This document shows, one piece after another, positions 1-64,000 of a stretch of 64,000 bases of DNA. Position numbers and translations under genes: made by a program. The stretch spans positions 5,099,001 through 5,163,000 of the forward strand of contig NZ_CP025791.1 in assembly GCF_002886045.1 (NCBI RefSeq). The letters are read 5' to 3'. This DNA comes from Flavivirga eckloniae. Lineage in GTDB: Bacteria; Bacteroidota; Bacteroidia; Flavobacteriales; Flavobacteriaceae. The notes below the pieces were generated by a model that worked only from the letters and a program-made list of their open reading frames with translations, searched no databases and was not told where the DNA came from. The first letter of the stretch is position 1; the number at the start of each line of letters is the position of its first letter.

Positions 1-1
1 A

Positions 2-301
2 GCTCAGGGGATTATTATGGATATTGAAGGTGCTGAATACTATGCTTTACAGGGGATGACCAATACGTTAAAAGCAAGCAAGTTTTTATATATTGAATAT
101 GTGCCTCATCACTTGGAAAATGTATCGAAAACCAATAACGAAGACTTTTTTAGCTTAATAATACCACATTATAATACGGCTAAGTTTATGAATGATACTT
201 CTAAAACTTTTGATATTAGCAATGATAAGGAGGAGTTTTTGTCTTACGTAAACGCTTTAAAAGCAGCTGGAAAATCTGATAATATATTATTTACCAAGTA
301 A
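2..301 (+). CDS. FkbM-family methyltransferase, C-terminal fragment (5' end outside window)
   Basis: The frame is open from base 2 with no stop upstream, so the gene begins before the window. The visible 99 residues start near a DIEGAE motif followed by a leucine-rich stretch and an IEYVP strand. This matches the C-terminal part of FkbM-type SAM-dependent methyltransferases, where D-x-E-G-x-E closes the Rossmann core; compare the second FkbM gene at 7865, which has MDIEGHE. Its likely role is O-methylation of a sugar in the glycan locus. Its 3' end overlaps the convergent glycosyltransferase by 15 bases. The substrate cannot be told. Confidence 0.75.
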   Translation, partial: AQGIIMDIEGAEYYALQGMTNTLKASKFLYIEYVPHHLENVSKTNNEDFFSLIIPHYNTAKFMNDTSKTFDISNDKEEFLSYVNALKAAGKSDNILFTK

Positions 302-1360
302 ATCTCTATAAGCCTTAATGTATTTTTCTGCGGCGTTGTCCCAGTTAAAACTTTTGGCGTGGTTAATATAGTTTTGCGATAAGGTGTCTTTATTGTTATT
401 AAAGGTATTTAATCCGTCTTGCATTACTTTGGCCATATAATCCGGATCGTAATTATCCCAGTAAAAAGCATGCTCACCGCCAATTTCGGGAAGCGAGGTG
501 TTATTGGATAAAAATACAGGTTTTCCAAAGCGCATGGCTTCGATTGGTGGAATACCAAAGCCTTCTCTTAAAGAAGGGAAAACAAAAGCTTCGCAGTTTT
601 GTAGATAATACTGTTTGTCTAATTCCGAAATCTTACCCGTAATTAATACGCGGTCTTGCAGTCCTAATTGAGCTATTGTTTTTTGTAATGTACCGTTAGC
701 ATAGTCGGTATTATTTTTACCAGAAAGAATAAGATGGTATTCGGGCAAAAACTCCAACATTTTTACCAAAGCATGGAAGTTTTTACGTTCGGAAAATTCC
801 CCGATACTGAATAAAAATGGCGCAGTAGTGAGTTGTTCGGGTTTGTAATTCTGTGGGATTTCAATATCTAGAATGGGGTTACCGTTATGAATAACGTATT
901 CGGGAACATCCGGAATATTAAAGTGTTCGTGCGTGGATGCTTTTGCGTAATTCGATATATAGGTAATGGCATGACTTCTATCTAATTTTTCCTGAAAGCG
1001 AACATTATGTTTGTGAGACATATCGCTGGATACTTCTTCAACAAAATTAACATCATGTACCGTTAAAAGATATGGGATATCGTGGTACGGTTCTATCTTG
1101 ATATTTTGATTAAGGCAATGCCATAAATCGTATTTTTTTCTAATTAGAAAGGGCGCATTTCTTCTAAAAGAATAATACTTTTTATAGTTAAAATAGGAGC
1201 CGTATTCAGATTTTAAGGGTTGTGTGTTTTTTGCATGAAGCGTCATTTTAAAATCTGTTACATTAGCGTTATAAAGCCCTTTTATTAAATGGTAATTGAA
1301 TTGACCAAAACCAAAGTGCTGGTTTTTAATGTTATGGGATTCTAAAAAAATATTCTGCAT
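287..1360 (-). CDS. GT4-family glycosyltransferase (GT-B fold)
   Basis: 357 residues, the usual length for a GT4 enzyme. The C-terminal half carries the donor-binding Rossmann domain: FSIGEFSERKN near residue 186, FVFPSLREGFGIPPIEAM near 260-275 with the E-x7-E pair of retaining GT-B transferases, and a SLPEIGG segment shortly after. The N-terminal domain has the TVHDVNF segment typical of the acceptor domain. No membrane segment is visible, so it probably acts on lipid-linked glycan at the cytoplasmic face. It is transcribed away from the LPS kinase gene and convergent with the partial FkbM gene. The sugar it transfers is not predictable. Confidence 0.88.
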   Translation of the reverse strand: MQNIFLESHNIKNQHFGFGQFNYHLIKGLYNANVTDFKMTLHAKNTQPLKSEYGSYFNYKKYYSFRRNAPFLIRKKYDLWHCLNQNIKIEPYHDIPYLLTVHDVNFVEEVSSDMSHKHNVRFQEKLDRSHAITYISNYAKASTHEHFNIPDVPEYVIHNGNPILDIEIPQNYKPEQLTTAPFLFSIGEFSERKNFHALVKMLEFLPEYHLILSGKNNTDYANGTLQKTIAQLGLQDRVLITGKISELDKQYYLQNCEAFVFPSLREGFGIPPIEAMRFGKPVFLSNNTSLPEIGGEHAFYWDNYDPDYMAKVMQDGLNTFNNNKDTLSQNYINHAKSFNWDNAAEKYIKAYRDLLGK

Positions 1361-1716
1361 AGTTGGTTAATTTGACAGATAGGCAGATAATTCATGCGAA
1401 ATTTCTAGGCTAGTTTTTTACAATTAAGCCTGTTTTATTACTTTTTAAATGACGATTATGAGGGATGTAAATGTAATTAATTCAAAAGGATTATTTATCA
1501 TTTAGAATGATATACTTTTTCGATATTCGTTATATGGTATGTTCTTGATTTTTACGAGTATTTTGCTTTGTTTGTTTCTGCTATGTATATTAAGAGGTAT
1601 GGTCTCTTTTCTGAGTTATGTTGATAGGTAAGCTACATGATTTTTTTGTCTTTTTGTTTTAATTTTAAAATTTCAACAAGGATAAACATTACTTTTGCAC
1701 CACAACTATATTTTGA
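1361..1716. other. Intergenic region between divergent genes
   Basis: 356 bases without a supported gene, between the start of the GT4 gene on the minus strand and the start of the LPS kinase gene on the plus strand. It is very AT-rich. It must contain both promoters; only the kinase-side -7 element at 1690-1697 is recognisable. I see no hairpin or repeat. Confidence 0.6.
1690..1697 (+). promoter_or_regulatory. Bacteroidota -7 element TACTTTTG
   Basis: TACTTTTG fits the TAnnTTTG -7 consensus of Bacteroidota housekeeping promoters and lies 19 bases before the ATG of the LPS kinase gene, giving a leader of roughly a dozen bases. No good TTTG -33 box is seen at the usual distance, so this is a partial match. 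Confidence 0.45.
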
Positions 1717-2484
1717 ATGAAGGTTACTAAAAGAATACATGATAGTTTTAAAGAATCGTCTCTTTTTTTAGATGATATTATTACAAATTTTGAGACTAAA
1801 GGTGAGGATTTCGGCAATCAGGATAGAAACTCATTAAAATTATTTAAAACAGGGGATAAGGTATTCAATGTTAAGTCTTTTAGAATTCCCAATATTGTAA
1901 ACCAAATCGCTTATAAGTTTTTTAGAAAGAGTAAGGCGCAACGCTCTTACGAATATGCCAATAAGCTTAAGGCTTTAAATGTTGGTACACCAGAGCCTAT
2001 TGCATATTACGAATACAAAACGCCTTTTTTATTCAAAAAAAGTTATTACATAAGTGAGCAATTAGATTGCGATTTAACTTATAGGGAATTAACAACAGAT
2101 TTTAATTATCCGGATTACGATAATGTACTTAGGGCTTTTACGCGATTCACTTTTGATTTGCACGAAAAGGGCATTCATTTTTTAGACCATTCTCCAGGGA
2201 ACACTTTGATAAAAAAAACGGATACGGGATATAGTTTCTACTTAGTGGATTTGAACCGAATGGAGTTTAAAAATTTAGATTTTGAAACCAGAGTTAAGAA
2301 TTTTTCCAAATTAACCATTCATAAATCAATGGTAGAAGTTATGAGTGATGAATATGCTAAATGTTCTGGGGAAAATTATGATGCTATATTTAATTTAATG
2401 TGGAATCTTACTGAAGAATTTCAATATAGATACCACCGCAAAAGACGCCTTAAAAAGAAACTAAAGTTTTGGAAAAAGGGTTAG
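1717..2484 (+). CDS. WaaP/Kdo-kinase-like lipopolysaccharide kinase
   Basis: 255 residues with the small protein-kinase-like fold of LPS core kinases. The catalytic loop is GIHFLDHSPGNTLI (about residues 151-164), giving the H/D-x4-N arrangement, and it is followed by VDLNRM (about 177-182), the metal-binding D-[LF]-[DN]-R segment typical of this family. The N-terminal lysine-rich stretch with VFNVKSF is probably the ATP-lysine strand. The family phosphorylates Kdo or heptose in the lipid A inner core on the cytoplasmic side. It stands alone, with its own promoter and about 190 bases before the next gene, and fits with the GT9 heptosyltransferase and WaaE-like genes nearby. Which sugar is phosphorylated is inference. 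Confidence 0.8.
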   Translation: MKVTKRIHDSFKESSLFLDDIITNFETKGEDFGNQDRNSLKLFKTGDKVFNVKSFRIPNIVNQIAYKFFRKSKAQRSYEYANKLKALNVGTPEPIAYYEYKTPFLFKKSYYISEQLDCDLTYRELTTDFNYPDYDNVLRAFTRFTFDLHEKGIHFLDHSPGNTLIKKTDTGYSFYLVDLNRMEFKNLDFETRVKNFSKLTIHKSMVEVMSDEYAKCSGENYDAIFNLMWNLTEEFQYRYHRKRRLKKKLKFWKKG

Positions 2485-2615
2485 CCTTAAAAGTAACATC
2501 CCTATATTTAGTTACTTTTTTTCTTCTGAATAATAAAAAATTATAACCTTTAATTTTTTGATTCACAGTAACTTTTTACGCAACATTCAAATTAATCAAA
2601 AAAAACTCAAAAACT

Positions 2616-2644
2616 TTTGAGGGTATTTTCTACGATAACTGTTC
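2616..2644 (+). promoter_or_regulatory. Promoter-like leader, copy 1 of a duplicated pair
   Basis: TTTG (2616-2619), 16 bases, then TAACTGTTC (2636-2644), followed by a 29-base leader to the epimerase ATG. The block from about 2597 to the first codons is nearly repeated before the glycosyltransferase gene at 9034, including GGGTATTTT (2621-2629) and AACTGTTCTA. The -33 box is good; the -7 box only resembles TAnnTTTG. Conservation between two otherwise unrelated genes is the main evidence that it is functional. Confidence 0.55.
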
Positions 2645-2673
2645 TATTACTTAACGGTTATCTGTTTTAATGA

Positions 2674-3654
2674 ATGAAATTAAAAAATAAGAATGTCTTA
2701 ATCACCGGGGGATTAGGATTTATTGGTTCTAATTTGGCCATAAAATTGGTAGAATTAGGAGCCAATGTTACAGTTCTTGATAGTTTAATTCCCGAATATG
2801 GCGGCGTTTTACAAAATGTAGAAACTGTAAAAGACAAAATTAAAATCAATTTTTCTGATGTTAGAGATAAGTTCTCCATAAAATATTTAATTAAGAATCA
2901 GGATTTTTTGTTCAATCTGGCAGGACAGACTAGCCATATGGATTCAATGACAAATCCATTTCAGGATTTAGAAATAAATGCCAAAGCCCAATTGTCAATT
3001 CTAGAAGCTTGCAGAGCGCATAATCCGGATATTAAGATTGTTTTTGCAAGCACACGCCAGTTATACGGTAAACCCCAGTATTTACCTGTAGATGAAAACC
3101 ACCCCATAATCCCTGTTGATGTAAACGGGATAAATAAAATGTCTGGCGAAAACTATCATTTACTTTATAATAATGTTTATGGTATTAAGACTAGTGTTTT
3201 ACGATTAACCAACACGTATGGCCCTCGGTTAAGAATAAAAGATGCCCGGCAAACCTTTTTAGGCATCTGGATTAGAAATGTTATAGAAGACAAGCCCTTT
3301 TTAATTTTTGGAGATGGATTACAGGTTAGGGATTACAATTATGTAGACGATGTTGTAGATGCTTTTATTTTATGCGCACTTTCAGAAAAAACCAATGGTC
3401 ATATATACAACCTGGGAGATTCCAATCCTATAAACCTTAAGGAAACAGCTTCTATACTCATTGAGGAAAATAGAAAGGGGACTTATGAAATGATACCATT
3501 TCCAGAAGACAGGAAAAGCATTGATATAGGTGATTTTTATGCCAATTTCGATAAGATTAGTCAAGATTTAGGATGGTACCCCAAAACGTCTTTTAGAGAA
3601 GGCATTCGAGAAACTTTAGCTTATTATAAACAAAACATGGCTGATTATATTTAA
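2674..3654 (+). CDS. NAD-dependent epimerase/dehydratase-family protein lacking the catalytic tyrosine
   Basis: 326 residues, extended short-chain dehydrogenase fold. TGGLGFIG (11-18) is the NAD-binding glycine motif, D36 follows the second strand, and STR at 126-128 replaces the usual S-S/T-x. The catalytic Y-x3-K should fall at 151-155, but the sequence is N-G-I-N-K: the lysine is present and the tyrosine is asparagine. The rest, including [10 protein letters not shown] and [12 protein letters not shown], is well preserved, so this is not simple decay. It is the first gene of a tight operon, one base before the aminotransferase, so it probably acts on an NDP-sugar, perhaps as a variant dehydratase/epimerase or as a binding protein. 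Its exact reaction is not predictable. Confidence 0.85.
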
Positions 3655-3655
3655 T

Positions 3656-4741
3656 ATGATTCCCTTCAATAATTTTAAATCCCACTACATAGACCTTAAG
3701 CCTAATATAGATAATGCCATAGCCCGAGTAATGGACAGTGGTTGGTATGTTTTAGGCAAGGAGGTTGAGGCATTCGAGAATGAATTTGCACAATATCTTA
3801 ATGCTAAATACTGTATAGGAGTAGCTTCGGGTACCGAAGCGATAACCTTGGCTTTAATGGCAAACGATATAGGGCAGGGCGATGAAGTAATAACCACTAA
3901 TGTTACGGCATTTCCAACAATTACTGGTATTGTACAAGCTGGTGCAAAACCTGTAGTTGTGGATGTTTTTAAGGAAGATGGCCTTATTGATTTTACAAAA
4001 ATAGCTTCAAAGATCAATGAGAATACCAAGGCTATGGTTCCGGTACATCTATACGGACAGAGTTGCGATATGGATCAGATTTTAAAAATCGCAAGGCAGC
4101 ATAATTTGTACGTTATAGAAGATTGTGCTCAGGCAACAGGAGCTACATATAAAAATAAAAAGTGTGGCACCATAGGCGACTGCGGTACTTTTTCCTTTTA
4201 CCCAACAAAAAATTTGGGAGCATATGGCGATGGAGGTGCTATAACAACTAATAGCGAAGCGATTTATAATAAGTTACTCGCGCTAAGAAACTATGGGCAA
4301 ACAGAACGGTATCATCACGATTTTAATGGTATAAACAGTCGATTAGATGAACTACAAGCTGCTATTTTAAGAGCAAAGCTTCCTTTTTTAGATCATTGGA
4401 ACAAAAAGCGAGAACAAATCGCTTTCTATTATAAATCACATCTTAAACGCGTTGAGTTTATAAGAGAAAACAAGTACGGCAAATCTGTTTACCATCTATT
4501 CGTAATTAAAGTAGAAAATAGAGTTCACTTCTTAGAATATTTAAAAGACAATGGTGTGTCTGCATTAATACATTACCCAATTCCTATACATAAGCAAAAC
4601 GCTTTTTTATATCAAAAAGATGAAATGTTAAAAGAATCGGAGGGTTTTACAGGTCATATTTTAAGCTTACCTATATATCCCGAATTATCAGAAAAAGACC
4701 TTCAAAAAATTGTTACCGTAATAAATAATTATGAGTCATAA
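3656..4741 (+). CDS. DegT/DnrJ/EryC1/StrS-family PLP-dependent sugar aminotransferase
   Basis: 361 residues, full length for the family. The PLP lysine is K185 in the [14 protein letters not shown] block. VASGTEA (57-63) binds the PLP phosphate, EDCAQATGA (145-153) supplies the pyridine-contacting Asp and the stacking region, and [10 protein letters not shown] is the conserved substrate-side motif. Such enzymes transfer an amino group from glutamate to a keto-sugar nucleotide. It follows the epimerase with a one-base gap and overlaps the next gene by 11 bases, indicating translational coupling. Together they imply an amino-deoxy sugar in the surface glycan. The position aminated is unknown. 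Confidence 0.92.
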
Positions 4742-5669
4742 AGAAGCAGTATCTATTGTAATACCTGTTTACAACGGAGAAAAGTCTATCACAAATTTAG
4801 TAGCACATCTTATAGCTAAATTATCCCCGTCCTACAGATTAGAAATTGTGTTGGTGAATGATTGTTCTAAAGATAATTCAGAGGCTGTTTGTGTTTCTGT
4901 TTATCAAAAACATACAGACGTTGTTAAATTCTTGAGCCTCTCAAAAAATGTAGGAGAGCACAATGCTGTTATGGCGGGGTTAAACCATATTACAGGAAAT
5001 TATGTCGTAATTATGGATGACGATTTTCAAAATCCGGTAAGCGAGGTCATTAAACTTATAGAGCATGCCATAATAACCCAGAACGATGTTGTTTATAGTT
5101 ATTATGATAAAAAAGAACATTCATTTTTTAGAAACTTAGGTAGCAGATTCAACGATAAAATGGCAACAATCCTACTTAAGAAACCTAAAGACCTTTACCT
5201 ATCTAGTTTTAAGGTTATGAATAAGTTTTTGGTAGAAGAAATCATTAAATACAATTTACCATTTCCGTATATAGATGGGTTAATTTTAAGAACAACCAAT
5301 AACATTGGGAAACTTAAGGTAAAGCATGATAAAAGAACCAATGGCCCTTCAAATTATACACTTAAAAAGTTAGTGGCGCTTTGGATGAATATGTTTACTA
5401 ATTTTTCCATTTTACCACTTCGGGTTTCAATGGTAATCGGTTTTGTTTTTTCCTTATTTGGTTTCGGGTATGGTCTGTTTGCCATCATCGAAAAATTATA
5501 TAACCCAGATTTACCTGTTGGTTATACGGCTTTAATTGTTTTGGTATCCATTTTTTCCGGAATCCAATTAATGGCCTTAGGGATGGTAGGGGAGTATTTG
5601 GGGAGAATGTTTATGTCTCAAAATAAAAAGCCGCAATATTCAATAAGAAAAATATACACCAAGCAATAA
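4731..5669 (+). CDS. GT2 polyprenyl-phosphate sugar transferase, GtrB/ArnC/DPM1-like
   Basis: 312 residues. The N-terminal GT-A domain has VIPVYNG, VNDCSKD (42-48) and the metal-binding IMDDDFQNP (94-102). The C-terminal third has two membrane helices (about 230-255 and 263-285) and ends in [17 protein letters not shown], the hallmark tail of the ArnC/GtrB/DPM1 subfamily. Members load a sugar from its nucleotide onto undecaprenyl phosphate at the inner face of the inner membrane. The GT-C-type membrane protein two genes downstream is the natural consumer of that lipid-linked donor. It overlaps its upstream neighbour by 11 bases and abuts the methyltransferase through a TAATG junction. Confidence 0.9.
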
Positions 5670-6418
5670 TGGAAAACCAGGAATACTATAAAATGTATCA
5701 ACAGGAAAATGAGTTTTGGTGGTACAAAATTTTACATAACATTGTTAAGCAGTTTATTCTTAAAAGTTTTCCAAAAGGAGATTTAAAAATTTTCGATGCC
5801 GGTTGTGGAACCGGAAGAATGATAGAGGTTTTGCAACCGTTTGGAGACGTATCGGGTTTAGATTTTTCTACAGAAGCCGTTAGTTTTTCAAAAGAAAGAG
5901 GTTTAAAAAATATTTATCAAGGCGATATTAATACTTGGGAGTTTAAAGAAAATAGTTACGATGTTATTATTTCCTTAGATGTATTGTATCATGAATCGAT
6001 AATAGATGAAAAAATTATTCTGAAGCGTATGTATAATGGATTAAAAGACAATGGCATTTTAATTTTAAACCTACCAGCATTTAACCACTTAAAACGAGAA
6101 CATGATATCTGTGTTCAGACAAAAAAAAGATTTACAAGGAAACCTACAAATAAAACATTAAAGCAGTTAAACTTTAAGATATTAAAATCTACTTACAGAA
6201 TACCATTGCTCTATTTCGTTATTTTGGCTTTAAAACTGAAAAGGAAAATCGTTAAGCCAAAAACGACACAATCTGATTTAAATATGATTGCAAAACCAAT
6301 TAACGGCTTTTTTACTTTTCTTGGCGCACTTGAAAATAAATACATTTCGAAAATAGGAAGCCTGCCCCTGGGAAGTTCATTGTTTATTGTTGCAAAAAAA
6401 ATGAGCGATGATGTTTAA
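5669..6418 (+). CDS. Class I SAM-dependent methyltransferase
   Basis: 249 residues. The SAM-binding motif I is FDAGCGTGRMIE (about 43-54), followed by an acidic residue after strand 2 (SGLDFS) and the motif IV-like VIISLDVLYHE region. This is a methyltransf_11/25-type fold. The C-terminal third contains a hydrophobic stretch (PLLYFVILALKL) that may touch the membrane. Its ATG overlaps the stop of the GtrB-like gene by one base and its own end overlaps the next gene by 11 bases, so it belongs to the sugar operon. It may methylate a sugar or a lipid-linked intermediate; the substrate is not predictable. Confidence 0.82.
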   Translation: MENQEYYKMYQQENEFWWYKILHNIVKQFILKSFPKGDLKIFDAGCGTGRMIEVLQPFGDVSGLDFSTEAVSFSKERGLKNIYQGDINTWEFKENSYDVIISLDVLYHESIIDEKIILKRMYNGLKDNGILILNLPAFNHLKREHDICVQTKKRFTRKPTNKTLKQLNFKILKSTYRIPLLYFVILALKLKRKIVKPKTTQSDLNMIAKPINGFFTFLGALENKYISKIGSLPLGSSLFIVAKKMSDDV

Positions 6419-7820
6419 TTTGTTTAACAATAAAATGATCTATTATGGTTTGCTGTTCCTTTTTATAGCCTTAACAGGAAGCTATTTGTTTATTATTTAT
6501 GCATTTCCTTCGGTTTCTAACGATTCTGGATATTATTTAAAAATAGCTTACGATCTGGCAAATGGATTGTCATTTTTTAAAGAACTTAATTGCAGTTATT
6601 CACCTTTGGTAATGTATATGCTTTCTGTACCATTTTATTTTAGCGATGGTATTGGGTTGGTATTTATGTTTACGTATTACTTTGCTGTATTTCCTTTAAT
6701 TGGTGTGCTCTTTTATCAAATATTAAAGCATTACAGCAGTAGCAAAAAAATGTGTCTTTTTTTTACCACCTTATTAATTGCAGCAAATTTTGTTTTTGAA
6801 GGGTTTCATATATTATTGGAACCTTATGTTTTGTTGTTTCAATTAACCGCTATTTGGATATTGTTAACATGGAAACTTAAAAGCAGCAGCTTGTTTTTGG
6901 TAGGTGTATTAATTTTTTTAGCCTTTTACTCGAAACAATATGGGCTTTTTATATTTCCGGCCGTCGTGTTTTGGATCTATAAAGAAGCCAATAATACCAA
7001 ACGGTTTTTTATTAAAACCAGTTATTTGGGCTTTGGTTTTTTGGTGCCTATATTATTAGCAATAGGTTATTTTTATACATATGAAAATATTGCTGTCGTT
7101 AATTTTTTAGCCAGACTGTTTGGTATAGATGCCTTAAAAGGGGATGAGGTTATTACATGGGTAGCGTATACCACGGCTGGAGTTTTTAAAAAAGTGGGGC
7201 AATTTACTATAGACTTTCCATTTTTTGCGTTGCTTCTATTTTTTATCTTTAGTAAAAAGAATAAGATCACATCACAAATTAATGGTTTTTCTCTATTGCT
7301 AGTAATTGGTGCGTTTTGCACGCTTTACTTTGCATATTATTCGCATTATTTTCAACTCATAATACCTTATGTAATCCTTGCTATGCTTTCGTTTGGCAGG
7401 AATATTTTAGAGAAGAAGTCTATGATACTAGTTCCTTTATGTCTTGTATTTTTAGTTGGAGCTTCGCTTAAATATAAAAACAAGTTTGTAGAAAAAAGGG
7501 AACACCATCATGAACAATTGGTTAATATACCAGTTCTTAAATCTAACGTGATTAGTAAGGATGTTTATTTACACGGTATATCGCCAGCCTATTATTTTTT
7601 GTGCAAATATAATTCGCCAAGTTATGCTGTTTTAGGTTATAAATACCCTGTATCGTTAACATTGAATACCATTGCGAGCGAAATTTCTAAAGGAGGCTGT
7701 ATTTTAATCGAGCCAAAATTCTTTAAACCAGAACTCTTTAATGCCTATTCAAAAATAAATGAGTTTAAAGTTATGGACGGATCAAATAGTAAAACAATTT
7801 TTCTTTTAGAAAAAAACTAA
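6408..7820 (+). CDS. Multi-pass membrane protein, GT-C (GT39/ArnT-like) glycosyltransferase
   Basis: 470 residues with about ten hydrophobic helices spread over residues 1-350 and a soluble C-terminal tail. The first periplasmic loop carries an acidic residue just after helix 1 (SNDSGYYLKIAYDL), the place where GT-C enzymes keep their catalytic Asp. I infer that it uses the polyprenyl-phosphate sugar made by the GtrB-like enzyme at 4731 and transfers it to a glycan in the periplasm, as in O-antigen-modifying Gtr systems. Sequence identity within GT-C proteins is low, so an alternative is an uncharacterised membrane protein of the same operon. The start could be either of two adjacent ATGs (6408 or 6411). 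Confidence 0.7.
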   Translation: MMFNLFNNKMIYYGLLFLFIALTGSYLFIIYAFPSVSNDSGYYLKIAYDLANGLSFFKELNCSYSPLVMYMLSVPFYFSDGIGLVFMFTYYFAVFPLIGVLFYQILKHYSSSKKMCLFFTTLLIAANFVFEGFHILLEPYVLLFQLTAIWILLTWKLKSSSLFLVGVLIFLAFYSKQYGLFIFPAVVFWIYKEANNTKRFFIKTSYLGFGFLVPILLAIGYFYTYENIAVVNFLARLFGIDALKGDEVITWVAYTTAGVFKKVGQFTIDFPFFALLLFFIFSKKNKITSQINGFSLLLVIGAFCTLYFAYYSHYFQLIIPYVILAMLSFGRNILEKKSMILVPLCLVFLVGASLKYKNKFVEKREHHHEQLVNIPVLKSNVISKDVYLHGISPAYYFLCKYNSPSYAVLGYKYPVSLTLNTIASEISKGGCILIEPKFFKPELFNAYSKINEFKVMDGSNSKTIFLLEKN

Positions 7821-7864
7821 CCGTATTTACCATGTTATCTCTCAATTTAATTGACTAAAAAATT

Positions 7865-8797
7865 ATGAAGCTTACCAACAGATGTTTGAATGTTTTATCC
7901 AGTATTACAAGAAAACTGGCTTACCACCAAAAACTTAATCAGTTATACAAACATTTTAACAGAATGGCATTGGCGTTAGGTGCAGAGCCGATAGTTACGG
8001 CCAAAATGAAAGACAATACCAAAATATTGGTAGACCTAAGTACAAGAACCGAAAGAGTGTCTTTTTACACTGGTAAATACGATCCCGAATTAATTACCGT
8101 AATTCATTCTTTGTTTAACCCCAATAAGTGTTTTTTGGATATAGGAGCCAATATTGGTTTTTATTCCGTTTCAATGAGTCATCTTATTAGGAATAAAAAA
8201 GCTACAGGACATGTTATTGCTTTTGAACCATTTGAGGGTAACTACTTAAGGTTAGTCAAAAACCTGGAGATAAATAACTTAAGCAAAGTATGTAAAGCAA
8301 ACCCTTTTGGATTATCAAATAAATCAGATACAACCGAGATAACTTTAAGGGAGGACTTTAAACATGGGGCTAATACTGGAAATGCAGCCATACGTACAAG
8401 TGAGGCTATGGATGAAGGCTTTAAAGTGTCACCGATTAAACTTGAAAGATTAGACGATATCTGGCATAAAGATTTTAGCGAGAACAAAAGCATAGATATG
8501 ATAAAGATGGATATTGAAGGGCACGAAGACTTTTGTTTGGATGGTGGACAAGAGGTTATAAACAAGCACCGTCCAACTATACTCATGGAAGTTAATAAGC
8601 CTTATTATGAGGCACGAGGGGTTAAATTGGATGAACAGTTCTTCCCGCTTATTCCAGAAAACTATAATATTTATAAGCAAAAAGGGACTAAATGGGAGCG
8701 TATAGAATCTTTAACTGTATGTACAACCATTGATAATGTATTCTTAATTCCACAGGAAAAACTTAGCCTAAGCGGTTACCATATTTTTGAAGGTTAA
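7865..8797 (+). CDS. FkbM-family SAM-dependent methyltransferase
   Basis: 310 residues. Motif I is FLDIGANIGFYS (about 94-105), then AFEPFEGNY binds the ribose, and KMDIEGHEDFCLDG closes the core, all typical of FkbM-type O-methyltransferases. FkbM proteins in polysaccharide loci methylate hydroxyl groups of sugars. It lies 44 bases after the GT-C gene on the same strand and is probably the last gene of that operon. It is a distinct paralogue of the fragment at the window start. About 240 bases without a gene follow. Confidence 0.87.
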   Translation: MKLTNRCLNVLSSITRKLAYHQKLNQLYKHFNRMALALGAEPIVTAKMKDNTKILVDLSTRTERVSFYTGKYDPELITVIHSLFNPNKCFLDIGANIGFYSVSMSHLIRNKKATGHVIAFEPFEGNYLRLVKNLEINNLSKVCKANPFGLSNKSDTTEITLREDFKHGANTGNAAIRTSEAMDEGFKVSPIKLERLDDIWHKDFSENKSIDMIKMDIEGHEDFCLDGGQEVINKHRPTILMEVNKPYYEARGVKLDEQFFPLIPENYNIYKQKGTKWERIESLTVCTTIDNVFLIPQEKLSLSGYHIFEG

Positions 8798-8976
8798 CGG
8801 AATTGGGAGTTTTTCCTTTTCCTCTATAACAACTCTTATTTTTTGATAGAGTATTTGTTAAAATAACACATTGCATTCTTTCGAAAGGGCAATTAACCGA
8901 TTCCTTCAATAACTACTTTTCATTGGTGTTAACGGCAAAACACTTTAACATTTTCAATTCAAAAAAACTTAAAAAT

Positions 8977-9006
8977 TTTGTAGGGTATTTTTCAGATTAA
9001 CTGTTC
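8977..9006 (+). promoter_or_regulatory. Promoter-like leader, copy 2 of a duplicated pair
   Basis: TTTG (8977-8980), 17 bases, then TAACTGTTC (8998-9006), 27 bases before the ATG at 9034. It is a close copy of the block before the epimerase gene at 2674: GGGTATTTT is at 8983-8991 and AACTGTTCTA at 8999-9008. The similarity continues into the first codons, where both proteins begin MKLKNK. Confidence 0.55.
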
Positions 9007-9033
9007 TAGTTAAATAGCCTATTTATTTAAACA

Positions 9034-9876
9034 ATGAAATTGAAAAATAAGATTAAATCTGCCTTAATTATAACAACCTACAATTGGCCAGAGGCTTTAG
9101 AGTTGGTTTTAAAAAGTGTAGAAAAGCAAATAGTACTTCCAACAGAAGTTATGATTGCAGACGATGGGTCTACAGACGAGACTAAGAAACTAATTGAAAG
9201 GTTTCAATATAATTTTCCAGTTCCAATAACACATGTATGGCATAAAGATGAGGGGTTTAGGAGATCGGCTATATTAAATTTGGCCATTTCCAAAACAGAT
9301 GCAGATTATATCATTCAGTTAGATGGCGATTGTATCATACACAAAAGCTTTGTTAGAGATCATTTAAATTCAGTTGAAAGCGGCATTTACTTATTTGGAT
9401 CCAGAGTAAATATTCAAGAGCCGTATTTAAATGAGTTTTTTAAGAATAAGACCATAAAGTTTCCTTACTTGGCTAAAGGGGTAAAGAAGCGTAATAGAAA
9501 TATACATTTACCCTTATTAGGAGAGATGCTTTATAAAAAGAACAATAAGCTATCTGGAAAGCTAAGAGGGTGTAATCTGTCGTATTGGAAAACAGATTTT
9601 TTAAATGTTAATGGTTACAACGAAGATATGACAGGATGGGGCAGGGAAGACTCCGAATTTATAATAAGAATGATAAACAAAGGCATATTGGGGAAACGAT
9701 TAAAATACAAAGCAATTATTTATCATATTTGGCATAAAGAAAGCTCTAAAGAAAAACTAGACCTTAATCACAATATACAGGAAAACGCACTAAAAAATAA
9801 GTTAACCTGGTGTGAAAATGGTATAGATAAGTATATAAACGTAAATCCCGTAAAAAAAGAGGCAGCAGTTTCATAA
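9034..9876 (+). CDS. GT2-family glycosyltransferase with GT7C-like C-terminal domain
   Basis: 280 residues. The GT-A domain opens with LIITTYNWPEALE, then ADDGSTDET (about 41-49) and the DGDC metal-binding motif (about 105-108). GWGREDSEFIIRM (about 203-215) matches the Glyco_transf_7C segment found in chondroitin-polymerase-like and galactosyltransferase-like bacterial enzymes, where the Glu-Asp pair helps catalysis. No membrane helix. It has its own promoter, which is a copy of the leader in front of the epimerase gene. It likely adds a sugar during O-antigen or core assembly; donor and acceptor are unknown. Confidence 0.88.
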   Translation: MKLKNKIKSALIITTYNWPEALELVLKSVEKQIVLPTEVMIADDGSTDETKKLIERFQYNFPVPITHVWHKDEGFRRSAILNLAISKTDADYIIQLDGDCIIHKSFVRDHLNSVESGIYLFGSRVNIQEPYLNEFFKNKTIKFPYLAKGVKKRNRNIHLPLLGEMLYKKNNKLSGKLRGCNLSYWKTDFLNVNGYNEDMTGWGREDSEFIIRMINKGILGKRLKYKAIIYHIWHKESSKEKLDLNHNIQENALKNKLTWCENGIDKYINVNPVKKEAAVS

Positions 9877-9933
9877 GTAAAATAATGTGAAACTCAAAAG
9901 GAGAAGTAACTATTATATAGTTTAGTTAGCCAG

Positions 9934-9953
9934 ACCAGACCTGTCAGGTTTTA
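9934..9953. repeat. Small palindromic repeat (ACCTGTCAGGT core)
   Basis: The core ACCTGTCAGGT is an inverted repeat (ACC/GGT around TGTCA) that stands out as GC-richer than its surroundings. It lies between the convergent genes ending at 9876 and 9980. I recall similar sequences as dispersed intergenic repeats in flavobacterial genomes, but that is recollection and not shown here. It could also act as a weak terminator. Confidence 0.35.
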
Positions 9954-9979
9954 AATCGGTAACATTAGCATTAAAGAAA

Positions 9980-10735
9980 TCACTTGTTTTTATGAAGCCT
10001 ATAAAGCTTGATGTACTTTAAAAAAGTAACATTAAAGGTTTGTACACAAATAATAAAACCATTTAAGCCATCCAAAAAGCCACGTCTTAAAAAATAGGCT
10101 TTAAAAAATGCCCAAGACGGGTTAAAAATAATTTTCCAAAGCGAAGATTTTTTCCCTAAATCGAAATACGCTTGGGCTGCAATACTTGAAAAGTTCTGAA
10201 CCTTGATATTGTGTTCATCGTAATCTCTGTAAATCCAATGCAGTAAATCACCTTTAAGTTTTCCTGCTTTTAAGCCTTTTTTTAGTGTATACCTATCATG
10301 AGGGTTTATACCTTTCCATTCACCATTACCTTTTTTAAAAAGCCGTAGTTTTTTATCCGGATACCAATCGGAATGCTTTATCCATTGTCCGCAATAATTA
10401 TTTAATCGGTTGCAATAATACCCATCAAATTCCCAATTCTCTTTTGCTTTTAAAATGGATTCTTTAAGTGTATCAGACAGAGCTTCATCACCATCGAGCG
10501 ATAAAATATAATCGTATTTGGCACGAGAGAGGGCATAGTTTTTTTGTTCAATATAACCCTCAAACTTATTTTGGATTAATACTACATTAAATGCTTCGCA
10601 TATTTCAAGAGTTCTGTCTGTAGAAAAAGAATCTACAACAACAATTTCGTCAACAACATCAACTAACGATTTTAAACACTTTTCTAAATGTTCTTCTTCA
10701 TTATAAGTAATTATTACTCCGGAAACTTTTATCAT
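9980..10735 (-). CDS. WaaE/KdtX-like GT2 glycosyltransferase (LPS core)
   Basis: 251 residues. It opens with VSGVIITYNEEEHLEKCLKSL, then VVDSFSTDRT (about 35-44) and LSLDGDEAL (about 79-87), the signature set of the WaaE / KdtX / lipooligosaccharide beta-1,4-glucosyltransferase subfamily. The PHDRY segment near residue 146 is also typical. The family adds glucose to heptose I in the inner core of enterobacterial LPS; the exact sugar in Bacteroidota is inference. It lies about 30 bases downstream of glf on the same strand and probably shares its transcript. Confidence 0.85.
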   Translation of the reverse strand: MIKVSGVIITYNEEEHLEKCLKSLVDVVDEIVVVDSFSTDRTLEICEAFNVVLIQNKFEGYIEQKNYALSRAKYDYILSLDGDEALSDTLKESILKAKENWEFDGYYCNRLNNYCGQWIKHSDWYPDKKLRLFKKGNGEWKGINPHDRYTLKKGLKAGKLKGDLLHWIYRDYDEHNIKVQNFSSIAAQAYFDLGKKSSLWKIIFNPSWAFFKAYFLRRGFLDGLNGFIICVQTFNVTFLKYIKLYRLHKNK

Positions 10736-10767
10736 TTTGATATACTATAAGTAGTTGTAAAAATAGG

Positions 10768-11865
10768 TTAATTAAGTTCTTTTTTGACTTTCTGTAGGGC
10801 AGAAGCTATTATTTGGTGCATGTCGTAATATTTGTATTCGGCAAGTCTACCACCAAATATAATGTTAGATTCTTTTGAAGCCAGTGTTTTGTATGCCTGA
10901 TATTTTTTTTGATTCTCATCGTTGTTAATCGGGTAATAGGCTTCCTTCTCTGGAGTCCATTGTTCCGAGTACTCTTTAGTAATCACAGTATGCTCTTGTT
11001 TACCAAACTCGAAATGTTTATGCTCAATTATTCGTGTATAAGGCACGTCGGCATCATTATAGTTTACAACGGCATTACCCTGAAAATTATCAGTATCAAG
11101 TCTTGAGTTTTCAAAGCGTAATGAACGATATTCCAAGTTACCATACTCATAGTTATAGAACTCATCTATTTTTCCTGTATACACGATCTTTTTAGCTAAC
11201 GTAGTGTATGTTTCTTTTTCTTCAAAAAAATCAACATTGGTTTTAACGTCTATACCTTCCAATAAACCGTCGATTATTTTGTTGTAACCGCCTTTAGGAA
11301 TGCCCTGATAGGCATCATTAAAATAATTATTATTGAAGGTATAACGAACGGGCAATCGCTTAATTATAAAAGCAGGAAGCTCGGTAGCTTTTTTGCCCCA
11401 TTGTTTTTCGGTATACTCTTTTATAAGTGTTTCGTAAACATCTTTTCCTATTAAGGATAGTGCTTGTTCTTCTAAATTTTCAGGATTTTTACGACCATGT
11501 TCTTTAATCTGGCCTTCTATAATTGTTTTGGCCTCTTCGGGTGTTTTGGTGCCCCACAACTGGTAAAACGTATTCATATTAAAAGGCAGGTTATATAACT
11601 TTCCTTTAGATATAGAAACCGGTGAGTTTACATAATTATTAAACTCTGCAAATTGATTTACATAGTCCCAAATATACTTATCGTTAGTATGAAAAATATG
11701 AGCCCCATATTTATGTACATTAATACCGTCTACATTTTCGCAATATACATTTCCGCCTACATGATCTCTTTTGTCTATAACCAAACATTTTTTTCCTTTT
11801 TTTGTTGCTTCATGAGCAAAAACACATCCAAATAACCCAGCACCAACAATTAAATAATCATACAT
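10768..11865 (-). CDS. glf: UDP-galactopyranose mutase
   Basis: This flavoenzyme converts UDP-galactopyranose to UDP-galactofuranose. The frame opens at 11928, but the family begins at MYDYLIVGAGLFG, so I place the start at 11865 (365 residues). VGAGLFG is the FAD dinucleotide-binding motif; NVYCENVDGINVHKYGAHIFHTN is the conserved second block (given here as two overlapping motifs: NVHKYGAH and HIFHTN). KQWGKKATELPA, RLPVRYTFNNNYF and GRLAEYKYYDMH supply conserved arginines and tyrosines of the active site. It is divergent, with a 67-base gap, from the galactofuranosyltransferase-like gene at 11933, which makes a substrate-user pair. Confidence 0.96.
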   Translation of the reverse strand: MYDYLIVGAGLFGCVFAHEATKKGKKCLVIDKRDHVGGNVYCENVDGINVHKYGAHIFHTNDKYIWDYVNQFAEFNNYVNSPVSISKGKLYNLPFNMNTFYQLWGTKTPEEAKTIIEGQIKEHGRKNPENLEEQALSLIGKDVYETLIKEYTEKQWGKKATELPAFIIKRLPVRYTFNNNYFNDAYQGIPKGGYNKIIDGLLEGIDVKTNVDFFEEKETYTTLAKKIVYTGKIDEFYNYEYGNLEYRSLRFENSRLDTDNFQGNAVVNYNDADVPYTRIIEHKHFEFGKQEHTVITKEYSEQWTPEKEAYYPINNDENQKKYQAYKTLASKESNIIFGGRLAEYKYYDMHQIIASALQKVKKELN

Positions 11866-11932
11866 TTGTATACTTTTATAATTTTTAGCAAAACTAGGAT
11901 ATAAATTACCGACAAAAAAACTTTTCAAGACA

Positions 11933-12979
11933 ATGTATTACATTTCCAGAAACTATAAATCGTTATTTAACGCAGCAGGAAAGGCAAAAACAGATTGTGA
12001 ATTTACGTTGCGTAAATTGGGGTTTAAAAATCTAGGGTTTAAGCAATCGTCCATACCAAGTTCGGCAGTAGGTACCATCAAAAACTTTTTTGGTATAACC
12101 ATGGCTTTACTAAGGTTGCCTTTTAAATCTGTTTTATGTACCCAATATCCCAATAACAAGTTTAGAAAGTATATATTGTTTTTTGCCAAGTTAAAACGTT
12201 GCAAGATCATTACTATTGTTCATGATGTTAGGGTTTTAAAAGGTAGGGTAAAGGATATCGAAAAAGAATTATCAAAAATCGTATGTTCTGATGTTATTAT
12301 AGTTCATAATGAATCGATGAAAGCATGGTTCTTAGAGCAAGGAACAACCATACCTATAGTAGTTTTAGGGATTTTCGATTATGTCTCTGAAGAAAGACCA
12401 CTTCAAAATAAAGACGTTAATCAGAGTGATGTTTATAATATAGCCTATGCAGGAGGCTTTGGTGATGGCAAAAATGCATATATCTTCGATTTTGATATAC
12501 TGGATCATAGCAAATACAATTTAAAGTTATACGGCATTGGTTTTGACGCCAGTAAACGAAAAGTAAACGAAGATGAGTCGATTATTCATTACCAAGGCGC
12601 ATTTCCGTCGGATCAGATAGCCTATAAAATTGAAGCCGATTTTGGATTGGTGTGGGATGGTATCTCCACTGAGTCTTGTAGTGGCGATTTGGGAGAATAT
12701 TTAAAATATAATAACCCTCATAAAACATCTTTATACCTTTTATGTGGACTTCCGGTAATAGTTTGGGATAAAGCCGCTATAGCATCCTTTATTGTAGAGA
12801 ATAATTTAGGAATAGGTGTTGCGAACCTAAAAGATTTAAATGCTATTTTAGAAAACTTATCTGAAGAAGATTATAAATTAATGAAAAGCAATGTGCAAGC
12901 CGTTCAGGAAAAAGTAATGAATGGAAAGTTTGTTGAAGCCGCCGTTACAAAGGCATTGGAAGAACTTAATAATCAGTAA
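11933..12979 (+). CDS. Galactofuranosyltransferase-like sugar transferase
   Basis: 348 residues, GT-B fold. It resembles the beta-1,6-galactofuranosyltransferase (WbbI-like) group: an N-terminal YYISRNYKSLFNAAGKAK segment, TIVHDVRVL in the acceptor domain, a central YAGGFGDGKNAYIF and a C-terminal WDGISTESCSGDLGEYLKYNNPHK block that reads as the donor site. Its position next to glf supports use of UDP-galactofuranose. No membrane helix is seen. Its 3' end lies 13 bases from the convergent GT9 gene. The acceptor linkage is not predictable from sequence. Confidence 0.78.
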   Translation: MYYISRNYKSLFNAAGKAKTDCEFTLRKLGFKNLGFKQSSIPSSAVGTIKNFFGITMALLRLPFKSVLCTQYPNNKFRKYILFFAKLKRCKIITIVHDVRVLKGRVKDIEKELSKIVCSDVIIVHNESMKAWFLEQGTTIPIVVLGIFDYVSEERPLQNKDVNQSDVYNIAYAGGFGDGKNAYIFDFDILDHSKYNLKLYGIGFDASKRKVNEDESIIHYQGAFPSDQIAYKIEADFGLVWDGISTESCSGDLGEYLKYNNPHKTSLYLLCGLPVIVWDKAAIASFIVENNLGIGVANLKDLNAILENLSEEDYKLMKSNVQAVQEKVMNGKFVEAAVTKALEELNNQ

Positions 12980-12992
12980 CTCTAAGCAATGA

Positions 12993-14036
12993 TTATTTCA
13001 AGAAGTTCTTTAGTGTATCTTCAAAAAGCTGTGGTTCGAATTTTTCGTATAACGAAAGCGCTTCATTTTTGAAGGCTTTTTCGGGTTTGGTATACAGTTC
13101 GGGTTTAAAATCCTTTAAATGGACACCAACATTATCGTCGTTTTCAAAAAGGCTCCAAGTGGCTTTATCTATCCACGGTGAAAAAATAGCAAAGGTTTTA
13201 ACACCTAAAGCTTTAGCCATATTAATAGCGCCACCCTCATTGCCAATTACAGCATCACAATGATGTGTAAGAGCCAAAAACTCCCTTAAGCTTTTACCAA
13301 ATACATTAAAGAAAACATGTTGTTGGGTTTCCTGTTTACATAAATCAAGTATCGATTTGGCTTCTGCTTCCTGTTTAGGGATGTAGTTAAATAATATTTG
13401 TCCGGAGGTTTCTTCAACTAAAGTATCAATAACTTTAGCCATATAGTTAAAAGGATAGGTCTTCTTTACACCGCTTCCTAATACACTAATCATATATAAC
13501 GGCTTATTGAAATCGATCTTATGATCCTCCAAAAAGCGTTTACTATTAGTAATTTCCTTTTCGGTTAAATAAATTTTAGGCTTTATAAATTTTGGTTCAA
13601 TACCTAAAGGAGCTAGCAGTTGCATTCTGTTAACAATGGCTAATCCCGATTTACCGCTGTTGCTCTTTTCTCTTTTTATATTATGGTGATAAAAAAGCGT
13701 AGAATAAGATTTATGGTACGAAATTTTGGTTTTTGCACCTGAAAAAATACTGATTAAATTACTGGATATTTTTGAATAAACATCAACAACTATATCATAC
13801 TTTTCATGTCCTATCGATTTAGCGAACTTAAAAAGTTTGGCTTTACTTTGTTCGACTTCTTTAGTAAATAAGATGAGGTTATCGATATTAGGGTTATTTT
13901 CTATAACCGCAACCGTATGATCATTAACTAAATAGTCTAATTGTGCTTTTGGGTATTTTAAGCGAAGTGCTTCAAACAGAATACTGCTTGTAAGCACATC
14001 GCCAATCATTTTTTGTTGTATGATTAAGATTTTCAA
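12993..14036 (-). CDS. GT9-family heptosyltransferase (ADP-heptose:LPS heptosyltransferase-like)
   Basis: 347 residues. The N-terminus ILIIQQKMIGDVLTSSILFEALRLKYP has the R/K-x-x-G-D-x-L-L pattern of GT9. YMISVLGSGVKKTYP in the middle starts the second Rossmann domain, and IGNEGGAINMAKALGVKTFAIFSP near residue 265-288 is the donor-binding G-N/D-S/E-G block. The family transfers L,D-heptose to Kdo or to another heptose in the LPS inner core. It fits with the Kdo-kinase-like and WaaE-like genes of the locus. It reads toward the galactofuranosyltransferase gene and is probably transcribed alone. Confidence 0.9.
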   Translation of the reverse strand: MKILIIQQKMIGDVLTSSILFEALRLKYPKAQLDYLVNDHTVAVIENNPNIDNLILFTKEVEQSKAKLFKFAKSIGHEKYDIVVDVYSKISSNLISIFSGAKTKISYHKSYSTLFYHHNIKREKSNSGKSGLAIVNRMQLLAPLGIEPKFIKPKIYLTEKEITNSKRFLEDHKIDFNKPLYMISVLGSGVKKTYPFNYMAKVIDTLVEETSGQILFNYIPKQEAEAKSILDLCKQETQQHVFFNVFGKSLREFLALTHHCDAVIGNEGGAINMAKALGVKTFAIFSPWIDKATWSLFENDDNVGVHLKDFKPELYTKPEKAFKNEALSLYEKFEPQLFEDTLKNFLK

Positions 14037-14080
14037 AATTTACAACTCCCGTTTTTCATATATTTTTTGCAAATAAAATA

Positions 14081-14128
14081 AGCACTGCTTACTGCCACTG
14101 AACACTGAATACTGTGAACTGTATACTG
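14081..14128. repeat. Heptameric repeat array (NNNACTG, seven units)
   Basis: ACTG begins at 14084, 14091, 14097, 14104, 14111, 14118 and 14125, that is every 7 bases apart from one 6-base step, with the other three bases of each unit varying. It occupies the gap between the GT9 start and the dapD stop. This is a degenerate tandem repeat and not a CRISPR. A shorter array of 7-base units lies at 15621-15641. Confidence 0.75.
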
Positions 14129-14137
14129 CAAACTAAC

Positions 14138-14953
14138 TTAAACCGCTACATTATGCTCTCTTAAAGCATCATTAAGCGATGTTTTTTTATTAGTACTCTC
14201 TTTACGTTTACCAATAATTAAAGCACAAGGTACATTATAGGTTCCAGAAGGGAATTCTTTGGCATAACTACCAGGTATTACTACAGAACGTGCAGGTACT
14301 CTTCCTTTGTATTCAACAGGTTCATCGCCTGTAACATCAATAATCTTAGTACTCATAGTTAAAACAACACCAGCGCCTAAAACAGCTTCTTTTTCAACAC
14401 GTACCCCTTCAACAACGATACATCTCGATCCAATAAAGGCATTATCCTCTATAATTACCGGAGCCGCTTGTAAAGGTTCTAAAACACCACCAATACCAAC
14501 ACCACCAGATAAGTGAACGCCTTTACCAATTTGTGCACAACTACCAACAGTAGCCCAGGTGTCAACCATAGTTCCTTCGTCTACATAAGCACCAATGTTT
14601 ACATAACTAGGCATTAAAATAGTACCACTTGAAATATAAGCACCATGTCTAGCAACAGCATGAGGTACCACACGGATGCCTTTTTCTGCATAGCCGCTTT
14701 TTAATGGAATTTTATCATGAAACTCTAAAGGACCAGCTTCAATGGTTTCCATTTTCTGAATTGGGAAATATAACACAACGCCTTTCTTAACCCATTCGTT
14801 AACCTGCCAACCATCTGCAGTAGGCTCAGCAACTCTCAATTCTCCTTTATCTAATAAGTCTATAACCTTTCTTATAGCAGAAGTTGTTGACTCTTCCTTT
14901 AAAAGCTCTCTGTTATCCCAGGCACTCTCAATGATTTGTTGTAGTTCTAACAT
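14138..14953 (-). CDS. dapD: 2,3,4,5-tetrahydropyridine-2,6-dicarboxylate N-succinyltransferase
   Basis: This enzyme succinylates tetrahydrodipicolinate in the succinylase branch of lysine and diaminopimelate synthesis. The family begins MLELQQIIESAW, so I start at 14953 (271 residues, the standard length) and not at the upstream ATG at 14992. The C-terminal two thirds is a left-handed parallel beta-helix made of hexapeptide repeats (for example VNIGAYVDEGTMVDTW and AQIGKGVHLSGGVGIGG, residues about 120-160), ending in SYAKEFPSG and CALIIGKR. A TATATTTG -7 element lies upstream. It stands alone, with the glycan locus on one side. Confidence 0.97.
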   Translation of the reverse strand: MLELQQIIESAWDNRELLKEESTTSAIRKVIDLLDKGELRVAEPTADGWQVNEWVKKGVVLYFPIQKMETIEAGPLEFHDKIPLKSGYAEKGIRVVPHAVARHGAYISSGTILMPSYVNIGAYVDEGTMVDTWATVGSCAQIGKGVHLSGGVGIGGVLEPLQAAPVIIEDNAFIGSRCIVVEGVRVEKEAVLGAGVVLTMSTKIIDVTGDEPVEYKGRVPARSVVIPGSYAKEFPSGTYNVPCALIIGKRKESTNKKTSLNDALREHNVAV

Positions 14954-14973
14954 TTTAATATATAATTTTTGAG

Positions 14974-14981
14974 CAAATATA
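14974..14981 (-). promoter_or_regulatory. -7 element TATATTTG before dapD
   Basis: On the minus strand TATATTTG matches TAnnTTTG exactly and lies 21 bases before the chosen dapD start, which supports that start over the upstream ATG at 14992, since the latter would lie upstream of the predicted transcript. No clear TTG -33 box is seen. Confidence 0.5.
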
Positions 14982-15230
14982 ATAGGTATCATTTAAAAAA
15001 TAGAATGAATAAAGCTATTATATAAATTATTTAAGAACTCTAATTTTTTTCATCGATTAGCCATAAATTTGATAATAAAGTCGCTTATTTTTCCTTTAAA
15101 ATAAAACAATAAATCGATGAAATGCATTTCATGTGTATTTCGTCTTATTTAGTCCCCATTTTATCTGTTCGTCGATAAAAATTTGTAGCTCCACTACTAA
15201 TCGAAAATTCATTTACTTATAACTAATTTA
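14982..15230. other. Intergenic region between dapD and the small secreted protein gene
   Basis: The full gap between the two divergent starts is about 330 bases. Apart from the two promoters at its ends I see only AT-rich sequence with no clear hairpin, repeat or reading frame. Confidence 0.55.
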
Positions 15231-15263
15231 TTGTGTATGAGGCTTCTTCTGGATATATATTTG
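15231..15263 (+). promoter_or_regulatory. Flavobacterial-type promoter TTG-N22-TATATTTG
   Basis: TTG (15231-15233), a 22-base spacer, and TATATTTG (15256-15263) match the TTG-N17-23-TAnnTTTG consensus. Transcription would begin near 15269, giving a short leader to the ATG at 15286. This is one of the best full promoter matches in the window. Confidence 0.6.
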
Positions 15264-15285
15264 GAACATCAAACAATGAGAAACG

Positions 15286-15594
15286 ATGAAAACAAATTTT
15301 TACATATTACTAATTTTATTACTGTCTTTTTCTTATGGTGATGCACAAGGCAGAACTGAAATTGAAGAGAATGGAGCTAATAAAGTTGTGGTAACTAATG
15401 TAAATGATAACGTTACCATTGTAACTGATTATAACCCAGTTAAAACTGAAAATAAAGCATTATTGATTGATGAAGATGAATTAAAAGAGTCTATTGCACG
15501 TACTAGTGATATTAGACAATATTTAAATCATGTAAGAAACGTTCAAAATATTAAATTGTTATTTCCAAAAATAAATAAAGCGGTTAAAGCTTAA
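15286..15594 (+). CDS. Small secreted protein of unknown function
   Basis: 102 residues. An N-terminal signal peptide (KTNFYILLILLLSFSYGDAQ) with a likely cleavage after DAQ predicts export to the periplasm or beyond. The mature part is short, acidic in the middle (LLIDEDELKESIA) and basic at the end (PKINKAVKA), with beta-prone VVVTNVNDNVTIVTDYNP. I do not recognise a family. It has its own good promoter upstream and a hairpin-plus-T-run terminator about 60 bases downstream, so it is a single-gene transcript. Confidence 0.7.
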   Translation: MKTNFYILLILLLSFSYGDAQGRTEIEENGANKVVVTNVNDNVTIVTDYNPVKTENKALLIDEDELKESIARTSDIRQYLNHVRNVQNIKLLFPKINKAVKA

Positions 15595-15620
15595 TAAGGG
15601 TTTTAAATTTTATCACAAAA

Positions 15621-15641
15621 GTTAAAAGTTAAAGGTTAAAG
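15621..15641. repeat. Three tandem 7-base units (GTTAAAR)
   Basis: GTTAAAA, GTTAAAG and GTTAAAG follow one another exactly at 15621-15627, 15628-15634 and 15635-15641, between the stop of the small secreted gene and its terminator. Confidence 0.7.
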
Positions 15642-15652
15642 TAGCGAAAGAG

Positions 15653-15680
15653 GACTGTCTGAAAAGGCGGTCTTTTTTTA
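15653..15680 (+). terminator. Rho-independent terminator after the small secreted protein
   Basis: GACTGTC (15653-15659) pairs with GGCGGTC (15666-15672), using two G-U pairs, around a six-base loop and is followed directly by seven T. It lies about 60 bases past the stop at 15594. Confidence 0.6.
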
Positions 15681-15940
15681 TTTGTATTTATTGCAAACTA
15701 AATACTACCGTTGACGTCATTTGTAAATTTCTTTTATGCAAGCAATTAACCTATGTCCGGTCGAGCGCAGTCGAGACCTTCTTAAAACCTCTAGACTTAG
15801 CTCCTTTAGACATGACGTCATTATTTCCGCTTGATAAAATTTTTGTCTCTAATCTCGATGAGACAGCTTTTAGCTTTTAATACTTTTTCAAAACCCCACT
15901 TAATTTATTACAGTAAACTCAGATACTGGGATTAATAAAC
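15681..15940. repeat. Intergenic stretch with dispersed-repeat-like palindromes
   Basis: No gene is seen. TGACGTCA occurs twice (15712-15719 and 15813-15820). Between them, at 15755-15780, is a GC-rich block reading GGTCGAGCGCAGTCGAGACC (15759-15778), an imperfect palindrome. From memory, blocks of this TCGAGCGCAGTCGA type are common dispersed repeats in flavobacterial genomes. The layout of a GC-rich palindrome bracketed by TGACGTCA suggests one short repeat unit. Confidence 0.5.
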
Positions 15941-15948
15941 TATTTTTG
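15941..15948 (+). promoter_or_regulatory. -7 element TATTTTTG before ruvX
   Basis: TATTTTTG matches TAnnTTTG and sits 22 bases before the first base of the ruvX ATG. No convincing -33 box. Confidence 0.45.
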
Positions 15949-15962
15949 CACAAAATAGATAT

Positions 15963-16373
15963 ATGGCTCGCATTTTAGCAATAGATTTTGGTACAAAAAG
16001 AACAGGTATAGCAGTAACAGACGAGCTACAAATTATAGCCTCTGGGCTTACTACCGTTAATACACCAGAGCTTTTAAAGTTTTTAAAGAACTACACTGCT
16101 AAAGAGCAGGTTGAACTGTTTTTGGTTGGAGAACCAAAACAAATGGATAACACGGCTTCGGAAAGTGAAACATATATCCTCCCATTTATAGAGCGTTTAA
16201 AAAAGGAATTTCCTAATATTCCAATAAAAAGAATAGACGAACGATTTACTTCTAAAATGGCTTTTCAAACTATGATTGATAGTGGATTAAAAAAGAATCA
16301 GCGAAAAAATAAAGCACTTGTAGACGAGATAAGTGCCACGCTTATTTTACAAAGTTATTTATATTCTAAATAA
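15963..16373 (+). CDS. ruvX: Holliday junction resolvase-like / pre-16S rRNA nuclease RuvX (YqgF)
   Basis: 136 residues, the standard YqgF length. RNase H-like fold: ILAIDFGTKRTGIAVTD (first catalytic Asp at about residue 6), VGEPKQMD in the middle, DERFTS (about 95-100) and DEISATLILQSYL (about 121-133) carrying the last acidic residue. YqgF matures the 5' end of 16S rRNA in Escherichia coli and was earlier named for Holliday junction resolution. It precedes def by about 85 bases on the same strand, with a separate -7 element between, so the two may be co-transcribed or independent. Confidence 0.95.
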   Translation: MARILAIDFGTKRTGIAVTDELQIIASGLTTVNTPELLKFLKNYTAKEQVELFLVGEPKQMDNTASESETYILPFIERLKKEFPNIPIKRIDERFTSKMAFQTMIDSGLKKNQRKNKALVDEISATLILQSYLYSK

Positions 16374-16425
16374 ACAGAACGTCATTAAGAATATATTTGA
16401 TGCAAATACTACTAATAAATTATAG

Positions 16426-16433
16426 TATTTTTG
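16426..16433 (+). promoter_or_regulatory. -7 element TATTTTTG before def
   Basis: TATTTTTG matches TAnnTTTG and lies 33 bases before the def ATG. A TTTG at 16396-16399 is a possible -33 box but the 26-base spacer is longer than usual. Confidence 0.45.
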
Positions 16434-16458
16434 CAACTATAAAAATACAAAACGAGTA

Positions 16459-17049
16459 ATGATTTTACCAATAGTAGCCTTTGGCGACCCAGTTCTTAAA
16501 AAGAAAGGAACCGATATAACAAAAGATTATCCTAATCTAGATACACTTTTGGAAAATATGTTTGAAACCATGTATAATGCCTATGGAGTTGGGTTGGCAG
16601 CACCACAAATAGGGTTACCAATAAGACTATTTTTGGTTGATACCAAGCCTTTTGCAGAAGATGAAGATTTAACAGCAGAAGAGCAAAACGAATTAAAAGA
16701 TTTTAGGCGTGTTTTTATTAATGCTAAAATAACAAAGGAAGAAGGTGATGAGTGGGCATTTAACGAAGGGTGTTTAAGTATTCCAGATGTAAGAGAAGAT
16801 GTTTTTAGACAACCCAAAGTGACGATTGAGTATGTAGATGAAAATTTTAAACCGTATACAGAAACTTTTGATGGATTGATTGCTAGAGTTATCCAACATG
16901 AATACGATCATATTGAAGGTGTTTTGTTTACAGATAAACTATCTAGTTTAAAAAAGCGTTTAATAAAAGGAAGACTAACCAATATATCTAAAGGTAAGAT
17001 TAAGGTTGATTACAGAATGCGTTTTCCAGATCAAAAAAAGAAGCGATAA
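16459..17049 (+). CDS. def: Peptide deformylase
   Basis: This metalloenzyme removes the N-formyl group from nascent proteins. 196 residues. All three family motifs are present: GVGLAAPQIG (about 48-57), EGCLS (about 103-107, with the metal-ligand Cys) and QHEYDHIEG (about 144-152, with two His ligands and the catalytic Glu). A charged insert between motifs 1 and 2 (AEDEDLTAEEQNELKD) is typical of Bacteroidota deformylases. The end is lysine-rich. The DUF5606 gene follows after about 50 bases and probably shares the transcript. Confidence 0.97.
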   Translation: MILPIVAFGDPVLKKKGTDITKDYPNLDTLLENMFETMYNAYGVGLAAPQIGLPIRLFLVDTKPFAEDEDLTAEEQNELKDFRRVFINAKITKEEGDEWAFNEGCLSIPDVREDVFRQPKVTIEYVDENFKPYTETFDGLIARVIQHEYDHIEGVLFTDKLSSLKKRLIKGRLTNISKGKIKVDYRMRFPDQKKKR

Positions 17050-17102
17050 TATTTGCAAGCCATTAATAAACATTTGATATTTGTCCCTTTCAAAGCATAA
17101 TT

Positions 17103-17534
17103 ATGAGTTTAGATAAAGTACTATCAATAGGAGGAAAACCAGGTTTATATAAATTAATAACACAAACACGAGGTGGTTTTGTTGCCGAATCGTTAATAGA
17201 TAACAAACGTATATCTGTAAGTGTGCAAAATAACGTTAGTGTTTTAAGTGAAATAGCAATTTATACGTTAACAGAAGAAGTGCCACTTAAACAGGTTTTA
17301 GAAAACATCAAGAAAAAAGAAAATGGTGAGCCATCTTCTGTAAAGCCTAAAGACAGTAAAGATAAATTAGAAGAATATTTCTTTGATGTGTTGCCAGATT
17401 ATGATGAAGATAGGGTATATGCAAGCGACATTAAAAAAGTTATACAATGGTATAATTTATTACAACAAAACGATATGTTGAATTTTTTAGAATCAAAAGA
17501 AGAAAACGATACATCGTCAGATGAAGAAGAATAA
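17103..17534 (+). CDS. DUF5606-family protein
   Basis: 143 residues. The N-terminal half (SLDKVLSIGGKPGLYKLITQTRGG and VAESLIDNKR) is the small beta-rich domain of DUF5606, a family I know from Bacteroidota with no established function. It is followed by a DVLPDYDEDRVYASDIKKVIQWYN segment and an acidic tail ending in EENDTSSDEEE. No signal peptide, so it is cytoplasmic. It comes after ruvX and def and is closed by a strong terminator. A link to translation or ribosome maturation is only suggested by those neighbours. Confidence 0.85.
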   Translation: MSLDKVLSIGGKPGLYKLITQTRGGFVAESLIDNKRISVSVQNNVSVLSEIAIYTLTEEVPLKQVLENIKKKENGEPSSVKPKDSKDKLEEYFFDVLPDYDEDRVYASDIKKVIQWYNLLQQNDMLNFLESKEENDTSSDEEE

Positions 17535-17541
17535 AAATTAA

Positions 17542-17568
17542 AACCTCCAAGCTTGGAGGTTTTTTTTG
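17542..17568 (+). terminator. Strong Rho-independent terminator
   Basis: A perfect 20-base palindrome (17542-17561, arms AACCTCCAAG / CTTGGAGGTT) is followed by a T run to 17567. It lies 8 bases past the DUF5606 stop and ends the ruvX-def-DUF5606 group. Confidence 0.88.
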
Positions 17569-17630
17569 TGCTTTATTGTAAGTTTTTTTAGAGCTTTCCG
17601 ACTGTATGTTAAACAATAAAAAGACTACTA

Positions 17631-18302
17631 ATGAAATCCATTTGGTTTTTTGATGATGTTAATCTTTTCAAGGTGCTATGTCCCCATAAGTTTAAAGCTT
17701 ATAAAGCGAATCACGATTTCGATGCCTACAAAAAGAAAGACTACATATATTTTGAGGAAGACTCTGCCAATAAAGTATACCTTATAGAAAAAGGGAAGGT
17801 AAAAATTGGTTATTACAGTGAAGAAGGAGACGAGGTTGTTAAAGCTATTTTAACACGTGGCGAGTTATTCGGAGAAACAGCTATTCTAGGAGAATCTAAG
17901 CGAGAAGAATTTGCCCAATCGATTGACAATGCTACAAGCATTTGTCCGATAGGCGTAGACACGATGCATGATTTAATGCGAAATAATCAAACCTTTAGTT
18001 TTAAAATATACAAGCTAATCGGTTTTAAGTTAAAAAAACTCGAAAGGCGATTACAGTTACTTTTATTTAAAGATACCAAAACGCGTCTTGTTGAATTTTT
18101 GGATGAGTTATGTTCAGACTACGGGTACGATTGTGAAAAAACCGGCGACAAGGTAATCCATCACCCCTATACACAAAAAGATATAGCCTCTTTAATAGGC
18201 ACTTCCAGACCGACTTTAAACATACTTTTAAATGAATTAAAGGAGGAAAAAGTAATTCAATTTTCCAGAAAAGAAATAAGAATTCATAAAAAAACTGCTT
18301 AA
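17631..18302 (+). CDS. Crp/Fnr-family transcriptional regulator
   Basis: 223 residues. The N-terminal cyclic-nucleotide-binding-type jelly roll spans about residues 30-145 (LIEKGKVKIGYYSEEGDEVV, GELFGETAILGE), and the C-terminal winged helix has DIASLIGTSRPTLNILLNELKEE (about 183-205) as recognition region. It contains the R-E-E-F segment after the GELFGE loop, but a full cAMP-binding set cannot be confirmed by eye. The few cysteines are not arranged as an Fnr iron-sulfur motif. A TGTTA-N6-TAACA palindrome lies right at its stop codon and in front of the next gene, suggesting that it controls that gene. Confidence 0.9.
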   Translation: MKSIWFFDDVNLFKVLCPHKFKAYKANHDFDAYKKKDYIYFEEDSANKVYLIEKGKVKIGYYSEEGDEVVKAILTRGELFGETAILGESKREEFAQSIDNATSICPIGVDTMHDLMRNNQTFSFKIYKLIGFKLKKLERRLQLLLFKDTKTRLVEFLDELCSDYGYDCEKTGDKVIHHPYTQKDIASLIGTSRPTLNILLNELKEEKVIQFSRKEIRIHKKTA

Positions 18303-18318
18303 TGTTAGATAGCTAACA
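18303..18318. promoter_or_regulatory. Crp/Fnr-type operator TGTTA-N6-TAACA
   Basis: Perfect palindrome with arms AATGTTAG / CTAACATT at 18301-18308 and 18313-18320. Its centre lies about 42 bases before the start point predicted from the -7 element at 18340, the classic class II activator position. It follows directly on a Crp/Fnr gene and precedes a lipoprotein gene. Confidence 0.6.
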
Positions 18319-18339
18319 TTTTATAAAAGTTGAGCATCA

Positions 18340-18347
18340 TATTTTTG
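18340..18347 (+). promoter_or_regulatory. -7 element TATTTTTG before the lipoprotein gene
   Basis: TATTTTTG matches TAnnTTTG. No -33 TTG is seen at the right distance, and the palindrome at 18303-18318 occupies the activator position, which fits an activator-dependent promoter. Confidence 0.5.
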
Positions 18348-18373
18348 AAGTATAAAAAATACTTAAAAAAAAT

Positions 18374-19267
18374 ATGATGATTAAAAAAATGTTTATAGCA
18401 GTATTAGCAATGGGATTTTTAGCTACTTCCTGCAGTAATGACGACGATAACACACCAACAACAGCTAATTTAACTTTAGAGTTGGATGGTTTAGAAGCCT
18501 TAGGAAACGGTTATGTTTATGAAGGTTGGATAATTGTAAACGGAGCACCCATCTCTACAGGAACGTTTACATCGGTTACTTTCCCACAATCTTTTACAGT
18601 AGATGCTACTCAATTAGCTAATGCAACAGATTTTGTACTATCGATTGAACCAGCAGGAGAAACTGGAGTTGAAGCCGCGACACCGGCAAAAACAAAATTA
18701 TTAGCAGGAGGTTTTTCTGGAAGTACAGCAAATGTAAATACAGGCATTGTGGGCGATTTTAGTAACGCTACAGGTAAGTATATTTTAGCGACTCCTACAG
18801 ATAATGATGATACAAATGAATCTAGCGGTGTTTGGTTTTTAGATAACACAAATGCACCACCTCCAGTTGCAGGACTAGATTTACCTACATTAGAAGAAGG
18901 GTGGAAGTATGAAGGATGGGCAGTAATTAACGGTACACCAATAAGTACAGGTACGTTTACTAAAGTAGCAGCAACTGATGATGCGGCACCTTTTAGTGGA
19001 AGTGTTGCTTTACCAACACCAAATGGAGCAGATGGATTTTTTCCAGGAGAAGATTTTCTAGAGAATGCGCCTAATGGAGTAACATTCCCTACAGACTTAA
19101 AAGGAGCAACTATAGTTATTTCTATAGAACCAAGTCCAGACGATAACCCAGCTCCATTTACACTAAAGCCCTTAGCTCATGTTGTACCAGCTAATGCAGC
19201 AGATCATACAGTTATATCTATGGGGACTGGACCAGTAGTAGCTTTATCTGGGAAAGTTACACGATAA
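18374..19267 (+). CDS. Lipoprotein with two related halves
   Basis: 297 residues. The N-terminus is a lipoprotein signal (KKMFIAVLAMGFLATSC) with the lipobox Cys followed by SNDDDN, a sequence often seen on exported Bacteroidota lipoproteins. The mature part has two copies of one domain: YEGWIIVNGAPISTGTFT (about 54-71) and YEGWAVINGTPISTGTFT (about 179-196). Both are followed by a strand reading LSIEPAGE or ISIEPSPD. The Y-E-G-W...G...G-T-F pattern recalls the C-terminal domain of RskA-type anti-sigma factors, but no partner sigma factor is present. Function is unknown. Control by the upstream Crp/Fnr protein is inferred from the palindrome. Confidence 0.75.
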   Translation: MMIKKMFIAVLAMGFLATSCSNDDDNTPTTANLTLELDGLEALGNGYVYEGWIIVNGAPISTGTFTSVTFPQSFTVDATQLANATDFVLSIEPAGETGVEAATPAKTKLLAGGFSGSTANVNTGIVGDFSNATGKYILATPTDNDDTNESSGVWFLDNTNAPPPVAGLDLPTLEEGWKYEGWAVINGTPISTGTFTKVAATDDAAPFSGSVALPTPNGADGFFPGEDFLENAPNGVTFPTDLKGATIVISIEPSPDDNPAPFTLKPLAHVVPANAADHTVISMGTGPVVALSGKVTR

Positions 19268-19342
19268 AGCGTATAAAATATTTTGATTTTAATTAGATTT
19301 AAGGCATCGTTTCGACTTAGAAACTATGCCTTAAATTATTTT

Positions 19343-19909
19343 ATGCTCATGTCTAGAAGAAAAAAAATTAGTTTAAAGAATATTATTTTTTTAGTTGTTG
19401 TTGCACTTTTAATTATTCCGCAAACGCGACAGCCTATACAAATATTTTTACATAAGGGATTGGCGCTTTTTAGTCCATCTGTGGTTAACGAAACAAAACA
19501 GTTAAAACTGGAAAATTATAATTGGAAACTTGAAGATGCAAAAGGGACTGCTTTTAATTTTAATGATACTAGAGGGAAAGTTGTTTTGGTAAATTTTTGG
19601 GCAACCTGGTGTCCGCCATGTATAGCAGAAATGCCAAGTATGCAATCGTTGTATGATGATTATAAAGATAAAGTTGCATTTGTTTTTGTGTCTAATGAGA
19701 ATTTTGAGGTAATCGATCAGTTTTTAAATAAAAAAGCGTACACGTTTAAAGTATATAATCCTTTAACCAAATATCCAAAATCTTTCGATGTAACTAGTAT
19801 TCCCAGAACCTTTTTAATAGATAAACAAGGTAATATCATAATTGATAAAACTGGTGCGGCAAACTGGAATAGTGATACTGTTAGAAAAACTATCGACGAC
19901 TTGTTGTAG
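19343..19909 (+). CDS. TlpA/ResA-like membrane-anchored thioredoxin
   Basis: The frame opens at 19283, but the residues before position 20 of that frame are unlike a signal; I use the ATG at 19343 (188 residues; 19349 is equally possible). MSRRKK precedes one hydrophobic helix, NIIFLVVVALLIIP, so the protein is anchored with its thioredoxin domain in the periplasm. VNFWATWCPPCIAEMPSMQ is the redox CxxC site and TSIPRTFLIDKQGNII contains the cis-proline and the following strand. Such proteins reduce periplasmic disulfides or serve cytochrome c maturation. Its last 20 bases overlap the convergent lycopene cyclase gene. Confidence 0.88.
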   Translation: MLMSRRKKISLKNIIFLVVVALLIIPQTRQPIQIFLHKGLALFSPSVVNETKQLKLENYNWKLEDAKGTAFNFNDTRGKVVLVNFWATWCPPCIAEMPSMQSLYDDYKDKVAFVFVSNENFEVIDQFLNKKAYTFKVYNPLTKYPKSFDVTSIPRTFLIDKQGNIIIDKTGAANWNSDTVRKTIDDLL

Positions 19910-20594
19910 CACTTTTTTTAGATTCTAACAGCTTCATAATAAATAAATTTAAAAGAATTAGCGTAAAGGCGTAGATCGTATCTTCAATCGGAATTGTAAA
20001 AAGTCTGATATTCAAATTCTCAGAATTATTATACCAAACAACCTCTTCTGTAATAAAACTACCGGTTAAAATACCATTTACTATAAAAAAAGGGATCAGC
20101 ATAACTAAAAATGTTAGATAGTAATTACTTAATAAAGCGCTGTTCTTTTTTATTACTTTGATAATTAACATAGCTGCCAGCATAAAATTTATAAAAGTAT
20201 ACCACTTGGTACTATTATAAATTGACAGTATGACTAATAGCATTATAAGTAAATAGCTCACGGTTTTGGTAACTCCTTGCGATAACTTCATATTAGGGAA
20301 GTAATACAATAAGGCATAATGTGTAAATGTGCAAGCATAGGGAATACATATAAAAAACAGCCACTCTTCAATAGGTAAAGAAAATAGTTTAACACCTAGA
20401 AAATAATCTTCGTTAAATCCCCAAATACCATTTATGGTGAAAATAATGTCCCAGGGAATAAAAAGGAGCATACTTATAAATATACTTATAAATAAAGGTT
20501 TCCAGCGTTTGTAAAAGTTTAGTTTAGGGTGAAAACTAAATAAAAAGGGAATAGATAAAGATCCTAAATTTAGCAACAGATATAAATAATCCAT
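19890..20594 (-). CDS. crtYcd: Lycopene cyclase, CrtYcd type (fused heterodimeric domains)
   Basis: This membrane enzyme closes beta-ionone rings on lycopene to give beta-carotene. 234 residues with about six or seven helices and two homologous halves. PWDIIFTINGIWGFNEDYFLG (cited as PWD and GIWGFN, about 48-62) and LPIEEWLFFICIPYAC (about 73-88) are the signature blocks of the first half. The second half repeats the pattern more weakly: VNGILTG, FTIPIEDTIYAFTLILLN. It is the last gene of the crt operon, three bases after crtZ, and its 3' end overlaps the convergent tlpA-like gene. Confidence 0.92.
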   Translation of the reverse strand: MDYLYLLLNLGSLSIPFLFSFHPKLNFYKRWKPLFISIFISMLLFIPWDIIFTINGIWGFNEDYFLGVKLFSLPIEEWLFFICIPYACTFTHYALLYYFPNMKLSQGVTKTVSYLLIMLLVILSIYNSTKWYTFINFMLAAMLIIKVIKKNSALLSNYYLTFLVMLIPFFIVNGILTGSFITEEVVWYNNSENLNIRLFTIPIEDTIYAFTLILLNLFIMKLLESKKSATTSRR

Positions 20595-20597
20595 CAG

Positions 20598-21047
20598 TTA
20601 CTTTTTAAAGTATTTAAAGGGGACAACCAGCATACCAAAACACTCACCATCTTTTTTTCCTAAGTGTTTATGGTGCATTTTGTGCGCGCGTCTTACGCCT
20701 TTAGCATACCAATTATTAGCGTTTCTAAATAATTTAAAACGTTGGTGTATAAAAATATCATGTACCATAAAATAGGATGCTCCATAGGCAAATATGCCTA
20801 AGCCAATAGGTAAGCCAGCCCAAAAACTGGTGTATTTCCAAAGCAAGAAAAAACCAATGCTAACAATGGCATAAAAAATAAAGAAAGCATCGTTTCGTTC
20901 GAACCAGCTCTCATGGTCTTTTTTGTGATGATCTTTGTGTAAAGACCATAAAAAACCATGCATTATATATTTATGTGTAAACCAGGCCATAAATTCCATA
21001 AAGCAGAATGTTCCTAAAAAAATCAATATCCAGAATACAGTATGCAT
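20598..21047 (-). CDS. crtZ: Beta-carotene hydroxylase
   Basis: This non-haem di-iron membrane enzyme hydroxylates both rings of beta-carotene to zeaxanthin. 149 residues. The histidine clusters HKYIMHGFLW, HKDHHKKDHE, FIHQRF and RRAHKMHHKHLG form the di-iron site of the fatty-acid-hydroxylase superfamily. Helices flank them (VFWILIFLGTFCFMEFMAW and the stretch near residues 55-95). It sits nine bases after crtB and three before crtYcd. No crtW ketolase or crtE is in the window, so zeaxanthin is the predicted product here. Confidence 0.95.
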   Translation of the reverse strand: MHTVFWILIFLGTFCFMEFMAWFTHKYIMHGFLWSLHKDHHKKDHESWFERNDAFFIFYAIVSIGFFLLWKYTSFWAGLPIGLGIFAYGASYFMVHDIFIHQRFKLFRNANNWYAKGVRRAHKMHHKHLGKKDGECFGMLVVPFKYFKK

Positions 21048-21056
21048 AGCTTAAAT

Positions 21057-21896
21057 TTACATTAAATTTAATTGATATTTTACATAACTGCGCATTAACA
21101 ACTCAATTTTTTTAGGATTGGAAACTCTAATCCGCGTGTTCTTTATTTTAAGCGCAGGTGTCTTTTTTAGCTTTTTTAGTAACTGGCGATAATATCTGTA
21201 GGCAATAAAAACACCAAATTTGGCTTCGATAGGTAGTTTTTTTATACCGCTTAAACCTTTTTCAAAATCGGCCTCAATCTCGTCTATAATACTTTGTTTA
21301 GAAGCTTCGTTTAAATTCTTTAAATCAACTTTAGGGAAATAGGTTCTATTTAAATCATCGAAATCTGCTTTTAGGTCCCTTAGAAAATTTACCTTTTGAA
21401 ATGCAGAACCTAGCGACATGGCGGTATCTTTTAGTGCTTCGTATTTAGCGTCGTCTCCTTTTACAAAAACCTTTAAACACATAAGCCCCACTACATCTGC
21501 AGAACCATAAATGTATTCTTTATACTCTTCTTGGGTTAGGTATTTCGTTTTATGAAGATCTAAACGCATACTTTTCATAAAAGCATCTACGTGGTTTTTA
21601 TGTAAACCATAGCTATGGAATGTATGTTGAAATGAGTTTAATATGGGGTTTAAACTAATTTTATCAACTAATGCCAGTTCTAAATCATTAGAAAATTTAT
21701 TGAAGAGGTGTTCTTTATTGTAATCATGAAAAGAATCAACAATTTCATCAGCAAAGCGTACAAATCCGTAAATATTGTAAATATCCTTTCTGATGGATTT
21801 AGAAAGCATTTTTGTTGCTAGCGAAAAAGAGGTGCTATAAGATTTGGTAACAAGTTTACTACAATCGTAAGAGACAGTATCAAATAATGACTTCAT
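21057..21896 (-). CDS. crtB: Phytoene synthase
   Basis: This enzyme joins two geranylgeranyl diphosphates to phytoene. 279 residues. The first Asp-rich motif is RFADEIVDSF (about 47-56, DEIVD) and the second is NFLRDLKADFDDLNRTYFP (about 168-186, D-L-x-x-D). SYSTSFSLATKML near the N-terminus and YGSADVVGLM in the middle are also family motifs. Its start lies within the end of crtI (17-base overlap), so translation is coupled. The usual cytosolic prenyl-transferase fold is expected, at the inner membrane surface. Confidence 0.96.
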   Translation of the reverse strand: MKSLFDTVSYDCSKLVTKSYSTSFSLATKMLSKSIRKDIYNIYGFVRFADEIVDSFHDYNKEHLFNKFSNDLELALVDKISLNPILNSFQHTFHSYGLHKNHVDAFMKSMRLDLHKTKYLTQEEYKEYIYGSADVVGLMCLKVFVKGDDAKYEALKDTAMSLGSAFQKVNFLRDLKADFDDLNRTYFPKVDLKNLNEASKQSIIDEIEADFEKGLSGIKKLPIEAKFGVFIAYRYYRQLLKKLKKTPALKIKNTRIRVSNPKKIELLMRSYVKYQLNLM

Positions 21897-23361
21897 GATT
21901 TGGATGGTGTTTAGTTATTAAATCCGCTACTAGTTTTCCTGATATTAAAGATGGAGGAACTCCCGGACCAGGTACTGTTAATTGTCCGGTAAAAAATAAG
22001 TTTTTTACTTTTTTGCTTTTTAGTTTAGGTCTTAAAAAAGCAGTTTGCATTAATGTGTTTGCCATTCCGTATGCGTTTCCTTTATACGAATTGTAATCAT
22101 TAATAAAGTCGTTAACACAAAAGCTTTCTTTAAAGATAATATGATCTTTTACGTTTTGCGATGTTAAGTTTTCAAAACGATGTATAATTTTATCGAAATA
22201 CGTTTCTCTTAATTCTGGTGTATCGTTTAACCCTGGAGCTAATGGAATTAAAAATATCCCAGCTTCTTTTCCTTCTGGAGCTGAGCTTGCATCTGTTTTA
22301 CTAGGAAAACTAGCATAGAACAAGGGATTCTCAGGCCATTCCGGGGTATCGTATATAGCTTTGGCATGCGTATAAAAGTTTACGTCGAAAAACAACGTGT
22401 GATGATTAACTTGTTTTAGTTTTTTGTTAAAACCAACATAAAATAGGAGCGAGGAAGGTGCAAAAGTTTTTTTGTCCCAATAGCTCTCAGAATATTGTCT
22501 GTACGATTCTTCTAAAAGTGTTTCGGTATGGTGGTAGTCGGCACCACTTAAAACAATGTTAGAGGCGTACGTTTCGCCATTAGACACAATTTCTTTGCAT
22601 TCACCATTTTTAACCACAATTTTTTCTATGGGTGCATCTGTCTTAATGATAACGCCTAATTCCTTTGCTAATTCTTCCATAGCCAAAATGACTTGGTACA
22701 TGCCTTTTTTTGGATGAAATGTGCCTAAACCAAAATCGGCATAATTCATAAAACTATAAAAGGAAGGGGTGTCGCTTGGTTTGGCTCCTAAAAACAAAAC
22801 AGGAAACTCCAGAATTTGGATGAGCTTTTCACTCTTGAATTCCTTTCTAACCTCTCTTCTTATATTACTAAAAAATTGGTTTAGTCTTTTTAAAGTTTTT
22901 ATGCTTACCAGTTCAAAAGGCGATACACCTGGGTTATAAACTAAGTCTTTTATGGCTATATCGTAATTGCTTTTTGCCTGATCAATAAACTTAAAAAGTT
23001 TTTTAGAACTTCCAGGTTCTTCCTTTTCAAAAACTTTAGCGATGCGTTCCAGACTATCTTCTATGGTTAAAAAATCATTTTTCCCATAATAGACGCTGTA
23101 AGCCGGATTTAATTTTTCTAATGAGTAATAATCTTGAGGTGTTTTATTAAAGTCAGCAAAAAAACGCTCAAAAACATCTGGCATCCAGTACCATGTGGGG
23201 CCAATGTCGAAGGTAAAACCTTCTTTTTTTAATTGCCTTGCTCTACCTCCTATGGTACTGTTTTTCTCAAAAACAGTTACCTGGTATCCAGCTTTGGCTA
23301 AATAGCACGAAGCCGCCAAAGATGAGAACCCAGAACCAATTATATTTATAGATAAATTCAT
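21880..23361 (-). CDS. crtI: Phytoene desaturase
   Basis: CrtI carries out the FAD-dependent desaturation steps from phytoene to lycopene. 493 residues, the normal length. INIIGSGFSSLAASCYLAKAGY (cited as GSGFSSLA, about 9-16) is the FAD Rossmann motif, VFEKNSTIGGRARQ binds the adenine ribose, and FTFDIGPTW is the conserved next strand. The C-terminus has the carotenoid-oxidase signature NLFFTGQLTVPGPGVPPSLISG (cited as GPGVPPSLISG). It is the first structural gene of the crt operon. An inverted repeat with arms TGTTTAAC / GTTAAACA sits right upstream of the ATG. Confidence 0.96.
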   Translation of the reverse strand: MNLSINIIGSGFSSLAASCYLAKAGYQVTVFEKNSTIGGRARQLKKEGFTFDIGPTWYWMPDVFERFFADFNKTPQDYYSLEKLNPAYSVYYGKNDFLTIEDSLERIAKVFEKEEPGSSKKLFKFIDQAKSNYDIAIKDLVYNPGVSPFELVSIKTLKRLNQFFSNIRREVRKEFKSEKLIQILEFPVLFLGAKPSDTPSFYSFMNYADFGLGTFHPKKGMYQVILAMEELAKELGVIIKTDAPIEKIVVKNGECKEIVSNGETYASNIVLSGADYHHTETLLEESYRQYSESYWDKKTFAPSSLLFYVGFNKKLKQVNHHTLFFDVNFYTHAKAIYDTPEWPENPLFYASFPSKTDASSAPEGKEAGIFLIPLAPGLNDTPELRETYFDKIIHRFENLTSQNVKDHIIFKESFCVNDFINDYNSYKGNAYGMANTLMQTAFLRPKLKSKKVKNLFFTGQLTVPGPGVPPSLISGKLVADLITKHHPNHEVII

Positions 23362-23363
23362 AA

Positions 23364-23393
23364 TGTTTAACTAAAATACAAAAAAGTTAAACA
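23364..23393. promoter_or_regulatory. Operator-like inverted repeat in front of crtI
   Basis: TGTTTAAC (23364-23371) and GTTAAACA (23386-23393) are perfect inverted arms separated by 14 bases, only a few bases before the crtI start codon. Read on the crtI strand the outer arm is part of GTTTTATTTTGTTTAAC, which resembles the tandem GTTTA sequence before the upstream regulator gene. It is a candidate CarH-type binding site. Confidence 0.55.
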
Positions 23394-23405
23394 AAATAAA
23401 ACTTT

Positions 23406-24308
23406 TTATAAATCTTTAACTAAATTTTCGATAGAATTAAAAATATGAACTCTTTCAGGAAGGTTTTTAATATTTAAGTCAACCAGCTTTTTTCCTAACA
23501 ACAACAGGTTGGTGTTTTTTTTGTTTAATAATAACTTATTGAAGCTATTAATATAATATGGAATTTCCTTTTCAGGAGGGCTAACAGTGAAAAAGGATAC
23601 AAAAGTAATGTCATCAAAGAAGTCTAACAAACTAGTAAGACTTTCCATAGGCACACTTTCTCCAAGGAAGATAGTATGATACCCTTTACTTCTTAGTTGA
23701 TAGTTAATAAACAACAGACCGATATCATGAATTTCGTTGTCGGGTAAAAACAAGACATAGGTTTTGGAATCTGGCTTAGGCTCCAAGATTTGGAGTCTTT
23801 CAATGTTTAAAAGTATTTTTTGCTTTATATGAATAGATAAAAAATGCTCATGTGCTGGAGTAATGGTATTTGTTTGCCATAATAGGCCTATTTCGTTTAG
23901 CAATGGTAAAAATACGGTATAGAAAATATCACTAAATGATTGTGTTTCGAGTAAATTATTATAGGTACTATAAAATAATCTCTGATCGAAATTTATCATT
24001 GCCATTTTAAAGGCATTGATAGCATGGTCTTCAATTTTTGCTCTAGATGCAATTTCTCTAACCTTAATAGGAATTTCTTCTTCTTTAAGGCTAGCGATTT
24101 TAGAGATTTTTATCCCATTATTATTTAAATACGAGATATTGAGAAGCTTTTGAAAACTTGCTAAACTGTAATTTCTAATATTTGTGTCCGTTCTGTTTGG
24201 ACGTAATAAATCATAACGTTTTTCCCAAATACGTATAGTATGGGCTTTAATCCCAGTTAGGTTTTCTAAATCTTTTATGCTAAAGTTAACATGAATATTG
24301 TTCATCAA
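23406..24308 (-). CDS. MerR-type regulator with B12-binding domain, CarH-like photoreceptor
   Basis: 300 residues. The N-terminal MerR helix-turn-helix (about 9-75: FSIKDLENLTGIKAHTIRIWEKRY) is followed by a helical domain and a C-terminal cobalamin domain. The helical domain has the exact W-x9-EH signature (W144 to E154-H155) that caps adenosylcobalamin in CarH, and the Rossmann domain has E-x-H-x-x-G (E192, H194, G197), with the cobalt-ligating His. CarH proteins repress carotenoid genes in the dark and are released by light breaking the Co-C bond. Located directly upstream of crtI on the same strand, 44 bases away, it is the probable light switch of the operon. Confidence 0.9.
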   Translation of the reverse strand: MMNNIHVNFSIKDLENLTGIKAHTIRIWEKRYDLLRPNRTDTNIRNYSLASFQKLLNISYLNNNGIKISKIASLKEEEIPIKVREIASRAKIEDHAINAFKMAMINFDQRLFYSTYNNLLETQSFSDIFYTVFLPLLNEIGLLWQTNTITPAHEHFLSIHIKQKILLNIERLQILEPKPDSKTYVLFLPDNEIHDIGLLFINYQLRSKGYHTIFLGESVPMESLTSLLDFFDDITFVSFFTVSPPEKEIPYYINSFNKLLLNKKNTNLLLLGKKLVDLNIKNLPERVHIFNSIENLVKDL

Positions 24309-24320
24309 TATTTGTATTTA

Positions 24321-24341
24321 GTTAAACAAAAATAAACAAAA
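24321..24341. promoter_or_regulatory. Tandem operator-like repeats in front of the CarH-like gene
   Basis: TAAACAAAA occurs at 24323-24331 and again at 24333-24341, exactly one helical turn (10 bases) apart, preceded by GTT to give GTTAAACA as in the crtI palindrome. CarH proteins bind tandem direct repeats about one turn apart as tetramers. Located 12-33 bases before the regulator start, this is a candidate autoregulatory site. Confidence 0.5.
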
Positions 24342-24573
24342 TAATCGACAAAAAGCAAAAAAGCGTAAAACTCTTCTAAATTTGAAAGGAACGTTTTTAG
24401 AAAATTCTAAAGAGGTTTAATGTTATATGAAGGTGTTTTTTGTAAATAGTTTATATAAAGGTTAATACATAACCAGCAGGTGTAGCAAGTTATTCAAGAG
24501 TATAATTATGTCTTTGCGTAACACTTTTGTGTTAGCTATATTATAAAAAGATTTATGATTATATAGATTTAAA

Positions 24574-25644
24574 TTAATTATCCTTTTTTAATAAATCATT
24601 TACCAGTTTTTTTAATTGATCAATTTGATGTTGTTGTAATTTTAATTGTTCTTCCTGATTTATCGTGTATAAAGTTAACTCTTCAATTTTTTCTAAAAGT
24701 TTAACATTTATTTCACCCAAATTAATTCCTTCATTCTTAATAACATCATCCTTAGATGGTATGTTTTTAAGGTGTCCATTTTTTCGAATGTAGTTTGCTA
24801 CTTCACTTATGGGTGTTAAATTATAATCATCTTGAAATACGTAATCTGGCCAGTTGCCTTCTAAAGCAACTTTGACTTCTTCAGCTATAGCTTTGCCTGC
24901 AACGGCTAGTGCATAGCCTTTAGTGTCGGTTGTCCCAATTGCTATGTTGTCTTTTACATAAGAAGAACCATTAACATTAAGCATAAAATTACCTGCTGTA
25001 AAATTATTTTGATCAAAACCTATATGCAAATTTCCTTCTTTTTTTATTACTATTCCCTGTCCGATACTTGGATTAAATCCTAAAAATAGAGATTCGTTAA
25101 AATTATTGGCACTACGTTGATAACCTATTTGAGCAACTGTTGTTTTTGCTGAATTAACAAACTTGATTTTTTGTTCATATAGCTCATTATTATCAATAAA
25201 ACCACCAGGTATTTCATAACTTAGAGTTAGGTCTCCTCTGGATGCATAAATGCCTCCATTCACATTTAACATTTCATTACCTCTATTACCATATTCATTA
25301 AACCCAATATATGTATTGCTATTATTTTGTAAAAATATTCCATCACTAGAACCTGCTCTTATACGTAAAGCTTTGTCAAACCTTAATATTGATGGACCTT
25401 CAAGATAAGATATACTACCGGTTAATTGATTGTTATCCCCATAAAAATGTATTCCATGCCTATAATCGATTGTTCCATAAAATGGGTGTGGGGTAATAGG
25501 TCTTCTAAGCTTTATATTTCCGCCTTCAATTTTTACATCTGTGTCAACTTCAGTTGGAAGTGGAAAATAGTTTTGATTTTGAGAAAATAAATTATTGATT
25601 AGAAGAATAATAATTACAACGGAGAAGATTTCTTTTTTTTTCAT
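24574..25644 (-). CDS. Secreted fibre-like protein with coiled-coil C-terminus
   Basis: 356 residues with a signal peptide (KKKEIFSVVIIILLINNLFSQ). The body is beta-rich with repeated YIGFNEYGNRGNEMLNVNGG and HIGFDQNNFTAGNFMLNVNG units (shown here as two related motifs). The C-terminal third has ALAVAGKAIAEEVKVAL, then ISEVANYIRKNGHLKNIPS and a coiled coil (LLEKIEELTLYTINQEEQLKLQQ) to the end. This architecture resembles surface or tail-fibre-domain proteins common in Bacteroidota. Exact function is unknown, though adhesion or self-assembly is a reasonable guess. No phage genes are nearby. It is transcribed alone. Confidence 0.75.
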   Translation of the reverse strand: MKKKEIFSVVIIILLINNLFSQNQNYFPLPTEVDTDVKIEGGNIKLRRPITPHPFYGTIDYRHGIHFYGDNNQLTGSISYLEGPSILRFDKALRIRAGSSDGIFLQNNSNTYIGFNEYGNRGNEMLNVNGGIYASRGDLTLSYEIPGGFIDNNELYEQKIKFVNSAKTTVAQIGYQRSANNFNESLFLGFNPSIGQGIVIKKEGNLHIGFDQNNFTAGNFMLNVNGSSYVKDNIAIGTTDTKGYALAVAGKAIAEEVKVALEGNWPDYVFQDDYNLTPISEVANYIRKNGHLKNIPSKDDVIKNEGINLGEINVKLLEKIEELTLYTINQEEQLKLQQHQIDQLKKLVNDLLKKDN

Positions 25645-25724
25645 AATGAACTTATTAAGATTACTTTGCTAAAGAGCAGTTGTGAATTGTTTGAGTAAAA
25701 TTAATGAAAGAATCTAAGATTTTG

Positions 25725-25768
25725 CTAAGGTTTATCCTTGCAAATAGTAAGGATAAACCTTAGTTTTT
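25725..25768 (+). terminator. Long hairpin with T-rich tail between chrA and the fibre-like gene
   Basis: Arms CTAAGGTTTATCCTT (25725-25739) and its perfect complement (25749-25763) form a 15-bp stem with a nine-base loop. On the plus strand it is followed by TTTTTATT. Both neighbours are on the minus strand, where the T tract is absent, so its use as the chrA terminator is uncertain. Confidence 0.6.
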
Positions 25769-25827
25769 ATTGTCGTGTTTTTAGTTATTCTTCAAGATGA
25801 AATAAATTACTTTTGTTGTTTCTTAAC

Positions 25828-26949
25828 CTAAATTAGGGCTAATAAATAACCAATTAACGCCCCACCCAAAACAATAAAGGCACTATTTAATTTTTTAAAT
25901 ACAAAAACTGTAGTTAAACTCATTACGGCAATTAAAATAGTCCGCCAATCGGTTACCGAATCTTTTATCATTTCGATACAAACAGCAAGTATTAATGCCA
26001 CGGCAGCAACGTTTACAGCGTCTAAAAATGCTCTGATGATTTTTGATTGCCGCATTTTAGGAATCAAAGGGTTTAGAATTAGAACAAAAAGAAACGAAGG
26101 AAGAAAAATACCTGCTGTAGCAGCAATGGCTCCCCAAAGGCCGTTCATTTGCCAACCGATAAATGTTGCTGTAGATAAAACAGGACCAGGGGTAACCTGT
26201 CCGATCGCTACAGCATCAATTAAAGCTTGTCTGGTTAGCCAACCATTTGCAACCAGTTCGGTATCGAGAAAAGCAAATAAAACATAACCACTACCATACA
26301 GAATGGCACCTACCTTTAAAAAAGTAAGAAATATTTTTAGTGTACCGATTTTTATCGGATCGATAGTCTGAAACATTAAAAGCGGTATAAAACTATTTAA
26401 ATTGGTACGTCCTTTTTTTATAAAATAGATGATTAAACCCAATAAACCACAACCAAAAAGCGCCGCTATTTCATTAATTCCGAGTAAACAAGCTGTTATG
26501 GTTATAATGCCTAAAATAGCAAGCTCTACATTTTTAATTGCCTTTTTTGCTAAACGATAAGCTGCCATTAAAATAATGGCTATTACCGCTGGTTTAATGC
26601 CATAAATAAAAGGTTCTACATTGGGTAGTTGACCATATTCCTGATATAGGTAAGCAAATACAGAAGTAATAACAACAGCTGGAAAAATAAAGCAAATACC
26701 AGCTACGAATAAGCCTTTCCAACCTGCACGTTCATGACCGCAATGCATGGTCATTTCAGTAGAATTAGGCCCCGGAATCAGGTTTGTAGCACCAACTAGA
26801 TCGAGAAAGTGTTCTTGGCTCATCCATTGTCTTTTCTTAACAACTTCATCTTCCATCATGGCAATGTGGGATGCAGGCCCACCAAAAGCTATGGTACCTA
26901 ACTTTAAGAATAGTTTGGCGATTTCTATCAGTTTTGTTTTTTGAGACAT
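25828..26949 (-). CDS. chrA: Chromate transporter, ChrA family
   Basis: 373 residues with two homologous CHR halves of about six helices each. The first half opens with FGGPASHIAMM and has GATNLIPGPNSTEMTMHCG (about 49-67); the second repeats the pattern as LYGSGYVLFAFLDTELV and AIGQVTPGPVLSTATFIGW. These are hallmark ChrA motifs. Characterised members export chromate; in marine bacteria without metal exposure the substrate may be another oxyanion. It stands between a TfoX-N gene and the fibre-like gene, all on the minus strand, with gaps too long to suggest an operon. Confidence 0.93.
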   Translation of the reverse strand: MSQKTKLIEIAKLFLKLGTIAFGGPASHIAMMEDEVVKKRQWMSQEHFLDLVGATNLIPGPNSTEMTMHCGHERAGWKGLFVAGICFIFPAVVITSVFAYLYQEYGQLPNVEPFIYGIKPAVIAIILMAAYRLAKKAIKNVELAILGIITITACLLGINEIAALFGCGLLGLIIYFIKKGRTNLNSFIPLLMFQTIDPIKIGTLKIFLTFLKVGAILYGSGYVLFAFLDTELVANGWLTRQALIDAVAIGQVTPGPVLSTATFIGWQMNGLWGAIAATAGIFLPSFLFVLILNPLIPKMRQSKIIRAFLDAVNVAAVALILAVCIEMIKDSVTDWRTILIAVMSLTTVFVFKKLNSAFIVLGGALIGYLLALI

Positions 26950-27021
26950 GTTAAACGAGGTTTGTGGTATTGCAAAAACTCACTTGTAGTAAGAGTTTTG
27001 AGGAACACATGAGTAATAAAA

Positions 27022-27396
27022 CTATTTTGCTTTCTTTTTTTTCGGTTTACTAGCCTTAGCTAACGGATTAAAAGCAATACATAAATCCAGCCAATATGAT
27101 AAATCATCATCAGTATCAAACCCGTCGGGAGTTACAAAAATATAGCCTTTCATAGGTCTGCCGGTAAAGTCCATAGGTAAACATTCCGGTTTATCGAGTT
27201 CAGCTTCATATACAGCTTCCCCAATACGCGCCATTAATAAATTATCACCATATTTTTTGTCCAAATGGATACCGCAAAGCATTTTGTTATCAACTTTAAA
27301 GCATAAACCGCCCATCATTTTAAGTTCTGTAAAAGCTGTTCGTTTTTCTTTAAGTTGTTGTCGTATTCTATCTGCTAAATATTCATCGTAAGCCAT
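27022..27396 (-). CDS. TfoX N-terminal domain protein
   Basis: 124 residues. AYDEYLADRIRQQL and KMMGGLCFKVDNKMLCGI (about 27-44) followed by LMARIG and MKGYIFVTPDGF match the TfoX/Sxy N-terminal domain, whose full-length relatives control competence in gamma-proteobacteria. The C-terminal TfoX domain is missing, and the protein ends in a lysine-rich tail (KASKPKKKKAK). Single-domain forms are common in Bacteroidota and have no proven role. It lies upstream of chrA on the same strand, 72 bases away. Confidence 0.85.
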   Translation of the reverse strand: MAYDEYLADRIRQQLKEKRTAFTELKMMGGLCFKVDNKMLCGIHLDKKYGDNLLMARIGEAVYEAELDKPECLPMDFTGRPMKGYIFVTPDGFDTDDDLSYWLDLCIAFNPLAKASKPKKKKAK

Positions 27397-27424
27397 AGGA
27401 ATTCATTTAAAATTACATCGTTGT

Positions 27425-27445
27425 ATTGAACTTGGAGTAAATTTA
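27425..27445 (+). repeat. 21-base direct repeat, copy 1
   Basis: The 21 bases beginning ATTGAACTTGG here recur exactly at 28671-28691. The first copy lies just upstream of the TfoX-N gene, but in the opposite orientation to it. Confidence 0.7.
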
Positions 27446-27538
27446 ATGCTTTTATAAATGTAACTAACAAAGAATTATCTATCAATTAATTTAGATAAAT
27501 TCTTTGTTGGATAGCTTTTGTCGACTACATAAAAAAGA

Positions 27539-27665
27539 GAGACTATCTGAAATAGAGAGACAATGTTTGTGTAGAGTACATTGACAACCTGCCCGTCCAC
27601 TGGCAGGGGAGTGTTAAGCTTAAACTAATTGGGGAACACTCAATTCGGCAATTTCAGAAAGTCTC
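27539..27665. other. Structured intergenic element with nested inverted repeats
   Basis: GAGACTATCTGAAAT (27539-27553) pairs, with one mismatch, with ATTTCAGAAAGTCTC (27651-27665), closing a 127-base region. Inside lie two further stems: CCTGCC / GGCAGG (27588-27593 and 27602-27607) and GAGTGTT / AACACTC (27609-27615 and 27635-27641). It is GC-richer than its surroundings and ends nine bases from the carbonic anhydrase stop. It could be a complex terminator, a small RNA or a MITE-like repeat. Confidence 0.6.
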
Positions 27666-27673
27666 ATTATATT

Positions 27674-28459
27674 TTAAAAATGATAAGTTACAGCCCTATC
27701 ATTTAAAGGTTGTTCATTACGATAATTGTTAATAGGCATGTTGTTTTTAAGTTTCAATACTTCTTGAACCGATAAAACGATAGGCTCTTTAAATACTATC
27801 CAATTCACATTTTCGGTACAAGGCGGTGTGGTTAGTGAACCACCATAAGAGTAATAGTGTTTATCTTCTAAGACTAAACTAGATAAATCAATTTTTTGAT
27901 GAATGTCTTTTTCGGCACCTTCCTCAATAGGTAAAAAGCTTTCAAGAAATTCAAATAATTGACTTTCTTCGCCTTCTTCACCCAAAATCCCTAAAACAGT
28001 TATTTTTCCAGCTTTATTTACATGTACCAAATGCATTTCAATAGGGTAGATCACCCCGTTTATTTTGTGTTCGGATGGTTCATGAAAATGTATTTGCTTT
28101 AAATAGTATGTTTCGTCCTTATAAGTAATGGAATCGCCAGCTTCAAAATCAAACTGTATAGAATGGCCATTATTTTCAACTTTGCTTATAAGCGTGGTTG
28201 GTGTGTATTGTATTTTTAAATCTTCCTGAATTTTTACAGCTATTGCATTTTTATGAATAATATTGATTGGTGATTGACGTTTACCTCCGCAATCTGAGTT
28301 TTTTTCAATTTCTATCCAGTGCTCTGGTGATGTTTCTCCGGAATAACTCCAATGAAGTTTGTGGTCTTGATGTTTTTCGTGTATGTTCTTTTGTGAATCT
28401 GTGCAAGAAAGGGTAGCTATTAATACTATACTTAAAAGTAAAGTGATTTTCGCGTGCAT
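27674..28459 (-). CDS. Alpha-class carbonic anhydrase, lipoprotein
   Basis: This zinc enzyme interconverts CO2 and bicarbonate. 261 residues. A lipoprotein signal (ITLLLSIVLIATLSC) puts it in the periplasm, anchored to a membrane. The zinc histidines are H124 and H126 (in IHFHEPSEH) and H143 (in EMHLVH). CGGKRQSPINI near residue 58 and GSLTTPPCTENVNW near 207-220 are the other alpha-class blocks; the Cys in each likely form the conserved disulfide. It stands alone, with a structured element downstream and the divergent AGCS symporter upstream. Confidence 0.95.
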   Translation of the reverse strand: MHAKITLLLSIVLIATLSCTDSQKNIHEKHQDHKLHWSYSGETSPEHWIEIEKNSDCGGKRQSPINIIHKNAIAVKIQEDLKIQYTPTTLISKVENNGHSIQFDFEAGDSITYKDETYYLKQIHFHEPSEHKINGVIYPIEMHLVHVNKAGKITVLGILGEEGEESQLFEFLESFLPIEEGAEKDIHQKIDLSSLVLEDKHYYSYGGSLTTPPCTENVNWIVFKEPIVLSVQEVLKLKNNMPINNYRNEQPLNDRAVTYHF

Positions 28460-28670
28460 GATATAGGTATTTGATCAATTATATAATACAAATCTAAATA
28501 TGGAGGCTTTTCTAAAACCTTACTTTTGTCAGCTTTTGGAAATTATATTTTGAAAGTTATTAACTATTTCGTTTTCGGAACTAGAAGAAGAATTTAAAAC
28601 TCACATCTCTCCCTATCTATTAAATATTTTTTGTAAGCCATTCCATTAGGTTTTAAATATGATTTCATAA

Positions 28671-28691
28671 ATTGAACTTGGAGTAAATTTA
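28671..28691 (+). repeat. 21-base direct repeat, copy 2
   Basis: Exact second copy of the 21 bases at 27425-27445. Here it lies 33 bases before the AGCS symporter start in the same orientation, so it may be part of that promoter region. Confidence 0.7.
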
Positions 28692-28723
28692 TTTACATTT
28701 ATGAATTGAACAAACCAACCTAT

Positions 28724-30097
28724 ATGAACCAGTTAGAATATATTGTAAATGCCTTTTCAAATTTTGTATGGGGTTTGCCCTTGGTTATATTGCTAATAGG
28801 GGGCGGTTTATACCTTTTGGTTTTGTCGAGGTTTTTACCATTTAGGCTTATTGGTCATGCGATTGGAGTATTGCGGGGCAAGTACGACGATCCTAATGAT
28901 CCGGGACAGATTAGTCACTTTAAAGCTTTAACAACAGCGCTTTCTTCAACAATAGGTATGGGAAATATAGCAGGTGTGGCGGTAGCCATTTCTGTTGGCG
29001 GTCCAGGCGCTATGTTTTGGATGTGGGTTAGTGCTATTGTAGGGATGTCTACCAAGTTTTTTACATCCACGCTAGCCATTATGTATCGCGGAAAAGATAG
29101 CAGTGGTGAGTTACAAGGAGGTCCTATGTATTTTATTATAGAAGGTTTGGGAAAACATTGGAAACCCTTGGCTGTTATGTTCAGTCTTTTTGGAATGGTT
29201 GGTGCTTTACCAGTTGTTAACGTGAATCAATTAACACAGGCAATAAACGATATTGTATTAATTCCGAATGGTGTTGAAGTAGGCTTAAAGTCTAATTTAG
29301 TAATCGCTTTTGTTTTGGTAGCTTTAACCTCAGTTATTATTCTTGGTGGATTAAAGCGTATTAGTAATGCAGCTTCTAAGATGGTACCTTCTATGGTGCT
29401 GTTATATTTTGTATTGGTTTTATTTATTCTAATAGCTAATTACGATGTGGTACCCAAATATTTTCTAATGATTTTTACAGATGCTTTTTCTGCCAATAAC
29501 TTTAAGGAAAGTCCTTTTTTGGGAGGTGTGTTAGGAGGACTTATTTTGTTGGGAATCCGTCGAGGTGCATTTTCAAATGAAGCAGGTATTGGTACAGCGC
29601 CTATGGCACACGGTGCCGCAAAAACAGACGAACCTGTACGCGAAGGTTTAGTAGCCATGTTAGGGCCTGCAATAGATACTTTGGTAGTTTGTACGCTTAC
29701 AGCTTTAGCTATTTTAGTAACAGGTGTATGGGAAACAACTTCAGATAATGGCGTGAGTTTAACAGCTTCTGCCTTTTCGCATGTTATGCCCGAGTATGGT
29801 AAATATTTACTAATGCTTTGTGTTTTAATATTTAGTGTATCCTCGTTATTTTCGTATGCATACTATGGTACAAAATGCATGTCGTTTATAGTTGGAGCAG
29901 AGAAGAAACACTACTATAATTACATTTATATTGTAAGTATTATATTGGCAGCTACAACCCCTTTTAGTGTTATGCTTAATTTAATTGACGGGACTTTTGC
30001 GCTTATGGCAATTCCAACTATGGTAGCCACGCTCATTTTGGCACCAAAAGTTATTAAAGAAATTAAACCCTATTTAGCTCGAATTAAAGAAGATTAA
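28724..30097 (+). CDS. Sodium:alanine/glycine symporter (AGCS family)
   Basis: 457 residues from the ATG at 28724; a TTG six codons earlier also opens the frame but adds nothing family-like. About eleven membrane helices. STIGMGNIAGVAVAISVGGPGAMFWMW (cited as GMGNIAGVA and GGPGAMFWMW, about 85-110) is the AGCS signature, and GIRRGAFSNEAGIGTAPMAHGAA near residue 283-305 is the second conserved block. Members import alanine or glycine with Na+. It is followed, after about 150 bases, by the DUF4212/SSS symporter pair. Confidence 0.93.
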   Translation: MNQLEYIVNAFSNFVWGLPLVILLIGGGLYLLVLSRFLPFRLIGHAIGVLRGKYDDPNDPGQISHFKALTTALSSTIGMGNIAGVAVAISVGGPGAMFWMWVSAIVGMSTKFFTSTLAIMYRGKDSSGELQGGPMYFIIEGLGKHWKPLAVMFSLFGMVGALPVVNVNQLTQAINDIVLIPNGVEVGLKSNLVIAFVLVALTSVIILGGLKRISNAASKMVPSMVLLYFVLVLFILIANYDVVPKYFLMIFTDAFSANNFKESPFLGGVLGGLILLGIRRGAFSNEAGIGTAPMAHGAAKTDEPVREGLVAMLGPAIDTLVVCTLTALAILVTGVWETTSDNGVSLTASAFSHVMPEYGKYLLMLCVLIFSVSSLFSYAYYGTKCMSFIVGAEKKHYYNYIYIVSIILAATTPFSVMLNLIDGTFALMAIPTMVATLILAPKVIKEIKPYLARIKED

Positions 30098-30244
30098 CTT
30101 TTATTAAAAGATGATATCGATAAGGTTCAATTATCACATATCACCCTTGTTTTTAAACCATTTGTACCGATTTCATTGATTGGAATTCTTTAATTTTCGC
30201 TTTTAAAAATTAATAATACTTAATAAAAAAACAACATTTAAACT

Positions 30245-30502
30245 ATGGCAGATCAAAACAAATCAAAGGCATATTGGAAAGAGAATATAAGGTATCTGTC
30301 CATACTTTTAATTATATGGTTTTTAGTGTCCTATGGTGCAGGAATTATATTTAAGGATGCTCTTAACGATATAAAAGTAGGTGGTTTTAAATTAGGTTTT
30401 TGGTTTGCCCAACAAGGTTCAATGTATGTATTTGTCATACTCATATTTGTATATGTTCGTCTTATGAATAAACTTGATAAAAAGTATGGTTATGACGAAT
30501 AG
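30245..30502 (+). CDS. DUF4212 protein, small subunit of SSS-type symporter
   Basis: 85 residues with two membrane helices (YLSILLIIWFLVSYGAGI and GSMYVFVILIFVYVRLM). The K-A-Y-W-x-E-N segment near the N-terminus, the GGFKLGFWFAQQGS loop and the LDKKYG end are the DUF4212 signature. The family is found only beside SSS-type solute symporters, where it is thought to be a small subunit. Its 3' end overlaps the start region of the symporter gene, confirming coupling. Confidence 0.92.
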   Translation: MADQNKSKAYWKENIRYLSILLIIWFLVSYGAGIIFKDALNDIKVGGFKLGFWFAQQGSMYVFVILIFVYVRLMNKLDKKYGYDE

Positions 30503-32219
30503 TATCATGTTAGTTGAATCGTTAGGAGTCCAGAATTGGACTTATATTTTAGTAGGAGTTACATTTGCAGTATATATAGGTATTGCTATTTGGTCCAGAG
30601 CAAGTTCTACTAAAGAGTTTTATGTAGCCGGAGGGGGCGTTTCACCTTTAGCCAATGGTATGGCTACTGCTGCCGATTGGATGAGTGCTGCGTCCTTTAT
30701 ATCTATGGCCGGTATTATATCTTTTGCGGGTTATGATGGTGCGGTTTATTTAATGGGTTGGACAGGAGGTTATGTACTTTTAGCATTATTGTTAGCACCA
30801 TATTTAAGAAAGTTCGGAAAGTTTACTGTGCCCGATTTTATTGGAGATCGTTATTATTCAAAAACAGCACGGTTAGTGGCTGTGTTTTGTGCTTTACTAG
30901 TGTCCTTTACTTATGTGGCCGGACAAATGCGGGGTGTAGGTATTGTGTTCTCTCGTTTTTTAGAGGTCGATATTAATACAGGGGTTATTATTGGCATGTT
31001 AATCGTATTATTTTATGCCGTTTTAGGTGGTATGAAAGGGATAACCTATACACAGGTGGCACAATATTGCATACTTATTTTTGCTTTTATGGTGCCCGCT
31101 ATTTTTATTTCAATTCAAATGACGGGAAACCCAATCCCGCAATTGGGGTTTGGTGATCAATTAGCAGATGGTTCTGGAACTTATTTACTGGATAAATTAG
31201 ATGGTTTAAGTACAGAACTCGGTTTTGCCGAATATACAGAAGGTTCTAAATCGTTAATTGATGTCTTTGCTATTACATTGGCATTAATGGTGGGTACCGC
31301 AGGTTTACCTCATGTTATTGTTCGTTTTTTCACAGTGAAACGTGTTAAAGATGCCCGGAAATCTGCTGGAATTGCTTTGTTGTTAATTGTTGTGTTATAT
31401 ACAACCGCACCAGCGGTAGCAGTTTTTGCCAGAACGAATATGATTGAAACCGTATCGAATAAACCTTATGCTTCGGTTCCGGAATGGTTTAAAAAATGGG
31501 AAACTACAGAATTGATAACCTTTACCGATAAGAATAACGATGGTATAATTCAATATGTAGCCGATACCTCTAAAAATGAGCTGGTAGTTGATAGGGATAT
31601 TATGGTATTGGCAAATCCGGAAATAGCCAATTTGCCCAATTGGGTTGTTGCTTTGGTGGCTGCGGGTGGCTTGGCAGCAGCTTTGTCTACAGCAGCAGGC
31701 TTGTTATTGGTTATCTCTGCATCGGTTTCTCACGATTTAATCAAAAAGATTTTAAAACCTTCAATATCGGAAAAAGGAGAGTTGGTAGCGGCTCGTTTGT
31801 CTGCTGTTGGAGCAGTTTGTATTGCAGGCTATTTTGGAATTAATCCGCCAGGGTTTGTAGCAGCGGTTGTGGCTTTAGCCTTTGGGTTGGCAGCAGCATC
31901 TTTTTTTCCAGCAATTATTTTGGGGATCTTTTATAAACGGATGAACAAGGAAGGTGCCATAGCCGGTATGGTGGTTGGAATCACTGCCATGTTGCTGTAT
32001 ATGATTAAATATAAACTCGGTTGGTTAGATGAAACACTACCAGATAAAAGCGAATGGTGGTTTGGTATTTCTCCAGAAGGATTTGGTACTATTGCTATGA
32101 TTTTAAACTTTGTAGTATCTATAGTTATTATGAAATTAACTCCAGAGCCTCCAAAAGACGTGCAGGATATTGTAGAAAATATTAGAATTCCTAGTGGGGC
32201 AGGAGGAGCTACGCATTGA
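30486..32219 (+). CDS. Sodium:solute symporter (SSS), acetate/organic-acid type
   Basis: 577 residues from the ATG at 30486, with alternatives at 30492 and 30507; the frame overlaps the DUF4212 stop. About thirteen helices. SSTKEFYVAGGGVSPLANGMATAADWMSAASFIS (cited as YVAGGGVSP and ATAADWMSAASF) and GTAGLPHVIVRFFTV are SSS motifs of the ActP/VC_2705 branch. A soluble insert (about 325-375) contains a calcium-loop-like DKNNDG. The DUF4212 partner, acs, DUF294 and DnaQ-like genes in this neighbourhood fit acetate or short organic-acid uptake. A strong hairpin follows its stop. Confidence 0.92.
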   Translation: MVMTNSIMLVESLGVQNWTYILVGVTFAVYIGIAIWSRASSTKEFYVAGGGVSPLANGMATAADWMSAASFISMAGIISFAGYDGAVYLMGWTGGYVLLALLLAPYLRKFGKFTVPDFIGDRYYSKTARLVAVFCALLVSFTYVAGQMRGVGIVFSRFLEVDINTGVIIGMLIVLFYAVLGGMKGITYTQVAQYCILIFAFMVPAIFISIQMTGNPIPQLGFGDQLADGSGTYLLDKLDGLSTELGFAEYTEGSKSLIDVFAITLALMVGTAGLPHVIVRFFTVKRVKDARKSAGIALLLIVVLYTTAPAVAVFARTNMIETVSNKPYASVPEWFKKWETTELITFTDKNNDGIIQYVADTSKNELVVDRDIMVLANPEIANLPNWVVALVAAGGLAAALSTAAGLLLVISASVSHDLIKKILKPSISEKGELVAARLSAVGAVCIAGYFGINPPGFVAAVVALAFGLAAASFFPAIILGIFYKRMNKEGAIAGMVVGITAMLLYMIKYKLGWLDETLPDKSEWWFGISPEGFGTIAMILNFVVSIVIMKLTPEPPKDVQDIVENIRIPSGAGGATH

Positions 32220-32227
32220 TGATAAAA

Positions 32228-32260
32228 TGAGGTCTGAAAAATATCATTTTTCAGACCTCA
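32228..32260. terminator. Bidirectional terminator, 15-bp stem
   Basis: TGAGGTCTGAAAAAT (32228-32242) and its perfect complement (32246-32260) enclose a three-base loop and are flanked by T- or A-rich sequence. It separates the plus-strand symporter from the minus-strand DUF3857 genes and probably serves both. Confidence 0.85.
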
Positions 32261-32269
32261 TTGTCATTA

Positions 32270-34465
32270 TTATTTCTTTTTTAATAATATTTTTTCGTTG
32301 GTAAACTGATTGGCAGCATCAAGAAAATCAACCATTAAAGGCCAATTGGAATTAGGCTCATAATTGTTTTTATATTGTTTGGTAGTAGTTACAATAAGTG
32401 TATTTCCTTCTATTTTTGCATCACTAATAAAAGCCCCTGTTATATTGTCAACCGATTTTTTAAGTTTATCTAAACCACTTACAGTATAGTTTTCGGGAAT
32501 ATTAAAAACTATTTTATTATTGTAACTTCTTGGGTAATTCATATGTACGTTTTCTTTACGTGCGCGTTCTTTTTCGGTTAAATCGATTTGGGCTGTTATT
32601 AATTTTCCTATTTCAACAATGTAATTTGGCCCAGCTTTTTTAATGAATGCATTTTTAACTTTAAAAGATTCAGAATAAGTAAAGTAAGAATCAAAACTAA
32701 AGCGACCTGTTTCATTAATTTCAAAAGAATAGTCCTCAATACCTTCAACTTTAAATTCAGATTCAATACTTTTCTTTAACCGTTCCTTCTGTTTGTCTTT
32801 TAGTTTTATAATGAGTGCATCTATTTCCTTCTTATACTTTGCTTTGTCTTTTTTTCGTTTAACAAGTTCAATGAACGGTTGGGTTTCATACTTTTCATAA
32901 TCTTCATTTACATAATCGGTAAAAAGTAATTTATTATACTGTTCATCTTTTTTTTGGTGTCCTTTAAAACTATTTACAAGGCTAATATTGATACTTGAAA
33001 AATCATCGTTTATTGTTAGTGTTGTATTTCTTTTGCTTTCATTTAGAGATGGTGTACTCACAGATAATTTGCCTTTTTTAATACCATCTATCTTATTTTT
33101 TGATTTGGTTAACAAGTAAACATCGGTGTTTTCAATCAATGGGGAAAATTCATTTACACAAGTATGTAGCCCAAAATATTCAACATAGACAGGTGTTTGG
33201 GTTTTCACTTTTAAAAGTACGTTTACGTTTTTTTCTATCAACAAATCATCAATACTACCATCATATCGTTTTTTTGCAACTACAATTTCAAAACCTATTT
33301 TTTCTTGTTTTAAAAACTCGGTAAAAAATTGGATGAATCGTTTTTGATCCTTTATAATCTTAGCATGATTACCGTAATATCCAAATGGATAATACAATAT
33401 CCCCGCTTCCTTTATAGTATAGGCCTCAATATACCGAGTGAGATAAATGTGACGCATATAATAGAAGACGGCCGTTACTTTTTCACTATCATTTTTAAAG
33501 GTCTTATCTTTTAAGAAACCTTTAAGATCTCCGTTATCACCATCTGGCCTAAAACGTTTATCGTATAATTCTAAAACCTCTTCTTTTGTAACATTCTTTT
33601 TAATAATATTCTCTTTTTCGGGCAGGAAAGCAAGAGCTCTGTTTTCGAATTTTCCTGATCGGGCAAAATACACCTGAAATTTATAAGATGGTAGGTCTAC
33701 TAATGGATAAAACCATCTGTTCGACATAAACTTATCAATGTTAGAAGATTCCAAACTATACCGTCTAAAATTTTTCTTTCCCGTTGGGATATTTTTTAAT
33801 TCTGGAGCTCCGTTGTAGGAATTAAAGTTTATAAAGAAATCGTTTTCAGTTTCAAAAAAGAGCTTAAAATCTACAATAGGATAGTCTTCGGCTAAAGTAG
33901 TTTCAACAGGATCGAAACCAAAAGCATAGGTGGATTTAAAAGGATCTTCCTTGTAAATATAATAATCTATAATATCTCCAACTTCTAAGTTTGAAATTGC
34001 AATTTTTGTTTTTCCATCTTCTTGTACAGATTCTTTTTCAACATCTACTTCTATTTCTTCACCGTTAGGTTTAATGACTTTTATTCCAACAAATTTGTCT
34101 TTTCTTTTCTTAAGATTAAAAGCAACAGGAACAGGAAAGATCATAACTTTAGTAGGCGGTTTAACCAGGTCTGAAAAAGAAAACTCAGAAAACTCTTTTA
34201 CAGCAGACTTATCTAGCAATTTTATACGCTTTCTTAAAGACGTTGTATATGTAACATTTTTAGCAAACTTATGGAAATCATAATTTTGGTTTTTATAAAG
34301 AATAACTGCCGATTCGCTTTTCCATTTATCTGGTATTTCGGTGGCGTTTTTATGGGTGTCGTTTTCTCCCCAAAAAAAGCTTTTAACTTCTAAATCTTTT
34401 TTTGTTTGCCCAATACTGGATAAGGTATAAGTAAGTAATAAGGTGAGTAGAATTCTTATTTTCAT
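32270..34465 (-). CDS. DUF3857 protein with degenerate transglutaminase-like domain
   Basis: 731 residues with a signal peptide (KIRILLTLLLTYTLSSIGQ). The N-terminal 250 residues form a DUF3857-type beta domain. In the middle, the transglutaminase-like region keeps the fold (Y-G-N-H-A-K-I and VAKKRYDG) but the catalytic Cys expected in Y-G-D-C-K is His here, and the following His strand reads EKNVNVLLKV without His. It therefore looks catalytically dead. It lies eight bases after the intact paralogue and is translated after it. Its role is unknown; a complex with its neighbour is plausible. Confidence 0.75.
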   Translation of the reverse strand: MKIRILLTLLLTYTLSSIGQTKKDLEVKSFFWGENDTHKNATEIPDKWKSESAVILYKNQNYDFHKFAKNVTYTTSLRKRIKLLDKSAVKEFSEFSFSDLVKPPTKVMIFPVPVAFNLKKRKDKFVGIKVIKPNGEEIEVDVEKESVQEDGKTKIAISNLEVGDIIDYYIYKEDPFKSTYAFGFDPVETTLAEDYPIVDFKLFFETENDFFINFNSYNGAPELKNIPTGKKNFRRYSLESSNIDKFMSNRWFYPLVDLPSYKFQVYFARSGKFENRALAFLPEKENIIKKNVTKEEVLELYDKRFRPDGDNGDLKGFLKDKTFKNDSEKVTAVFYYMRHIYLTRYIEAYTIKEAGILYYPFGYYGNHAKIIKDQKRFIQFFTEFLKQEKIGFEIVVAKKRYDGSIDDLLIEKNVNVLLKVKTQTPVYVEYFGLHTCVNEFSPLIENTDVYLLTKSKNKIDGIKKGKLSVSTPSLNESKRNTTLTINDDFSSINISLVNSFKGHQKKDEQYNKLLFTDYVNEDYEKYETQPFIELVKRKKDKAKYKKEIDALIIKLKDKQKERLKKSIESEFKVEGIEDYSFEINETGRFSFDSYFTYSESFKVKNAFIKKAGPNYIVEIGKLITAQIDLTEKERARKENVHMNYPRSYNNKIVFNIPENYTVSGLDKLKKSVDNITGAFISDAKIEGNTLIVTTTKQYKNNYEPNSNWPLMVDFLDAANQFTNEKILLKKK

Positions 34466-34472
34466 GTTTGGT

Positions 34473-36395
34473 TTATTGTTGGGTTAATACAATTTGTTCG
34501 TTGTAGATGTTTTTAAGTTTAGTAATAAAATGATTCCATTCGCTAAAATCTGAAACTTCAATTTTTGCGTTTTTCATTATAAATACCTTTTTGTAAATAA
34601 TAGCATTGTTGTTTTTGGTAAAGTTTACACGCATACTATAATTTTTACTATCTATGCTTATGTTTTCTGGTATATGTGTAATTGTATAACCGGAGGGTAT
34701 TGTTAAAGTTGTGGTTGTTTCCAAAAACCGTTTGAAGCTAAATGTAAAATCTGTGTTTCTTTTTTCTAATAAAAGCCCTTCCAATTCCTTATCAAAATCT
34801 ATATCTACATAAACATCATTGTCGAATGATGATACGGCATTTTTTATGCTTATATCGTAGGTCATTTTAAGGCTTATTTCCCTGTTTAATAAATCTGTTG
34901 TCTCAATATTCGATACTGTTATATTAGTATCTCCATTGTTTAAATAATACCCAAGGAAAGCCTCTTTTTTGTCATTTTTTAAAGTGTCAAAATGATATAG
35001 CAAGCTAGCTCTGCTTTCACCATTAAATTCTTTTGAAGCAGTACCTTCAAGGATATCGCCATTTAATTTCAGATTATAATTAAATACCTCTTTATTAAAA
35101 TTTGAAGTTATTTCGGGTACAGTTTCCAACAAGTATTCATCTCCATTTTCAATAAGAGCCTGTTTGCCTTGAATTCTATGCGCATATTCTCCAAATGAAT
35201 TAAACTTTTCGGTGGCATCTAAAAAAATAGTTTTACCATTTTTTAGTAAGGAGCAAATCATATGATTATCTACAGAAAGGTTTGGTGTAGAATAATCATA
35301 AGCAATTCTTTTAGTACCGATCCAGGTTAATCGAGCATCGAAACCGGCTTCTAGTAGCATTTGTTTTGTAAGGTTTGCCATGCCTTTACAGTCGCCGTAT
35401 CTTTTGTTGTAGACATTGGCTGCTTCATCGGGTTTAAAACCAGCTATACCATCTTCGAAAGCGATGTAACGAATGTTATCTTGTACCCAATAGTATATGT
35501 TCTTGATTTTTTCTTCATCACTTTTAGCATGTGTTGTAAGCGATGCTACTTTATCTTTTATGGGGGTGTTGTCGTTTGTTAGATCATTAACAAGTGATTT
35601 GTACCAATTATATAAATCTTGGGTAGAATTAAATATATTTTTGGTTTCATTGTTTAATGTATAGGATTTAGCTAGAATTAAAATATGAGGATATATATAA
35701 CTAGGTCCAGGCGCACTGGCTTCTTTATAAACTGCAGGGATGTTTTCTAAAGTAAAGGTGTACGTTTTGGAATCACTTTTTGGGTTATTGGTTATATGCT
35801 TTTTTATGGAGAGTTCTTCAAAATTGATTTCTTTTAATTCCAGATTTAACCAATTAGGAATTTCAATTTTTATAACCTTTTTTAAAGTAGGATAATCATC
35901 ATTAAAGAGAAGTTTAGTAAAATACTTAATATCATGGTATTTTTTTGAAATATGTGTATTGTATCTATAACCTAATAAAGGAAAACTAATATTTGCATAT
36001 TTTACCCTGGTATCGTTATGAAACAAATCGTTACTGGTGTAAGCTTCATCCTTAATGCTGAAATAGGCGCTTTTGTTATTTTTGTATTTAATTTGAAATT
36101 TGTTTATACTGGATTCACCATCATAAAAGATATATTTTTGAATATCTGATCTGGAATCGATACTTATTAAAGATTCTGTTGATTCCTGTTTTACATTAAC
36201 GTTTCCTGTTTTTTTATTAAAATTAAAGGTAACGTAATCTGTGCTTTCTTGTAAGACAACGGTATCGTCTGGATACTTTTCTTTTAACGATTTGGCTAAC
36301 GTCTTGTCTTCTGGAGTGGGATCAACATTTTTTTGGGCAAAAACATTGTTAAAAAAAGCAGTGATTAAAATGAGGCAATAGATGTTTTTTAACAT
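34473..36395 (-). CDS. DUF3857 / transglutaminase-like periplasmic protein with intact triad
   Basis: I start at 36395, where MLKNIYCLILITAFFNNVFAQ is a clean signal peptide (640 residues); the frame extends to 36431. The N-terminal half is DUF3857. The transglutaminase core shows EKIKNIYYWVQDNIRYIAFE (about 295-315), then NKRYGDCKGMANL with the catalytic Cys, VDNHMI with the His and LDATEK with the Asp. A C-terminal DUF3858-like beta domain follows. Such proteins are frequent in Bacteroidota and are thought to act as periplasmic proteases or peptide-modifying enzymes; no substrate is proven. Confidence 0.85.
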   Translation of the reverse strand: MLKNIYCLILITAFFNNVFAQKNVDPTPEDKTLAKSLKEKYPDDTVVLQESTDYVTFNFNKKTGNVNVKQESTESLISIDSRSDIQKYIFYDGESSINKFQIKYKNNKSAYFSIKDEAYTSNDLFHNDTRVKYANISFPLLGYRYNTHISKKYHDIKYFTKLLFNDDYPTLKKVIKIEIPNWLNLELKEINFEELSIKKHITNNPKSDSKTYTFTLENIPAVYKEASAPGPSYIYPHILILAKSYTLNNETKNIFNSTQDLYNWYKSLVNDLTNDNTPIKDKVASLTTHAKSDEEKIKNIYYWVQDNIRYIAFEDGIAGFKPDEAANVYNKRYGDCKGMANLTKQMLLEAGFDARLTWIGTKRIAYDYSTPNLSVDNHMICSLLKNGKTIFLDATEKFNSFGEYAHRIQGKQALIENGDEYLLETVPEITSNFNKEVFNYNLKLNGDILEGTASKEFNGESRASLLYHFDTLKNDKKEAFLGYYLNNGDTNITVSNIETTDLLNREISLKMTYDISIKNAVSSFDNDVYVDIDFDKELEGLLLEKRNTDFTFSFKRFLETTTTLTIPSGYTITHIPENISIDSKNYSMRVNFTKNNNAIIYKKVFIMKNAKIEVSDFSEWNHFITKLKNIYNEQIVLTQQ

Positions 36396-36594
36396 AGCAA
36401 TATAATAGAAAATGCTAAGATATGATTTCAATTTAACGTAAGGAAATCATTCAGTTTTAATCGAATTTTTCTTCAAGAAAATAAGTTGTAATAGTTAAAA
36501 GGTTTTATCGGGTTAAAAAAATAGTTCGATTGAATATTAAATTTATTATTTTAGGCATCCTAATTAATTTTTTACATAGCAGTTAACAGTAAAT

Positions 36595-38502
36595 ATGAGC
36601 AATTATCACATTAAACATTTAGAAGAGTATTACCAAGTTTACAGAAAATCTGTAAGAGAGCCAGAGAATTTTTGGGAAGAAGTAGCTGAGGAGCATTTTA
36701 TGTGGCAACGTAAATGGGATAATGTTTTAAGTTGGGATTTCACTAAGCCAGAAGTAAAATGGTTTGAAGGTGCGCAGCTTAATATTACTGAAAACTGTAT
36801 TGATAGACATTTAGCAACCCGAGGGGATAAAACGGCTATTTTATTTGAGCCTAACGATCCTAAGGAAGCAGCAGAACATATTACTTATAAGCAATTATAC
36901 GAACGCGTTAATCAATTTGCCAATGTGTTAAAGGAGCAGGGCATTAAAAAAGGAGATCGGGTTTGTATTTATTTGCCCATGATTCCAGAATTGGCTATTT
37001 CTGTTTTGGCTTGCGCCAGAATAGGCGCTATACATTCGGTGGTGTTTGCTGGTTTTTCTTCAACAGCTTTATCAACCAGAATAAATGATAGCGATTGTAA
37101 AATGGTTATTACCAGTGACGGATCTTATAGAGGCGCCAAGACAATCGATTTAAAGGGAATTGTAGATGAGGCCTTAAATGATTGCACTTGTGTAGAGACC
37201 GTTTTAGTAGCCAAGCGCATTAATTCGGATATTAACATGAAATCTGGCCGTGATAAATGGTTGCAACCACTTTTAGATCATGCATCATCAGATTGTGAGG
37301 CAGAGCTTATGGATGCGGAAGACCCATTATTTATATTGTATACATCAGGCTCTACAGGGCAGCCAAAGGGTATGGTGCATACCACAGCGGGATATATGGT
37401 TTATACGGCTTATACATTTAAAAATGCATTTCAGTATAAAGAAAACGATGTGTACTGGTGTACTGCAGATATTGGATGGATTACCGGGCATAGTTATATC
37501 GTTTATGGTCCGTTAGCAAATGGAGCTACTACCGTGATGTTCGAAGGGGTGCCAAGTTATCCTGATTTTGGACGTTTTTGGGAGATTGTAGAAAAGCATA
37601 AAGTAAACCAGTTTTATACTGCACCAACAGCAATTCGTGCGTTAGCCAAGCAAGGTTTGGAACTAGTTGAGAAATACGATTTGTCAACACTTAAAGTTTT
37701 AGGATCTGTAGGAGAGCCGATAAATGAGGAAGCATGGCACTGGTACAACGACAATGTAGGTAAAAAGAAAAGCCCTATAGTTGATACTTGGTGGCAAACC
37801 GAAACGGGAGGTGTTATGATTACGCCTATTCCATTTGTAACACCAACAAAACCAACTTATGCCACATTGCCGTTTATAGGAATTCAACCAGCCTTAATGG
37901 ATGAAAATGGAAAAGAATTAAAGGGCAATCAAGTAGATGGGCGTTTATGCGTAAAGTTTCCATGGCCAAGTATGGCTCGTACTATTTGGGGAAATCATCA
38001 ACGTTATAAAGACACTTATTTCTCGGCTTACGAGAATATGTATTTTACCGGAGATGGTGCGCTACGAGATGAAGTAGGATATTATAGAATTACCGGACGA
38101 GTTGACGATGTTATTATTGTATCTGGTCATAACCTAGGAACGGCGCCTATTGAAGATGCGATTAACGAGCATCCGGCAGTTGCAGAATCTGCTATTGTTG
38201 GTTTTCCACATGATGTAAAAGGGAATGCATTATATGGTTATGTTATTTTAAAGGATGTTGGAGAAACGAGGGATCATGCTAATTTACGTAACGAGATAAA
38301 TCAAATTATTACCGAACACATTGGACCTATTGCTAAGCTAGACAAGATTCAGTTTACTCAAGGTTTACCAAAAACGCGTTCCGGTAAAATTATGAGACGT
38401 ATTTTAAGAAAAATTGCTCAAGGAGATACCTCTAATTTAGGCGATACCAGTACACTTTTAAACCCAGAAGTGGTTCAGGATATTATGGATAACGTACTAT
38501 AA
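36595..38502 (+). CDS. acs: Acetyl-CoA synthetase
   Basis: AMP-forming enzyme that activates acetate to acetyl-CoA. 635 residues, standard length. ILYTSGSTGQPKGMVHT (about 247-263) is the AMP-binding P-loop, DTWWQTETGG (about 398-407) contacts the adenine, and YRITGRVDDVIIVSGHNLG is the hinge-to-C-domain block. PKTRSGKIMRRILRKIA near the C-terminus carries the lysine that is acetylated to switch off related enzymes. It fits with the upstream DUF4212/SSS pair and the DUF294/DnaQ pair downstream as an acetate-use neighbourhood. Confidence 0.97.
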   Translation: MSNYHIKHLEEYYQVYRKSVREPENFWEEVAEEHFMWQRKWDNVLSWDFTKPEVKWFEGAQLNITENCIDRHLATRGDKTAILFEPNDPKEAAEHITYKQLYERVNQFANVLKEQGIKKGDRVCIYLPMIPELAISVLACARIGAIHSVVFAGFSSTALSTRINDSDCKMVITSDGSYRGAKTIDLKGIVDEALNDCTCVETVLVAKRINSDINMKSGRDKWLQPLLDHASSDCEAELMDAEDPLFILYTSGSTGQPKGMVHTTAGYMVYTAYTFKNAFQYKENDVYWCTADIGWITGHSYIVYGPLANGATTVMFEGVPSYPDFGRFWEIVEKHKVNQFYTAPTAIRALAKQGLELVEKYDLSTLKVLGSVGEPINEEAWHWYNDNVGKKKSPIVDTWWQTETGGVMITPIPFVTPTKPTYATLPFIGIQPALMDENGKELKGNQVDGRLCVKFPWPSMARTIWGNHQRYKDTYFSAYENMYFTGDGALRDEVGYYRITGRVDDVIIVSGHNLGTAPIEDAINEHPAVAESAIVGFPHDVKGNALYGYVILKDVGETRDHANLRNEINQIITEHIGPIAKLDKIQFTQGLPKTRSGKIMRRILRKIAQGDTSNLGDTSTLLNPEVVQDIMDNVL

Positions 38503-38584
38503 TTGGGACTTTTATGAAATAAAAAAATAAACATTAGTTGCTTATTACAAAACATATGGTGCTCATTTTGAGGCTTATGTTTTA

Positions 38585-38592
38585 TAGTTTTG
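38585..38592 (+). promoter_or_regulatory. -7 element TAGTTTTG before the GH16 gene
   Basis: TAGTTTTG matches TAnnTTTG, 21 bases before the ATG. A TTTG at 38567-38570 is present, but its 14-base spacer is shorter than usual. Confidence 0.45.
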
Positions 38593-38605
38593 AAAAAAAA
38601 GCAAC

Positions 38606-39778
38606 ATGTTTAAAAAGTCCCCTTTAATCAATTCAATATTCTTTTTGTTTATATCAATTACTGCACTTATAACCAGTTGTGGTAGTGATGATGGTGATAT
38701 TGAAACGAAAGATAGTATAGATCCAACAATAGCTTGTGTTTCGGATGTTAATATAACTGTTGATGCTGTATCAAATGGTACGGAGGTAACATATAATGAA
38801 CCTGTTGGCTCTGATAACCTCCCAGGCGCTGTAACCACACAAACAGAAGGTTTGGCATCTGGCGAGATATTCCCTGTTGGTACTACTACGAATACATTTC
38901 AAGTAAAAGATGCAGCTGGTAATACAGCATCCTGTAGCTTTGTTGTTACGGTTACAAGGAGTACACCTTCGTTAGATGCCCCTTACTTTATTGGAACTGA
39001 CCCAAAACCTTCGGGCAAAACATGGCATAAAGTTGAAAACTTATCAGATGAGTTTGATGATGATAGTTTTGATGAAAGCAAATGGCTAAATACAGACCCT
39101 AGAAGATGGATAGGTAGAGCTCCTGGAATATTTAAGGAAAACACAGTAACAGAAACTGGAGGTAATCTTAAGCTAACAGCATATAAATTGGATACACCAG
39201 AAGTGGTAAATGGTAATACATTTACGCATGCCGGCTCGTATATTGGCTCTAAGGAAGCTGCGCAAGTTGGTTATTATTTTGAATGTAGAATGAAGGCCAA
39301 TAAAACGTTTATGTCTTCTACTTTTTGGTTAATTAACCATAGGGGAGATGGAACTGGCTGCGACAGAAGAGTAACTGAATTGGATATTCAGGAATGTGTT
39401 GGACAAATTACAACAACTGCCGGTTGGGCGCAGCAATTTGATGAAACCATACACTCTAACACGCACAGTAGGCAAGCAGATTGTGCTTCTACACCAACAG
39501 GTTCTGCTGGTGGTAATGCTGAAATAGGAGAAAAGGCATGGGCTGGTTATCATGTTTATGCTGCCTGGTGGAAAAGTGCCACTGAAGTAGAGTTTTATCT
39601 GGATGGAAAGAAGGTATACACAGTTACGCCTAAAGCTAATTTTGATTTACCAATGTATTTAAGAATGGTTGTTGAAACTTATGACTGGAACCCTGTGCCT
39701 GCCGATGGAGGTATGACAGGAACTGAGGAAGAAAGAACGACCTCTTACGATTGGGTAAGGACTTGGGAGTTAAAATAG
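38606..39778 (+). CDS. HYR-domain GH16-family polysaccharide hydrolase, lipoprotein
   Basis: 390 residues. Lipoprotein signal with Cys near residue 25 (LITSCGSDDGD), an export-like acidic stretch, a HYR (hyalin-type beta) domain at about 40-117, and a GH16 jelly roll at about 140-390. The catalytic motif is ELDIQE (E258 nucleophile, D260, E263 acid/base), matching E-x-D-x-x-E. FMSSTFWLI and the closing SYDWVRTWEL are typical of the agarase/porphyranase/carrageenase side of GH16. It is likely attached to the cell surface and cuts an algal galactan or related polymer; which one is not predictable. No SusC/D pair is nearby. Confidence 0.85.
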   Translation: MFKKSPLINSIFFLFISITALITSCGSDDGDIETKDSIDPTIACVSDVNITVDAVSNGTEVTYNEPVGSDNLPGAVTTQTEGLASGEIFPVGTTTNTFQVKDAAGNTASCSFVVTVTRSTPSLDAPYFIGTDPKPSGKTWHKVENLSDEFDDDSFDESKWLNTDPRRWIGRAPGIFKENTVTETGGNLKLTAYKLDTPEVVNGNTFTHAGSYIGSKEAAQVGYYFECRMKANKTFMSSTFWLINHRGDGTGCDRRVTELDIQECVGQITTTAGWAQQFDETIHSNTHSRQADCASTPTGSAGGNAEIGEKAWAGYHVYAAWWKSATEVEFYLDGKKVYTVTPKANFDLPMYLRMVVETYDWNPVPADGGMTGTEEERTTSYDWVRTWELK

Positions 39779-39825
39779 CATTGGTAAAAGTTTTATAGAA
39801 TGGAGGTTAATACAGAAAGCTTCTA

Positions 39826-40491
39826 TCAAGCTTTCAATAAATAATCCCATTCTAAGCTTTTTCGTTTATCTAATCGAGACAAAATTTTTAGAAATATAAT
39901 GGCGGTTATTAAAGCATCTCCATTGGCTGTATGTCTATCTACTTTCGGAACGTTAAGTTCTTTACACAGATCATCTAAGGTATAATGCTCTTTTAAGCTC
40001 TCACGATAAATAATATGTTTAGATTTATTGAATAAATAACCGGTGTCTACAAATTCATTTTTTAGTTTACCAAGCCCATGTCTTAGTAGCATCTCATTTA
40101 CCATGGTTTTATCAAAATAGGCATGGTGCGCTATTAAAACAGCGTCTTTTATGTAGGCTAAAAAGAGTTTAATAGCTTCGAGTTCGGTTACTTTTTCTAA
40201 AGAACCTTTTTTCATTATTCCGTGAATTTTAACCGATTCCGGGTTAAAAACCTCTTGCTCTAAATAAAGTTCCAGGCTTTCTTTAACTTGAATGGATTTA
40301 CCAACAAAACTAACGGCGCCTATGGATAGGATTCTGTCATTTTTTTTATCAAAACCAGTCGTTTCGGTATCGAAAGCAACAAAGCGTGTTGTATCAACTT
40401 TATCTTTTTTTGGAGCTTTAAAACTATCGAGGTAGTCGATCCAAAAATCGGGATACTCTTTTTTGTTTTTACGAAACCAATTAAAAATCAT
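39826..40491 (-). CDS. DnaQ-like 3'-5' exonuclease (DEDDh)
   Basis: 221 residues. Exo I is VAFDTETTGF (about 43-52), Exo II contains AHHAYFDKTMVN (about 124-135) and Exo III is DRHTANGDALIT (about 191-202), giving the DEDDh set. The family includes the epsilon proofreading subunit and free exonucleases. It begins three bases after the DUF294 gene ends, so the pair is one operon. This exact pairing, DUF294 followed by a DnaQ-like exonuclease, is often seen near DUF4212/SSS symporters and acs. Its own substrate is unknown; it is not the replicative epsilon by context. Confidence 0.88.
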   Translation of the reverse strand: MIFNWFRKNKKEYPDFWIDYLDSFKAPKKDKVDTTRFVAFDTETTGFDKKNDRILSIGAVSFVGKSIQVKESLELYLEQEVFNPESVKIHGIMKKGSLEKVTELEAIKLFLAYIKDAVLIAHHAYFDKTMVNEMLLRHGLGKLKNEFVDTGYLFNKSKHIIYRESLKEHYTLDDLCKELNVPKVDRHTANGDALITAIIFLKILSRLDKRKSLEWDYLLKA

Positions 40492-40494
40492 GTT

Positions 40495-42411
40495 TTAGAT
40501 AAAGTTTTTTAAATCAAATCTGATTTTCAAAATGTCTTGAATTTCTTGAATAGGTTTAAAGCAGCGTCTTAGTTTTAGTTTTTCTTCTTTGGTTAATGTT
40601 TCCAAATCGATAAACTTACCGGAATTATTACGCAACAATCCTTGCTTGGTTTTAAACTTGGATAACGCTTTAAAGGCATAAGAGCATGATTCGTGTAACT
40701 CTTTGTTATTAGGCTCTAGTTCGGCTAACTTTTCAAAACGCTCAGACGTATTATTAACCCCTCTTATCTGTTTGCTTAAAATGAGTACTCTAGCAGCATC
40801 AATAAGTGGCATTAAAGCCCTGTTTTTAATATTAAAGAGTTCCTTTTGTTCACCATTTTTCTCTACCAGAAATTGTTTAAAGAAACCAAGTGGTGAAGGG
40901 CTTTTAGTAGCATCGCGAGCTAAAAATTTATAAAAAATATCCGTTTCTGCTAAAGTAGTATAAATAGTATCTGTAAGGTCGTCTACCAGTTCTTTGTTTC
41001 CATAAACACGGTTATAATCAAAAAATATAGAAGACAATAAAACGGCCTTTTCATCGGGTTTTAATATCCAACTCTTAAATTGATTTTTCCATTCTGTTAA
41101 GGACTTGCACCACTCTGGATTGCTCGCCATCATATCGGCCTCGCAATATTCAAATCCAATTTTATTTAAAGAGGCGGTAACGAGTTTGGCAAGCTCTAAA
41201 AAATAAGTTTGTGTTTCTTCATACTTATTTTCTGGAACATCTTCAAATACCAAAGCATTATCCTGATCGGTAAAAAGCAATTGCTCGTTACGCCCTTGAC
41301 TGCCCAATGCTAACCAGGAAAAAGCTACTGGCGGCGCTGTAGGCATTTTTTTAAGAGCCAATTCTATCGCTCTAATAGTAACTGCATCGTTAATTTCGGA
41401 AATTACATTTATTATATGCGAAATAGGTATGTTTTGCTCAAGATAACTTCTTAATAAGGTATTGCCTTTTAACCTTGCTTCACGTAGTTTTTTGGTTCGT
41501 TTGGTTCGCTTTATCTCCTTAAGTATTACTGTAGGGTTGTTACCTAAATTAACCAAAACATCGTGATGCGTTAAAACACCAACAAGTTTGGAGTTAACCG
41601 TACCATCTTTAGTAATACACAAATGCCCAATACTATGCTTGATCATTTGTAATTGGCCATGCGCTATTGTCAAACCTTTTTTACCTGTCATTACGGGCGA
41701 ACTCATAATATTGGTTACAGGAGTTTCAATAGGGAACAACCCCGTAGCTATTTTATTCTTAATATCACTATTGGTAATAATACCTACGGGCTTTTTTTCA
41801 TTATCAACCACCACGATACAACCAATTTTATGGTCGCTCATTTTTTTAGCAGCTGCTTGTAAGGTGGACGTTGTTGTACAGGTAATGGGCGATTTGGTAT
41901 AATTAGCTGTTTGAAAATTTACTATGTCCTGAGAGGTACTTGGTAAATAATCGACAAAAATTTTACCGGCTTCTTCCTCGGTATAAGGATCGAAAGCATT
42001 GGATGCAAATGCTGTTATTAAATATTTCTGAACCTTATTGTTCTTATCTGTTAAGGATTGAAAAACCTCAATAGGTATGCCATACACGATAGACTCTTCG
42101 TTGGCAGTAGCCGTAAGTTTGTAAGGTTCTTTATTAATAAGTGGGCGCAATCCAAATAGATCGCCTGTATCATGTATATTCGTAATTTCCTTAACGTCCT
42201 CGTTACTGTAATACAGGTTTATAGCACCATCTCGTACAACATAAAAACTGTCGTGGCACACATCGTCTTTCTTAAATATGGTATCGCCCTTTTCTAAATA
42301 AGTTATGGTGACTTCTATGGCAATTTTCAACAAGGTTTTATTGGTAAGCTTATTAAAAGGGGGATAGTCCTTTAAAAAATCACTAACACGTTCTGCAATA
42401 GAGTTCTTCAT
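40495..42411 (-). CDS. cNMP-binding / CBS / DUF294 nucleotidyltransferase-like signalling protein
   Basis: 638 residues in four parts: a cyclic-nucleotide-binding jelly roll (about 15-115; DGAINLYYSNEDVKE), a CBS pair (about 170-290; VVDNEKKPVGIITNSDI and SKLVGVLTHHDVL), a DUF294 nucleotidyltransferase-like domain with WLALGSQGRNEQLLFTDQDNAL (cited as GSQGRNEQLLFTDQD, about 370-384) and a helical C-terminal domain. The G-S-x-G-R...T-D-Q-D core is the GlnD-type active site, so it may nucleotidylate or de-nucleotidylate a partner. It is coupled to the DnaQ-like gene. The partner and ligand are unknown; sensing of energy state in acetate use is inference. Confidence 0.9.
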   Translation of the reverse strand: MKNSIAERVSDFLKDYPPFNKLTNKTLLKIAIEVTITYLEKGDTIFKKDDVCHDSFYVVRDGAINLYYSNEDVKEITNIHDTGDLFGLRPLINKEPYKLTATANEESIVYGIPIEVFQSLTDKNNKVQKYLITAFASNAFDPYTEEEAGKIFVDYLPSTSQDIVNFQTANYTKSPITCTTTSTLQAAAKKMSDHKIGCIVVVDNEKKPVGIITNSDIKNKIATGLFPIETPVTNIMSSPVMTGKKGLTIAHGQLQMIKHSIGHLCITKDGTVNSKLVGVLTHHDVLVNLGNNPTVILKEIKRTKRTKKLREARLKGNTLLRSYLEQNIPISHIINVISEINDAVTIRAIELALKKMPTAPPVAFSWLALGSQGRNEQLLFTDQDNALVFEDVPENKYEETQTYFLELAKLVTASLNKIGFEYCEADMMASNPEWCKSLTEWKNQFKSWILKPDEKAVLLSSIFFDYNRVYGNKELVDDLTDTIYTTLAETDIFYKFLARDATKSPSPLGFFKQFLVEKNGEQKELFNIKNRALMPLIDAARVLILSKQIRGVNNTSERFEKLAELEPNNKELHESCSYAFKALSKFKTKQGLLRNNSGKFIDLETLTKEEKLKLRRCFKPIQEIQDILKIRFDLKNFI

Positions 42412-42443
42412 AAAATAACCTTGTTATTGAGATCGTATTTTTG

Positions 42444-43058
42444 TTAAATCATTTTAAAGTCTAGCAATAACTCACTTTCAATAGATGCTTGTAAATGATC
42501 GCCTTTAAAAGTTTGACCAGCACCTACAGCTGGGGTTCCTGTAAAGATTAAATCTCCAGGAACTAAAGTCATGAAGCTAGAAACGAAGCTAATAATCTCA
42601 CTAAAATTATAAATCATAAAATCGGTATTGCCAACTTGTTTTTGCTCACCATTAATCACTAAATCAAAATTAATGTTATTAAGCTCCGGAAAGTTGGAAA
42701 TAGGTTTGAAGTTTGAAATCGGTGATGCACCATCAAAACCTTTAGCCAATGCCCATGGTCCTTTACCGGCTCTACTCGCAGTAAGTACATCTTTGGCAGT
42801 ATAGTCTATTCCTACGGCAATTTCTGAGATATACGAAGGTGCATCTGCAATAGAAATATTTTTACCAGTTTTTCCAATTTTTACAACTAACTCAACCTCA
42901 TAAACTAATTCGTTTGTAATCGATGGGAATACCACATCTTTATTATCTGTTACTAAAGAGCTTTCCGGTTTTGTAAAAATTAATTGAGAACCATTTTTAA
43001 TGCCTTCAATTTCAGATTTATCACTTACGTAGTTTTTGCCTATGCCTATAATTTTCAT
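42444..43058 (-). CDS. Fumarylacetoacetate hydrolase family protein
   Basis: 204 residues. FTKPESSLV (about 29-37), then YEVELVVKIGK (about 53-63, with the E-x-E metal ligands), GIDYTAKDVLTASRAGKGPWALAKGFDG (cited as DYTAKD and KGPWALAKGFD) and a closing VPGDLIFTGTPAGVG-like block reading PGDLIFTGTPAVG. These match the FAH fold that cleaves C-C bonds in beta-diketo acids (acylpyruvases, oxaloacetate decarboxylases and others). The exact substrate is not determined. It is transcribed toward the DUF294 gene with a 32-base gap. Confidence 0.9.
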   Translation of the reverse strand: MKIIGIGKNYVSDKSEIEGIKNGSQLIFTKPESSLVTDNKDVVFPSITNELVYEVELVVKIGKTGKNISIADAPSYISEIAVGIDYTAKDVLTASRAGKGPWALAKGFDGASPISNFKPISNFPELNNINFDLVINGEQKQVGNTDFMIYNFSEIISFVSSFMTLVPGDLIFTGTPAVGAGQTFKGDHLQASIESELLLDFKMI

Positions 43059-43175
43059 CCTTTTTGCTATTGTTTTTAGGGTTTATTAAAGGCAATAAAA
43101 GTAATAAATTAGGCTTAATTATTCGGTTATATTATTGTTTAAAAAAGAGAGAGCTTATATCTTTTACTGCTAGGG

Positions 43176-43946
43176 TTATTTCTTTGTTCCTAATAAGTAA
43201 AGTATCACTGCTGGACCAGATTTTACTTTGTTAATTTCCCAATCATAACGTTCTGTACCATTTAAACTTTCAACAAGTTCATTCATTTCTTTTACGGAGT
43301 ATGTTCTGAGTGATGAAACAACCCCATCCCACAAAACAAAGAGAGGAACGATTGGGATTAAATAGGTGAAAATAATTCGGCCTATTTTAAAAGGTCTGAT
43401 AAAAGGTGTTGTTAAAAGCACACTTAAAGGTGAAAAGCACATCGCTAAAAGACTGGGAACACTTCTTTCCTGTGCTTCAATAACTGCAATTGAATTGTTG
43501 GAATTCATAGCGTTTTGCAAAATCTGTCTGGCATCTTTTGGTTTAAAATGGTGCAGTGACAAAAATAGTGTTCTCAATCCTTTTAACTCTACAGGAATAT
43601 CTCTGGCATCAACAGGTGCTTCTACATACTTAAAATTAGTGGCTAGTTTTTTTGTGAATTGAAATGCTGGAATATTTGGATAAAAATCGGTAAGCGTTAT
43701 TTCCAGATTGGGAACATCTTTTTTTAATTCTGAGTTTAACCAAATTAATCCACCACCGCCACCAGAACCAAGATCAATTATCTGATTTGTTTTACTTTTT
43801 TCAAGTCCTTTTTTGATAATTGGAATAATAGCTTTGTACATTTTAGTCTTGTTAGACAGGAATTGTAAAAAATCGGTACCGTAATTTCTTATAAACTTAG
43901 GAAACCATTTTTGGTCTTCAAATTCAAATAAATGTATGCGTCCCAT
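43176..43946 (-). CDS. Class I SAM-dependent methyltransferase-like protein
   Basis: 256 residues. IIDLGSGGGGGLIWL (about 56-70) is motif I with an unusually long glycine run, and LTDFYPNIPAF follows strand 2. LFLSLHHFKPKDARQIL is a motif IV-like segment. Two hydrophobic stretches (about 166-180 and 190-207: IIFTYLIPIVPLFVLWDG) may anchor it to the membrane. No family function is known to me. It lies 50 bases after the LysE gene on the same strand and may be co-transcribed. Confidence 0.75.
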   Translation of the reverse strand: MGRIHLFEFEDQKWFPKFIRNYGTDFLQFLSNKTKMYKAIIPIIKKGLEKSKTNQIIDLGSGGGGGLIWLNSELKKDVPNLEITLTDFYPNIPAFQFTKKLATNFKYVEAPVDARDIPVELKGLRTLFLSLHHFKPKDARQILQNAMNSNNSIAVIEAQERSVPSLLAMCFSPLSVLLTTPFIRPFKIGRIIFTYLIPIVPLFVLWDGVVSSLRTYSVKEMNELVESLNGTERYDWEINKVKSGPAVILYLLGTKK

Positions 43947-43995
43947 TATTTCTTTTTATAAAGTTTTATTAAACAAAGTTATTACTCAACACGAT

Positions 43996-44628
43996 TTATT
44001 TTGCCTTTGCAAAAGCCATTTTTACAGCCAATCCAGTTAATACAGAAGCCATAAACCATTTCTGTATCCTTAACCAAATAGGCTTTTTAGAGAACCAGCT
44101 AGCCATTTTCGAAGCAGATAGTACAATTAAAAAATTAATAATAAAGCTTATTATTATTTGAACGATTCCAAGTTGTAAACTTTGACCGAAAACTGAACCG
44201 TATTCAGGTTTTATAAATTGTGGAAAAAATGACAGGTAAAAAATCGCCATTTTTGGATTTAGAACATTGGTAAGAAGCCCTATGTTGAAAAGTTTAAGCG
44301 GTTTACTTGATTTTAGGTTTTGATCGGCATCGAAAATTTTATTATTTGATTTTACCGTATTGTAAGCCAAATATAATAAGTAACCCACGCCAAGAAATTT
44401 AACGACTATAAATGCATAGGGTACAGCAAAAAATATGGCAGTTAAGCCGAAGGAAACCATAAGAATATGGAATAAAAAACCACACATAACACCAAACAGT
44501 GATATGATTCCAGCTTTCTTTCCTTGGGATAAGGACCTGGAAATTAGATAAATCATATTTGGACCAGGAGAGAGTACCATTATAAATGCGGCTAAAGCAA
44601 ATAGGAATAATTCATTTAAAGGGATCAT
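43996..44628 (-). CDS. LysE/RhtB-family amino-acid exporter
   Basis: 210 residues with about six helices. FALAAFIMVLSPGPNMIYLISRSLSQGKKAG (cited as LSPGPNMIYLISRSLSQG, about 20-37) is the LysE-family signature and LFNIGLLTNVLNPKMAIFYLSFFPQF (cited as NPKMAIFYLSFFPQF) is the second conserved block. The family exports lysine, threonine, homoserine lactone or other amino acids; the substrate is not predictable. Its upstream region is the long repeat island. Confidence 0.92.
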   Translation of the reverse strand: MIPLNELFLFALAAFIMVLSPGPNMIYLISRSLSQGKKAGIISLFGVMCGFLFHILMVSFGLTAIFFAVPYAFIVVKFLGVGYLLYLAYNTVKSNNKIFDADQNLKSSKPLKLFNIGLLTNVLNPKMAIFYLSFFPQFIKPEYGSVFGQSLQLGIVQIIISFIINFLIVLSASKMASWFSKKPIWLRIQKWFMASVLTGLAVKMAFAKAK

Positions 44629-45541
44629 AAGTATTTATTTTGGGTTTATAAATCTTGGCCATATTAATAATCTCATTATAACAGGCTTACTTACTATCGT
44701 AATTAAGGTTAAATATAGCTATTTCTATACATGAAAATATCGAAATACTATAAAAAATAGTTATAGATGTATATTATACAGAGAGGCATAAAAAGTCTCA
44801 AATACTTTTATTTTGATCACTTCGACTACGCTTAATAGCATCAAAAAAATCGAAAACCTCATAAACCTGATAAATAAGCATTTGGTTTATGAGAGCTTCC
44901 CTATCTGTAGGCATTTACGGTGTACCCACATCTTTTTAATCAAGCCACGAATGACACAGATTTATACGAATAAAACCTCAATATGATGTATAGCTCTCTA
45001 TACTATTCATAATCACGAATCAGACTTTCAGTCTGTTTTTACTATCCAGACCCGATTTAATTATATTATATTTTTGTACTCTAATTTATTAATAAGTAAA
45101 CTCGAATTACTTATTTGTAAATAATTTATATTTAGAACCATTTGTGATAATTCGTGAAATTAGTGTCTATTTTTGTAAAATTATTATTTAACGTAATCTT
45201 GGATAAGAGAATTTATGTCGTTGTGTGTCCCAGACTTGTTTCAGAATTATTTTTTTATTGTCACAGTGCTCTCCTCTTTAAATTAAAGCCGAGAAATGAA
45301 TTTCGATTTTGATAAAAATAGGAAGAAAGAGGCGTTTTATTAAAAATAACAAACAAATATAACCCTCCGAATCCCGATTACATCGGGATCCACCTCCCTT
45401 TTTAAAAGGGAGGAACATCTTGAATTCTTAAGCAAGATTCACGTTATTTAATATGCAGCCATATTTGTGGGTACACCGTAGCTGTAGACATGTAGATTCA
45501 TTTCATTCAAACCTATGGGTGATATTATTAAAGCTTTAAAA
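44629..45541. repeat. Gene-free repeat island of about 0.9 kb
   Basis: No supported reading frame. A perfect 15-base inverted pair (TACGGTGTACCCACA at 44916-44930, complement at 45466-45480) brackets about 535 bases. Within or beside it are CTCATAAACC / GGTTTATGAG (44858-44867 and 44884-44893), a TCCCGAT / ATCGGGA palindrome and CCTCCC...GGGAGG stem near 45374-45415, two CACGAAT/TTCGTG-type segments facing each other near 44946 and 45156, and a CCAGACTTGTTTCAGAAT segment near 45229. Several look like dispersed flavobacterial repeats. It may be a degenerate non-coding mobile element or a nest of repeats. Confidence 0.65.
44916..45480. mobile_element. Putative terminal-inverted-repeat element (MITE-like), no transposase
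   Basis: Perfect 15-base inverted repeats at 44916-44930 and 45466-45480 define a 565-base unit without a coding region. No clear target-site duplication is seen. The call rests only on the inverted pair and on its place in a gene-free region. Confidence 0.35.
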
Positions 45542-47299
45542 CTACTTAATATCAAACTTAATTTGATCAAATTTTGTTAGCCCCGGAGCGTTACTTATAT
45601 CTTTTTGTAGACAGTATAAGCCTATCCGAGCTCCAATCCAAGCACCAGAGCGCACTTCAAATTCAGGGCCTAGCTTTGTGAAATCCTTTCCATTGGTGCT
45701 AAACGAGAACTGTCCAAGAATTATACCATTAGCATAATGATCTACATCTAATAATTCGTAATCTTGAAGTGTCTTTTTTAGAATCTCCATTTCCTCTTTT
45801 GTAGGTCTGGTTCTATATTTTAATGGTGTAGGAAGTTCTCCATTAGTGTTTAATCGTAACCAGAACTCTGTACCAGTAGTCATTTCAGAGCTCAAAGTTC
45901 GGGTTCCAAAGCGTACCGATACTTTTGTTGTATCTTGTTTTTTTTCTACGCCAATGTCAAAAGATTTTCTGCCTAATGCCGCTAACCCAGCTCGTATTCC
46001 ATCATAATCCGAGGTTTTCATTTTTACTGTTGCAGAAAAACTAAAGGCAGGAAACATTTGGGTTAATACATGTGGGATGTGTTCTAAGCTCTTATCATTA
46101 GTAAAAAGAGCAGGTAAAGTTAGCTTTCCATTTTTTATGCTATACCAATGCTCTTTTGGGTTTGCAAGCCATTGCCATTGTAGACCAAGTGTTTCGCCGT
46201 TAAAATCATCAGAGGTTTGTAATTTATATGGCACAACAGGAAGTGGGTTTTGATAGGTTTTTACAGGAGTTCCGATACCATTATTATTTTTATCGACACC
46301 TATTACAGGCCAATCGTTTTCTGTCCAATGCGCAGGTTCTAATCTAACAATACGCCCTAAAGTACCAACAGACTGAAAATGAATAAACCACCATTCTCCA
46401 GTATGGGATTTTACTAAACCTCCTTGATGGGGACCATTTATTCCCGTATCTCCAGTTTCGCATATGGTACGTATTTCATATGGTCCTTTAGGGGTTTTTG
46501 AACGCAAAGCGGTTTGCCAACCAAATTCCACGCCACCCGCAGGACACAAAATATAAAACCACTCGCCCCGTTTTATGAATTTAGTACCCTCAATAACACT
46601 ATGGTATTTATCTGCAGGAAACTTTTCAGAATCTTTAGCATCGAATACTGTAACCGGATCCCCAATAAGACCCGTACCTTCCCAATTCATTTCCCATACA
46701 TCTATGCGCCCATTAATACCACTGCGAGATGCCGCATGTGCATGCGCAAGATAGGCTTTGCCTGTGTTTTCATCCCAAATAGGAGAAGGATCTATCCAGC
46801 CGGAAACTCTTTTAACTAAAACAGGTTTGCTCCATTTTCCAGCAGGATTTTTTGTTTTTATTTGATAAATCCCTGCATCTGGGTCGCCCCAAAAAATCCA
46901 GAAATAACCATCGTGATAACGAATAGAAGGCGCAAATACTCCTTTACCAAGCCGTGGCACATTATAGTCTAATTGATCTTGACTTCTATTTTTATAGCTA
47001 AAAAAAGCATCTGGTATTTGCTGAATACCATGGCCAATTAATTTCCAATTCACCAAATCTTTAGAATGCAGGATTGGTAACCCCGGGACCATATTGAAAC
47101 TAGAAGCAGTCATATAATAATCTTTACCAACTCTTATAACATCAGGATCGGAAAAATCTGCAGTGATTATTGGGTTTTTGTATGTTGAATACGAGGTTTC
47201 TGTATGTTCTGCTTTTGTCGCTTTTTTACAGGCAGATACAAATAAGAGGATCATTATTAATACAATAAACTGGGGCTTTAATAATCGATTATATGTCAT
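45542..47299 (-). CDS. GH43-family glycoside hydrolase (beta-xylosidase / arabinofuranosidase-like), lipoprotein
   Basis: 585 residues. Lipoprotein signal (IVLIMILLFVSACKK). The five-bladed propeller begins at about residue 44 with ADFSDPDVIRVG, whose second Asp is the general base of GH43, then YYMTASSFNMVPGLPILHSKDLVNW and VFAPSIRYHDGYFWIFWGDPDAG, WIDPSPIWDENTGKAYLAH (cited as parts) and VIEGTKFIKRGEWFYI with the catalytic Glu. The C-terminal 220 residues form a beta-sandwich (GH43_C2-like), typical of the GH43_12 group. It probably releases pentoses from plant or algal xylans or arabinans. It is isolated, beside the repeat island and with no SusC/D genes. Confidence 0.9.
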   Translation of the reverse strand: MTYNRLLKPQFIVLIMILLFVSACKKATKAEHTETSYSTYKNPIITADFSDPDVIRVGKDYYMTASSFNMVPGLPILHSKDLVNWKLIGHGIQQIPDAFFSYKNRSQDQLDYNVPRLGKGVFAPSIRYHDGYFWIFWGDPDAGIYQIKTKNPAGKWSKPVLVKRVSGWIDPSPIWDENTGKAYLAHAHAASRSGINGRIDVWEMNWEGTGLIGDPVTVFDAKDSEKFPADKYHSVIEGTKFIKRGEWFYILCPAGGVEFGWQTALRSKTPKGPYEIRTICETGDTGINGPHQGGLVKSHTGEWWFIHFQSVGTLGRIVRLEPAHWTENDWPVIGVDKNNNGIGTPVKTYQNPLPVVPYKLQTSDDFNGETLGLQWQWLANPKEHWYSIKNGKLTLPALFTNDKSLEHIPHVLTQMFPAFSFSATVKMKTSDYDGIRAGLAALGRKSFDIGVEKKQDTTKVSVRFGTRTLSSEMTTGTEFWLRLNTNGELPTPLKYRTRPTKEEMEILKKTLQDYELLDVDHYANGIILGQFSFSTNGKDFTKLGPEFEVRSGAWIGARIGLYCLQKDISNAPGLTKFDQIKFDIK

Positions 47300-47572
47300 T
47301 GGTAGCAGTTTGTTTTAAGAAGTTTTAAACTAAATAAAGCTGTTCGTCTCACTGGTAATATTATCACTTATTTAGAGCAATCCCCCATAAGGTTATTCAA
47401 AATATTAGTACCCAAATAAAGAAAATGGAGCAGGGGAGCAGGTGAATTGTTTACAAAAGAAGTGATAAGATGGCTTTTTGCTCTCGAAATTTAGGTTTGA
47501 GTAGCATTAATATGAATCGTAATAAAGATTAGTTAATTTAGCAGACAATCTTAATAGACTAAAATTATTTTG
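47300..47572. other. Intergenic region before the ABC exporter
   Basis: About 270 bases between the divergent GH43 and ABC exporter genes. The only notable feature is a tandem 8-base repeat, GGAGCAGG twice at 47427-47442, unusually GC-rich for this genome. No clear full promoter consensus is seen. Confidence 0.5.
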
Positions 47573-49339
47573 ATGCAACACCTTAAAGCCACTCCTAAAA
47601 CGAAAACAAAAAGTAAAGTTACCATAACACAAGCCTTTAAAACCATTATATGGCCACGCCGTAATTTGGTTTTTATTGGTTTAATTTTAATAATAATTAA
47701 AAGTTTGGCAGGTTTAATTTTGCCCTGGCAGAGTAAAGTATTGCTAGACGAGGTAGTGCCTAGTAAGGATATGGACATGCTATACAACTTAATAGCCATC
47801 GTTTTAGGTGCTATTTTTTTACAATCGGTTACATCGTTTTTACTCACACGTATATTGAGTGTACAGGCGCAATACTTAATTAGTGAACTACGGGCGCAGG
47901 TACAGAAAAAAGTACTTTCGTTACCTATTAGTTTTTTCGACAATACCAAGTCTGGTGCTTTGGTATCGCGTATTATGAGCGATGTAGAAGGGGTTAGAAA
48001 CCTTATAGGTACTGGGTTGGTGCAACTGGTTGGTGGAACTTTTACGGCTATTATATCGTTAATTATTTTAATAAAACTAAACCCATGGATGACACTATTT
48101 GTGTTTGTACCACTTTCTATATTCGGTTATGTAGCACTTAGGGCTTTTAAATATATTCGTCCGGTTTTTAGAAAACGAGGTAAGATTAATGAGGAGGTTA
48201 AAGGACGTTTAACCGAAACGTTAGCAGGGGTTCGTGTTATTAAAGCTTTTAATGCCGAAGAACAGGAAAACAAAATTTTTGAAAAAGGTATTGAAAGACT
48301 GTTTCAAAATGTAAAAAAGAGTTTAACGGCTACAGCCTTAATGACGAGTTCTTCTACTTTCTTAATAGGTGTAGCAACTACGGGTATCATGGCAATTGGT
48401 GGTTATTATATGATACAAAGTGAAATGACTACGGGAGAATTTTTATTCTTCACACTCATTTTAGGGTTTATGATTGCGCCAATAATACAAATGAGCAATA
48501 TTGGAAGCCAGTTAACTGAAGCTTTAGCTGGTTTAGATAGAACGGAAGAGCTCATGAATATGACTGCTGAAGAGGATAACGAAAATAGAACCGTACAACT
48601 GGAACGTATAGAAGGCGAGATCGTTTTTGATAATGTGTCGTTTGCTTATGAAGAAGGCAAAGAGGTATTATACGATATTAATTTTAGAGCACCAGCTGGT
48701 TCTACCACGGCTTTAGTAGGTAGTTCCGGGTCGGGTAAGTCTACTATAGCTGGGTTGTCTGCTACATTTTTAAGTCCGAAATCGGGTAAGGTAACTATTG
48801 ACAATCAAGATTTATCGAAAGTGAAATTAAATACTTACCGTCAATATTTGGGAGTAGTATTGCAAGATGAGTTTTTGTTTGAAGGAACTATTAAGGAGAA
48901 TATTATGTTTCCTAGACCTGATGCCACAGAAGGCGAATTGCAAAATGCTGTTAAAGCGGCTTATGTAAATGAGTTTACAGATCGTTTTGAAGATGGTTTA
49001 AATACTTTAATTGGAGAAAGAGGGGTGAAGCTGTCTGGAGGTCAGCGACAACGATTAGCCATTGCTAGAGCTATTTTAGCAGATCCGAAAATTATTATTT
49101 TAGATGAAGCTACCTCAAGTTTAGATACCGAGAGTGAAGCTTTAATACAAAAAAGTTTAACTGAGTTAATTAAAGATAGAACCACCATTGTTATTGCACA
49201 CCGATTAAGTACTATTAGAAAAGCAGACCAAATTTTGGTTATTGAAGCGGGACGTATTGTAGAACGAGGGACACACGATGAGCTGATTGCTTTAAATGGT
49301 AGGTATTATGATTTATATACGTATCAAGCTAAGATTTAA
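47573..49339 (+). CDS. ABC exporter, MsbA/multidrug type (fused permease and ATPase)
   Basis: 588 residues from the ATG at 47573; a TTG one codon earlier also fits the frame. Six transmembrane helices fill residues 30-315 (FIGLILIIIKSLAGLILPW, FLIGVATTGIMAIGGYYMI and others). The nucleotide-binding domain has ALVGSSGSGKSTIAG (Walker A, about 382-396), LSGGQRQRLAIARA (signature, about 487-500) and IIILDEATSSLDTESE (Walker B). Homodimers of this type flip lipids such as lipid A core, or pump drugs. Given the LPS genes elsewhere an MsbA-like role is possible, but no direct link is shown. Confidence 0.93.
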   Translation: MQHLKATPKTKTKSKVTITQAFKTIIWPRRNLVFIGLILIIIKSLAGLILPWQSKVLLDEVVPSKDMDMLYNLIAIVLGAIFLQSVTSFLLTRILSVQAQYLISELRAQVQKKVLSLPISFFDNTKSGALVSRIMSDVEGVRNLIGTGLVQLVGGTFTAIISLIILIKLNPWMTLFVFVPLSIFGYVALRAFKYIRPVFRKRGKINEEVKGRLTETLAGVRVIKAFNAEEQENKIFEKGIERLFQNVKKSLTATALMTSSSTFLIGVATTGIMAIGGYYMIQSEMTTGEFLFFTLILGFMIAPIIQMSNIGSQLTEALAGLDRTEELMNMTAEEDNENRTVQLERIEGEIVFDNVSFAYEEGKEVLYDINFRAPAGSTTALVGSSGSGKSTIAGLSATFLSPKSGKVTIDNQDLSKVKLNTYRQYLGVVLQDEFLFEGTIKENIMFPRPDATEGELQNAVKAAYVNEFTDRFEDGLNTLIGERGVKLSGGQRQRLAIARAILADPKIIILDEATSSLDTESEALIQKSLTELIKDRTTIVIAHRLSTIRKADQILVIEAGRIVERGTHDELIALNGRYYDLYTYQAKI

Positions 49340-49395
49340 AAAGGAATAATATGGGTATGAAAAGTTTAAGTTTTGTGCGTCATTTTTATAACTTA

Positions 49396-50109
49396 TTATT
49401 TGTTATCAAGCGATTCGTTTAATGCGCTCAAAAAAGAATTTTCTTTAATATCTACAACTTCCTCGTCGTTTAGGATACTTATGTTTTTTCCAGAAAAATA
49501 CAACACCTGAAAATCCTCTGGGAATGCTAAAAATTTAAATAAATCTGGTCTATGCAGGGCAAACTCATAAATTGATATAGGTGCAAAATTATCAGGGTCA
49601 TTCCAGCTCGCTTTATCGTCATAGTCAAAAAACCACCATCCAGAACTCCTATTTTCAGGTTCATATCTAATCATTAAGACATTAGGAATGGTTTTATAGT
49701 TTTCGCATACTACTATAGATTGCATGATTGAAGGAAAAAGTAAGTCTGCAGGAGGATCTATGCTTTCTACAATATCTTTTTGTAATCGCATATTTAAAAG
49801 TGTGAAATCTAATGTATTAACGTATTCTATAGGAAATGATTTAAAATCAGGTTCTATTAGTTCAAGAACGTTACCTGTTTCTTTAAATTCAAGAACAACA
49901 CTTCCTATTTGTATACTTTCACCATTATTGTATTTTACACCGTTACTTACTTGTATTTCTAACGTAGAAATAAAAAAATCGATATCAACATCTGGGATGC
50001 TTTTATCGCTTATTGTAAATTGAATTTCCGGATGATTAAATTCTTTACATTTTTTGGTTGTAAAGACTTTTCCTTTTTCTTGTTTTTTTGAAAATAGATT
50101 AAAAGCCAT
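49396..50109 (-). CDS. Uncharacterised protein with Imm33/DUF2185-like C-terminus
   Basis: 237 residues, cytoplasmic by absence of a signal. The N-terminal half (FTTKKCKEFNHPEIQFTISD, cited as the opening block, and FISTLEIQVSNGVKYNNGESIQIG) is not familiar. In the C-terminal half, MIRYEPENRSSGWWFFDYDD...NDPDNFAPISIYEFALHRPDL (given in fragments) has the order R-x-E-P-x-N-x-x-S-G-W-x-F-F and I-Y...P-D that I associate with DUF2185/Imm33 immunity proteins. I see no toxin gene next to it. It follows the ion channel on the same strand after about 260 bases, which contain a hairpin. The domain call is tentative. Confidence 0.55.
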   Translation of the reverse strand: MAFNLFSKKQEKGKVFTTKKCKEFNHPEIQFTISDKSIPDVDIDFFISTLEIQVSNGVKYNNGESIQIGSVVLEFKETGNVLELIEPDFKSFPIEYVNTLDFTLLNMRLQKDIVESIDPPADLLFPSIMQSIVVCENYKTIPNVLMIRYEPENRSSGWWFFDYDDKASWNDPDNFAPISIYEFALHRPDLFKFLAFPEDFQVLYFSGKNISILNDEEVVDIKENSFLSALNESLDNK

Positions 50110-50278
50110 AAGTCTTAAATTATATTTTATTTATAGAGGTTATCGTAATCTTAGCACTTCTGGTAGCTTCAATAGGCTTTGATTCTTTAGCAGAGCGACT
50201 ATATGCTATAAACTAAAAGCATGAGTCATGTTAATTTAGTTTATAATTGGTTTTAATGGTTGCCAACTGAAAAATAGA

Positions 50279-50326
50279 TTGAGCCCTTCAACTCCGTTTT
50301 ATGCTTAGCGCAGTTAAAGTGCTCAA
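50279..50326. terminator. Imperfect inverted repeat after the ion channel gene
   Basis: TTGAGCCCTTCAACT (50279-50293) pairs with AGTTAAAGTGCTCAA (50312-50326) with two mismatches. Outer sequences ATTGGTTTTA (about 50247) and its near complement (about 50331) extend the symmetry. It lies about 45 bases past the channel stop. It may end the Spo0M-channel transcript, or be a dispersed repeat of the CTTCGACT...GCGCAG type seen near 15760. Confidence 0.5.
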
Positions 50327-50371
50327 CCTAATAAAACCAAATGCAATGATTTTTTAGATAATCTTTAAGTA

Positions 50372-51226
50372 TTATTTAATTTTTTGAAACAGTTCTTGAA
50401 CTTCGTTAAGTTTTTGTTCTAAAAGGGCTAAATCCTTTTTAGAACCCTCTTCTGAGGTGTCCATATCTTCTTTTTGTGCATCTGCTTTGGCTTCATCCAT
50501 ACCGGTCATGATAACACCAATAAACAGATTAAGCATGATCATAGTGCCTATTAACACAAATGTTACAAAAAACACAGCACTACCCATTGGGTTAGCGGTA
50601 GAGTTTGTACATAAAGCTTCATTACCATCGTATCCATAGTTTTCACAACCATACATATTAATGTACATCACATCTGTCCAATCCTCTAGAGTTACTACCC
50701 TAAAAAGGGATAGCATAGACATTTGTAAGTTTTCAAAATGTATAGGGTCGTTAGCTCCAAAAAAGAATACCCCTGCTACTGCATAAATGTAAAAGAGCAA
50801 TAAGAGTAAAATGGAAACATAACCTAATGATGGAATACTTTTTAACAGTGCACCAACTAGCATTTGCAATTTTGGCAGGGCTTTTATTAATTTTAAAACC
50901 CTTAGCAAACGGAGTAGTCGTAATACAGCTACCGAACTACCTGCAAAAGGTAAAAATGCTGCTGCAACGATAACAAAATCAAAAATATTCCAAGCATCTG
51001 TAAAGTATAACCACGGTTTATTACCTTCTGCAATCATTTTTACAATAATCTCTGCAATAAAAATGTAAAGAACAATTTTGTTTAAAAGTTCTAGAGTGGA
51101 GGCATGTTTCTCGGAAAAATCTGGATAGGTAGCCATTCCTACCAGTATACCGGCAATTAAAATAGCTACGGTAACAAAATTTCCAAACCATTTGGATACC
51201 GCTATTTTTTTACAAAATTCAACCAT
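50372..51226 (-). CDS. Bacterial voltage-gated ion channel (NaChBac/NavAb-like)
   Basis: 284 residues with S1-S6. S4 carries regularly spaced basic residues ([13 protein letters not shown], about 103-115). The pore loop has the filter TLEDWTD at residues 179-185 (bases 50672-50692), where sodium channels have TLESWSM or TLESWAS. S6 is [21 protein letters not shown], followed by a C-terminal coiled coil ([19 protein letters not shown]), as expected for a homotetramer. Asp at the fourth and seventh filter positions is what makes engineered CavAb (TLDDWSD) select Ca2+, so Ca2+ permeation is a reasonable inference. Two Cys lie in the loop between filter and S6. It is coupled to the Spo0M-like gene, ten bases upstream. 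Confidence 0.9.
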
Positions 51227-51236
51227 GTCTTTTGTT

Positions 51237-51707
51237 TTAAACCAACCTTACTTCTTTTTTGTCTGAAGGATCTATTACAGCACTTTTTACATCTGCTTCA
51301 GCATCAATAAAGTATTCAGACTTTTCATTGTTGGCAAACTTAGATAAGCTACCAACAGCACCTAATGCACCACCTTTTTCTTTTAGGTCGTCGGCTGTAG
51401 AATTAGCCAGTTGATAAGGTAAGCTAAATTGAATATCTTTAGTTTCGCCTGGCTTAATTGTAAAATTCGCAGGTATCGTAACTTCTCCTAAATCAAGTTC
51501 TTTTGTGGTTTTGTTTTCGCCCCTTCCCGTAGTAAACTCTTCAATAAGTTTTACCGTTATGTTAATAACTTCTTGTTCACTTTTAGTAGTTAAAGTAACT
51601 GTACCGTCTACCGAATTGTCGCCTTTTGAAAGTTGACCTGGAACTTGTAGTTTAACTTTTACTCCACCAATTCCTAATTTGTTTTTAATAGTTTGTAAAA
51701 TTCCCAT
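51237..51707 (-). CDS. Spo0M-like (arrestin-fold) protein
   Basis: 156 residues. [24 protein letters not shown] (cited as [14 protein letters not shown], about 22-35), then [17 protein letters not shown] and [11 protein letters not shown] form the beta-sandwich seen in Spo0M/SpoIIIM-type sporulation-control proteins, which share the arrestin fold. Such proteins occur in many non-sporulating bacteria. It lies ten bases upstream of the ion channel gene, on the same strand, so the two are almost certainly co-translated. By analogy with arrestins it may bind the channel's cytoplasmic side; this is inference. Confidence 0.8.
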
Positions 51708-51797
51708 AATTCTAATTTATTTGTTGATTAATATTTTAAGTTGATTGTTATTTGTGCCCCGGTTTATATGTCTTTTATTGGACCTGAGTTAGTGGTG

Positions 51798-52091
51798 TTA
51801 TAGAACTAATTCGATCGATTTGTTTTTTGTCTTTTTACTCTTTTTATGCGATATAACCATGTTTAGTTGTAATGAAGACCCAGAAAAACTTGTTAAGTAG
51901 TAAAAGGTTTCGTGGGTTTCATTTTTAACCTCGTTTTCAAATGGTTTATAAAAATTTAGTTTTCGAATGTTTTCAACACTTTTAGTAATTGCTGAAATGA
52001 AGGAGTTTCCTAGAGTGGGTTTTGTTATAATATTTCTTAAAAGAAATATTATAAATCCAGTCACAATAAATCCAATAATGGCGTAGGTCAT
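51798..52091 (-). CDS. Small membrane-anchored protein of unknown function
   Basis: 97 residues. One N-terminal membrane helix (YAIIGFIVTGFIIFLLRNII) is followed by a basic, soluble part (FLPF-like beta strands: FYYLTSFSGSSLQLNMVISHKKSKKTKNKSIELVL in fragments). The topology would put the rest in the cytoplasm or periplasm, undecided. I do not recognise a family. It lies 90 bases upstream of the Spo0M-like gene on the same strand and about 80 bases after the TPR gene, so it may belong to the same transcript. Confidence 0.6.
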   Translation of the reverse strand: MTYAIIGFIVTGFIIFLLRNIITKPTLGNSFISAITKSVENIRKLNFYKPFENEVKNETHETFYYLTSFSGSSLQLNMVISHKKSKKTKNKSIELVL

Positions 52092-52168
52092 TTTGTCTTT
52101 AGTTTCAAATTTGGGTTAGTTAATGTATTTAGATAAAGAGTGTTATTGTGTTTGTTATAGTGTTGTAA

Positions 52169-52621
52169 TTATTTAAACAGTATCTTTTTTGCCTTTTTAA
52201 CATAACTGCCGTTAGGGTAATACTCAAGATACTTTTCTATAGCAGCTTTATCGTTGTTGCTATTATAAATGGCTTCACAAGCTTCCCATATATTGTCGTC
52301 CATCATACGGGAGTCTGCACCATTATCTTTTGCTTCAGAGTAAAAACCAATAGCTTTAACATAATCCTTTAAAAAGTAATAGGCTACGCCTATTTGGCTT
52401 AAATACAGTCCTTTCTTTTCTGGGTAACTAACGGCAAGCTTTTTATATAGCTCGATAGAATCGTTAAACTTTCCACTGGTTAGAGCACTGGAAGCTTGTC
52501 TTAAAAGTGAATCTTCATCGTCTTTAGGCTTAGGGTTTTCAGAGATATGCTTTTGGTTTTTTTCATTAGCTTGCTCTAATGTCATTTTCTTTTTTCCAAA
52601 TAAGGAATCAAATAGTCCCAT
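52169..52621 (-). CDS. Tetratricopeptide-repeat protein
   Basis: 150 residues. Opens with MGLFDSLFGKKK, a charged amphipathic start. One to three TPR-like units cover about residues 40-130: ALTSGKFNDSIELYKKLAVSYPEK, IGVAYYFLKDYVKAIGFYSEAKDNG (each given as its core: GKFNDSIELYKKLA and KDYVKAIGFYSEAK). The C-terminus (IEKYLEYYPNGSYVKKAKKIL) is another helix pair. No signal peptide. TPR domains mediate protein-protein contacts. Its partner may be encoded in the same minus-strand cluster. Confidence 0.8.
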   Translation of the reverse strand: MGLFDSLFGKKKMTLEQANEKNQKHISENPKPKDDEDSLLRQASSALTSGKFNDSIELYKKLAVSYPEKKGLYLSQIGVAYYFLKDYVKAIGFYSEAKDNGADSRMMDDNIWEACEAIYNSNNDKAAIEKYLEYYPNGSYVKKAKKILFK

Positions 52622-52761
52622 GTTTTAAAGTTTTTAATATTGGTTGGTATATTTAAAAATTGTTGTCAGCATACAAAATGACCAAAATGTTTACGATTGT
52701 TGCTGCTGTTTTTTTAGGTATATAATAGCTAGTTAGTGAGAGAGACTAAAATAATAAGATG

Positions 52762-53268
52762 TTATTTTGTTAGTTTACAGTCTTTTAAAATGAGAGTAGT
52801 GTACTTAAAGTTAGGTTCTATGTGTATTTCCTGCTTTTCAATAGTTCCTTTTATAGTCACTTGAGTTCCTTTTTTTAAAGCAAGAACTTCTTCGGCAACC
52901 GTTGCAGGGAATAAACATTCCAGATCGCAGCCAAAGTCAGGATCGGTAAATCCACTGTCCTTACCTCTAAACTCAAGCCTGGCACCTGTTAATTGAATTT
53001 CGTTGTTAACGTACTTAGACATTTTTCCACTAGAGAAAACGTCTCCTGTAATTGTAGTTGTCTTGCCATCAATTTTAGGGTTTCCTTTTTCTTCGCCTTG
53101 CCAATCTTGACCGTAAATTCCTTTTAGTTTCATGAAGGGGTATGCTTTACTTTCGTCGAAACTGGACAAGTTGGCCTCTGCTATAGATGTATTATCAGTT
53201 TGCTTGTTGGATTTTCCGCATGATAAAAACAGTAAGACTAATGAGAAACAGAAAATTAGTTTTTTCAT
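52762..53268 (-). CDS. Lipoprotein with tRNA_anti-like OB fold
   Basis: 168 residues. Lipoprotein signal (KLIFCFSLVLLFLSCGKS) then a low-complexity linker, and an OB-type beta barrel at about 75-165: ITGDVFSSGKMSKYVNNEIQLTG, CLFPATVAEEVLALKKGTQVTIKGTIEKQ, TLILKDCKL (each shown as a short block). This matches the tRNA_anti-like family, small exported OB-fold proteins of unknown role. A Cys pair (CDLEC) precedes the second block. It is the most upstream gene of the minus-strand cluster, with about 140 bases before the TPR gene. Confidence 0.8.
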   Translation of the reverse strand: MKKLIFCFSLVLLFLSCGKSNKQTDNTSIAEANLSSFDESKAYPFMKLKGIYGQDWQGEEKGNPKIDGKTTTITGDVFSSGKMSKYVNNEIQLTGARLEFRGKDSGFTDPDFGCDLECLFPATVAEEVLALKKGTQVTIKGTIEKQEIHIEPNFKYTTLILKDCKLTK

Positions 53269-53640
53269 TTTTTTAGATTAAGTCCTTTTTTAATAATTTC
53301 GTTGTTGTTATTAAATGGTATTTACATTTGGGTGCTGTAACTATGGCTCACGATTGCTGTATACTTTAGCAGTATGAGTTCTTAGTATGGTTTTTAATAA
53401 CACAACACATATGTTTATATGTGCATACAAATATAATAATATCTTTTATTTATGTACGACCATTTGTTTTTTTTTCAAAATCAGACGCTATTGATACAAA
53501 TTGTAATAAAGAATAACTTAGTTTAGCAAACTAACATAATGCATACAAACTATTTCAAAACTAGCCAGAATACGAGGCATAGGATTGATTGTTTAAGGAG
53601 ACAGATCGTTTAATACTAACGAGAAGAACTAACAAAAAAA
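53269..53640. other. Intergenic region between divergent genes
   Basis: 372 bases between the OB-fold lipoprotein (minus strand) and the DinB gene (plus strand). It has a short ACATAT / ATATGT palindrome near 53406-53422 and otherwise AT-rich sequence. I see no full promoter consensus, gene or RNA. Confidence 0.5.
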
Positions 53641-54159
53641 ATGAAAACATCAGACTTAAAAACAACAGAATACCACGACTATTATGGTAGGTACATTAGT
53701 TTGGTTCCTAAAGAAGTTACATTAATTGATGGTTTTAAAAGGGATCTGGATATGGTTTTACAATTTTTTGAATCCATTCCGTCCGATAAACTAAACTACA
53801 GCTATGCAGCAGGGAAATGGAGTATTAAAGAAGTGTTTCAACATCTAATTGATACCGAGCGAATTTTTCAAAATCGTTGTTTTCGTTTTGCAAGACATGA
53901 CAAAACAGCGATTTCCGGATTTGAGCAAGACGATTACATAGAACCTTCTCAGGCTAATAACAAAAGCTTGGAGTTGCTCGTAGAAGAGTTTAAAGCTGTT
54001 CGTCAAAGTTTTATGGTATTGCTTAAGAGCCTAAATGATACCGATTTAAAATTTATTGGTAACGCCAGTGGGTTAAATATGTCTGCAAGGGCAGCGGCTT
54101 TTACTATTTTAGGGCATTCTATTTGGCACATTAATGTTATAAAAGAGCGTTACCTATAG
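53641..54159 (+). CDS. DinB-family protein (metal-dependent, DinB_2 type)
   Basis: 172 residues, four-helix bundle. The metal histidines can be read in VFQHLIDTERIFQNR (about 67-81, H about 70), and FTILGHSIWHINVIKERY (about 154-171, two His). The Y-A-x-G-K-W-S-I-K-E segment just before is typical of DinB_2. Bacterial members are thiol-S-transferases or mycothiol/bacillithiol-type enzymes, or have no known role. Its stop overlaps the convergent MFS gene by six bases. Confidence 0.85.
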   Translation: MKTSDLKTTEYHDYYGRYISLVPKEVTLIDGFKRDLDMVLQFFESIPSDKLNYSYAAGKWSIKEVFQHLIDTERIFQNRCFRFARHDKTAISGFEQDDYIEPSQANNKSLELLVEEFKAVRQSFMVLLKSLNDTDLKFIGNASGLNMSARAAAFTILGHSIWHINVIKERYL

Positions 54160-55368
54160 TTTAGCCGTGGTTAACTTCTTTTTTCTTTTTAAGAGCATAA
54201 ATGTTAAAAGTGACAGGATACCAAAAAATGAAAAACCAATAAACACGGGCAGTACAGAATCGCTAACAAAACTACCTATATAGTTGGCTATAGGAACAGC
54301 CATAACGGTAGAAACACAGCCATTAATAGCAGCTCCAATACCTGCAATGTGCCCTAAGGGCTGCATGGCTAATGCTCTTAAATTTCCAAAAATAAAGCCT
54401 ACAGCAAAAAACTGTAAACCGAAGAATGTTAAAAGGATAGTGATACTTGGATTTTCTCCCGACCAAAATAAAACAATATACGAAACAGATATTACAGCAT
54501 AAGCTATAGTAGCCAAGTATGCAATACGCCACATACCATATTTTACAACAAAGACACTGTTTAAATAAGTTGCCAACCCTATAGATATCGCCAAACTTGC
54601 AAAAATATAGGGGAACATGTCTGCCAGATCGTATTGCTCCTGAAAAATTTGCTGCGAGGTACTTAAGTACACCATAAACGACCCGTTTACAAATCCAGAA
54701 ATAAGTGTAAAGGCAACGGCATCATTATATTTAATAAATTCCTTGGCACCGTCTATAAATAAGTGCGAGGTAAATTTTATACGTTTCTCTTTTGGTAACG
54801 TTTCCGGTTGTCGTTTCCAAAACCAGAGTACGATTAAAAGACCGTATATTAAATTCACATAAAAAATAGATTCCCAATTATAAAAATTAAGCAAAAACTG
54901 ACCTAATGATGGAGCGATTACCGGAACTAAAATAAAAACCATAACTACTATAGATAATATTTTAGCCATATAATCGCCGCTATACGAATCTCTTACAATA
55001 GCAATACTTAACGTTCTTGGAGAGGATAGTCCTATGCCTTGAAGCACTCGGCCTATTATCATCATTTCAAAACTTTTGGTCGTTACACAAATAATACTGG
55101 CTATTATAAATACTACAAACCCTATATATACGATTGGTTTTCTACCAAAACTATCGGACAAGGGACCAAAAATAAGCTGACCAACTCCTAGCCCCAAAAA
55201 AATCATGGTAATTAGCAATTGGTTATCGTTTAAATTAACTGTACCTATAACCTCTCCAATTTTTGGAAGAGCAGGCAATAGGGCGTCTATTGATAGGGCA
55301 ACAATAGACATTAAAGAAGCCATTAATGCGACAAATTCTAGTCGAAATTTATTATTTGGGTTTTGCAT
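54154..55368 (-). CDS. MFS transporter, Bcr/CflA drug-resistance family
   Basis: 404 residues with twelve helices. SIDALLPALPKIGEVIG (about 26-42), then GQLIFGPLSDSFGRKPIVYIGF (cited as GPLSDSFGRKP, about 67-77, motif A between helices 2 and 3) and GRVLQGIGLSSPRTLSIAIVRD (cited as RVLQGIG) are the Bcr/CflA signatures. These pumps export chloramphenicol, bicyclomycin, sulfonamides or similar using the proton gradient. The actual substrate is unknown. It ends in a basic tail (KRKKKLTTAKL) and is convergent with the DinB gene. Confidence 0.93.
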   Translation of the reverse strand: MQNPNNKFRLEFVALMASLMSIVALSIDALLPALPKIGEVIGTVNLNDNQLLITMIFLGLGVGQLIFGPLSDSFGRKPIVYIGFVVFIIASIICVTTKSFEMMIIGRVLQGIGLSSPRTLSIAIVRDSYSGDYMAKILSIVVMVFILVPVIAPSLGQFLLNFYNWESIFYVNLIYGLLIVLWFWKRQPETLPKEKRIKFTSHLFIDGAKEFIKYNDAVAFTLISGFVNGSFMVYLSTSQQIFQEQYDLADMFPYIFASLAISIGLATYLNSVFVVKYGMWRIAYLATIAYAVISVSYIVLFWSGENPSITILLTFFGLQFFAVGFIFGNLRALAMQPLGHIAGIGAAINGCVSTVMAVPIANYIGSFVSDSVLPVFIGFSFFGILSLLTFMLLKRKKKLTTAKL

Positions 55369-55488
55369 GTTGCAAAAGTAGGATATATATAGTTGTTAAG
55401 ACTTAATTTAAATGTTACAAAAATTATAATTTATCTTTTTTATGATTTGAAAAGTCGAAGTGTTTTTTATATTTACATAAAAAAAAAC

Positions 55489-55932
55489 ATGAAATATATT
55501 ACGTTTGCTTTAGTACTATCTCTTTTTGTTTCTTGTAGTAGTGATGATGAAAAAGATTATGTCACTTTAAATGATCAGGAAATCACAGAATATATTGCAA
55601 AAAATAACTTGAATGCAAAGAAAAGCTCTACCGGTTTATATTATGTAATCGAAGAAGCAGGAACAGGAACGCAGCCTAATGCGGCATCTAATGTTACCGT
55701 TGCTTATAAAGGTTATTTAACCGATGGAACTGTTTTTGACGAAAGTGATTCTTATAAAACAGATTTGGTTAATGTAATTCCAGGTTGGAGAGAAGGTATT
55801 GCTTATTTTAAAGAAGGGGGTAGAGGTAAGCTATTAATACCATCCCATTTGGCATATCGTAATGAGTCTGTTGGTACTATTCCTCCTTATGCTGTTCTGG
55901 TTTTTGATATCAATCTTATTTCTGTAAATTAG
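55489..55932 (+). CDS. FKBP-type peptidyl-prolyl isomerase, lipoprotein
   Basis: The frame opens at 55393, but the lipoprotein signal begins at MKYITFALVLSLFVSC, so I start at 55489 (147 residues). The lipobox Cys is followed by SSDDEKD. The FKBP domain covers about 55-147: VTVAYKGYLTDGTVFDES, VIPGWREGIAYFKEGGRGKLLIPSHLAY and PPYAVLVFDINLISV (given in short blocks), with the conserved V-x-V-x-Y-x-G, Gly-Trp and hydrophobic pocket residues. It helps fold exported proteins. It is divergent from the MFS gene and has its own leader. Confidence 0.92.
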   Translation: MKYITFALVLSLFVSCSSDDEKDYVTLNDQEITEYIAKNNLNAKKSSTGLYYVIEEAGTGTQPNAASNVTVAYKGYLTDGTVFDESDSYKTDLVNVIPGWREGIAYFKEGGRGKLLIPSHLAYRNESVGTIPPYAVLVFDINLISVN

Positions 55933-55997
55933 AGAGAAAATATTAAGAAGGTGCTTTTTTTATGGAAAAGCGGCCTCTTTATTAACTCTTTTATTTT

Positions 55998-56411
55998 ATG
56001 CAAGATCATTATAGTTTAAGTGATGTCGAATTTACAGATCAATTTAAAAAGGCCATATTAGATCCGAAACTATTTAGTCATGATGCACACTTGCGCCTGG
56101 CTTGGATTTATATAAATAATGACGGCTTAGATTTGGCTATAAAGCAAATAACGCATGAGCTAAAAGGTTTTGTTACATCGTTAGGTGCTATAGATAAATA
56201 CAATGAAACAGTTACAGTTGCAGCTATTAAAGCTGTGTATCATTTTTGGTTAAAATCCGATTCTAAAACCTTTCAGGATTTTATTTTAGAAAATCCAAGA
56301 TTAAAGACCAACTTTAAAGCGTTATTAGCTAGCCATTACGATATTGAGATATTTAATTCTAAAACAGCAAAATCCAGCTTTTTAGAACCAACCCTGTTAC
56401 CATTTGATTAA
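55998..56411 (+). CDS. Conserved hypothetical protein (H-D-A-H-L-R-L motif)
   Basis: 137 residues, all-helical in appearance, no signal peptide. The most conserved-looking parts are FSHDAHLRLAWIYINNDG (about 27-44) and KYNETVTVAAIKAVYHFW (about 68-85), which I have seen as a recurring unnamed family. The HDAHLRLAW block has two His that could bind a metal. No function is known to me. It lies upstream of the cyclase-family gene on the same strand with a 19-base gap, so the two are probably co-transcribed. Confidence 0.7.
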   Translation: MQDHYSLSDVEFTDQFKKAILDPKLFSHDAHLRLAWIYINNDGLDLAIKQITHELKGFVTSLGAIDKYNETVTVAAIKAVYHFWLKSDSKTFQDFILENPRLKTNFKALLASHYDIEIFNSKTAKSSFLEPTLLPFD

Positions 56412-56430
56412 CTTCTAAACTATATTATAA

Positions 56431-57192
56431 GTGAAAGTTGTAGACCTATCGAAACCCATACAATATAACAAGAATGATCCTTGGTTTATGAAAGTAAAAA
56501 TTAAGCATAAGCCTCACAAAAAGGCTAAATTGCTATTACGTTTCCTCGGATTACCGCTAAAACTATTCCCTAAAGGGTTTACGGGTTGGGCAGACGATAC
56601 CATTCAAAAAATGGGGGTACATTCAACAACACATATCGATGCGCCTTGGCATTATTCACCCACTTGTAATGGCGAACGGTCTAAAACCATTGATGAAATT
56701 CCTTTAGATTTATGTTATGCCGAAGGTGTTGTTATAGACATGGCGCATAAAGCCGATTTTGATGCCATTACTGTAAAAGATATTGAAACCTTTTTAGAGA
56801 AAAACGATTTAACCATTAAAGAAGGAATGATCGTATTAATAAAAACCGGTAGAGATAAATTTAATGGTTCTAAAAATTTTCATGAGGTTGGTACAGGCAT
56901 GAGTGCCGAAGCAACAGAATGGCTTATTAACAAAGGGATTAAAGTTATGGGGATTGATGCCTGGGGTTGGGATTTGCCCTTGCCTTATCTTATAAAAAAA
57001 GCAAAAGAAACCTCTAACTCCGAACTGTTCTGGGAAGCACATTTGGTAGGACAACGTAAAGAATATTGGCACATGGAACAATTGGTAAACTTAGATGCGT
57101 TACCTTATACAGGATTTAAAGTAGCAGTATTTCCCTTAAAAATTGTAGGAGCTTCTGCAGCACCAGCAAGGGTTGTTGCATTATTAGACTAG
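56431..57192 (+). CDS. Cyclase-family hydrolase (kynurenine formamidase-like)
   Basis: 253 residues, starting at GTG (56431), 19 bases after the previous gene. VHSTTHIDAPWHYSP (about 69-83) is the H-x-x-x-H-x-D metal-binding signature of the cyclase superfamily, and IKTGRDKFNG plus GIDAWGWDLPLP follow the family pattern. The fold covers kynurenine formamidase, isatin hydrolase and polyketide cyclases. No tryptophan-degradation genes are nearby, so the substrate is unknown. A second DinB gene follows after 26 bases. Confidence 0.88.
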   Translation: MKVVDLSKPIQYNKNDPWFMKVKIKHKPHKKAKLLLRFLGLPLKLFPKGFTGWADDTIQKMGVHSTTHIDAPWHYSPTCNGERSKTIDEIPLDLCYAEGVVIDMAHKADFDAITVKDIETFLEKNDLTIKEGMIVLIKTGRDKFNGSKNFHEVGTGMSAEATEWLINKGIKVMGIDAWGWDLPLPYLIKKAKETSNSELFWEAHLVGQRKEYWHMEQLVNLDALPYTGFKVAVFPLKIVGASAAPARVVALLD

Positions 57193-57218
57193 ATTAAAAC
57201 ATTAATTAAAATAAAAGT

Positions 57219-57665
57219 ATGCTTACCAAAACCTTGATTAAAATCTTTAACCGGGATCTCAATAAGCTTAAGATTGAAATAACGTCTTATAAAAACGAAG
57301 AAGATTTATGGCTTCTTAGTGAGGAAATCTCCAATACTGCTGGTAATCTTTGCTTGCATATTGTAGGGAATCTTAATCATTTTATTGGTGCTACGCTTGG
57401 CACCACAGGATATGTTAGGCAGAGAGAACAGGAGTTTTCGCTTAAAAATGTATTACGAACAGAACTATTGCAGCAAATCGATGATACTATTCAAATGGTT
57501 GAAAGCGTTTTAGGGAACTTATCGGCAGAAGATTTAGAAAAGCGATATCCTATAGATGTTTTTAAAGCGCCAATGACCACGGAATATTTTCTGGTTCATT
57601 TAACGACACACCTGTCTTATCACTTAGGTCAAATAAATTACCACAGACGCTTAATAGCTTCATAA
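57219..57665 (+). CDS. DinB/DUF1572-family protein
   Basis: 148 residues. It has the four-helix DinB fold in the DUF1572 style: LWLLSEEISNTAGNLCLHIVGNLNHFIGA (cited as AGNLCLHIVGNLNHFIG, about 43-59, with His residues) and HLTTHLSYHLGQINYHRR (about 128-145, three His). The histidines would bind a metal. It is distinct from the DinB gene at 53641. It sits one base before the Crp/Fnr gene, so the two are co-transcribed with the cyclase gene. Function is unknown; an S-transferase or detoxification role is inferred from the fold. Confidence 0.85.
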   Translation: MLTKTLIKIFNRDLNKLKIEITSYKNEEDLWLLSEEISNTAGNLCLHIVGNLNHFIGATLGTTGYVRQREQEFSLKNVLRTELLQQIDDTIQMVESVLGNLSAEDLEKRYPIDVFKAPMTTEYFLVHLTTHLSYHLGQINYHRRLIAS

Positions 57666-57666
57666 C

Positions 57667-58257
57667 ATGATTAAGGAAAAAGGGCAAGTACTATTAGACT
57701 ATATTAATAAATATGTTTCTTTAACCGAAGCAGAAAAGGACATCCTTTTATCTAAAGTCACTTACAGGAAGTACTTAAAGGGACAGTTTATTGTGCAACA
57801 GGGCGATGTATGCAAATATGAATGTTTTGTATTATCTGGTTGTACCAAAACATTTTATATGGATTCTGACGGACAGGAGCATATCGTAATGTTTTCTATT
57901 GAAGATTGGTGGACCTCAGATATGGGAAGTTTTATAACACAAACTCCAGCCGATTATAATGTGCAGTGCTTGGAAAACACCGAGCTCATTTTGTTTTCTT
58001 ACGATATTATTGAAGATTTATATGCGGCTATTCCAAAATTAGAACGGTTTTTTAGACAAATCATTCAAAGAGCGTTAGTTGCTTCACAAAAGCGTATCGT
58101 TAGACGTTTTAGTCTTTCTGCTAAAGAGAGGTATATTTATTTTAGAAATCAATACCCTAAAATAGAACAGCGAATTCCCCAATATATGGTTGCTTCTTAT
58201 TTAGGAATTACCAAAGAGTTTTTAAGCAAGATAAAGAAGGAACTTGCTTTGAAATAA
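57667..58257 (+). CDS. Crp/Fnr-family transcriptional regulator
   Basis: 196 residues. The jelly-roll domain covers about 15-115 (YRKYLKGQFIVQQGDVCKYECFVLSGCTK, cited as GQFIVQQGDVC, and MFSIEDWWTSDMGSFI). The helix-turn-helix is short: YMVASYLGITKEFLSKIKKEL (about 174-194). No Fnr-type Cys cluster and no clear cAMP-pocket signature are seen. It follows the DinB/DUF1572 gene with a one-base gap. A perfect palindrome AATGTTAA-N6-TTAACATT begins three bases past its stop and precedes the yceI gene. Confidence 0.88.
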   Translation: MIKEKGQVLLDYINKYVSLTEAEKDILLSKVTYRKYLKGQFIVQQGDVCKYECFVLSGCTKTFYMDSDGQEHIVMFSIEDWWTSDMGSFITQTPADYNVQCLENTELILFSYDIIEDLYAAIPKLERFFRQIIQRALVASQKRIVRRFSLSAKERYIYFRNQYPKIEQRIPQYMVASYLGITKEFLSKIKKELALK

Positions 58258-58260
58258 TAA

Positions 58261-58282
58261 AATGTTAATCTAGTTTAACATT
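58261..58282. promoter_or_regulatory. Crp/Fnr-type palindrome before the yceI gene
   Basis: AATGTTAA (58261-58268) and TTAACATT (58275-58282) are perfect inverted arms around six bases. It resembles the palindrome at 18301-18320, which likewise lies just past a Crp/Fnr gene. It may bind the regulator encoded upstream and control the yceI gene, whose ATG is about 90 bases away. Confidence 0.6.
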
Positions 58283-58373
58283 ATTTTATAATCTATATTA
58301 TTTTCAAGAACAATAATCTTTCAGACATTTGTAATGTATTAATTAAACATGGAAACCATATAAAAACAGCAAC

Positions 58374-58952
58374 ATGAAAAACACAATTAAAAATTTAGCA
58401 GCATTGGTAATTGTAGCATTTGTTACATTGTCGTTTACAGCTATAGAAGGTGATAAAAAAGAGATAAAAACAGATAAAAGTAAAGTGGTTTGGAAAGGTT
58501 ATAAAGTAACTGGATCTCATGAAGGAACCATTTCAATACAATCTGGTTTTTTAAATTTTGAAGCAGATAAATTAACTGGTGGGGAGTTTGTTATAGATAT
58601 GACTACTATAAACACCACAGATTTACAAGGCGAGTATAAAGGAAAATTAGATGGGCATTTAAAATCTGATGATTTTTTTGGTACCTCTAAGTACCCTACT
58701 GCAAAATTAGTATTTACTGAAGTTAAAGCTTCTGGTAAAAATGCTTATGCCGTTACTGGTGATTTAACTATAAAAGGTAAAACAAATGCTGTTCAATTTA
58801 CAATCTCTGTTTACGGAAATAAAGCAACAGCGTCTTTAAAAATTGATAGAACAAAATATGGTGTTAAGTACGGTTCGACTAGCTTTTTTGAAAACTTAAA
58901 GGATAAAGCTATTTATGATGAATTTGATTTAGTATCAGATTTAGAGTTTTAA
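58374..58952 (+). CDS. YceI-family exported lipocalin-like protein
   Basis: 192 residues. Signal peptide (KNTIKNLAALVIVAFVTLSFTA). The rest is the YceI beta barrel: KVVWKGYKVTGSHEGTISIQSG (cited as WKGYKVTGSHEGTI, about 40-53), then GGEFVIDMTTINTTDL and HLKSDDFFGTSKYPTAKLVF (about 87-106) and VTGDLTIKGKTNAVQFTI (about 126-143), all with the family's spacing. Members bind amphiphiles such as polyisoprenoids in the periplasm and are often induced by stress. It has a promoter region with a Crp/Fnr-type palindrome, and a strong hairpin downstream. Confidence 0.93.
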   Translation: MKNTIKNLAALVIVAFVTLSFTAIEGDKKEIKTDKSKVVWKGYKVTGSHEGTISIQSGFLNFEADKLTGGEFVIDMTTINTTDLQGEYKGKLDGHLKSDDFFGTSKYPTAKLVFTEVKASGKNAYAVTGDLTIKGKTNAVQFTISVYGNKATASLKIDRTKYGVKYGSTSFFENLKDKAIYDEFDLVSDLEF

Positions 58953-59015
58953 TCAAAAAGAATTTTTTATTATAAAATTGGTTAATAATAAAGAAGCAGT
59001 TTAAAAACTGCCAGT

Positions 59016-59075
59016 CAGAGCGTAACGAAGAATCTAATAAATAAATTAAAAGATTCTTCGTTACGCTCTGATTGT
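59016..59075 (+). terminator. Long perfect hairpin after yceI, also repeat-like
   Basis: A 20-base perfect stem (59016-59035 pairing with 59051-59070) encloses a 15-base loop; the left arm is CAGAGCGTAACGAAGAATCT. A moderately T-rich tail follows. It works as a terminator for yceI, but both arms also resemble dispersed flavobacterial repeats with the core GAGCGTAACGAAGAATCT, so it may be a REP-like element serving as terminator. Confidence 0.75.
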
Positions 59076-59080
59076 TTTTA

Positions 59081-59088
59081 TAATTTTG
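59081..59088 (+). promoter_or_regulatory. -7 element TAATTTTG directly before the GNAT gene
   Basis: TAATTTTG matches TAnnTTTG and ends only five bases before the ATG at 59094. If used, the transcript would be leaderless or nearly so. No -33 box is evident because the hairpin occupies that place. Confidence 0.4.
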
Positions 59089-59093
59089 GACTA

Positions 59094-59627
59094 ATGACTA
59101 TTACATTCGCAAATTTTAAAATAGCTCCTTTAGAGATCAACGAGAGTGAAAAGTTTTTCAATCTAATTGATACGAATAGAAAGCGGTTAGAAGATTTTTT
59201 TGCAGGAACGGTATCTAAAACCAGAACACTTCATGATACCATAACTTATTGCCACGAAATAAAGCAGAAGGAAAAAGATAAAAGTTATTTTCCATTTATA
59301 ATTAGAGATTTACAAACAGATGCCTTTATTGGATTGATTGATATTAAAAATATCGATTGGAATATCCCAAAAGCAGAAATAGGCTATTTTATTGATGCTA
59401 AGTACGAAGGACAAGGGGTAATTTCTAAGGCTTTAGGATTGGTTATTGAATATCTTTCTGAAACCTACCATTTTAAGAAGCTATTATGCCGATCTAATAG
59501 CAGGAATATTGGAAGCATAGCTGTAGCCAAGAAAAATGGTTTTACATTAGAAGGGACTATTAAAAGGGATTATAAAACAACTAAAGGAGAGCTTGTTGAC
59601 TTAGATTATTACGGACGTATTTTTTAG
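59094..59627 (+). CDS. GNAT-family N-acetyltransferase (RimJ/RimL-like)
   Basis: 177 residues. FIIRDLQTDAFIGLIDIKNIDWN, then IGYFIDAKYEGQGVISKALGLVIEY (cited as EGQGVISKAL, about 103-112, the acetyl-CoA pyrophosphate loop) and CRSNSRNIGSIAVAKKNGFTLEGTIKRD (cited as NIGSIAVAKKNGFTLEG) are motifs of the RimJ/RimL subgroup. These enzymes acetylate protein N-termini, ribosomal proteins or small amines. The acceptor is unknown. It is transcribed alone. Confidence 0.92.
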   Translation: MTITFANFKIAPLEINESEKFFNLIDTNRKRLEDFFAGTVSKTRTLHDTITYCHEIKQKEKDKSYFPFIIRDLQTDAFIGLIDIKNIDWNIPKAEIGYFIDAKYEGQGVISKALGLVIEYLSETYHFKKLLCRSNSRNIGSIAVAKKNGFTLEGTIKRDYKTTKGELVDLDYYGRIF

Positions 59628-59754
59628 CTAACCTCATGCCAAATCAAGATTTATTCACAGTTTCTTAACTTAAATGGTATAAAAAAATCCCTTAGAGGTA
59701 AATTTTAATCCTTATTATATAATTTTACCCGACTACTTTAGCCGTTTAGAAAAG

Positions 59755-59856
59755 ATAGTTTAGGAATTTTTAGAAAATTCTTTGATTGTTTATCTAAAAT
59801 ATAGATATTTAAAAATTAAGAGGTGCCTCCAGTTACTGGAGACCTCTTTTTTAATT
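59755..59856 (+). ncRNA. Candidate structured small RNA ending in a terminator
   Basis: Two weak stems (GAATTTTTAGAAAATTC at 59765-59780 region and TATCTAAAATATAGATA at about 59791-59807) precede a strong terminator hairpin (59819-59848). There is no coding gene for about 190 bases upstream of the terminator. No clear promoter was identified. It could be instead the untranslated end of the GNAT transcript. Confidence 0.3.
59819..59856 (+). terminator. Orphan Rho-independent terminator
   Basis: AGAGGT (59819-59824) and CTCCAGT (59827-59833) pair with ACTGGAG (59835-59841) and ACCTCT (59842-59847), giving a 13-bp stem with a 2-base bulge, followed by a T run. It lies about 190 bases after the GNAT stop, unusually far for that gene. 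Confidence 0.8.
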
Positions 59857-60162
59857 TCTAAAAGGTAGTTAGAAACCTACAGAATTTTCAACTTTTTTTA
59901 GTACTAAAAGTAATAATTTTCATGTTCCTTACTATAAATATATGCTGAAACATAACTAGTTATAGTTTTAAAACATAGATAAACTGCACATTTTTAAATT
60001 AAAATTATTACAAAAAAATGTATGTTAAAGAACTTTCTTTCCAAGAGTTGAAAAAACAATAAGATTCCATTCGTCGTAAAAAATAATTACATATTTTTAC
60101 AACTATAGGGATTAATTATTGATTAAATTTTGATAAAGTGCAGATTTCGTTTTCAGCGCAAA

Positions 60163-61743
60163 ATGCTTTGTGTTTGTGCAATTCTATTATTTTCTAGAAT
60201 GCTATGCTATGCCCAAGATTTTGAGGGCTACGAGCGGTTTGTTGACTCTGCCGAAGTATATATTGATTATGATGTAGAGAAGACTATAACTTTTTTAGAT
60301 TCTATTCCCAAACCTGTAGCCGACTACCTTACAGGTAATATTGCCGATTATTATATTATAAAATCGTTAATCTATGACGAGAAGGACGATTTTGTTAAGT
60401 CTCACCAAGCCTGTTCTTTAGCATTAAAGTATGCTTTAGAGGAAGGGAATTATGAAGTAGCGGGAGAAGCTAGTATAGAACTGTTTTCTTGTTTTTATTA
60501 TATCAATGATAAAGACCCGAAGGCTTACAAACATTTGGAAGATGCAAGAGATTATTATAAGTTATCTGGTTATAAGCATGGTGATTTAGAAGTAGATATC
60601 ACCTATGCTTATGCTAAACACCTTGATGGAGAATATGAAATATGTAATGCCTTAATACTAGATAAGTTAGACGCATATAAAAGCGTTAAGGACGATGATG
60701 TTTATTATTATATGTTTGCAACGCATATGTTATGTCATAACTATCTGGAATTAAAAAATTTAGATTCTACTTATAGATACTTTAGCGTGTTTAGGGCTTT
60801 AAAAGATAACCCTACAAATAATTCATATAATTATAACTCTTTTGAAGCTACAATACATATGTGTTTTGCAGAAGCTCATTTTGAGAACAAACAAATGGAT
60901 TCTACGTTTTATTATCTGTCTAAATTGTCTAAGTATAGAAAGTTTATGGCAGATGATGTTGAGAAAGATTTCTTAAAACTATCTATTGAGTCCCATGAGT
61001 TTTCTGGTAATGAAAAAGCCATCAAGGCTTATAAAGATTCGTTAAGGCTTTTTGAAAACAAGATGTATAAAAGCATTATGACTGCCAGCTTTGAAGCAAA
61101 TGAAGACCTGATAAAAACAGAAACCAAATTAGAAGCCTTAGATAACGAAAAGTTCTTTAATGGTGTATTGGTTATTGTGTTGCTTTTAGGCTTTACTCTA
61201 ATAAGCTTTTTATATGCCAGTTTTTATAGAAAACAAAAGCTTAAAGTGGCAAGTTTAGATGACCAATCAAGCAATTTGTCGTATCTAAAATCTAATAATG
61301 AGAAATTAGCAGTAAAAGTTCAAGGATTGGAAGATTATATACGTAGCTTAAAGAAAGAAATAAAATTAATATCAACAATAGGCGAGGTCTCTACACAACG
61401 CATAAAGATTAAAGAATTATATAAAAACTTACACCTTAATTCGTCTACAATTATCGATAAAAGTGAAAATCATTTAGAACTGGTTAATGATCTTAATGTT
61501 AACTTTTTTCAGAAAATAAATGAAATGCATCCGCAGTTGAGTAATTCCGAAATTATTATTTGCTATTATCTATATGTCGGTTTTAAAAATAAAGAAATAG
61601 CGGTTTTCTTAAATACTTCGATAAGAGCTATTGAAAGCAAGCGTTACCGTATTACTAAAAAGCTTGATTTCTGTAGAGGAAAAATGACATTGCTTGATTA
61701 CCTTAAAGAAACCTTTAAAGGCTCAGAAACTGTATTGTCTTGA
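60163..61743 (+). CDS. TPR-transmembrane-HTH regulator (SusR-like/LuxR-type fold)
   Basis: The frame opens with a TTG at 60130; I use the ATG at 60163, where MLCVCAILLFSRMLCYAQ is a signal peptide (526 residues). The N-terminal 330 residues are helical repeats of TPR type in the periplasm. One membrane helix (FFNGVLVIVLLLGFTLISFLYASF, cited as its core LVIVLLLGFTLISFLY) follows, then a coiled coil, then a C-terminal helix-turn-helix: LSNSEIIICYYLYVGFKNKEIAVFLNTSIRAIESKRYRI (cited as GFKNKEIAVFLNTSIRAIESKRYRI in two parts), LuxR/GerE-like. Proteins of this layout are membrane-bound one-component sensors in Bacteroidota. The target genes are unknown. Confidence 0.82.
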   Translation: MLCVCAILLFSRMLCYAQDFEGYERFVDSAEVYIDYDVEKTITFLDSIPKPVADYLTGNIADYYIIKSLIYDEKDDFVKSHQACSLALKYALEEGNYEVAGEASIELFSCFYYINDKDPKAYKHLEDARDYYKLSGYKHGDLEVDITYAYAKHLDGEYEICNALILDKLDAYKSVKDDDVYYYMFATHMLCHNYLELKNLDSTYRYFSVFRALKDNPTNNSYNYNSFEATIHMCFAEAHFENKQMDSTFYYLSKLSKYRKFMADDVEKDFLKLSIESHEFSGNEKAIKAYKDSLRLFENKMYKSIMTASFEANEDLIKTETKLEALDNEKFFNGVLVIVLLLGFTLISFLYASFYRKQKLKVASLDDQSSNLSYLKSNNEKLAVKVQGLEDYIRSLKKEIKLISTIGEVSTQRIKIKELYKNLHLNSSTIIDKSENHLELVNDLNVNFFQKINEMHPQLSNSEIIICYYLYVGFKNKEIAVFLNTSIRAIESKRYRITKKLDFCRGKMTLLDYLKETFKGSETVLS

Positions 61744-62080
61744 TTTTGAGCATCTTTCTGATTTTAAAAAGTTCAAGAAACCCGATAAACAACTCTTTTT
61801 GGGCAATGCGTAATAAATGAGTAGTGGTTTATTCTTTGTTTTTATTCTAGTTTTTAATATTTGTAACGCTATTAATCAATGTTAATCCGCCTAACTTAAA
61901 CCTACTTAAAGATTTGCTTTTATTAGGTTGGCTAAAATTATAGTTTACAATTAAAAACACTAAGTTATATTTTAGAAATAAAAGCAAAACGTTGTGGGAT
62001 TAATTTCAGATAAACTAGTCTAAATTAGTTTATGTCTGTTATAGATATATTCTTTAAAGTTTATTTGGTTGGATAGTAAG
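61744..62080. other. Intergenic region before the acyl-CoA carboxylase
   Basis: No gene is supported between the convergent regulator and carboxylase genes. CAGATAAACTA...TAGTTTATGTCTG near 62007-62038 forms an imperfect inverted repeat. Otherwise AT-rich. Confidence 0.5.
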
Positions 62081-62107
62081 AAAAAGGAGCCTTCTGGCTC
62101 CTTTTTT
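62081..62107. terminator. Bidirectional terminator
   Basis: GGAGCC (62086-62091) and GGCTCC (62096-62101) enclose TTCT, flanked by five A on the left and six T on the right, so it can end transcripts from both sides. It lies between the plus-strand regulator gene and the minus-strand carboxylase gene, 23 bases past the latter's stop. Confidence 0.85.
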
Positions 62108-62129
62108 ATTTATGAATGTTATTGATTGT

Positions 62130-63671
62130 TTATAAAGGAATGTTTCCATGTTTTCTTTTAGGAGTATCTACATGTTTATCCTCTAGCATAGAAAATGCTT
62201 TAATTAGTTTTCTCCTTGTATTTTTTGGTAAAATAACTTCATCAATAAAACCACGTCTTGCAGCTCTATAAGGGTTGGCAAATTTATCTGCATACTCGGC
62301 TTCTTTTTCTGCTAATTTTTCGGCAGGGTTATCTGCAGCAGCAATTTCCCTTCTAAAAATAATTTCACTAGCACCTTTGGCACCCATAACAGCAATTTCT
62401 GCTCCTGGCCAAGCGTAATTTAAATCGGCTCCAATATGTTTGGAATTCATGACGTCGTAAGCACCGCCATAGGCTTTTCTGGTAATAACCGTTACCCGAG
62501 GTACAGTAGCCTCGCTTAAGGCATATAGTAATTTGGCACCATGAACAATAATACCATTCCATTCTTGATCGGTTCCAGGTAAAAAGCCAGGAACGTCAAC
62601 TAACACTAACAGCGGAATATTAAAACAATCGCAGAATCGTGTGAAACGAGCTGCCTTTTTCGAACTTTTAACACCAAGCACACCAGCTAAAAACATAGGT
62701 TGATTTGCTATAATACCAATGCTTCGACCACCAAGTCTGGCAAAACCAACAATAATATTTTCAGCATAATCCTTATGAATTTCATAAAAAGAATCTTCAT
62801 CAATAATACCTTCAATCACCTCGTGCATATCATAAGGTTTGTTAGGGTTTTCTGGTACAATATCAGATAAAACATCCCTTACTTCATCTTGTAATTCAAA
62901 GTCCAATGTCTTAGGTGTTTCCGTATTGTTTTGTGGTAAATAGCTCAATAGTGTTTTAATATCTTCTAAACACTGAATATCGTTTATGGATGTTTTATGA
63001 GCTACACCAGATTTTGAGGCATGGGTATAAGCACCTCCCAATTCTTCGCTGGTTACCTCTTGATTGGTCACCGTTTTAACAACGTTAGGCCCGGTTACAA
63101 ACATATAGCTTGTGTTCTCTACCATTAAGGTGAAATCGGTCATGGCAGGGGAGTACACGGCTCCACCGGCGCAAGGACCCATAATAGCAGAAATTTGTGG
63201 AATCACACCAGAGCTTTGCACATTTCTGTAAAATATATCTGCATAGCCACCAAGCGACTTAACACCTTCTTGTATACGAGCACCTCCAGAATCGTTTAGA
63301 CCAATTATTGGCGCACCAACTTTAACAGCCAAATCCATGATCTTACATATTTTTTCGGCATGCGTTTCAGATAAAGCCCCTCCAAAAACCGTAAAATCCT
63401 GAGCATAAACATAAACCAATCTACCATTTACAGTACCGTAACCAGTAATAACACCATCTCCAAAATAAATTTCATTTTCCATACCAAAATCGGTGGTTCT
63501 GTGAGTTACTAAAACCCCGATCTCTTCAAAAGAACCTTCGTCCATTAGGTAATTAACACGTTCTCTTGCTGTGAGTTTCTTTTTTTCGTGTTGTTTGTCG
63601 ATACGTTTTTGGCCACCACCTAAATGGGCTAAGGCTACACGTTCGTTTAGTTTTTTTATTTTTGAATCCAT
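62130..63671 (-). CDS. Acyl-CoA carboxylase, carboxyltransferase (beta) subunit, PccB-like
   Basis: 513 residues, the standard length of propionyl-CoA carboxylase beta. [25 protein letters not shown] (cited as [11 protein letters not shown], about 119-129) and [16 protein letters not shown] (about 149-164) form the acyl-CoA oxyanion holes of the first crotonase half. [23 protein letters not shown] and [20 protein letters not shown] (cited as FLPGTDQE and [14 protein letters not shown]) form the second. It transfers CO2 from biotin to propionyl- or acetyl-CoA. It lies downstream of the biotin carboxylase gene on the same strand, with about 125 bases between, likely one operon. Confidence 0.95.
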
Positions 63672-63797
63672 AATTTAGTGAGCTTTGTTATTCTACACCA
63701 ATGTGCGTAATTGTTTGTTGTTAAATAGATTCCGTATATACCTCTACTTATTAAGACACTGTTAAAGAAGCTTTGGTATGGAACTACGGAACGATAG

Positions 63798-64000
63798 TTA
63801 ATTAGGTACTCTTAATAATTTTTGGTCTTCTATATATTGTTTTACTGCAAGAAAGGCAGCAATTCTAGCTTCTTTTTCTGTTTGTTCCTTTAAGGCTTCT
63901 GGCGAATAGAAATTTTTAACAAAATGCGTGTCAAAATTTCCAGAACGGAAAGCTTCATGCTCGCAAACAAATTTTCCAAAAGGAAGGGTAGTTTGAACAC
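63798..64000 (-). CDS. Biotin carboxylase, C-terminal fragment (start outside window)
   Basis: The reading frame enters the window at its right end and stops at 63798, giving 66 visible residues. VQTTLPFGKFVCEHEAFRSG (about the first 20) and NFDTHFVKNFY are the C-terminal biotin-carboxylase segments of acyl-CoA carboxylase alpha subunits in Bacteroidota. The end, LAVKQYIEDQKLLRVPN, has no biotin-attachment M-K-M motif, so the biotin carrier is elsewhere. It is upstream of the PccB-like gene. Short length and window truncation limit certainty on the exact subtype. Confidence 0.8.
   Translation of the reverse strand, partial: VQTTLPFGKFVCEHEAFRSGNFDTHFVKNFYSPEALKEQTEKEARIAAFLAVKQYIEDQKLLRVPN

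Follow-up and report, generated by a model that had tools for sequence, protein, structure and literature searches.

A gene for a predicted single arrestin-type lobe, related to Spo0M, is repeatedly paired with a predicted voltage-gated cation channel gene in Flavivirga eckloniae and other genomes

The window analysed here is a 64,000-nucleotide stretch of Flavivirga eckloniae DNA (NZ_CP025791.1, 5,099,001-5,163,000), and all coordinates are positions within it. As an earlier note on this DNA had described, six open reading frames lie in a row, all of them on the minus strand. The two core genes are a Spo0M-like gene (51237..51707, ATG at 51707), which would encode a stand-alone arrestin N-lobe of 156 amino acids (aa), and a gene for a predicted single-domain, 6TM voltage-gated cation channel of 284 aa resembling the AnclNav group (50372..51226). 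They are separated by ten bases (AACAAAAGAC, 51227..51236) running from the Spo0M stop to the channel ATG, just as the note had it; its wording that the two are translationally linked is too strong, as there is no overlap between the genes and a gap this short speaks for co-transcription alone. Upstream of the Spo0M-like gene lie genes for a 97-aa small membrane protein with a hydrophobic N-terminal segment (51798..52091), which matches no Pfam family, for a 150-aa TPR protein (52169..52621; TPR_6, 28.8 bits against a cut-off of 26.3) and for a 168-aa protein formerly described as an OB-fold lipoprotein (52762..53268). The OB fold of the last is weakly indicated (tRNA_anti-like PF12869, 14.2 bits, below the cut-off of 23.5), and we retain it only as a putative lipoprotein. 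An Imm33-like gene (49396..50109; 237 aa; PF24719, 64 bits, cut-off 27) follows 262 bases past the channel gene, the remaining gaps in the cluster being 90, 77 and 140 bases. Neither sigma-70-type promoter matches (15 found, 19.5 expected) nor terminator-like matches (2 found, 2.3 expected) exceed chance at the locus; a Bacteroidota-type promoter pattern has no full match on the minus strand between 49300 and 53700, and Rfam has none at gathering scores between 47000 and 56000.

The channel protein matches the Ion_trans family with 181 bits (cut-off 25) over residues 11-250, covering profile positions 1-240 of 241. Its S4 segment carries a basic residue at every third position, and all five charges are invariant in 17 aligned paired channels. 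The selectivity filter reads TLEDWTD, which is of the acid-rich TLEDWTD/TLEGWVD kind and not of the TLESW kind, and which is identical to that given for the characterised channel NavPp in passages of PMC7041947. From these features we predict an AnclNav-type voltage-gated cation channel and, because the filter is the same as in NavPp, expect by analogy that it is probably Na+-conducting with Ca2+ block. In a tree drawn up without NavPp, CavMr or any characterised AnclNav, it separates with 100/99 support from four Bacteroidota channels, two of them with the NavAb-like filter TLESWSM, in a topology that has long branches and a split outgroup. The AlphaFold2 (AF2) model of the channel (pLDDT 56) is too poor for use.

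The Spo0M-like protein matches PF07070 with 44.6 bits (cut-off 23), and 44 of 50 aligned relatives match the family at an E-value of 1e-3. Searched against solved structures as a single sequence it yields nothing relevant; a profile built from 50 Spo0M sequences finds the B. subtilis Spo0M structure 5cl2 at 3.4e-5. The AF2 model, of moderate confidence (pLDDT 72.7, with residues 104-124 mostly below 50), has 5cl2 as its best PDB match in Foldseek (E 1.1e-8, TM 0.65 by query, rmsd 4.8), and below it among the 48 matches listed are the N-lobes of ARRDC3 and TXNIP as well as beta-arrestins (E 3.5e-7 to 1.9e-5). The protein is thus modelled as an arrestin-type beta-sandwich lobe, which agrees with the arrestin-like fold proposed earlier. 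Judged by its sequence it is one arrestin lobe and not a whole two-lobe Spo0M, and since it is 156 aa long and covers only profile positions 6-129 of 213, we call it a Spo0M-like single lobe or half-arrestin. The model also places a helix at residues 3-13; a membrane-binding role for it was considered and rejected, as its hydrophobic moment is reached by 18-58% of shuffles in 30 sequences.

A survey of gene adjacency in other genomes had been set beforehand as the test of a link between the two genes. Spo0M-like relatives were gathered by a pattern-based scan, one genome per species, and at 17 of the resulting 31 loci the same-strand neighbour is a channel gene. The 18 pairs, window included, fall into nine groups, with no other flanking gene common to the groups in the stretches compared, and the pairs occur in both gene orders. 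Where Spo0M comes first, the gap is 10 bases in the window and 11-21 in six others with an intact Spo0M; where the channel comes first, gaps are 23-55 bases, with one of 202. Across the 32 loci the channel family is found in 18 and the next commonest neighbour family in five; counted by context, the figures are 10 of 19 and two, the contexts themselves being defined by shared neighbours. At one locus, L073, the Spo0M (58% identical) adjoins a non-orthologous Ion_trans channel that is 34% identical to that of the window over residues 2-176 and falls outside the main channel clade, the single case of its kind. The other 17 paired channels belong to one clade of 20 rows (96/99), so the number of independent pairing events is small. 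The pairing of Spo0M and channel exceeds chance, while that of the six-gene cluster does not. No account of this pairing was found in open-licence PMC papers.

The earlier suggestion that an arrestin-fold protein is tied to a voltage-gated channel is therefore borne out as far as adjacency in 17 other genomes goes; the two genes are facultative partners, either of which is found in some genomes without the other. Among 12 genomes of the window's genus, an intact channel and an intact Spo0M occur in the same two, and two others hold channel debris only and no Spo0M. In a family sample of 299 genomes both genes are found in two, the channel alone in two and Spo0M alone in none (Fisher p 1.3e-4 including the window, 0.010 excluding it). 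Both genes are rare and patchily distributed. Of 26 other genomes that have a related channel, 25 contain no Spo0M of any kind, and the channel occurs without Spo0M in genomes G033 (channel 75% identical) and G043 (64%). The Spo0M type of the window is absent from all of the other 24, Bacteroidota genomes with a related channel, and no Spo0M lies within 1.5 kb of these channels; 23 of the genomes lack any PF07070 protein, and G575 has a full-length one on a different contig from the related channel. Conversely, in the 14 Spo0M genomes without adjacency, the channel was not detected in 11 and lies elsewhere in the genome in three. Other phyla were surveyed through plasmids; the 39 channel records obtained are all less than 60% identical, none of the five examined among them has an annotated Spo0M or a match to two Spo0M profiles in their 54 open reading frames, and a search for Spo0M on plasmids gave no match. 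No alignment column is invariant in the 17 paired channels yet different in eight unpaired ones, nor does any residue recur in 16 or more of the 17 paired Spo0Ms and in no more than four of 13 unpaired ones.

The larger system envisaged by the earlier note, in which the six genes would together make up a single functional operon, agrees with their common strand, their gaps of 10-262 bases and the state of genome G302, where a TPR homologue (66% identical) and an Imm33 fragment occupy the syntenic place. G302 nevertheless keeps its TPR gene although its channel is reduced to debris and it has no Spo0M. None of the 17 other pairs has a homologue of the TPR, OB-like or Imm33-like gene within flanks of up to 6 kb, for which reason the six-gene system was rejected; we consider it very improbable. 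These three genes lie outside the conserved unit. The small membrane gene, with a homologue near one other pair, from the same genus (L055, 38% over 48 aa), and none at the remaining 16 pair loci, is accessory at most. Only the Spo0M-like gene and the channel gene, of the six, belong together.

The reading that we prefer, to which we would give nearly an even chance, is a facultative two-gene module. In this module, which we infer to be co-transcribed, the channel would by analogy be homotetrameric, and the half-arrestin, a soluble single N-lobe, would bind at a putative site on its cytosolic face and, as an auxiliary subunit, alter gating, stability or abundance. The families themselves, the predicted arrestin fold, the recurrence of the pair among unrelated neighbours and in either order, the L073 pair and the joint presence and absence within the genus all argue for it. 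Against it count the genomes that have one gene without the other, the lack of residues that set paired proteins apart from unpaired ones and the small number of independent pairings. The alternatives overlap with this module and with each other, and their probabilities need not add up to one. Both genes could serve the same stress (salt, ions or membrane potential) without contact, the half-arrestin acting on other membrane or division proteins, which is possible if rather doubtful: 11 of the 14 non-adjacent Spo0M genomes have no detected channel, and, according to PMC5325327, proteins of cell division and of membrane organisation co-precipitate with B. subtilis Spo0M, whereas the channel's presence at 18 of 32 loci, with no other neighbour family above five, and the different channel at L073 speak for a closer tie. 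A half-arrestin that helps the channel assemble or insert into the membrane, and stays outside the working complex, seems unlikely; order-independent pairing with two different channels suits a helper in folding no less than a regulator, but related channels of other Bacteroidota do without any such protein. Quite unlikely, too, is an old pair moving as one piece by neutral synteny or joint horizontal transfer, its adjacency having no functional meaning. The single clade of 17 paired channels and the rare, patchy occurrence of both genes would fit such a history; the nine unrelated contexts, the adjacency kept although gene order has flipped and the joint absence within the genus do not.

More generally, and with confidence well short of even, we suggest that the voltage-gated Na+/Ca2+-type channels of Bacteroidota have a dedicated cytosolic regulator in the form of a free arrestin N-lobe, able to partner more than one channel subfamily. 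If so, arrestin-type control of voltage-gated channels would exist outside eukaryotes, and would need neither receptor kinases nor ubiquitin. The bacterial relatives of Nav and Cav channels serve as standard models for excitability in eukaryotes, and most work treats them as tetramers with no further subunit; a conserved gene partner would offer them a candidate cytosolic auxiliary subunit, and the pairing would provide a defined bacterial membrane target for the Spo0M/arrestin fold. In marine Bacteroidota the pairing may represent arrestin-like control of a Na+/Ca2+-type voltage-gated channel, as in animals, where PMC5578992 provides a eukaryotic arrestin/channel precedent in the recruitment of beta-arrestin1 to CaV1.2.

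Compared with known systems, the window channel shares with the AnclNav group (NavPp, CavMr) a single Ion_trans domain, a charged S4 and the NavPp-identical filter; it differs in having a Spo0M-like neighbour, and the words 'operon', 'Bacteroidetes' and 'Flavobacter' are absent from the main text of PMC7041947. B. subtilis Spo0M (PF07070, 5cl2) is the best structural match of the half-arrestin, which also scores above the PF07070 cut-off but consists of one 156-aa lobe and is encoded next to a channel gene. The predicted fold is common to the alpha-arrestin N-lobes (ARRDC3, 4r7v/4r7x; TXNIP, 4gei/4gfx) and the beta-arrestins, from which the window protein differs in having no C-lobe; unlike in arrestin systems, no receptor kinase or ubiquitin ligase is found among the annotated families at the locus. 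The possibility that Spo0M was a primordial signalling partner of 7TM receptors was raised in 2008 (PMC2515105), in a paper whose main text does not contain the word 'channel'. At the window locus the partner would be a voltage-gated channel and not the 7TM receptor of that proposal, and the pairing would make the suggestion testable with two small proteins.

The Spo0M-like gene (51707 to 51237, minus strand) stops 10 bases before the voltage-gated channel gene that follows it (51226 to 50372, minus strand), as the earlier note had claimed. Both belong to a run of six ORFs, all real and all on one strand of this 5.67 Mb genome, in which the remaining intergenic gaps are 90, 77, 140 and 262 bases. 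The gap 3' of the channel gene holds a perfect 11-base AT-rich inverted repeat at 50207-50245 (TATAAACTAAA/TTTAGTTTATA, arms 17 bases apart). The components are of known kinds. The central idea of that note, an arrestin-like protein partnered with a channel, survives and is supported across genera, with binding putative, but the wider cluster does not hold: in the flanking stretches examined, no homologue of the TPR, OB-like or Imm33-like genes lies near any of 17 other pairs, and the small membrane protein has a single one, in L055 (same genus). These four genes are local neighbours. In another genome of the genus (G302), a TPR homologue (66%) and an Imm33 fragment adjoin channel debris without Spo0M.

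Those 17 pairs come from a scan for Spo0M in one genome per species, using short patterns by which members can be missed; 103 loci were confirmed, of which the best 80 were retained. Among these 80, 31 (L055-L085) are of the window type (51-79% identical); the other 49, mostly from Saprospiraceae with some other Bacteroidota and two Dojkabacteria, are at most 42% identical, and no channel was found near any of them in the flanking stretches examined. A channel gene is the direct same-strand neighbour in 17 of the 31, counting L072 (Spo0M frame broken, metagenome assembly) and L073 (different channel). The Spo0M gene precedes the channel gene in seven (L055, L057-L060, L068, L072), with gaps of 11-21 bases at six loci, and follows it in ten (L065, L067, L069, L073, L076-L081), with gaps of 23-55 bases except for 202 in L080. 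The pair closest to that of the window, among the best 80 of 103 loci and the genomes of the genus, is in G301, of the same genus (channel 84%, Spo0M 79% identity). The Spo0M-like frames of L072 (4643-5111) and L082 (1421-1807), both from metagenome assemblies, are interrupted at nearly the same position, by decay or assembly error.

As flanks are short at some of the 14 non-adjacent loci (L056, L071, L074), all 14 genomes were searched whole. At E 1e-10 the channel is absent from 11 of them, a soft absence, since MAG stands in the title of eight of these records and a ninth is a bin; L063 and L064, both among the 11, share one species name. The channel lies elsewhere in the other three (G690, G695 and, as split pieces, G702). 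In G695, an Aquimarina, Spo0M (L071) is on another contig than the channel locus (L157), a natural case of separation; L157 and L080 have alike surroundings, with the channel and a ferritin-like gene, the Spo0M between them being missing in L157.

With that of the window, the 18 pairs form 9 groups, between which no flanking gene is common in the stretches examined. The channel family occurs at 18 of 32 Spo0M loci and the next neighbour family at five (ungrouped count); by context the figures are 10 of 19 and two, a way of counting that lowers the other families' figures, as it was the sharing of neighbours that defined a context. The tree of channels (39 rows) drew warnings about long branches and about an outgroup that does not form a single side of a branch. 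Every paired channel but that of L073 falls, along with three unpaired ones, in a 20-row clade (96/99), inside which gene order flips. Paired and solo Spo0Ms are intermixed in their own tree (39 rows). The most telling case of pairing is L073, one case only and from a metagenome assembly: its Spo0M is 58% identical to the window's, and its channel (Ion_trans, 138 bits; filter TGEDWTD; S4 RVLRVFRILRLLR) falls outside the 20-row clade, its branch being very long, with 34% identity to the window's over residues 2-176 and 28% over a longer alignment.

Viewed from the channel side, all 12 genomes of the genus match the channel protein somehow. It is intact, as the window type, only in the window's genome and G301, exactly the two that the Spo0M profile matches; G305 and G302 keep only fragments (residues 122-196 and 218-281, respectively), and the remainder have other channels (24-29% identity). 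In a family sample (n=299), Spo0M is found in the window's genome and G156, and the channel in these two, G033 (75%) and G043 (64%), a co-occurrence with Fisher p of 1.3e-4, or 0.010 when the window is left out. An order sample (n=395) gave the channel in the window's genome and one other, at 36%; a phylum sample (n=296) gave related channels in 24 other genomes, some just 36-47% identical or fragments, and no Spo0M lay within 1.5 kb of any of them. Whole-genome searches of these 24 plus G033, G043, G302, G305 and G974 with the Spo0M profile, which does match the window's genome and G301, found nothing in the 29; PF07070 gave one match, a full-length Spo0M in G575 on a different contig from its channel, both positive controls (G156, G301) being matched. 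The partnership is thus facultative and covers only some of the range over which the channel occurs.

Of the 213 positions of PF07070, the Spo0M-like protein matches 6-129 alone. Its AlphaFold2 model, built from an alignment of 50 relatives, shows one helix and then a beta-sandwich (pLDDT 72.7 on average, weak at 104-124). Foldseek places both chains of B. subtilis Spo0M (5cl2) at the top (E 1.1e-8, TM 0.65 by query, rmsd 4.8), then, among the top 50 of the 287 matches that reach E 0.001 or better, the N-lobes of ARRDC3 and TXNIP, both human, and the beta-arrestins. As modelled, the protein is a single arrestin N-lobe; the two-lobe feature fails, hence the name Spo0M-like rather than Spo0M. 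Before the more distant Spo0M-like genes (L086-L134, Saprospiraceae and relatives), a same-strand gene encodes a protein of about 160 aa with a '(R)VWIYQ'-like start at 24 of 46 readable loci (counted by hand, three of 49 being unreadable). The one such protein tested has no Pfam family; the type is possibly a second partner of the Spo0M-like fold.

The window channel (Ion_trans, 181 bits; filter TLEDWTD, S4 a 13-residue stretch) may most simply be read as AnclNav-type, because its filter residues equal those of NavPp, described in an excerpt of PMC7041947 as an Na+-conducting member of the AnclNav group with low-affinity Ca2+ block; NavPp and CavMr are themselves absent from the tree on which the channel was placed. 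The same excerpt ties a filter glycine to native Ca2+ selectivity in CavMr (TLEGWVD). Filter position 4 is glycine (TLEGWID, TLEGWTD) in three Bacteroidota channel ORFs (L034 in G567, L037 in G323, L038 in G318), which are possible further native bacterial Ca2+ channels. Another relative, an ion transporter gene on Ruegeria conchae plasmid NZ_CP081104.1 (L152), lies amid type VI secretion genes. In two bacterial proteins, L154:1556-3958 (G575, 800 aa) and L155:2889-5183 (G494, 764 aa), an Ion_trans pore domain is fused to Castor/Pollux-mid and Slo-like RCK domains; we take these proteins to resemble plant CASTOR/POLLUX channels.

The pair encodes a soluble arrestin lobe along with a channel. 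Its short gap, its indifference to order, its persistence through changed surroundings and its joint absence in the genus would suit two products with one shared task. At its cheapest, the mechanism would have the lobe dock on the channel's cytosolic face and tune its gating, stability or abundance, the binding itself being putative. The rival given most weight is that the two are co-regulated but make no contact, since division and membrane-organising proteins co-precipitate with Spo0M of B. subtilis, according to an excerpt of PMC5325327, and since 11 genomes have a window-type Spo0M with the channel undetected. The part of a 2025 interactome (PMC12434083) that concerns Spo0M reports just its enrichment, in ethanol stress, with SigA, and an excerpt of PMC2515105 suggests that it may be a primordial partner of 7TM receptors. 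Searches of open-licence papers found no description of the Spo0M-channel pairing, which to that extent is undescribed.

Docking of the arrestin lobe on the channel would have a eukaryotic parallel, by analogy, in beta-arrestin1, whose recruitment to CaV1.2 is brought about by angiotensin II together with a drop in L-type current (excerpt of PMC5578992). Set against its best structural match, B. subtilis Spo0M (5cl2), the window protein has one lobe instead of two, and all seven filter residues are common to the window channel and NavPp as excerpted.
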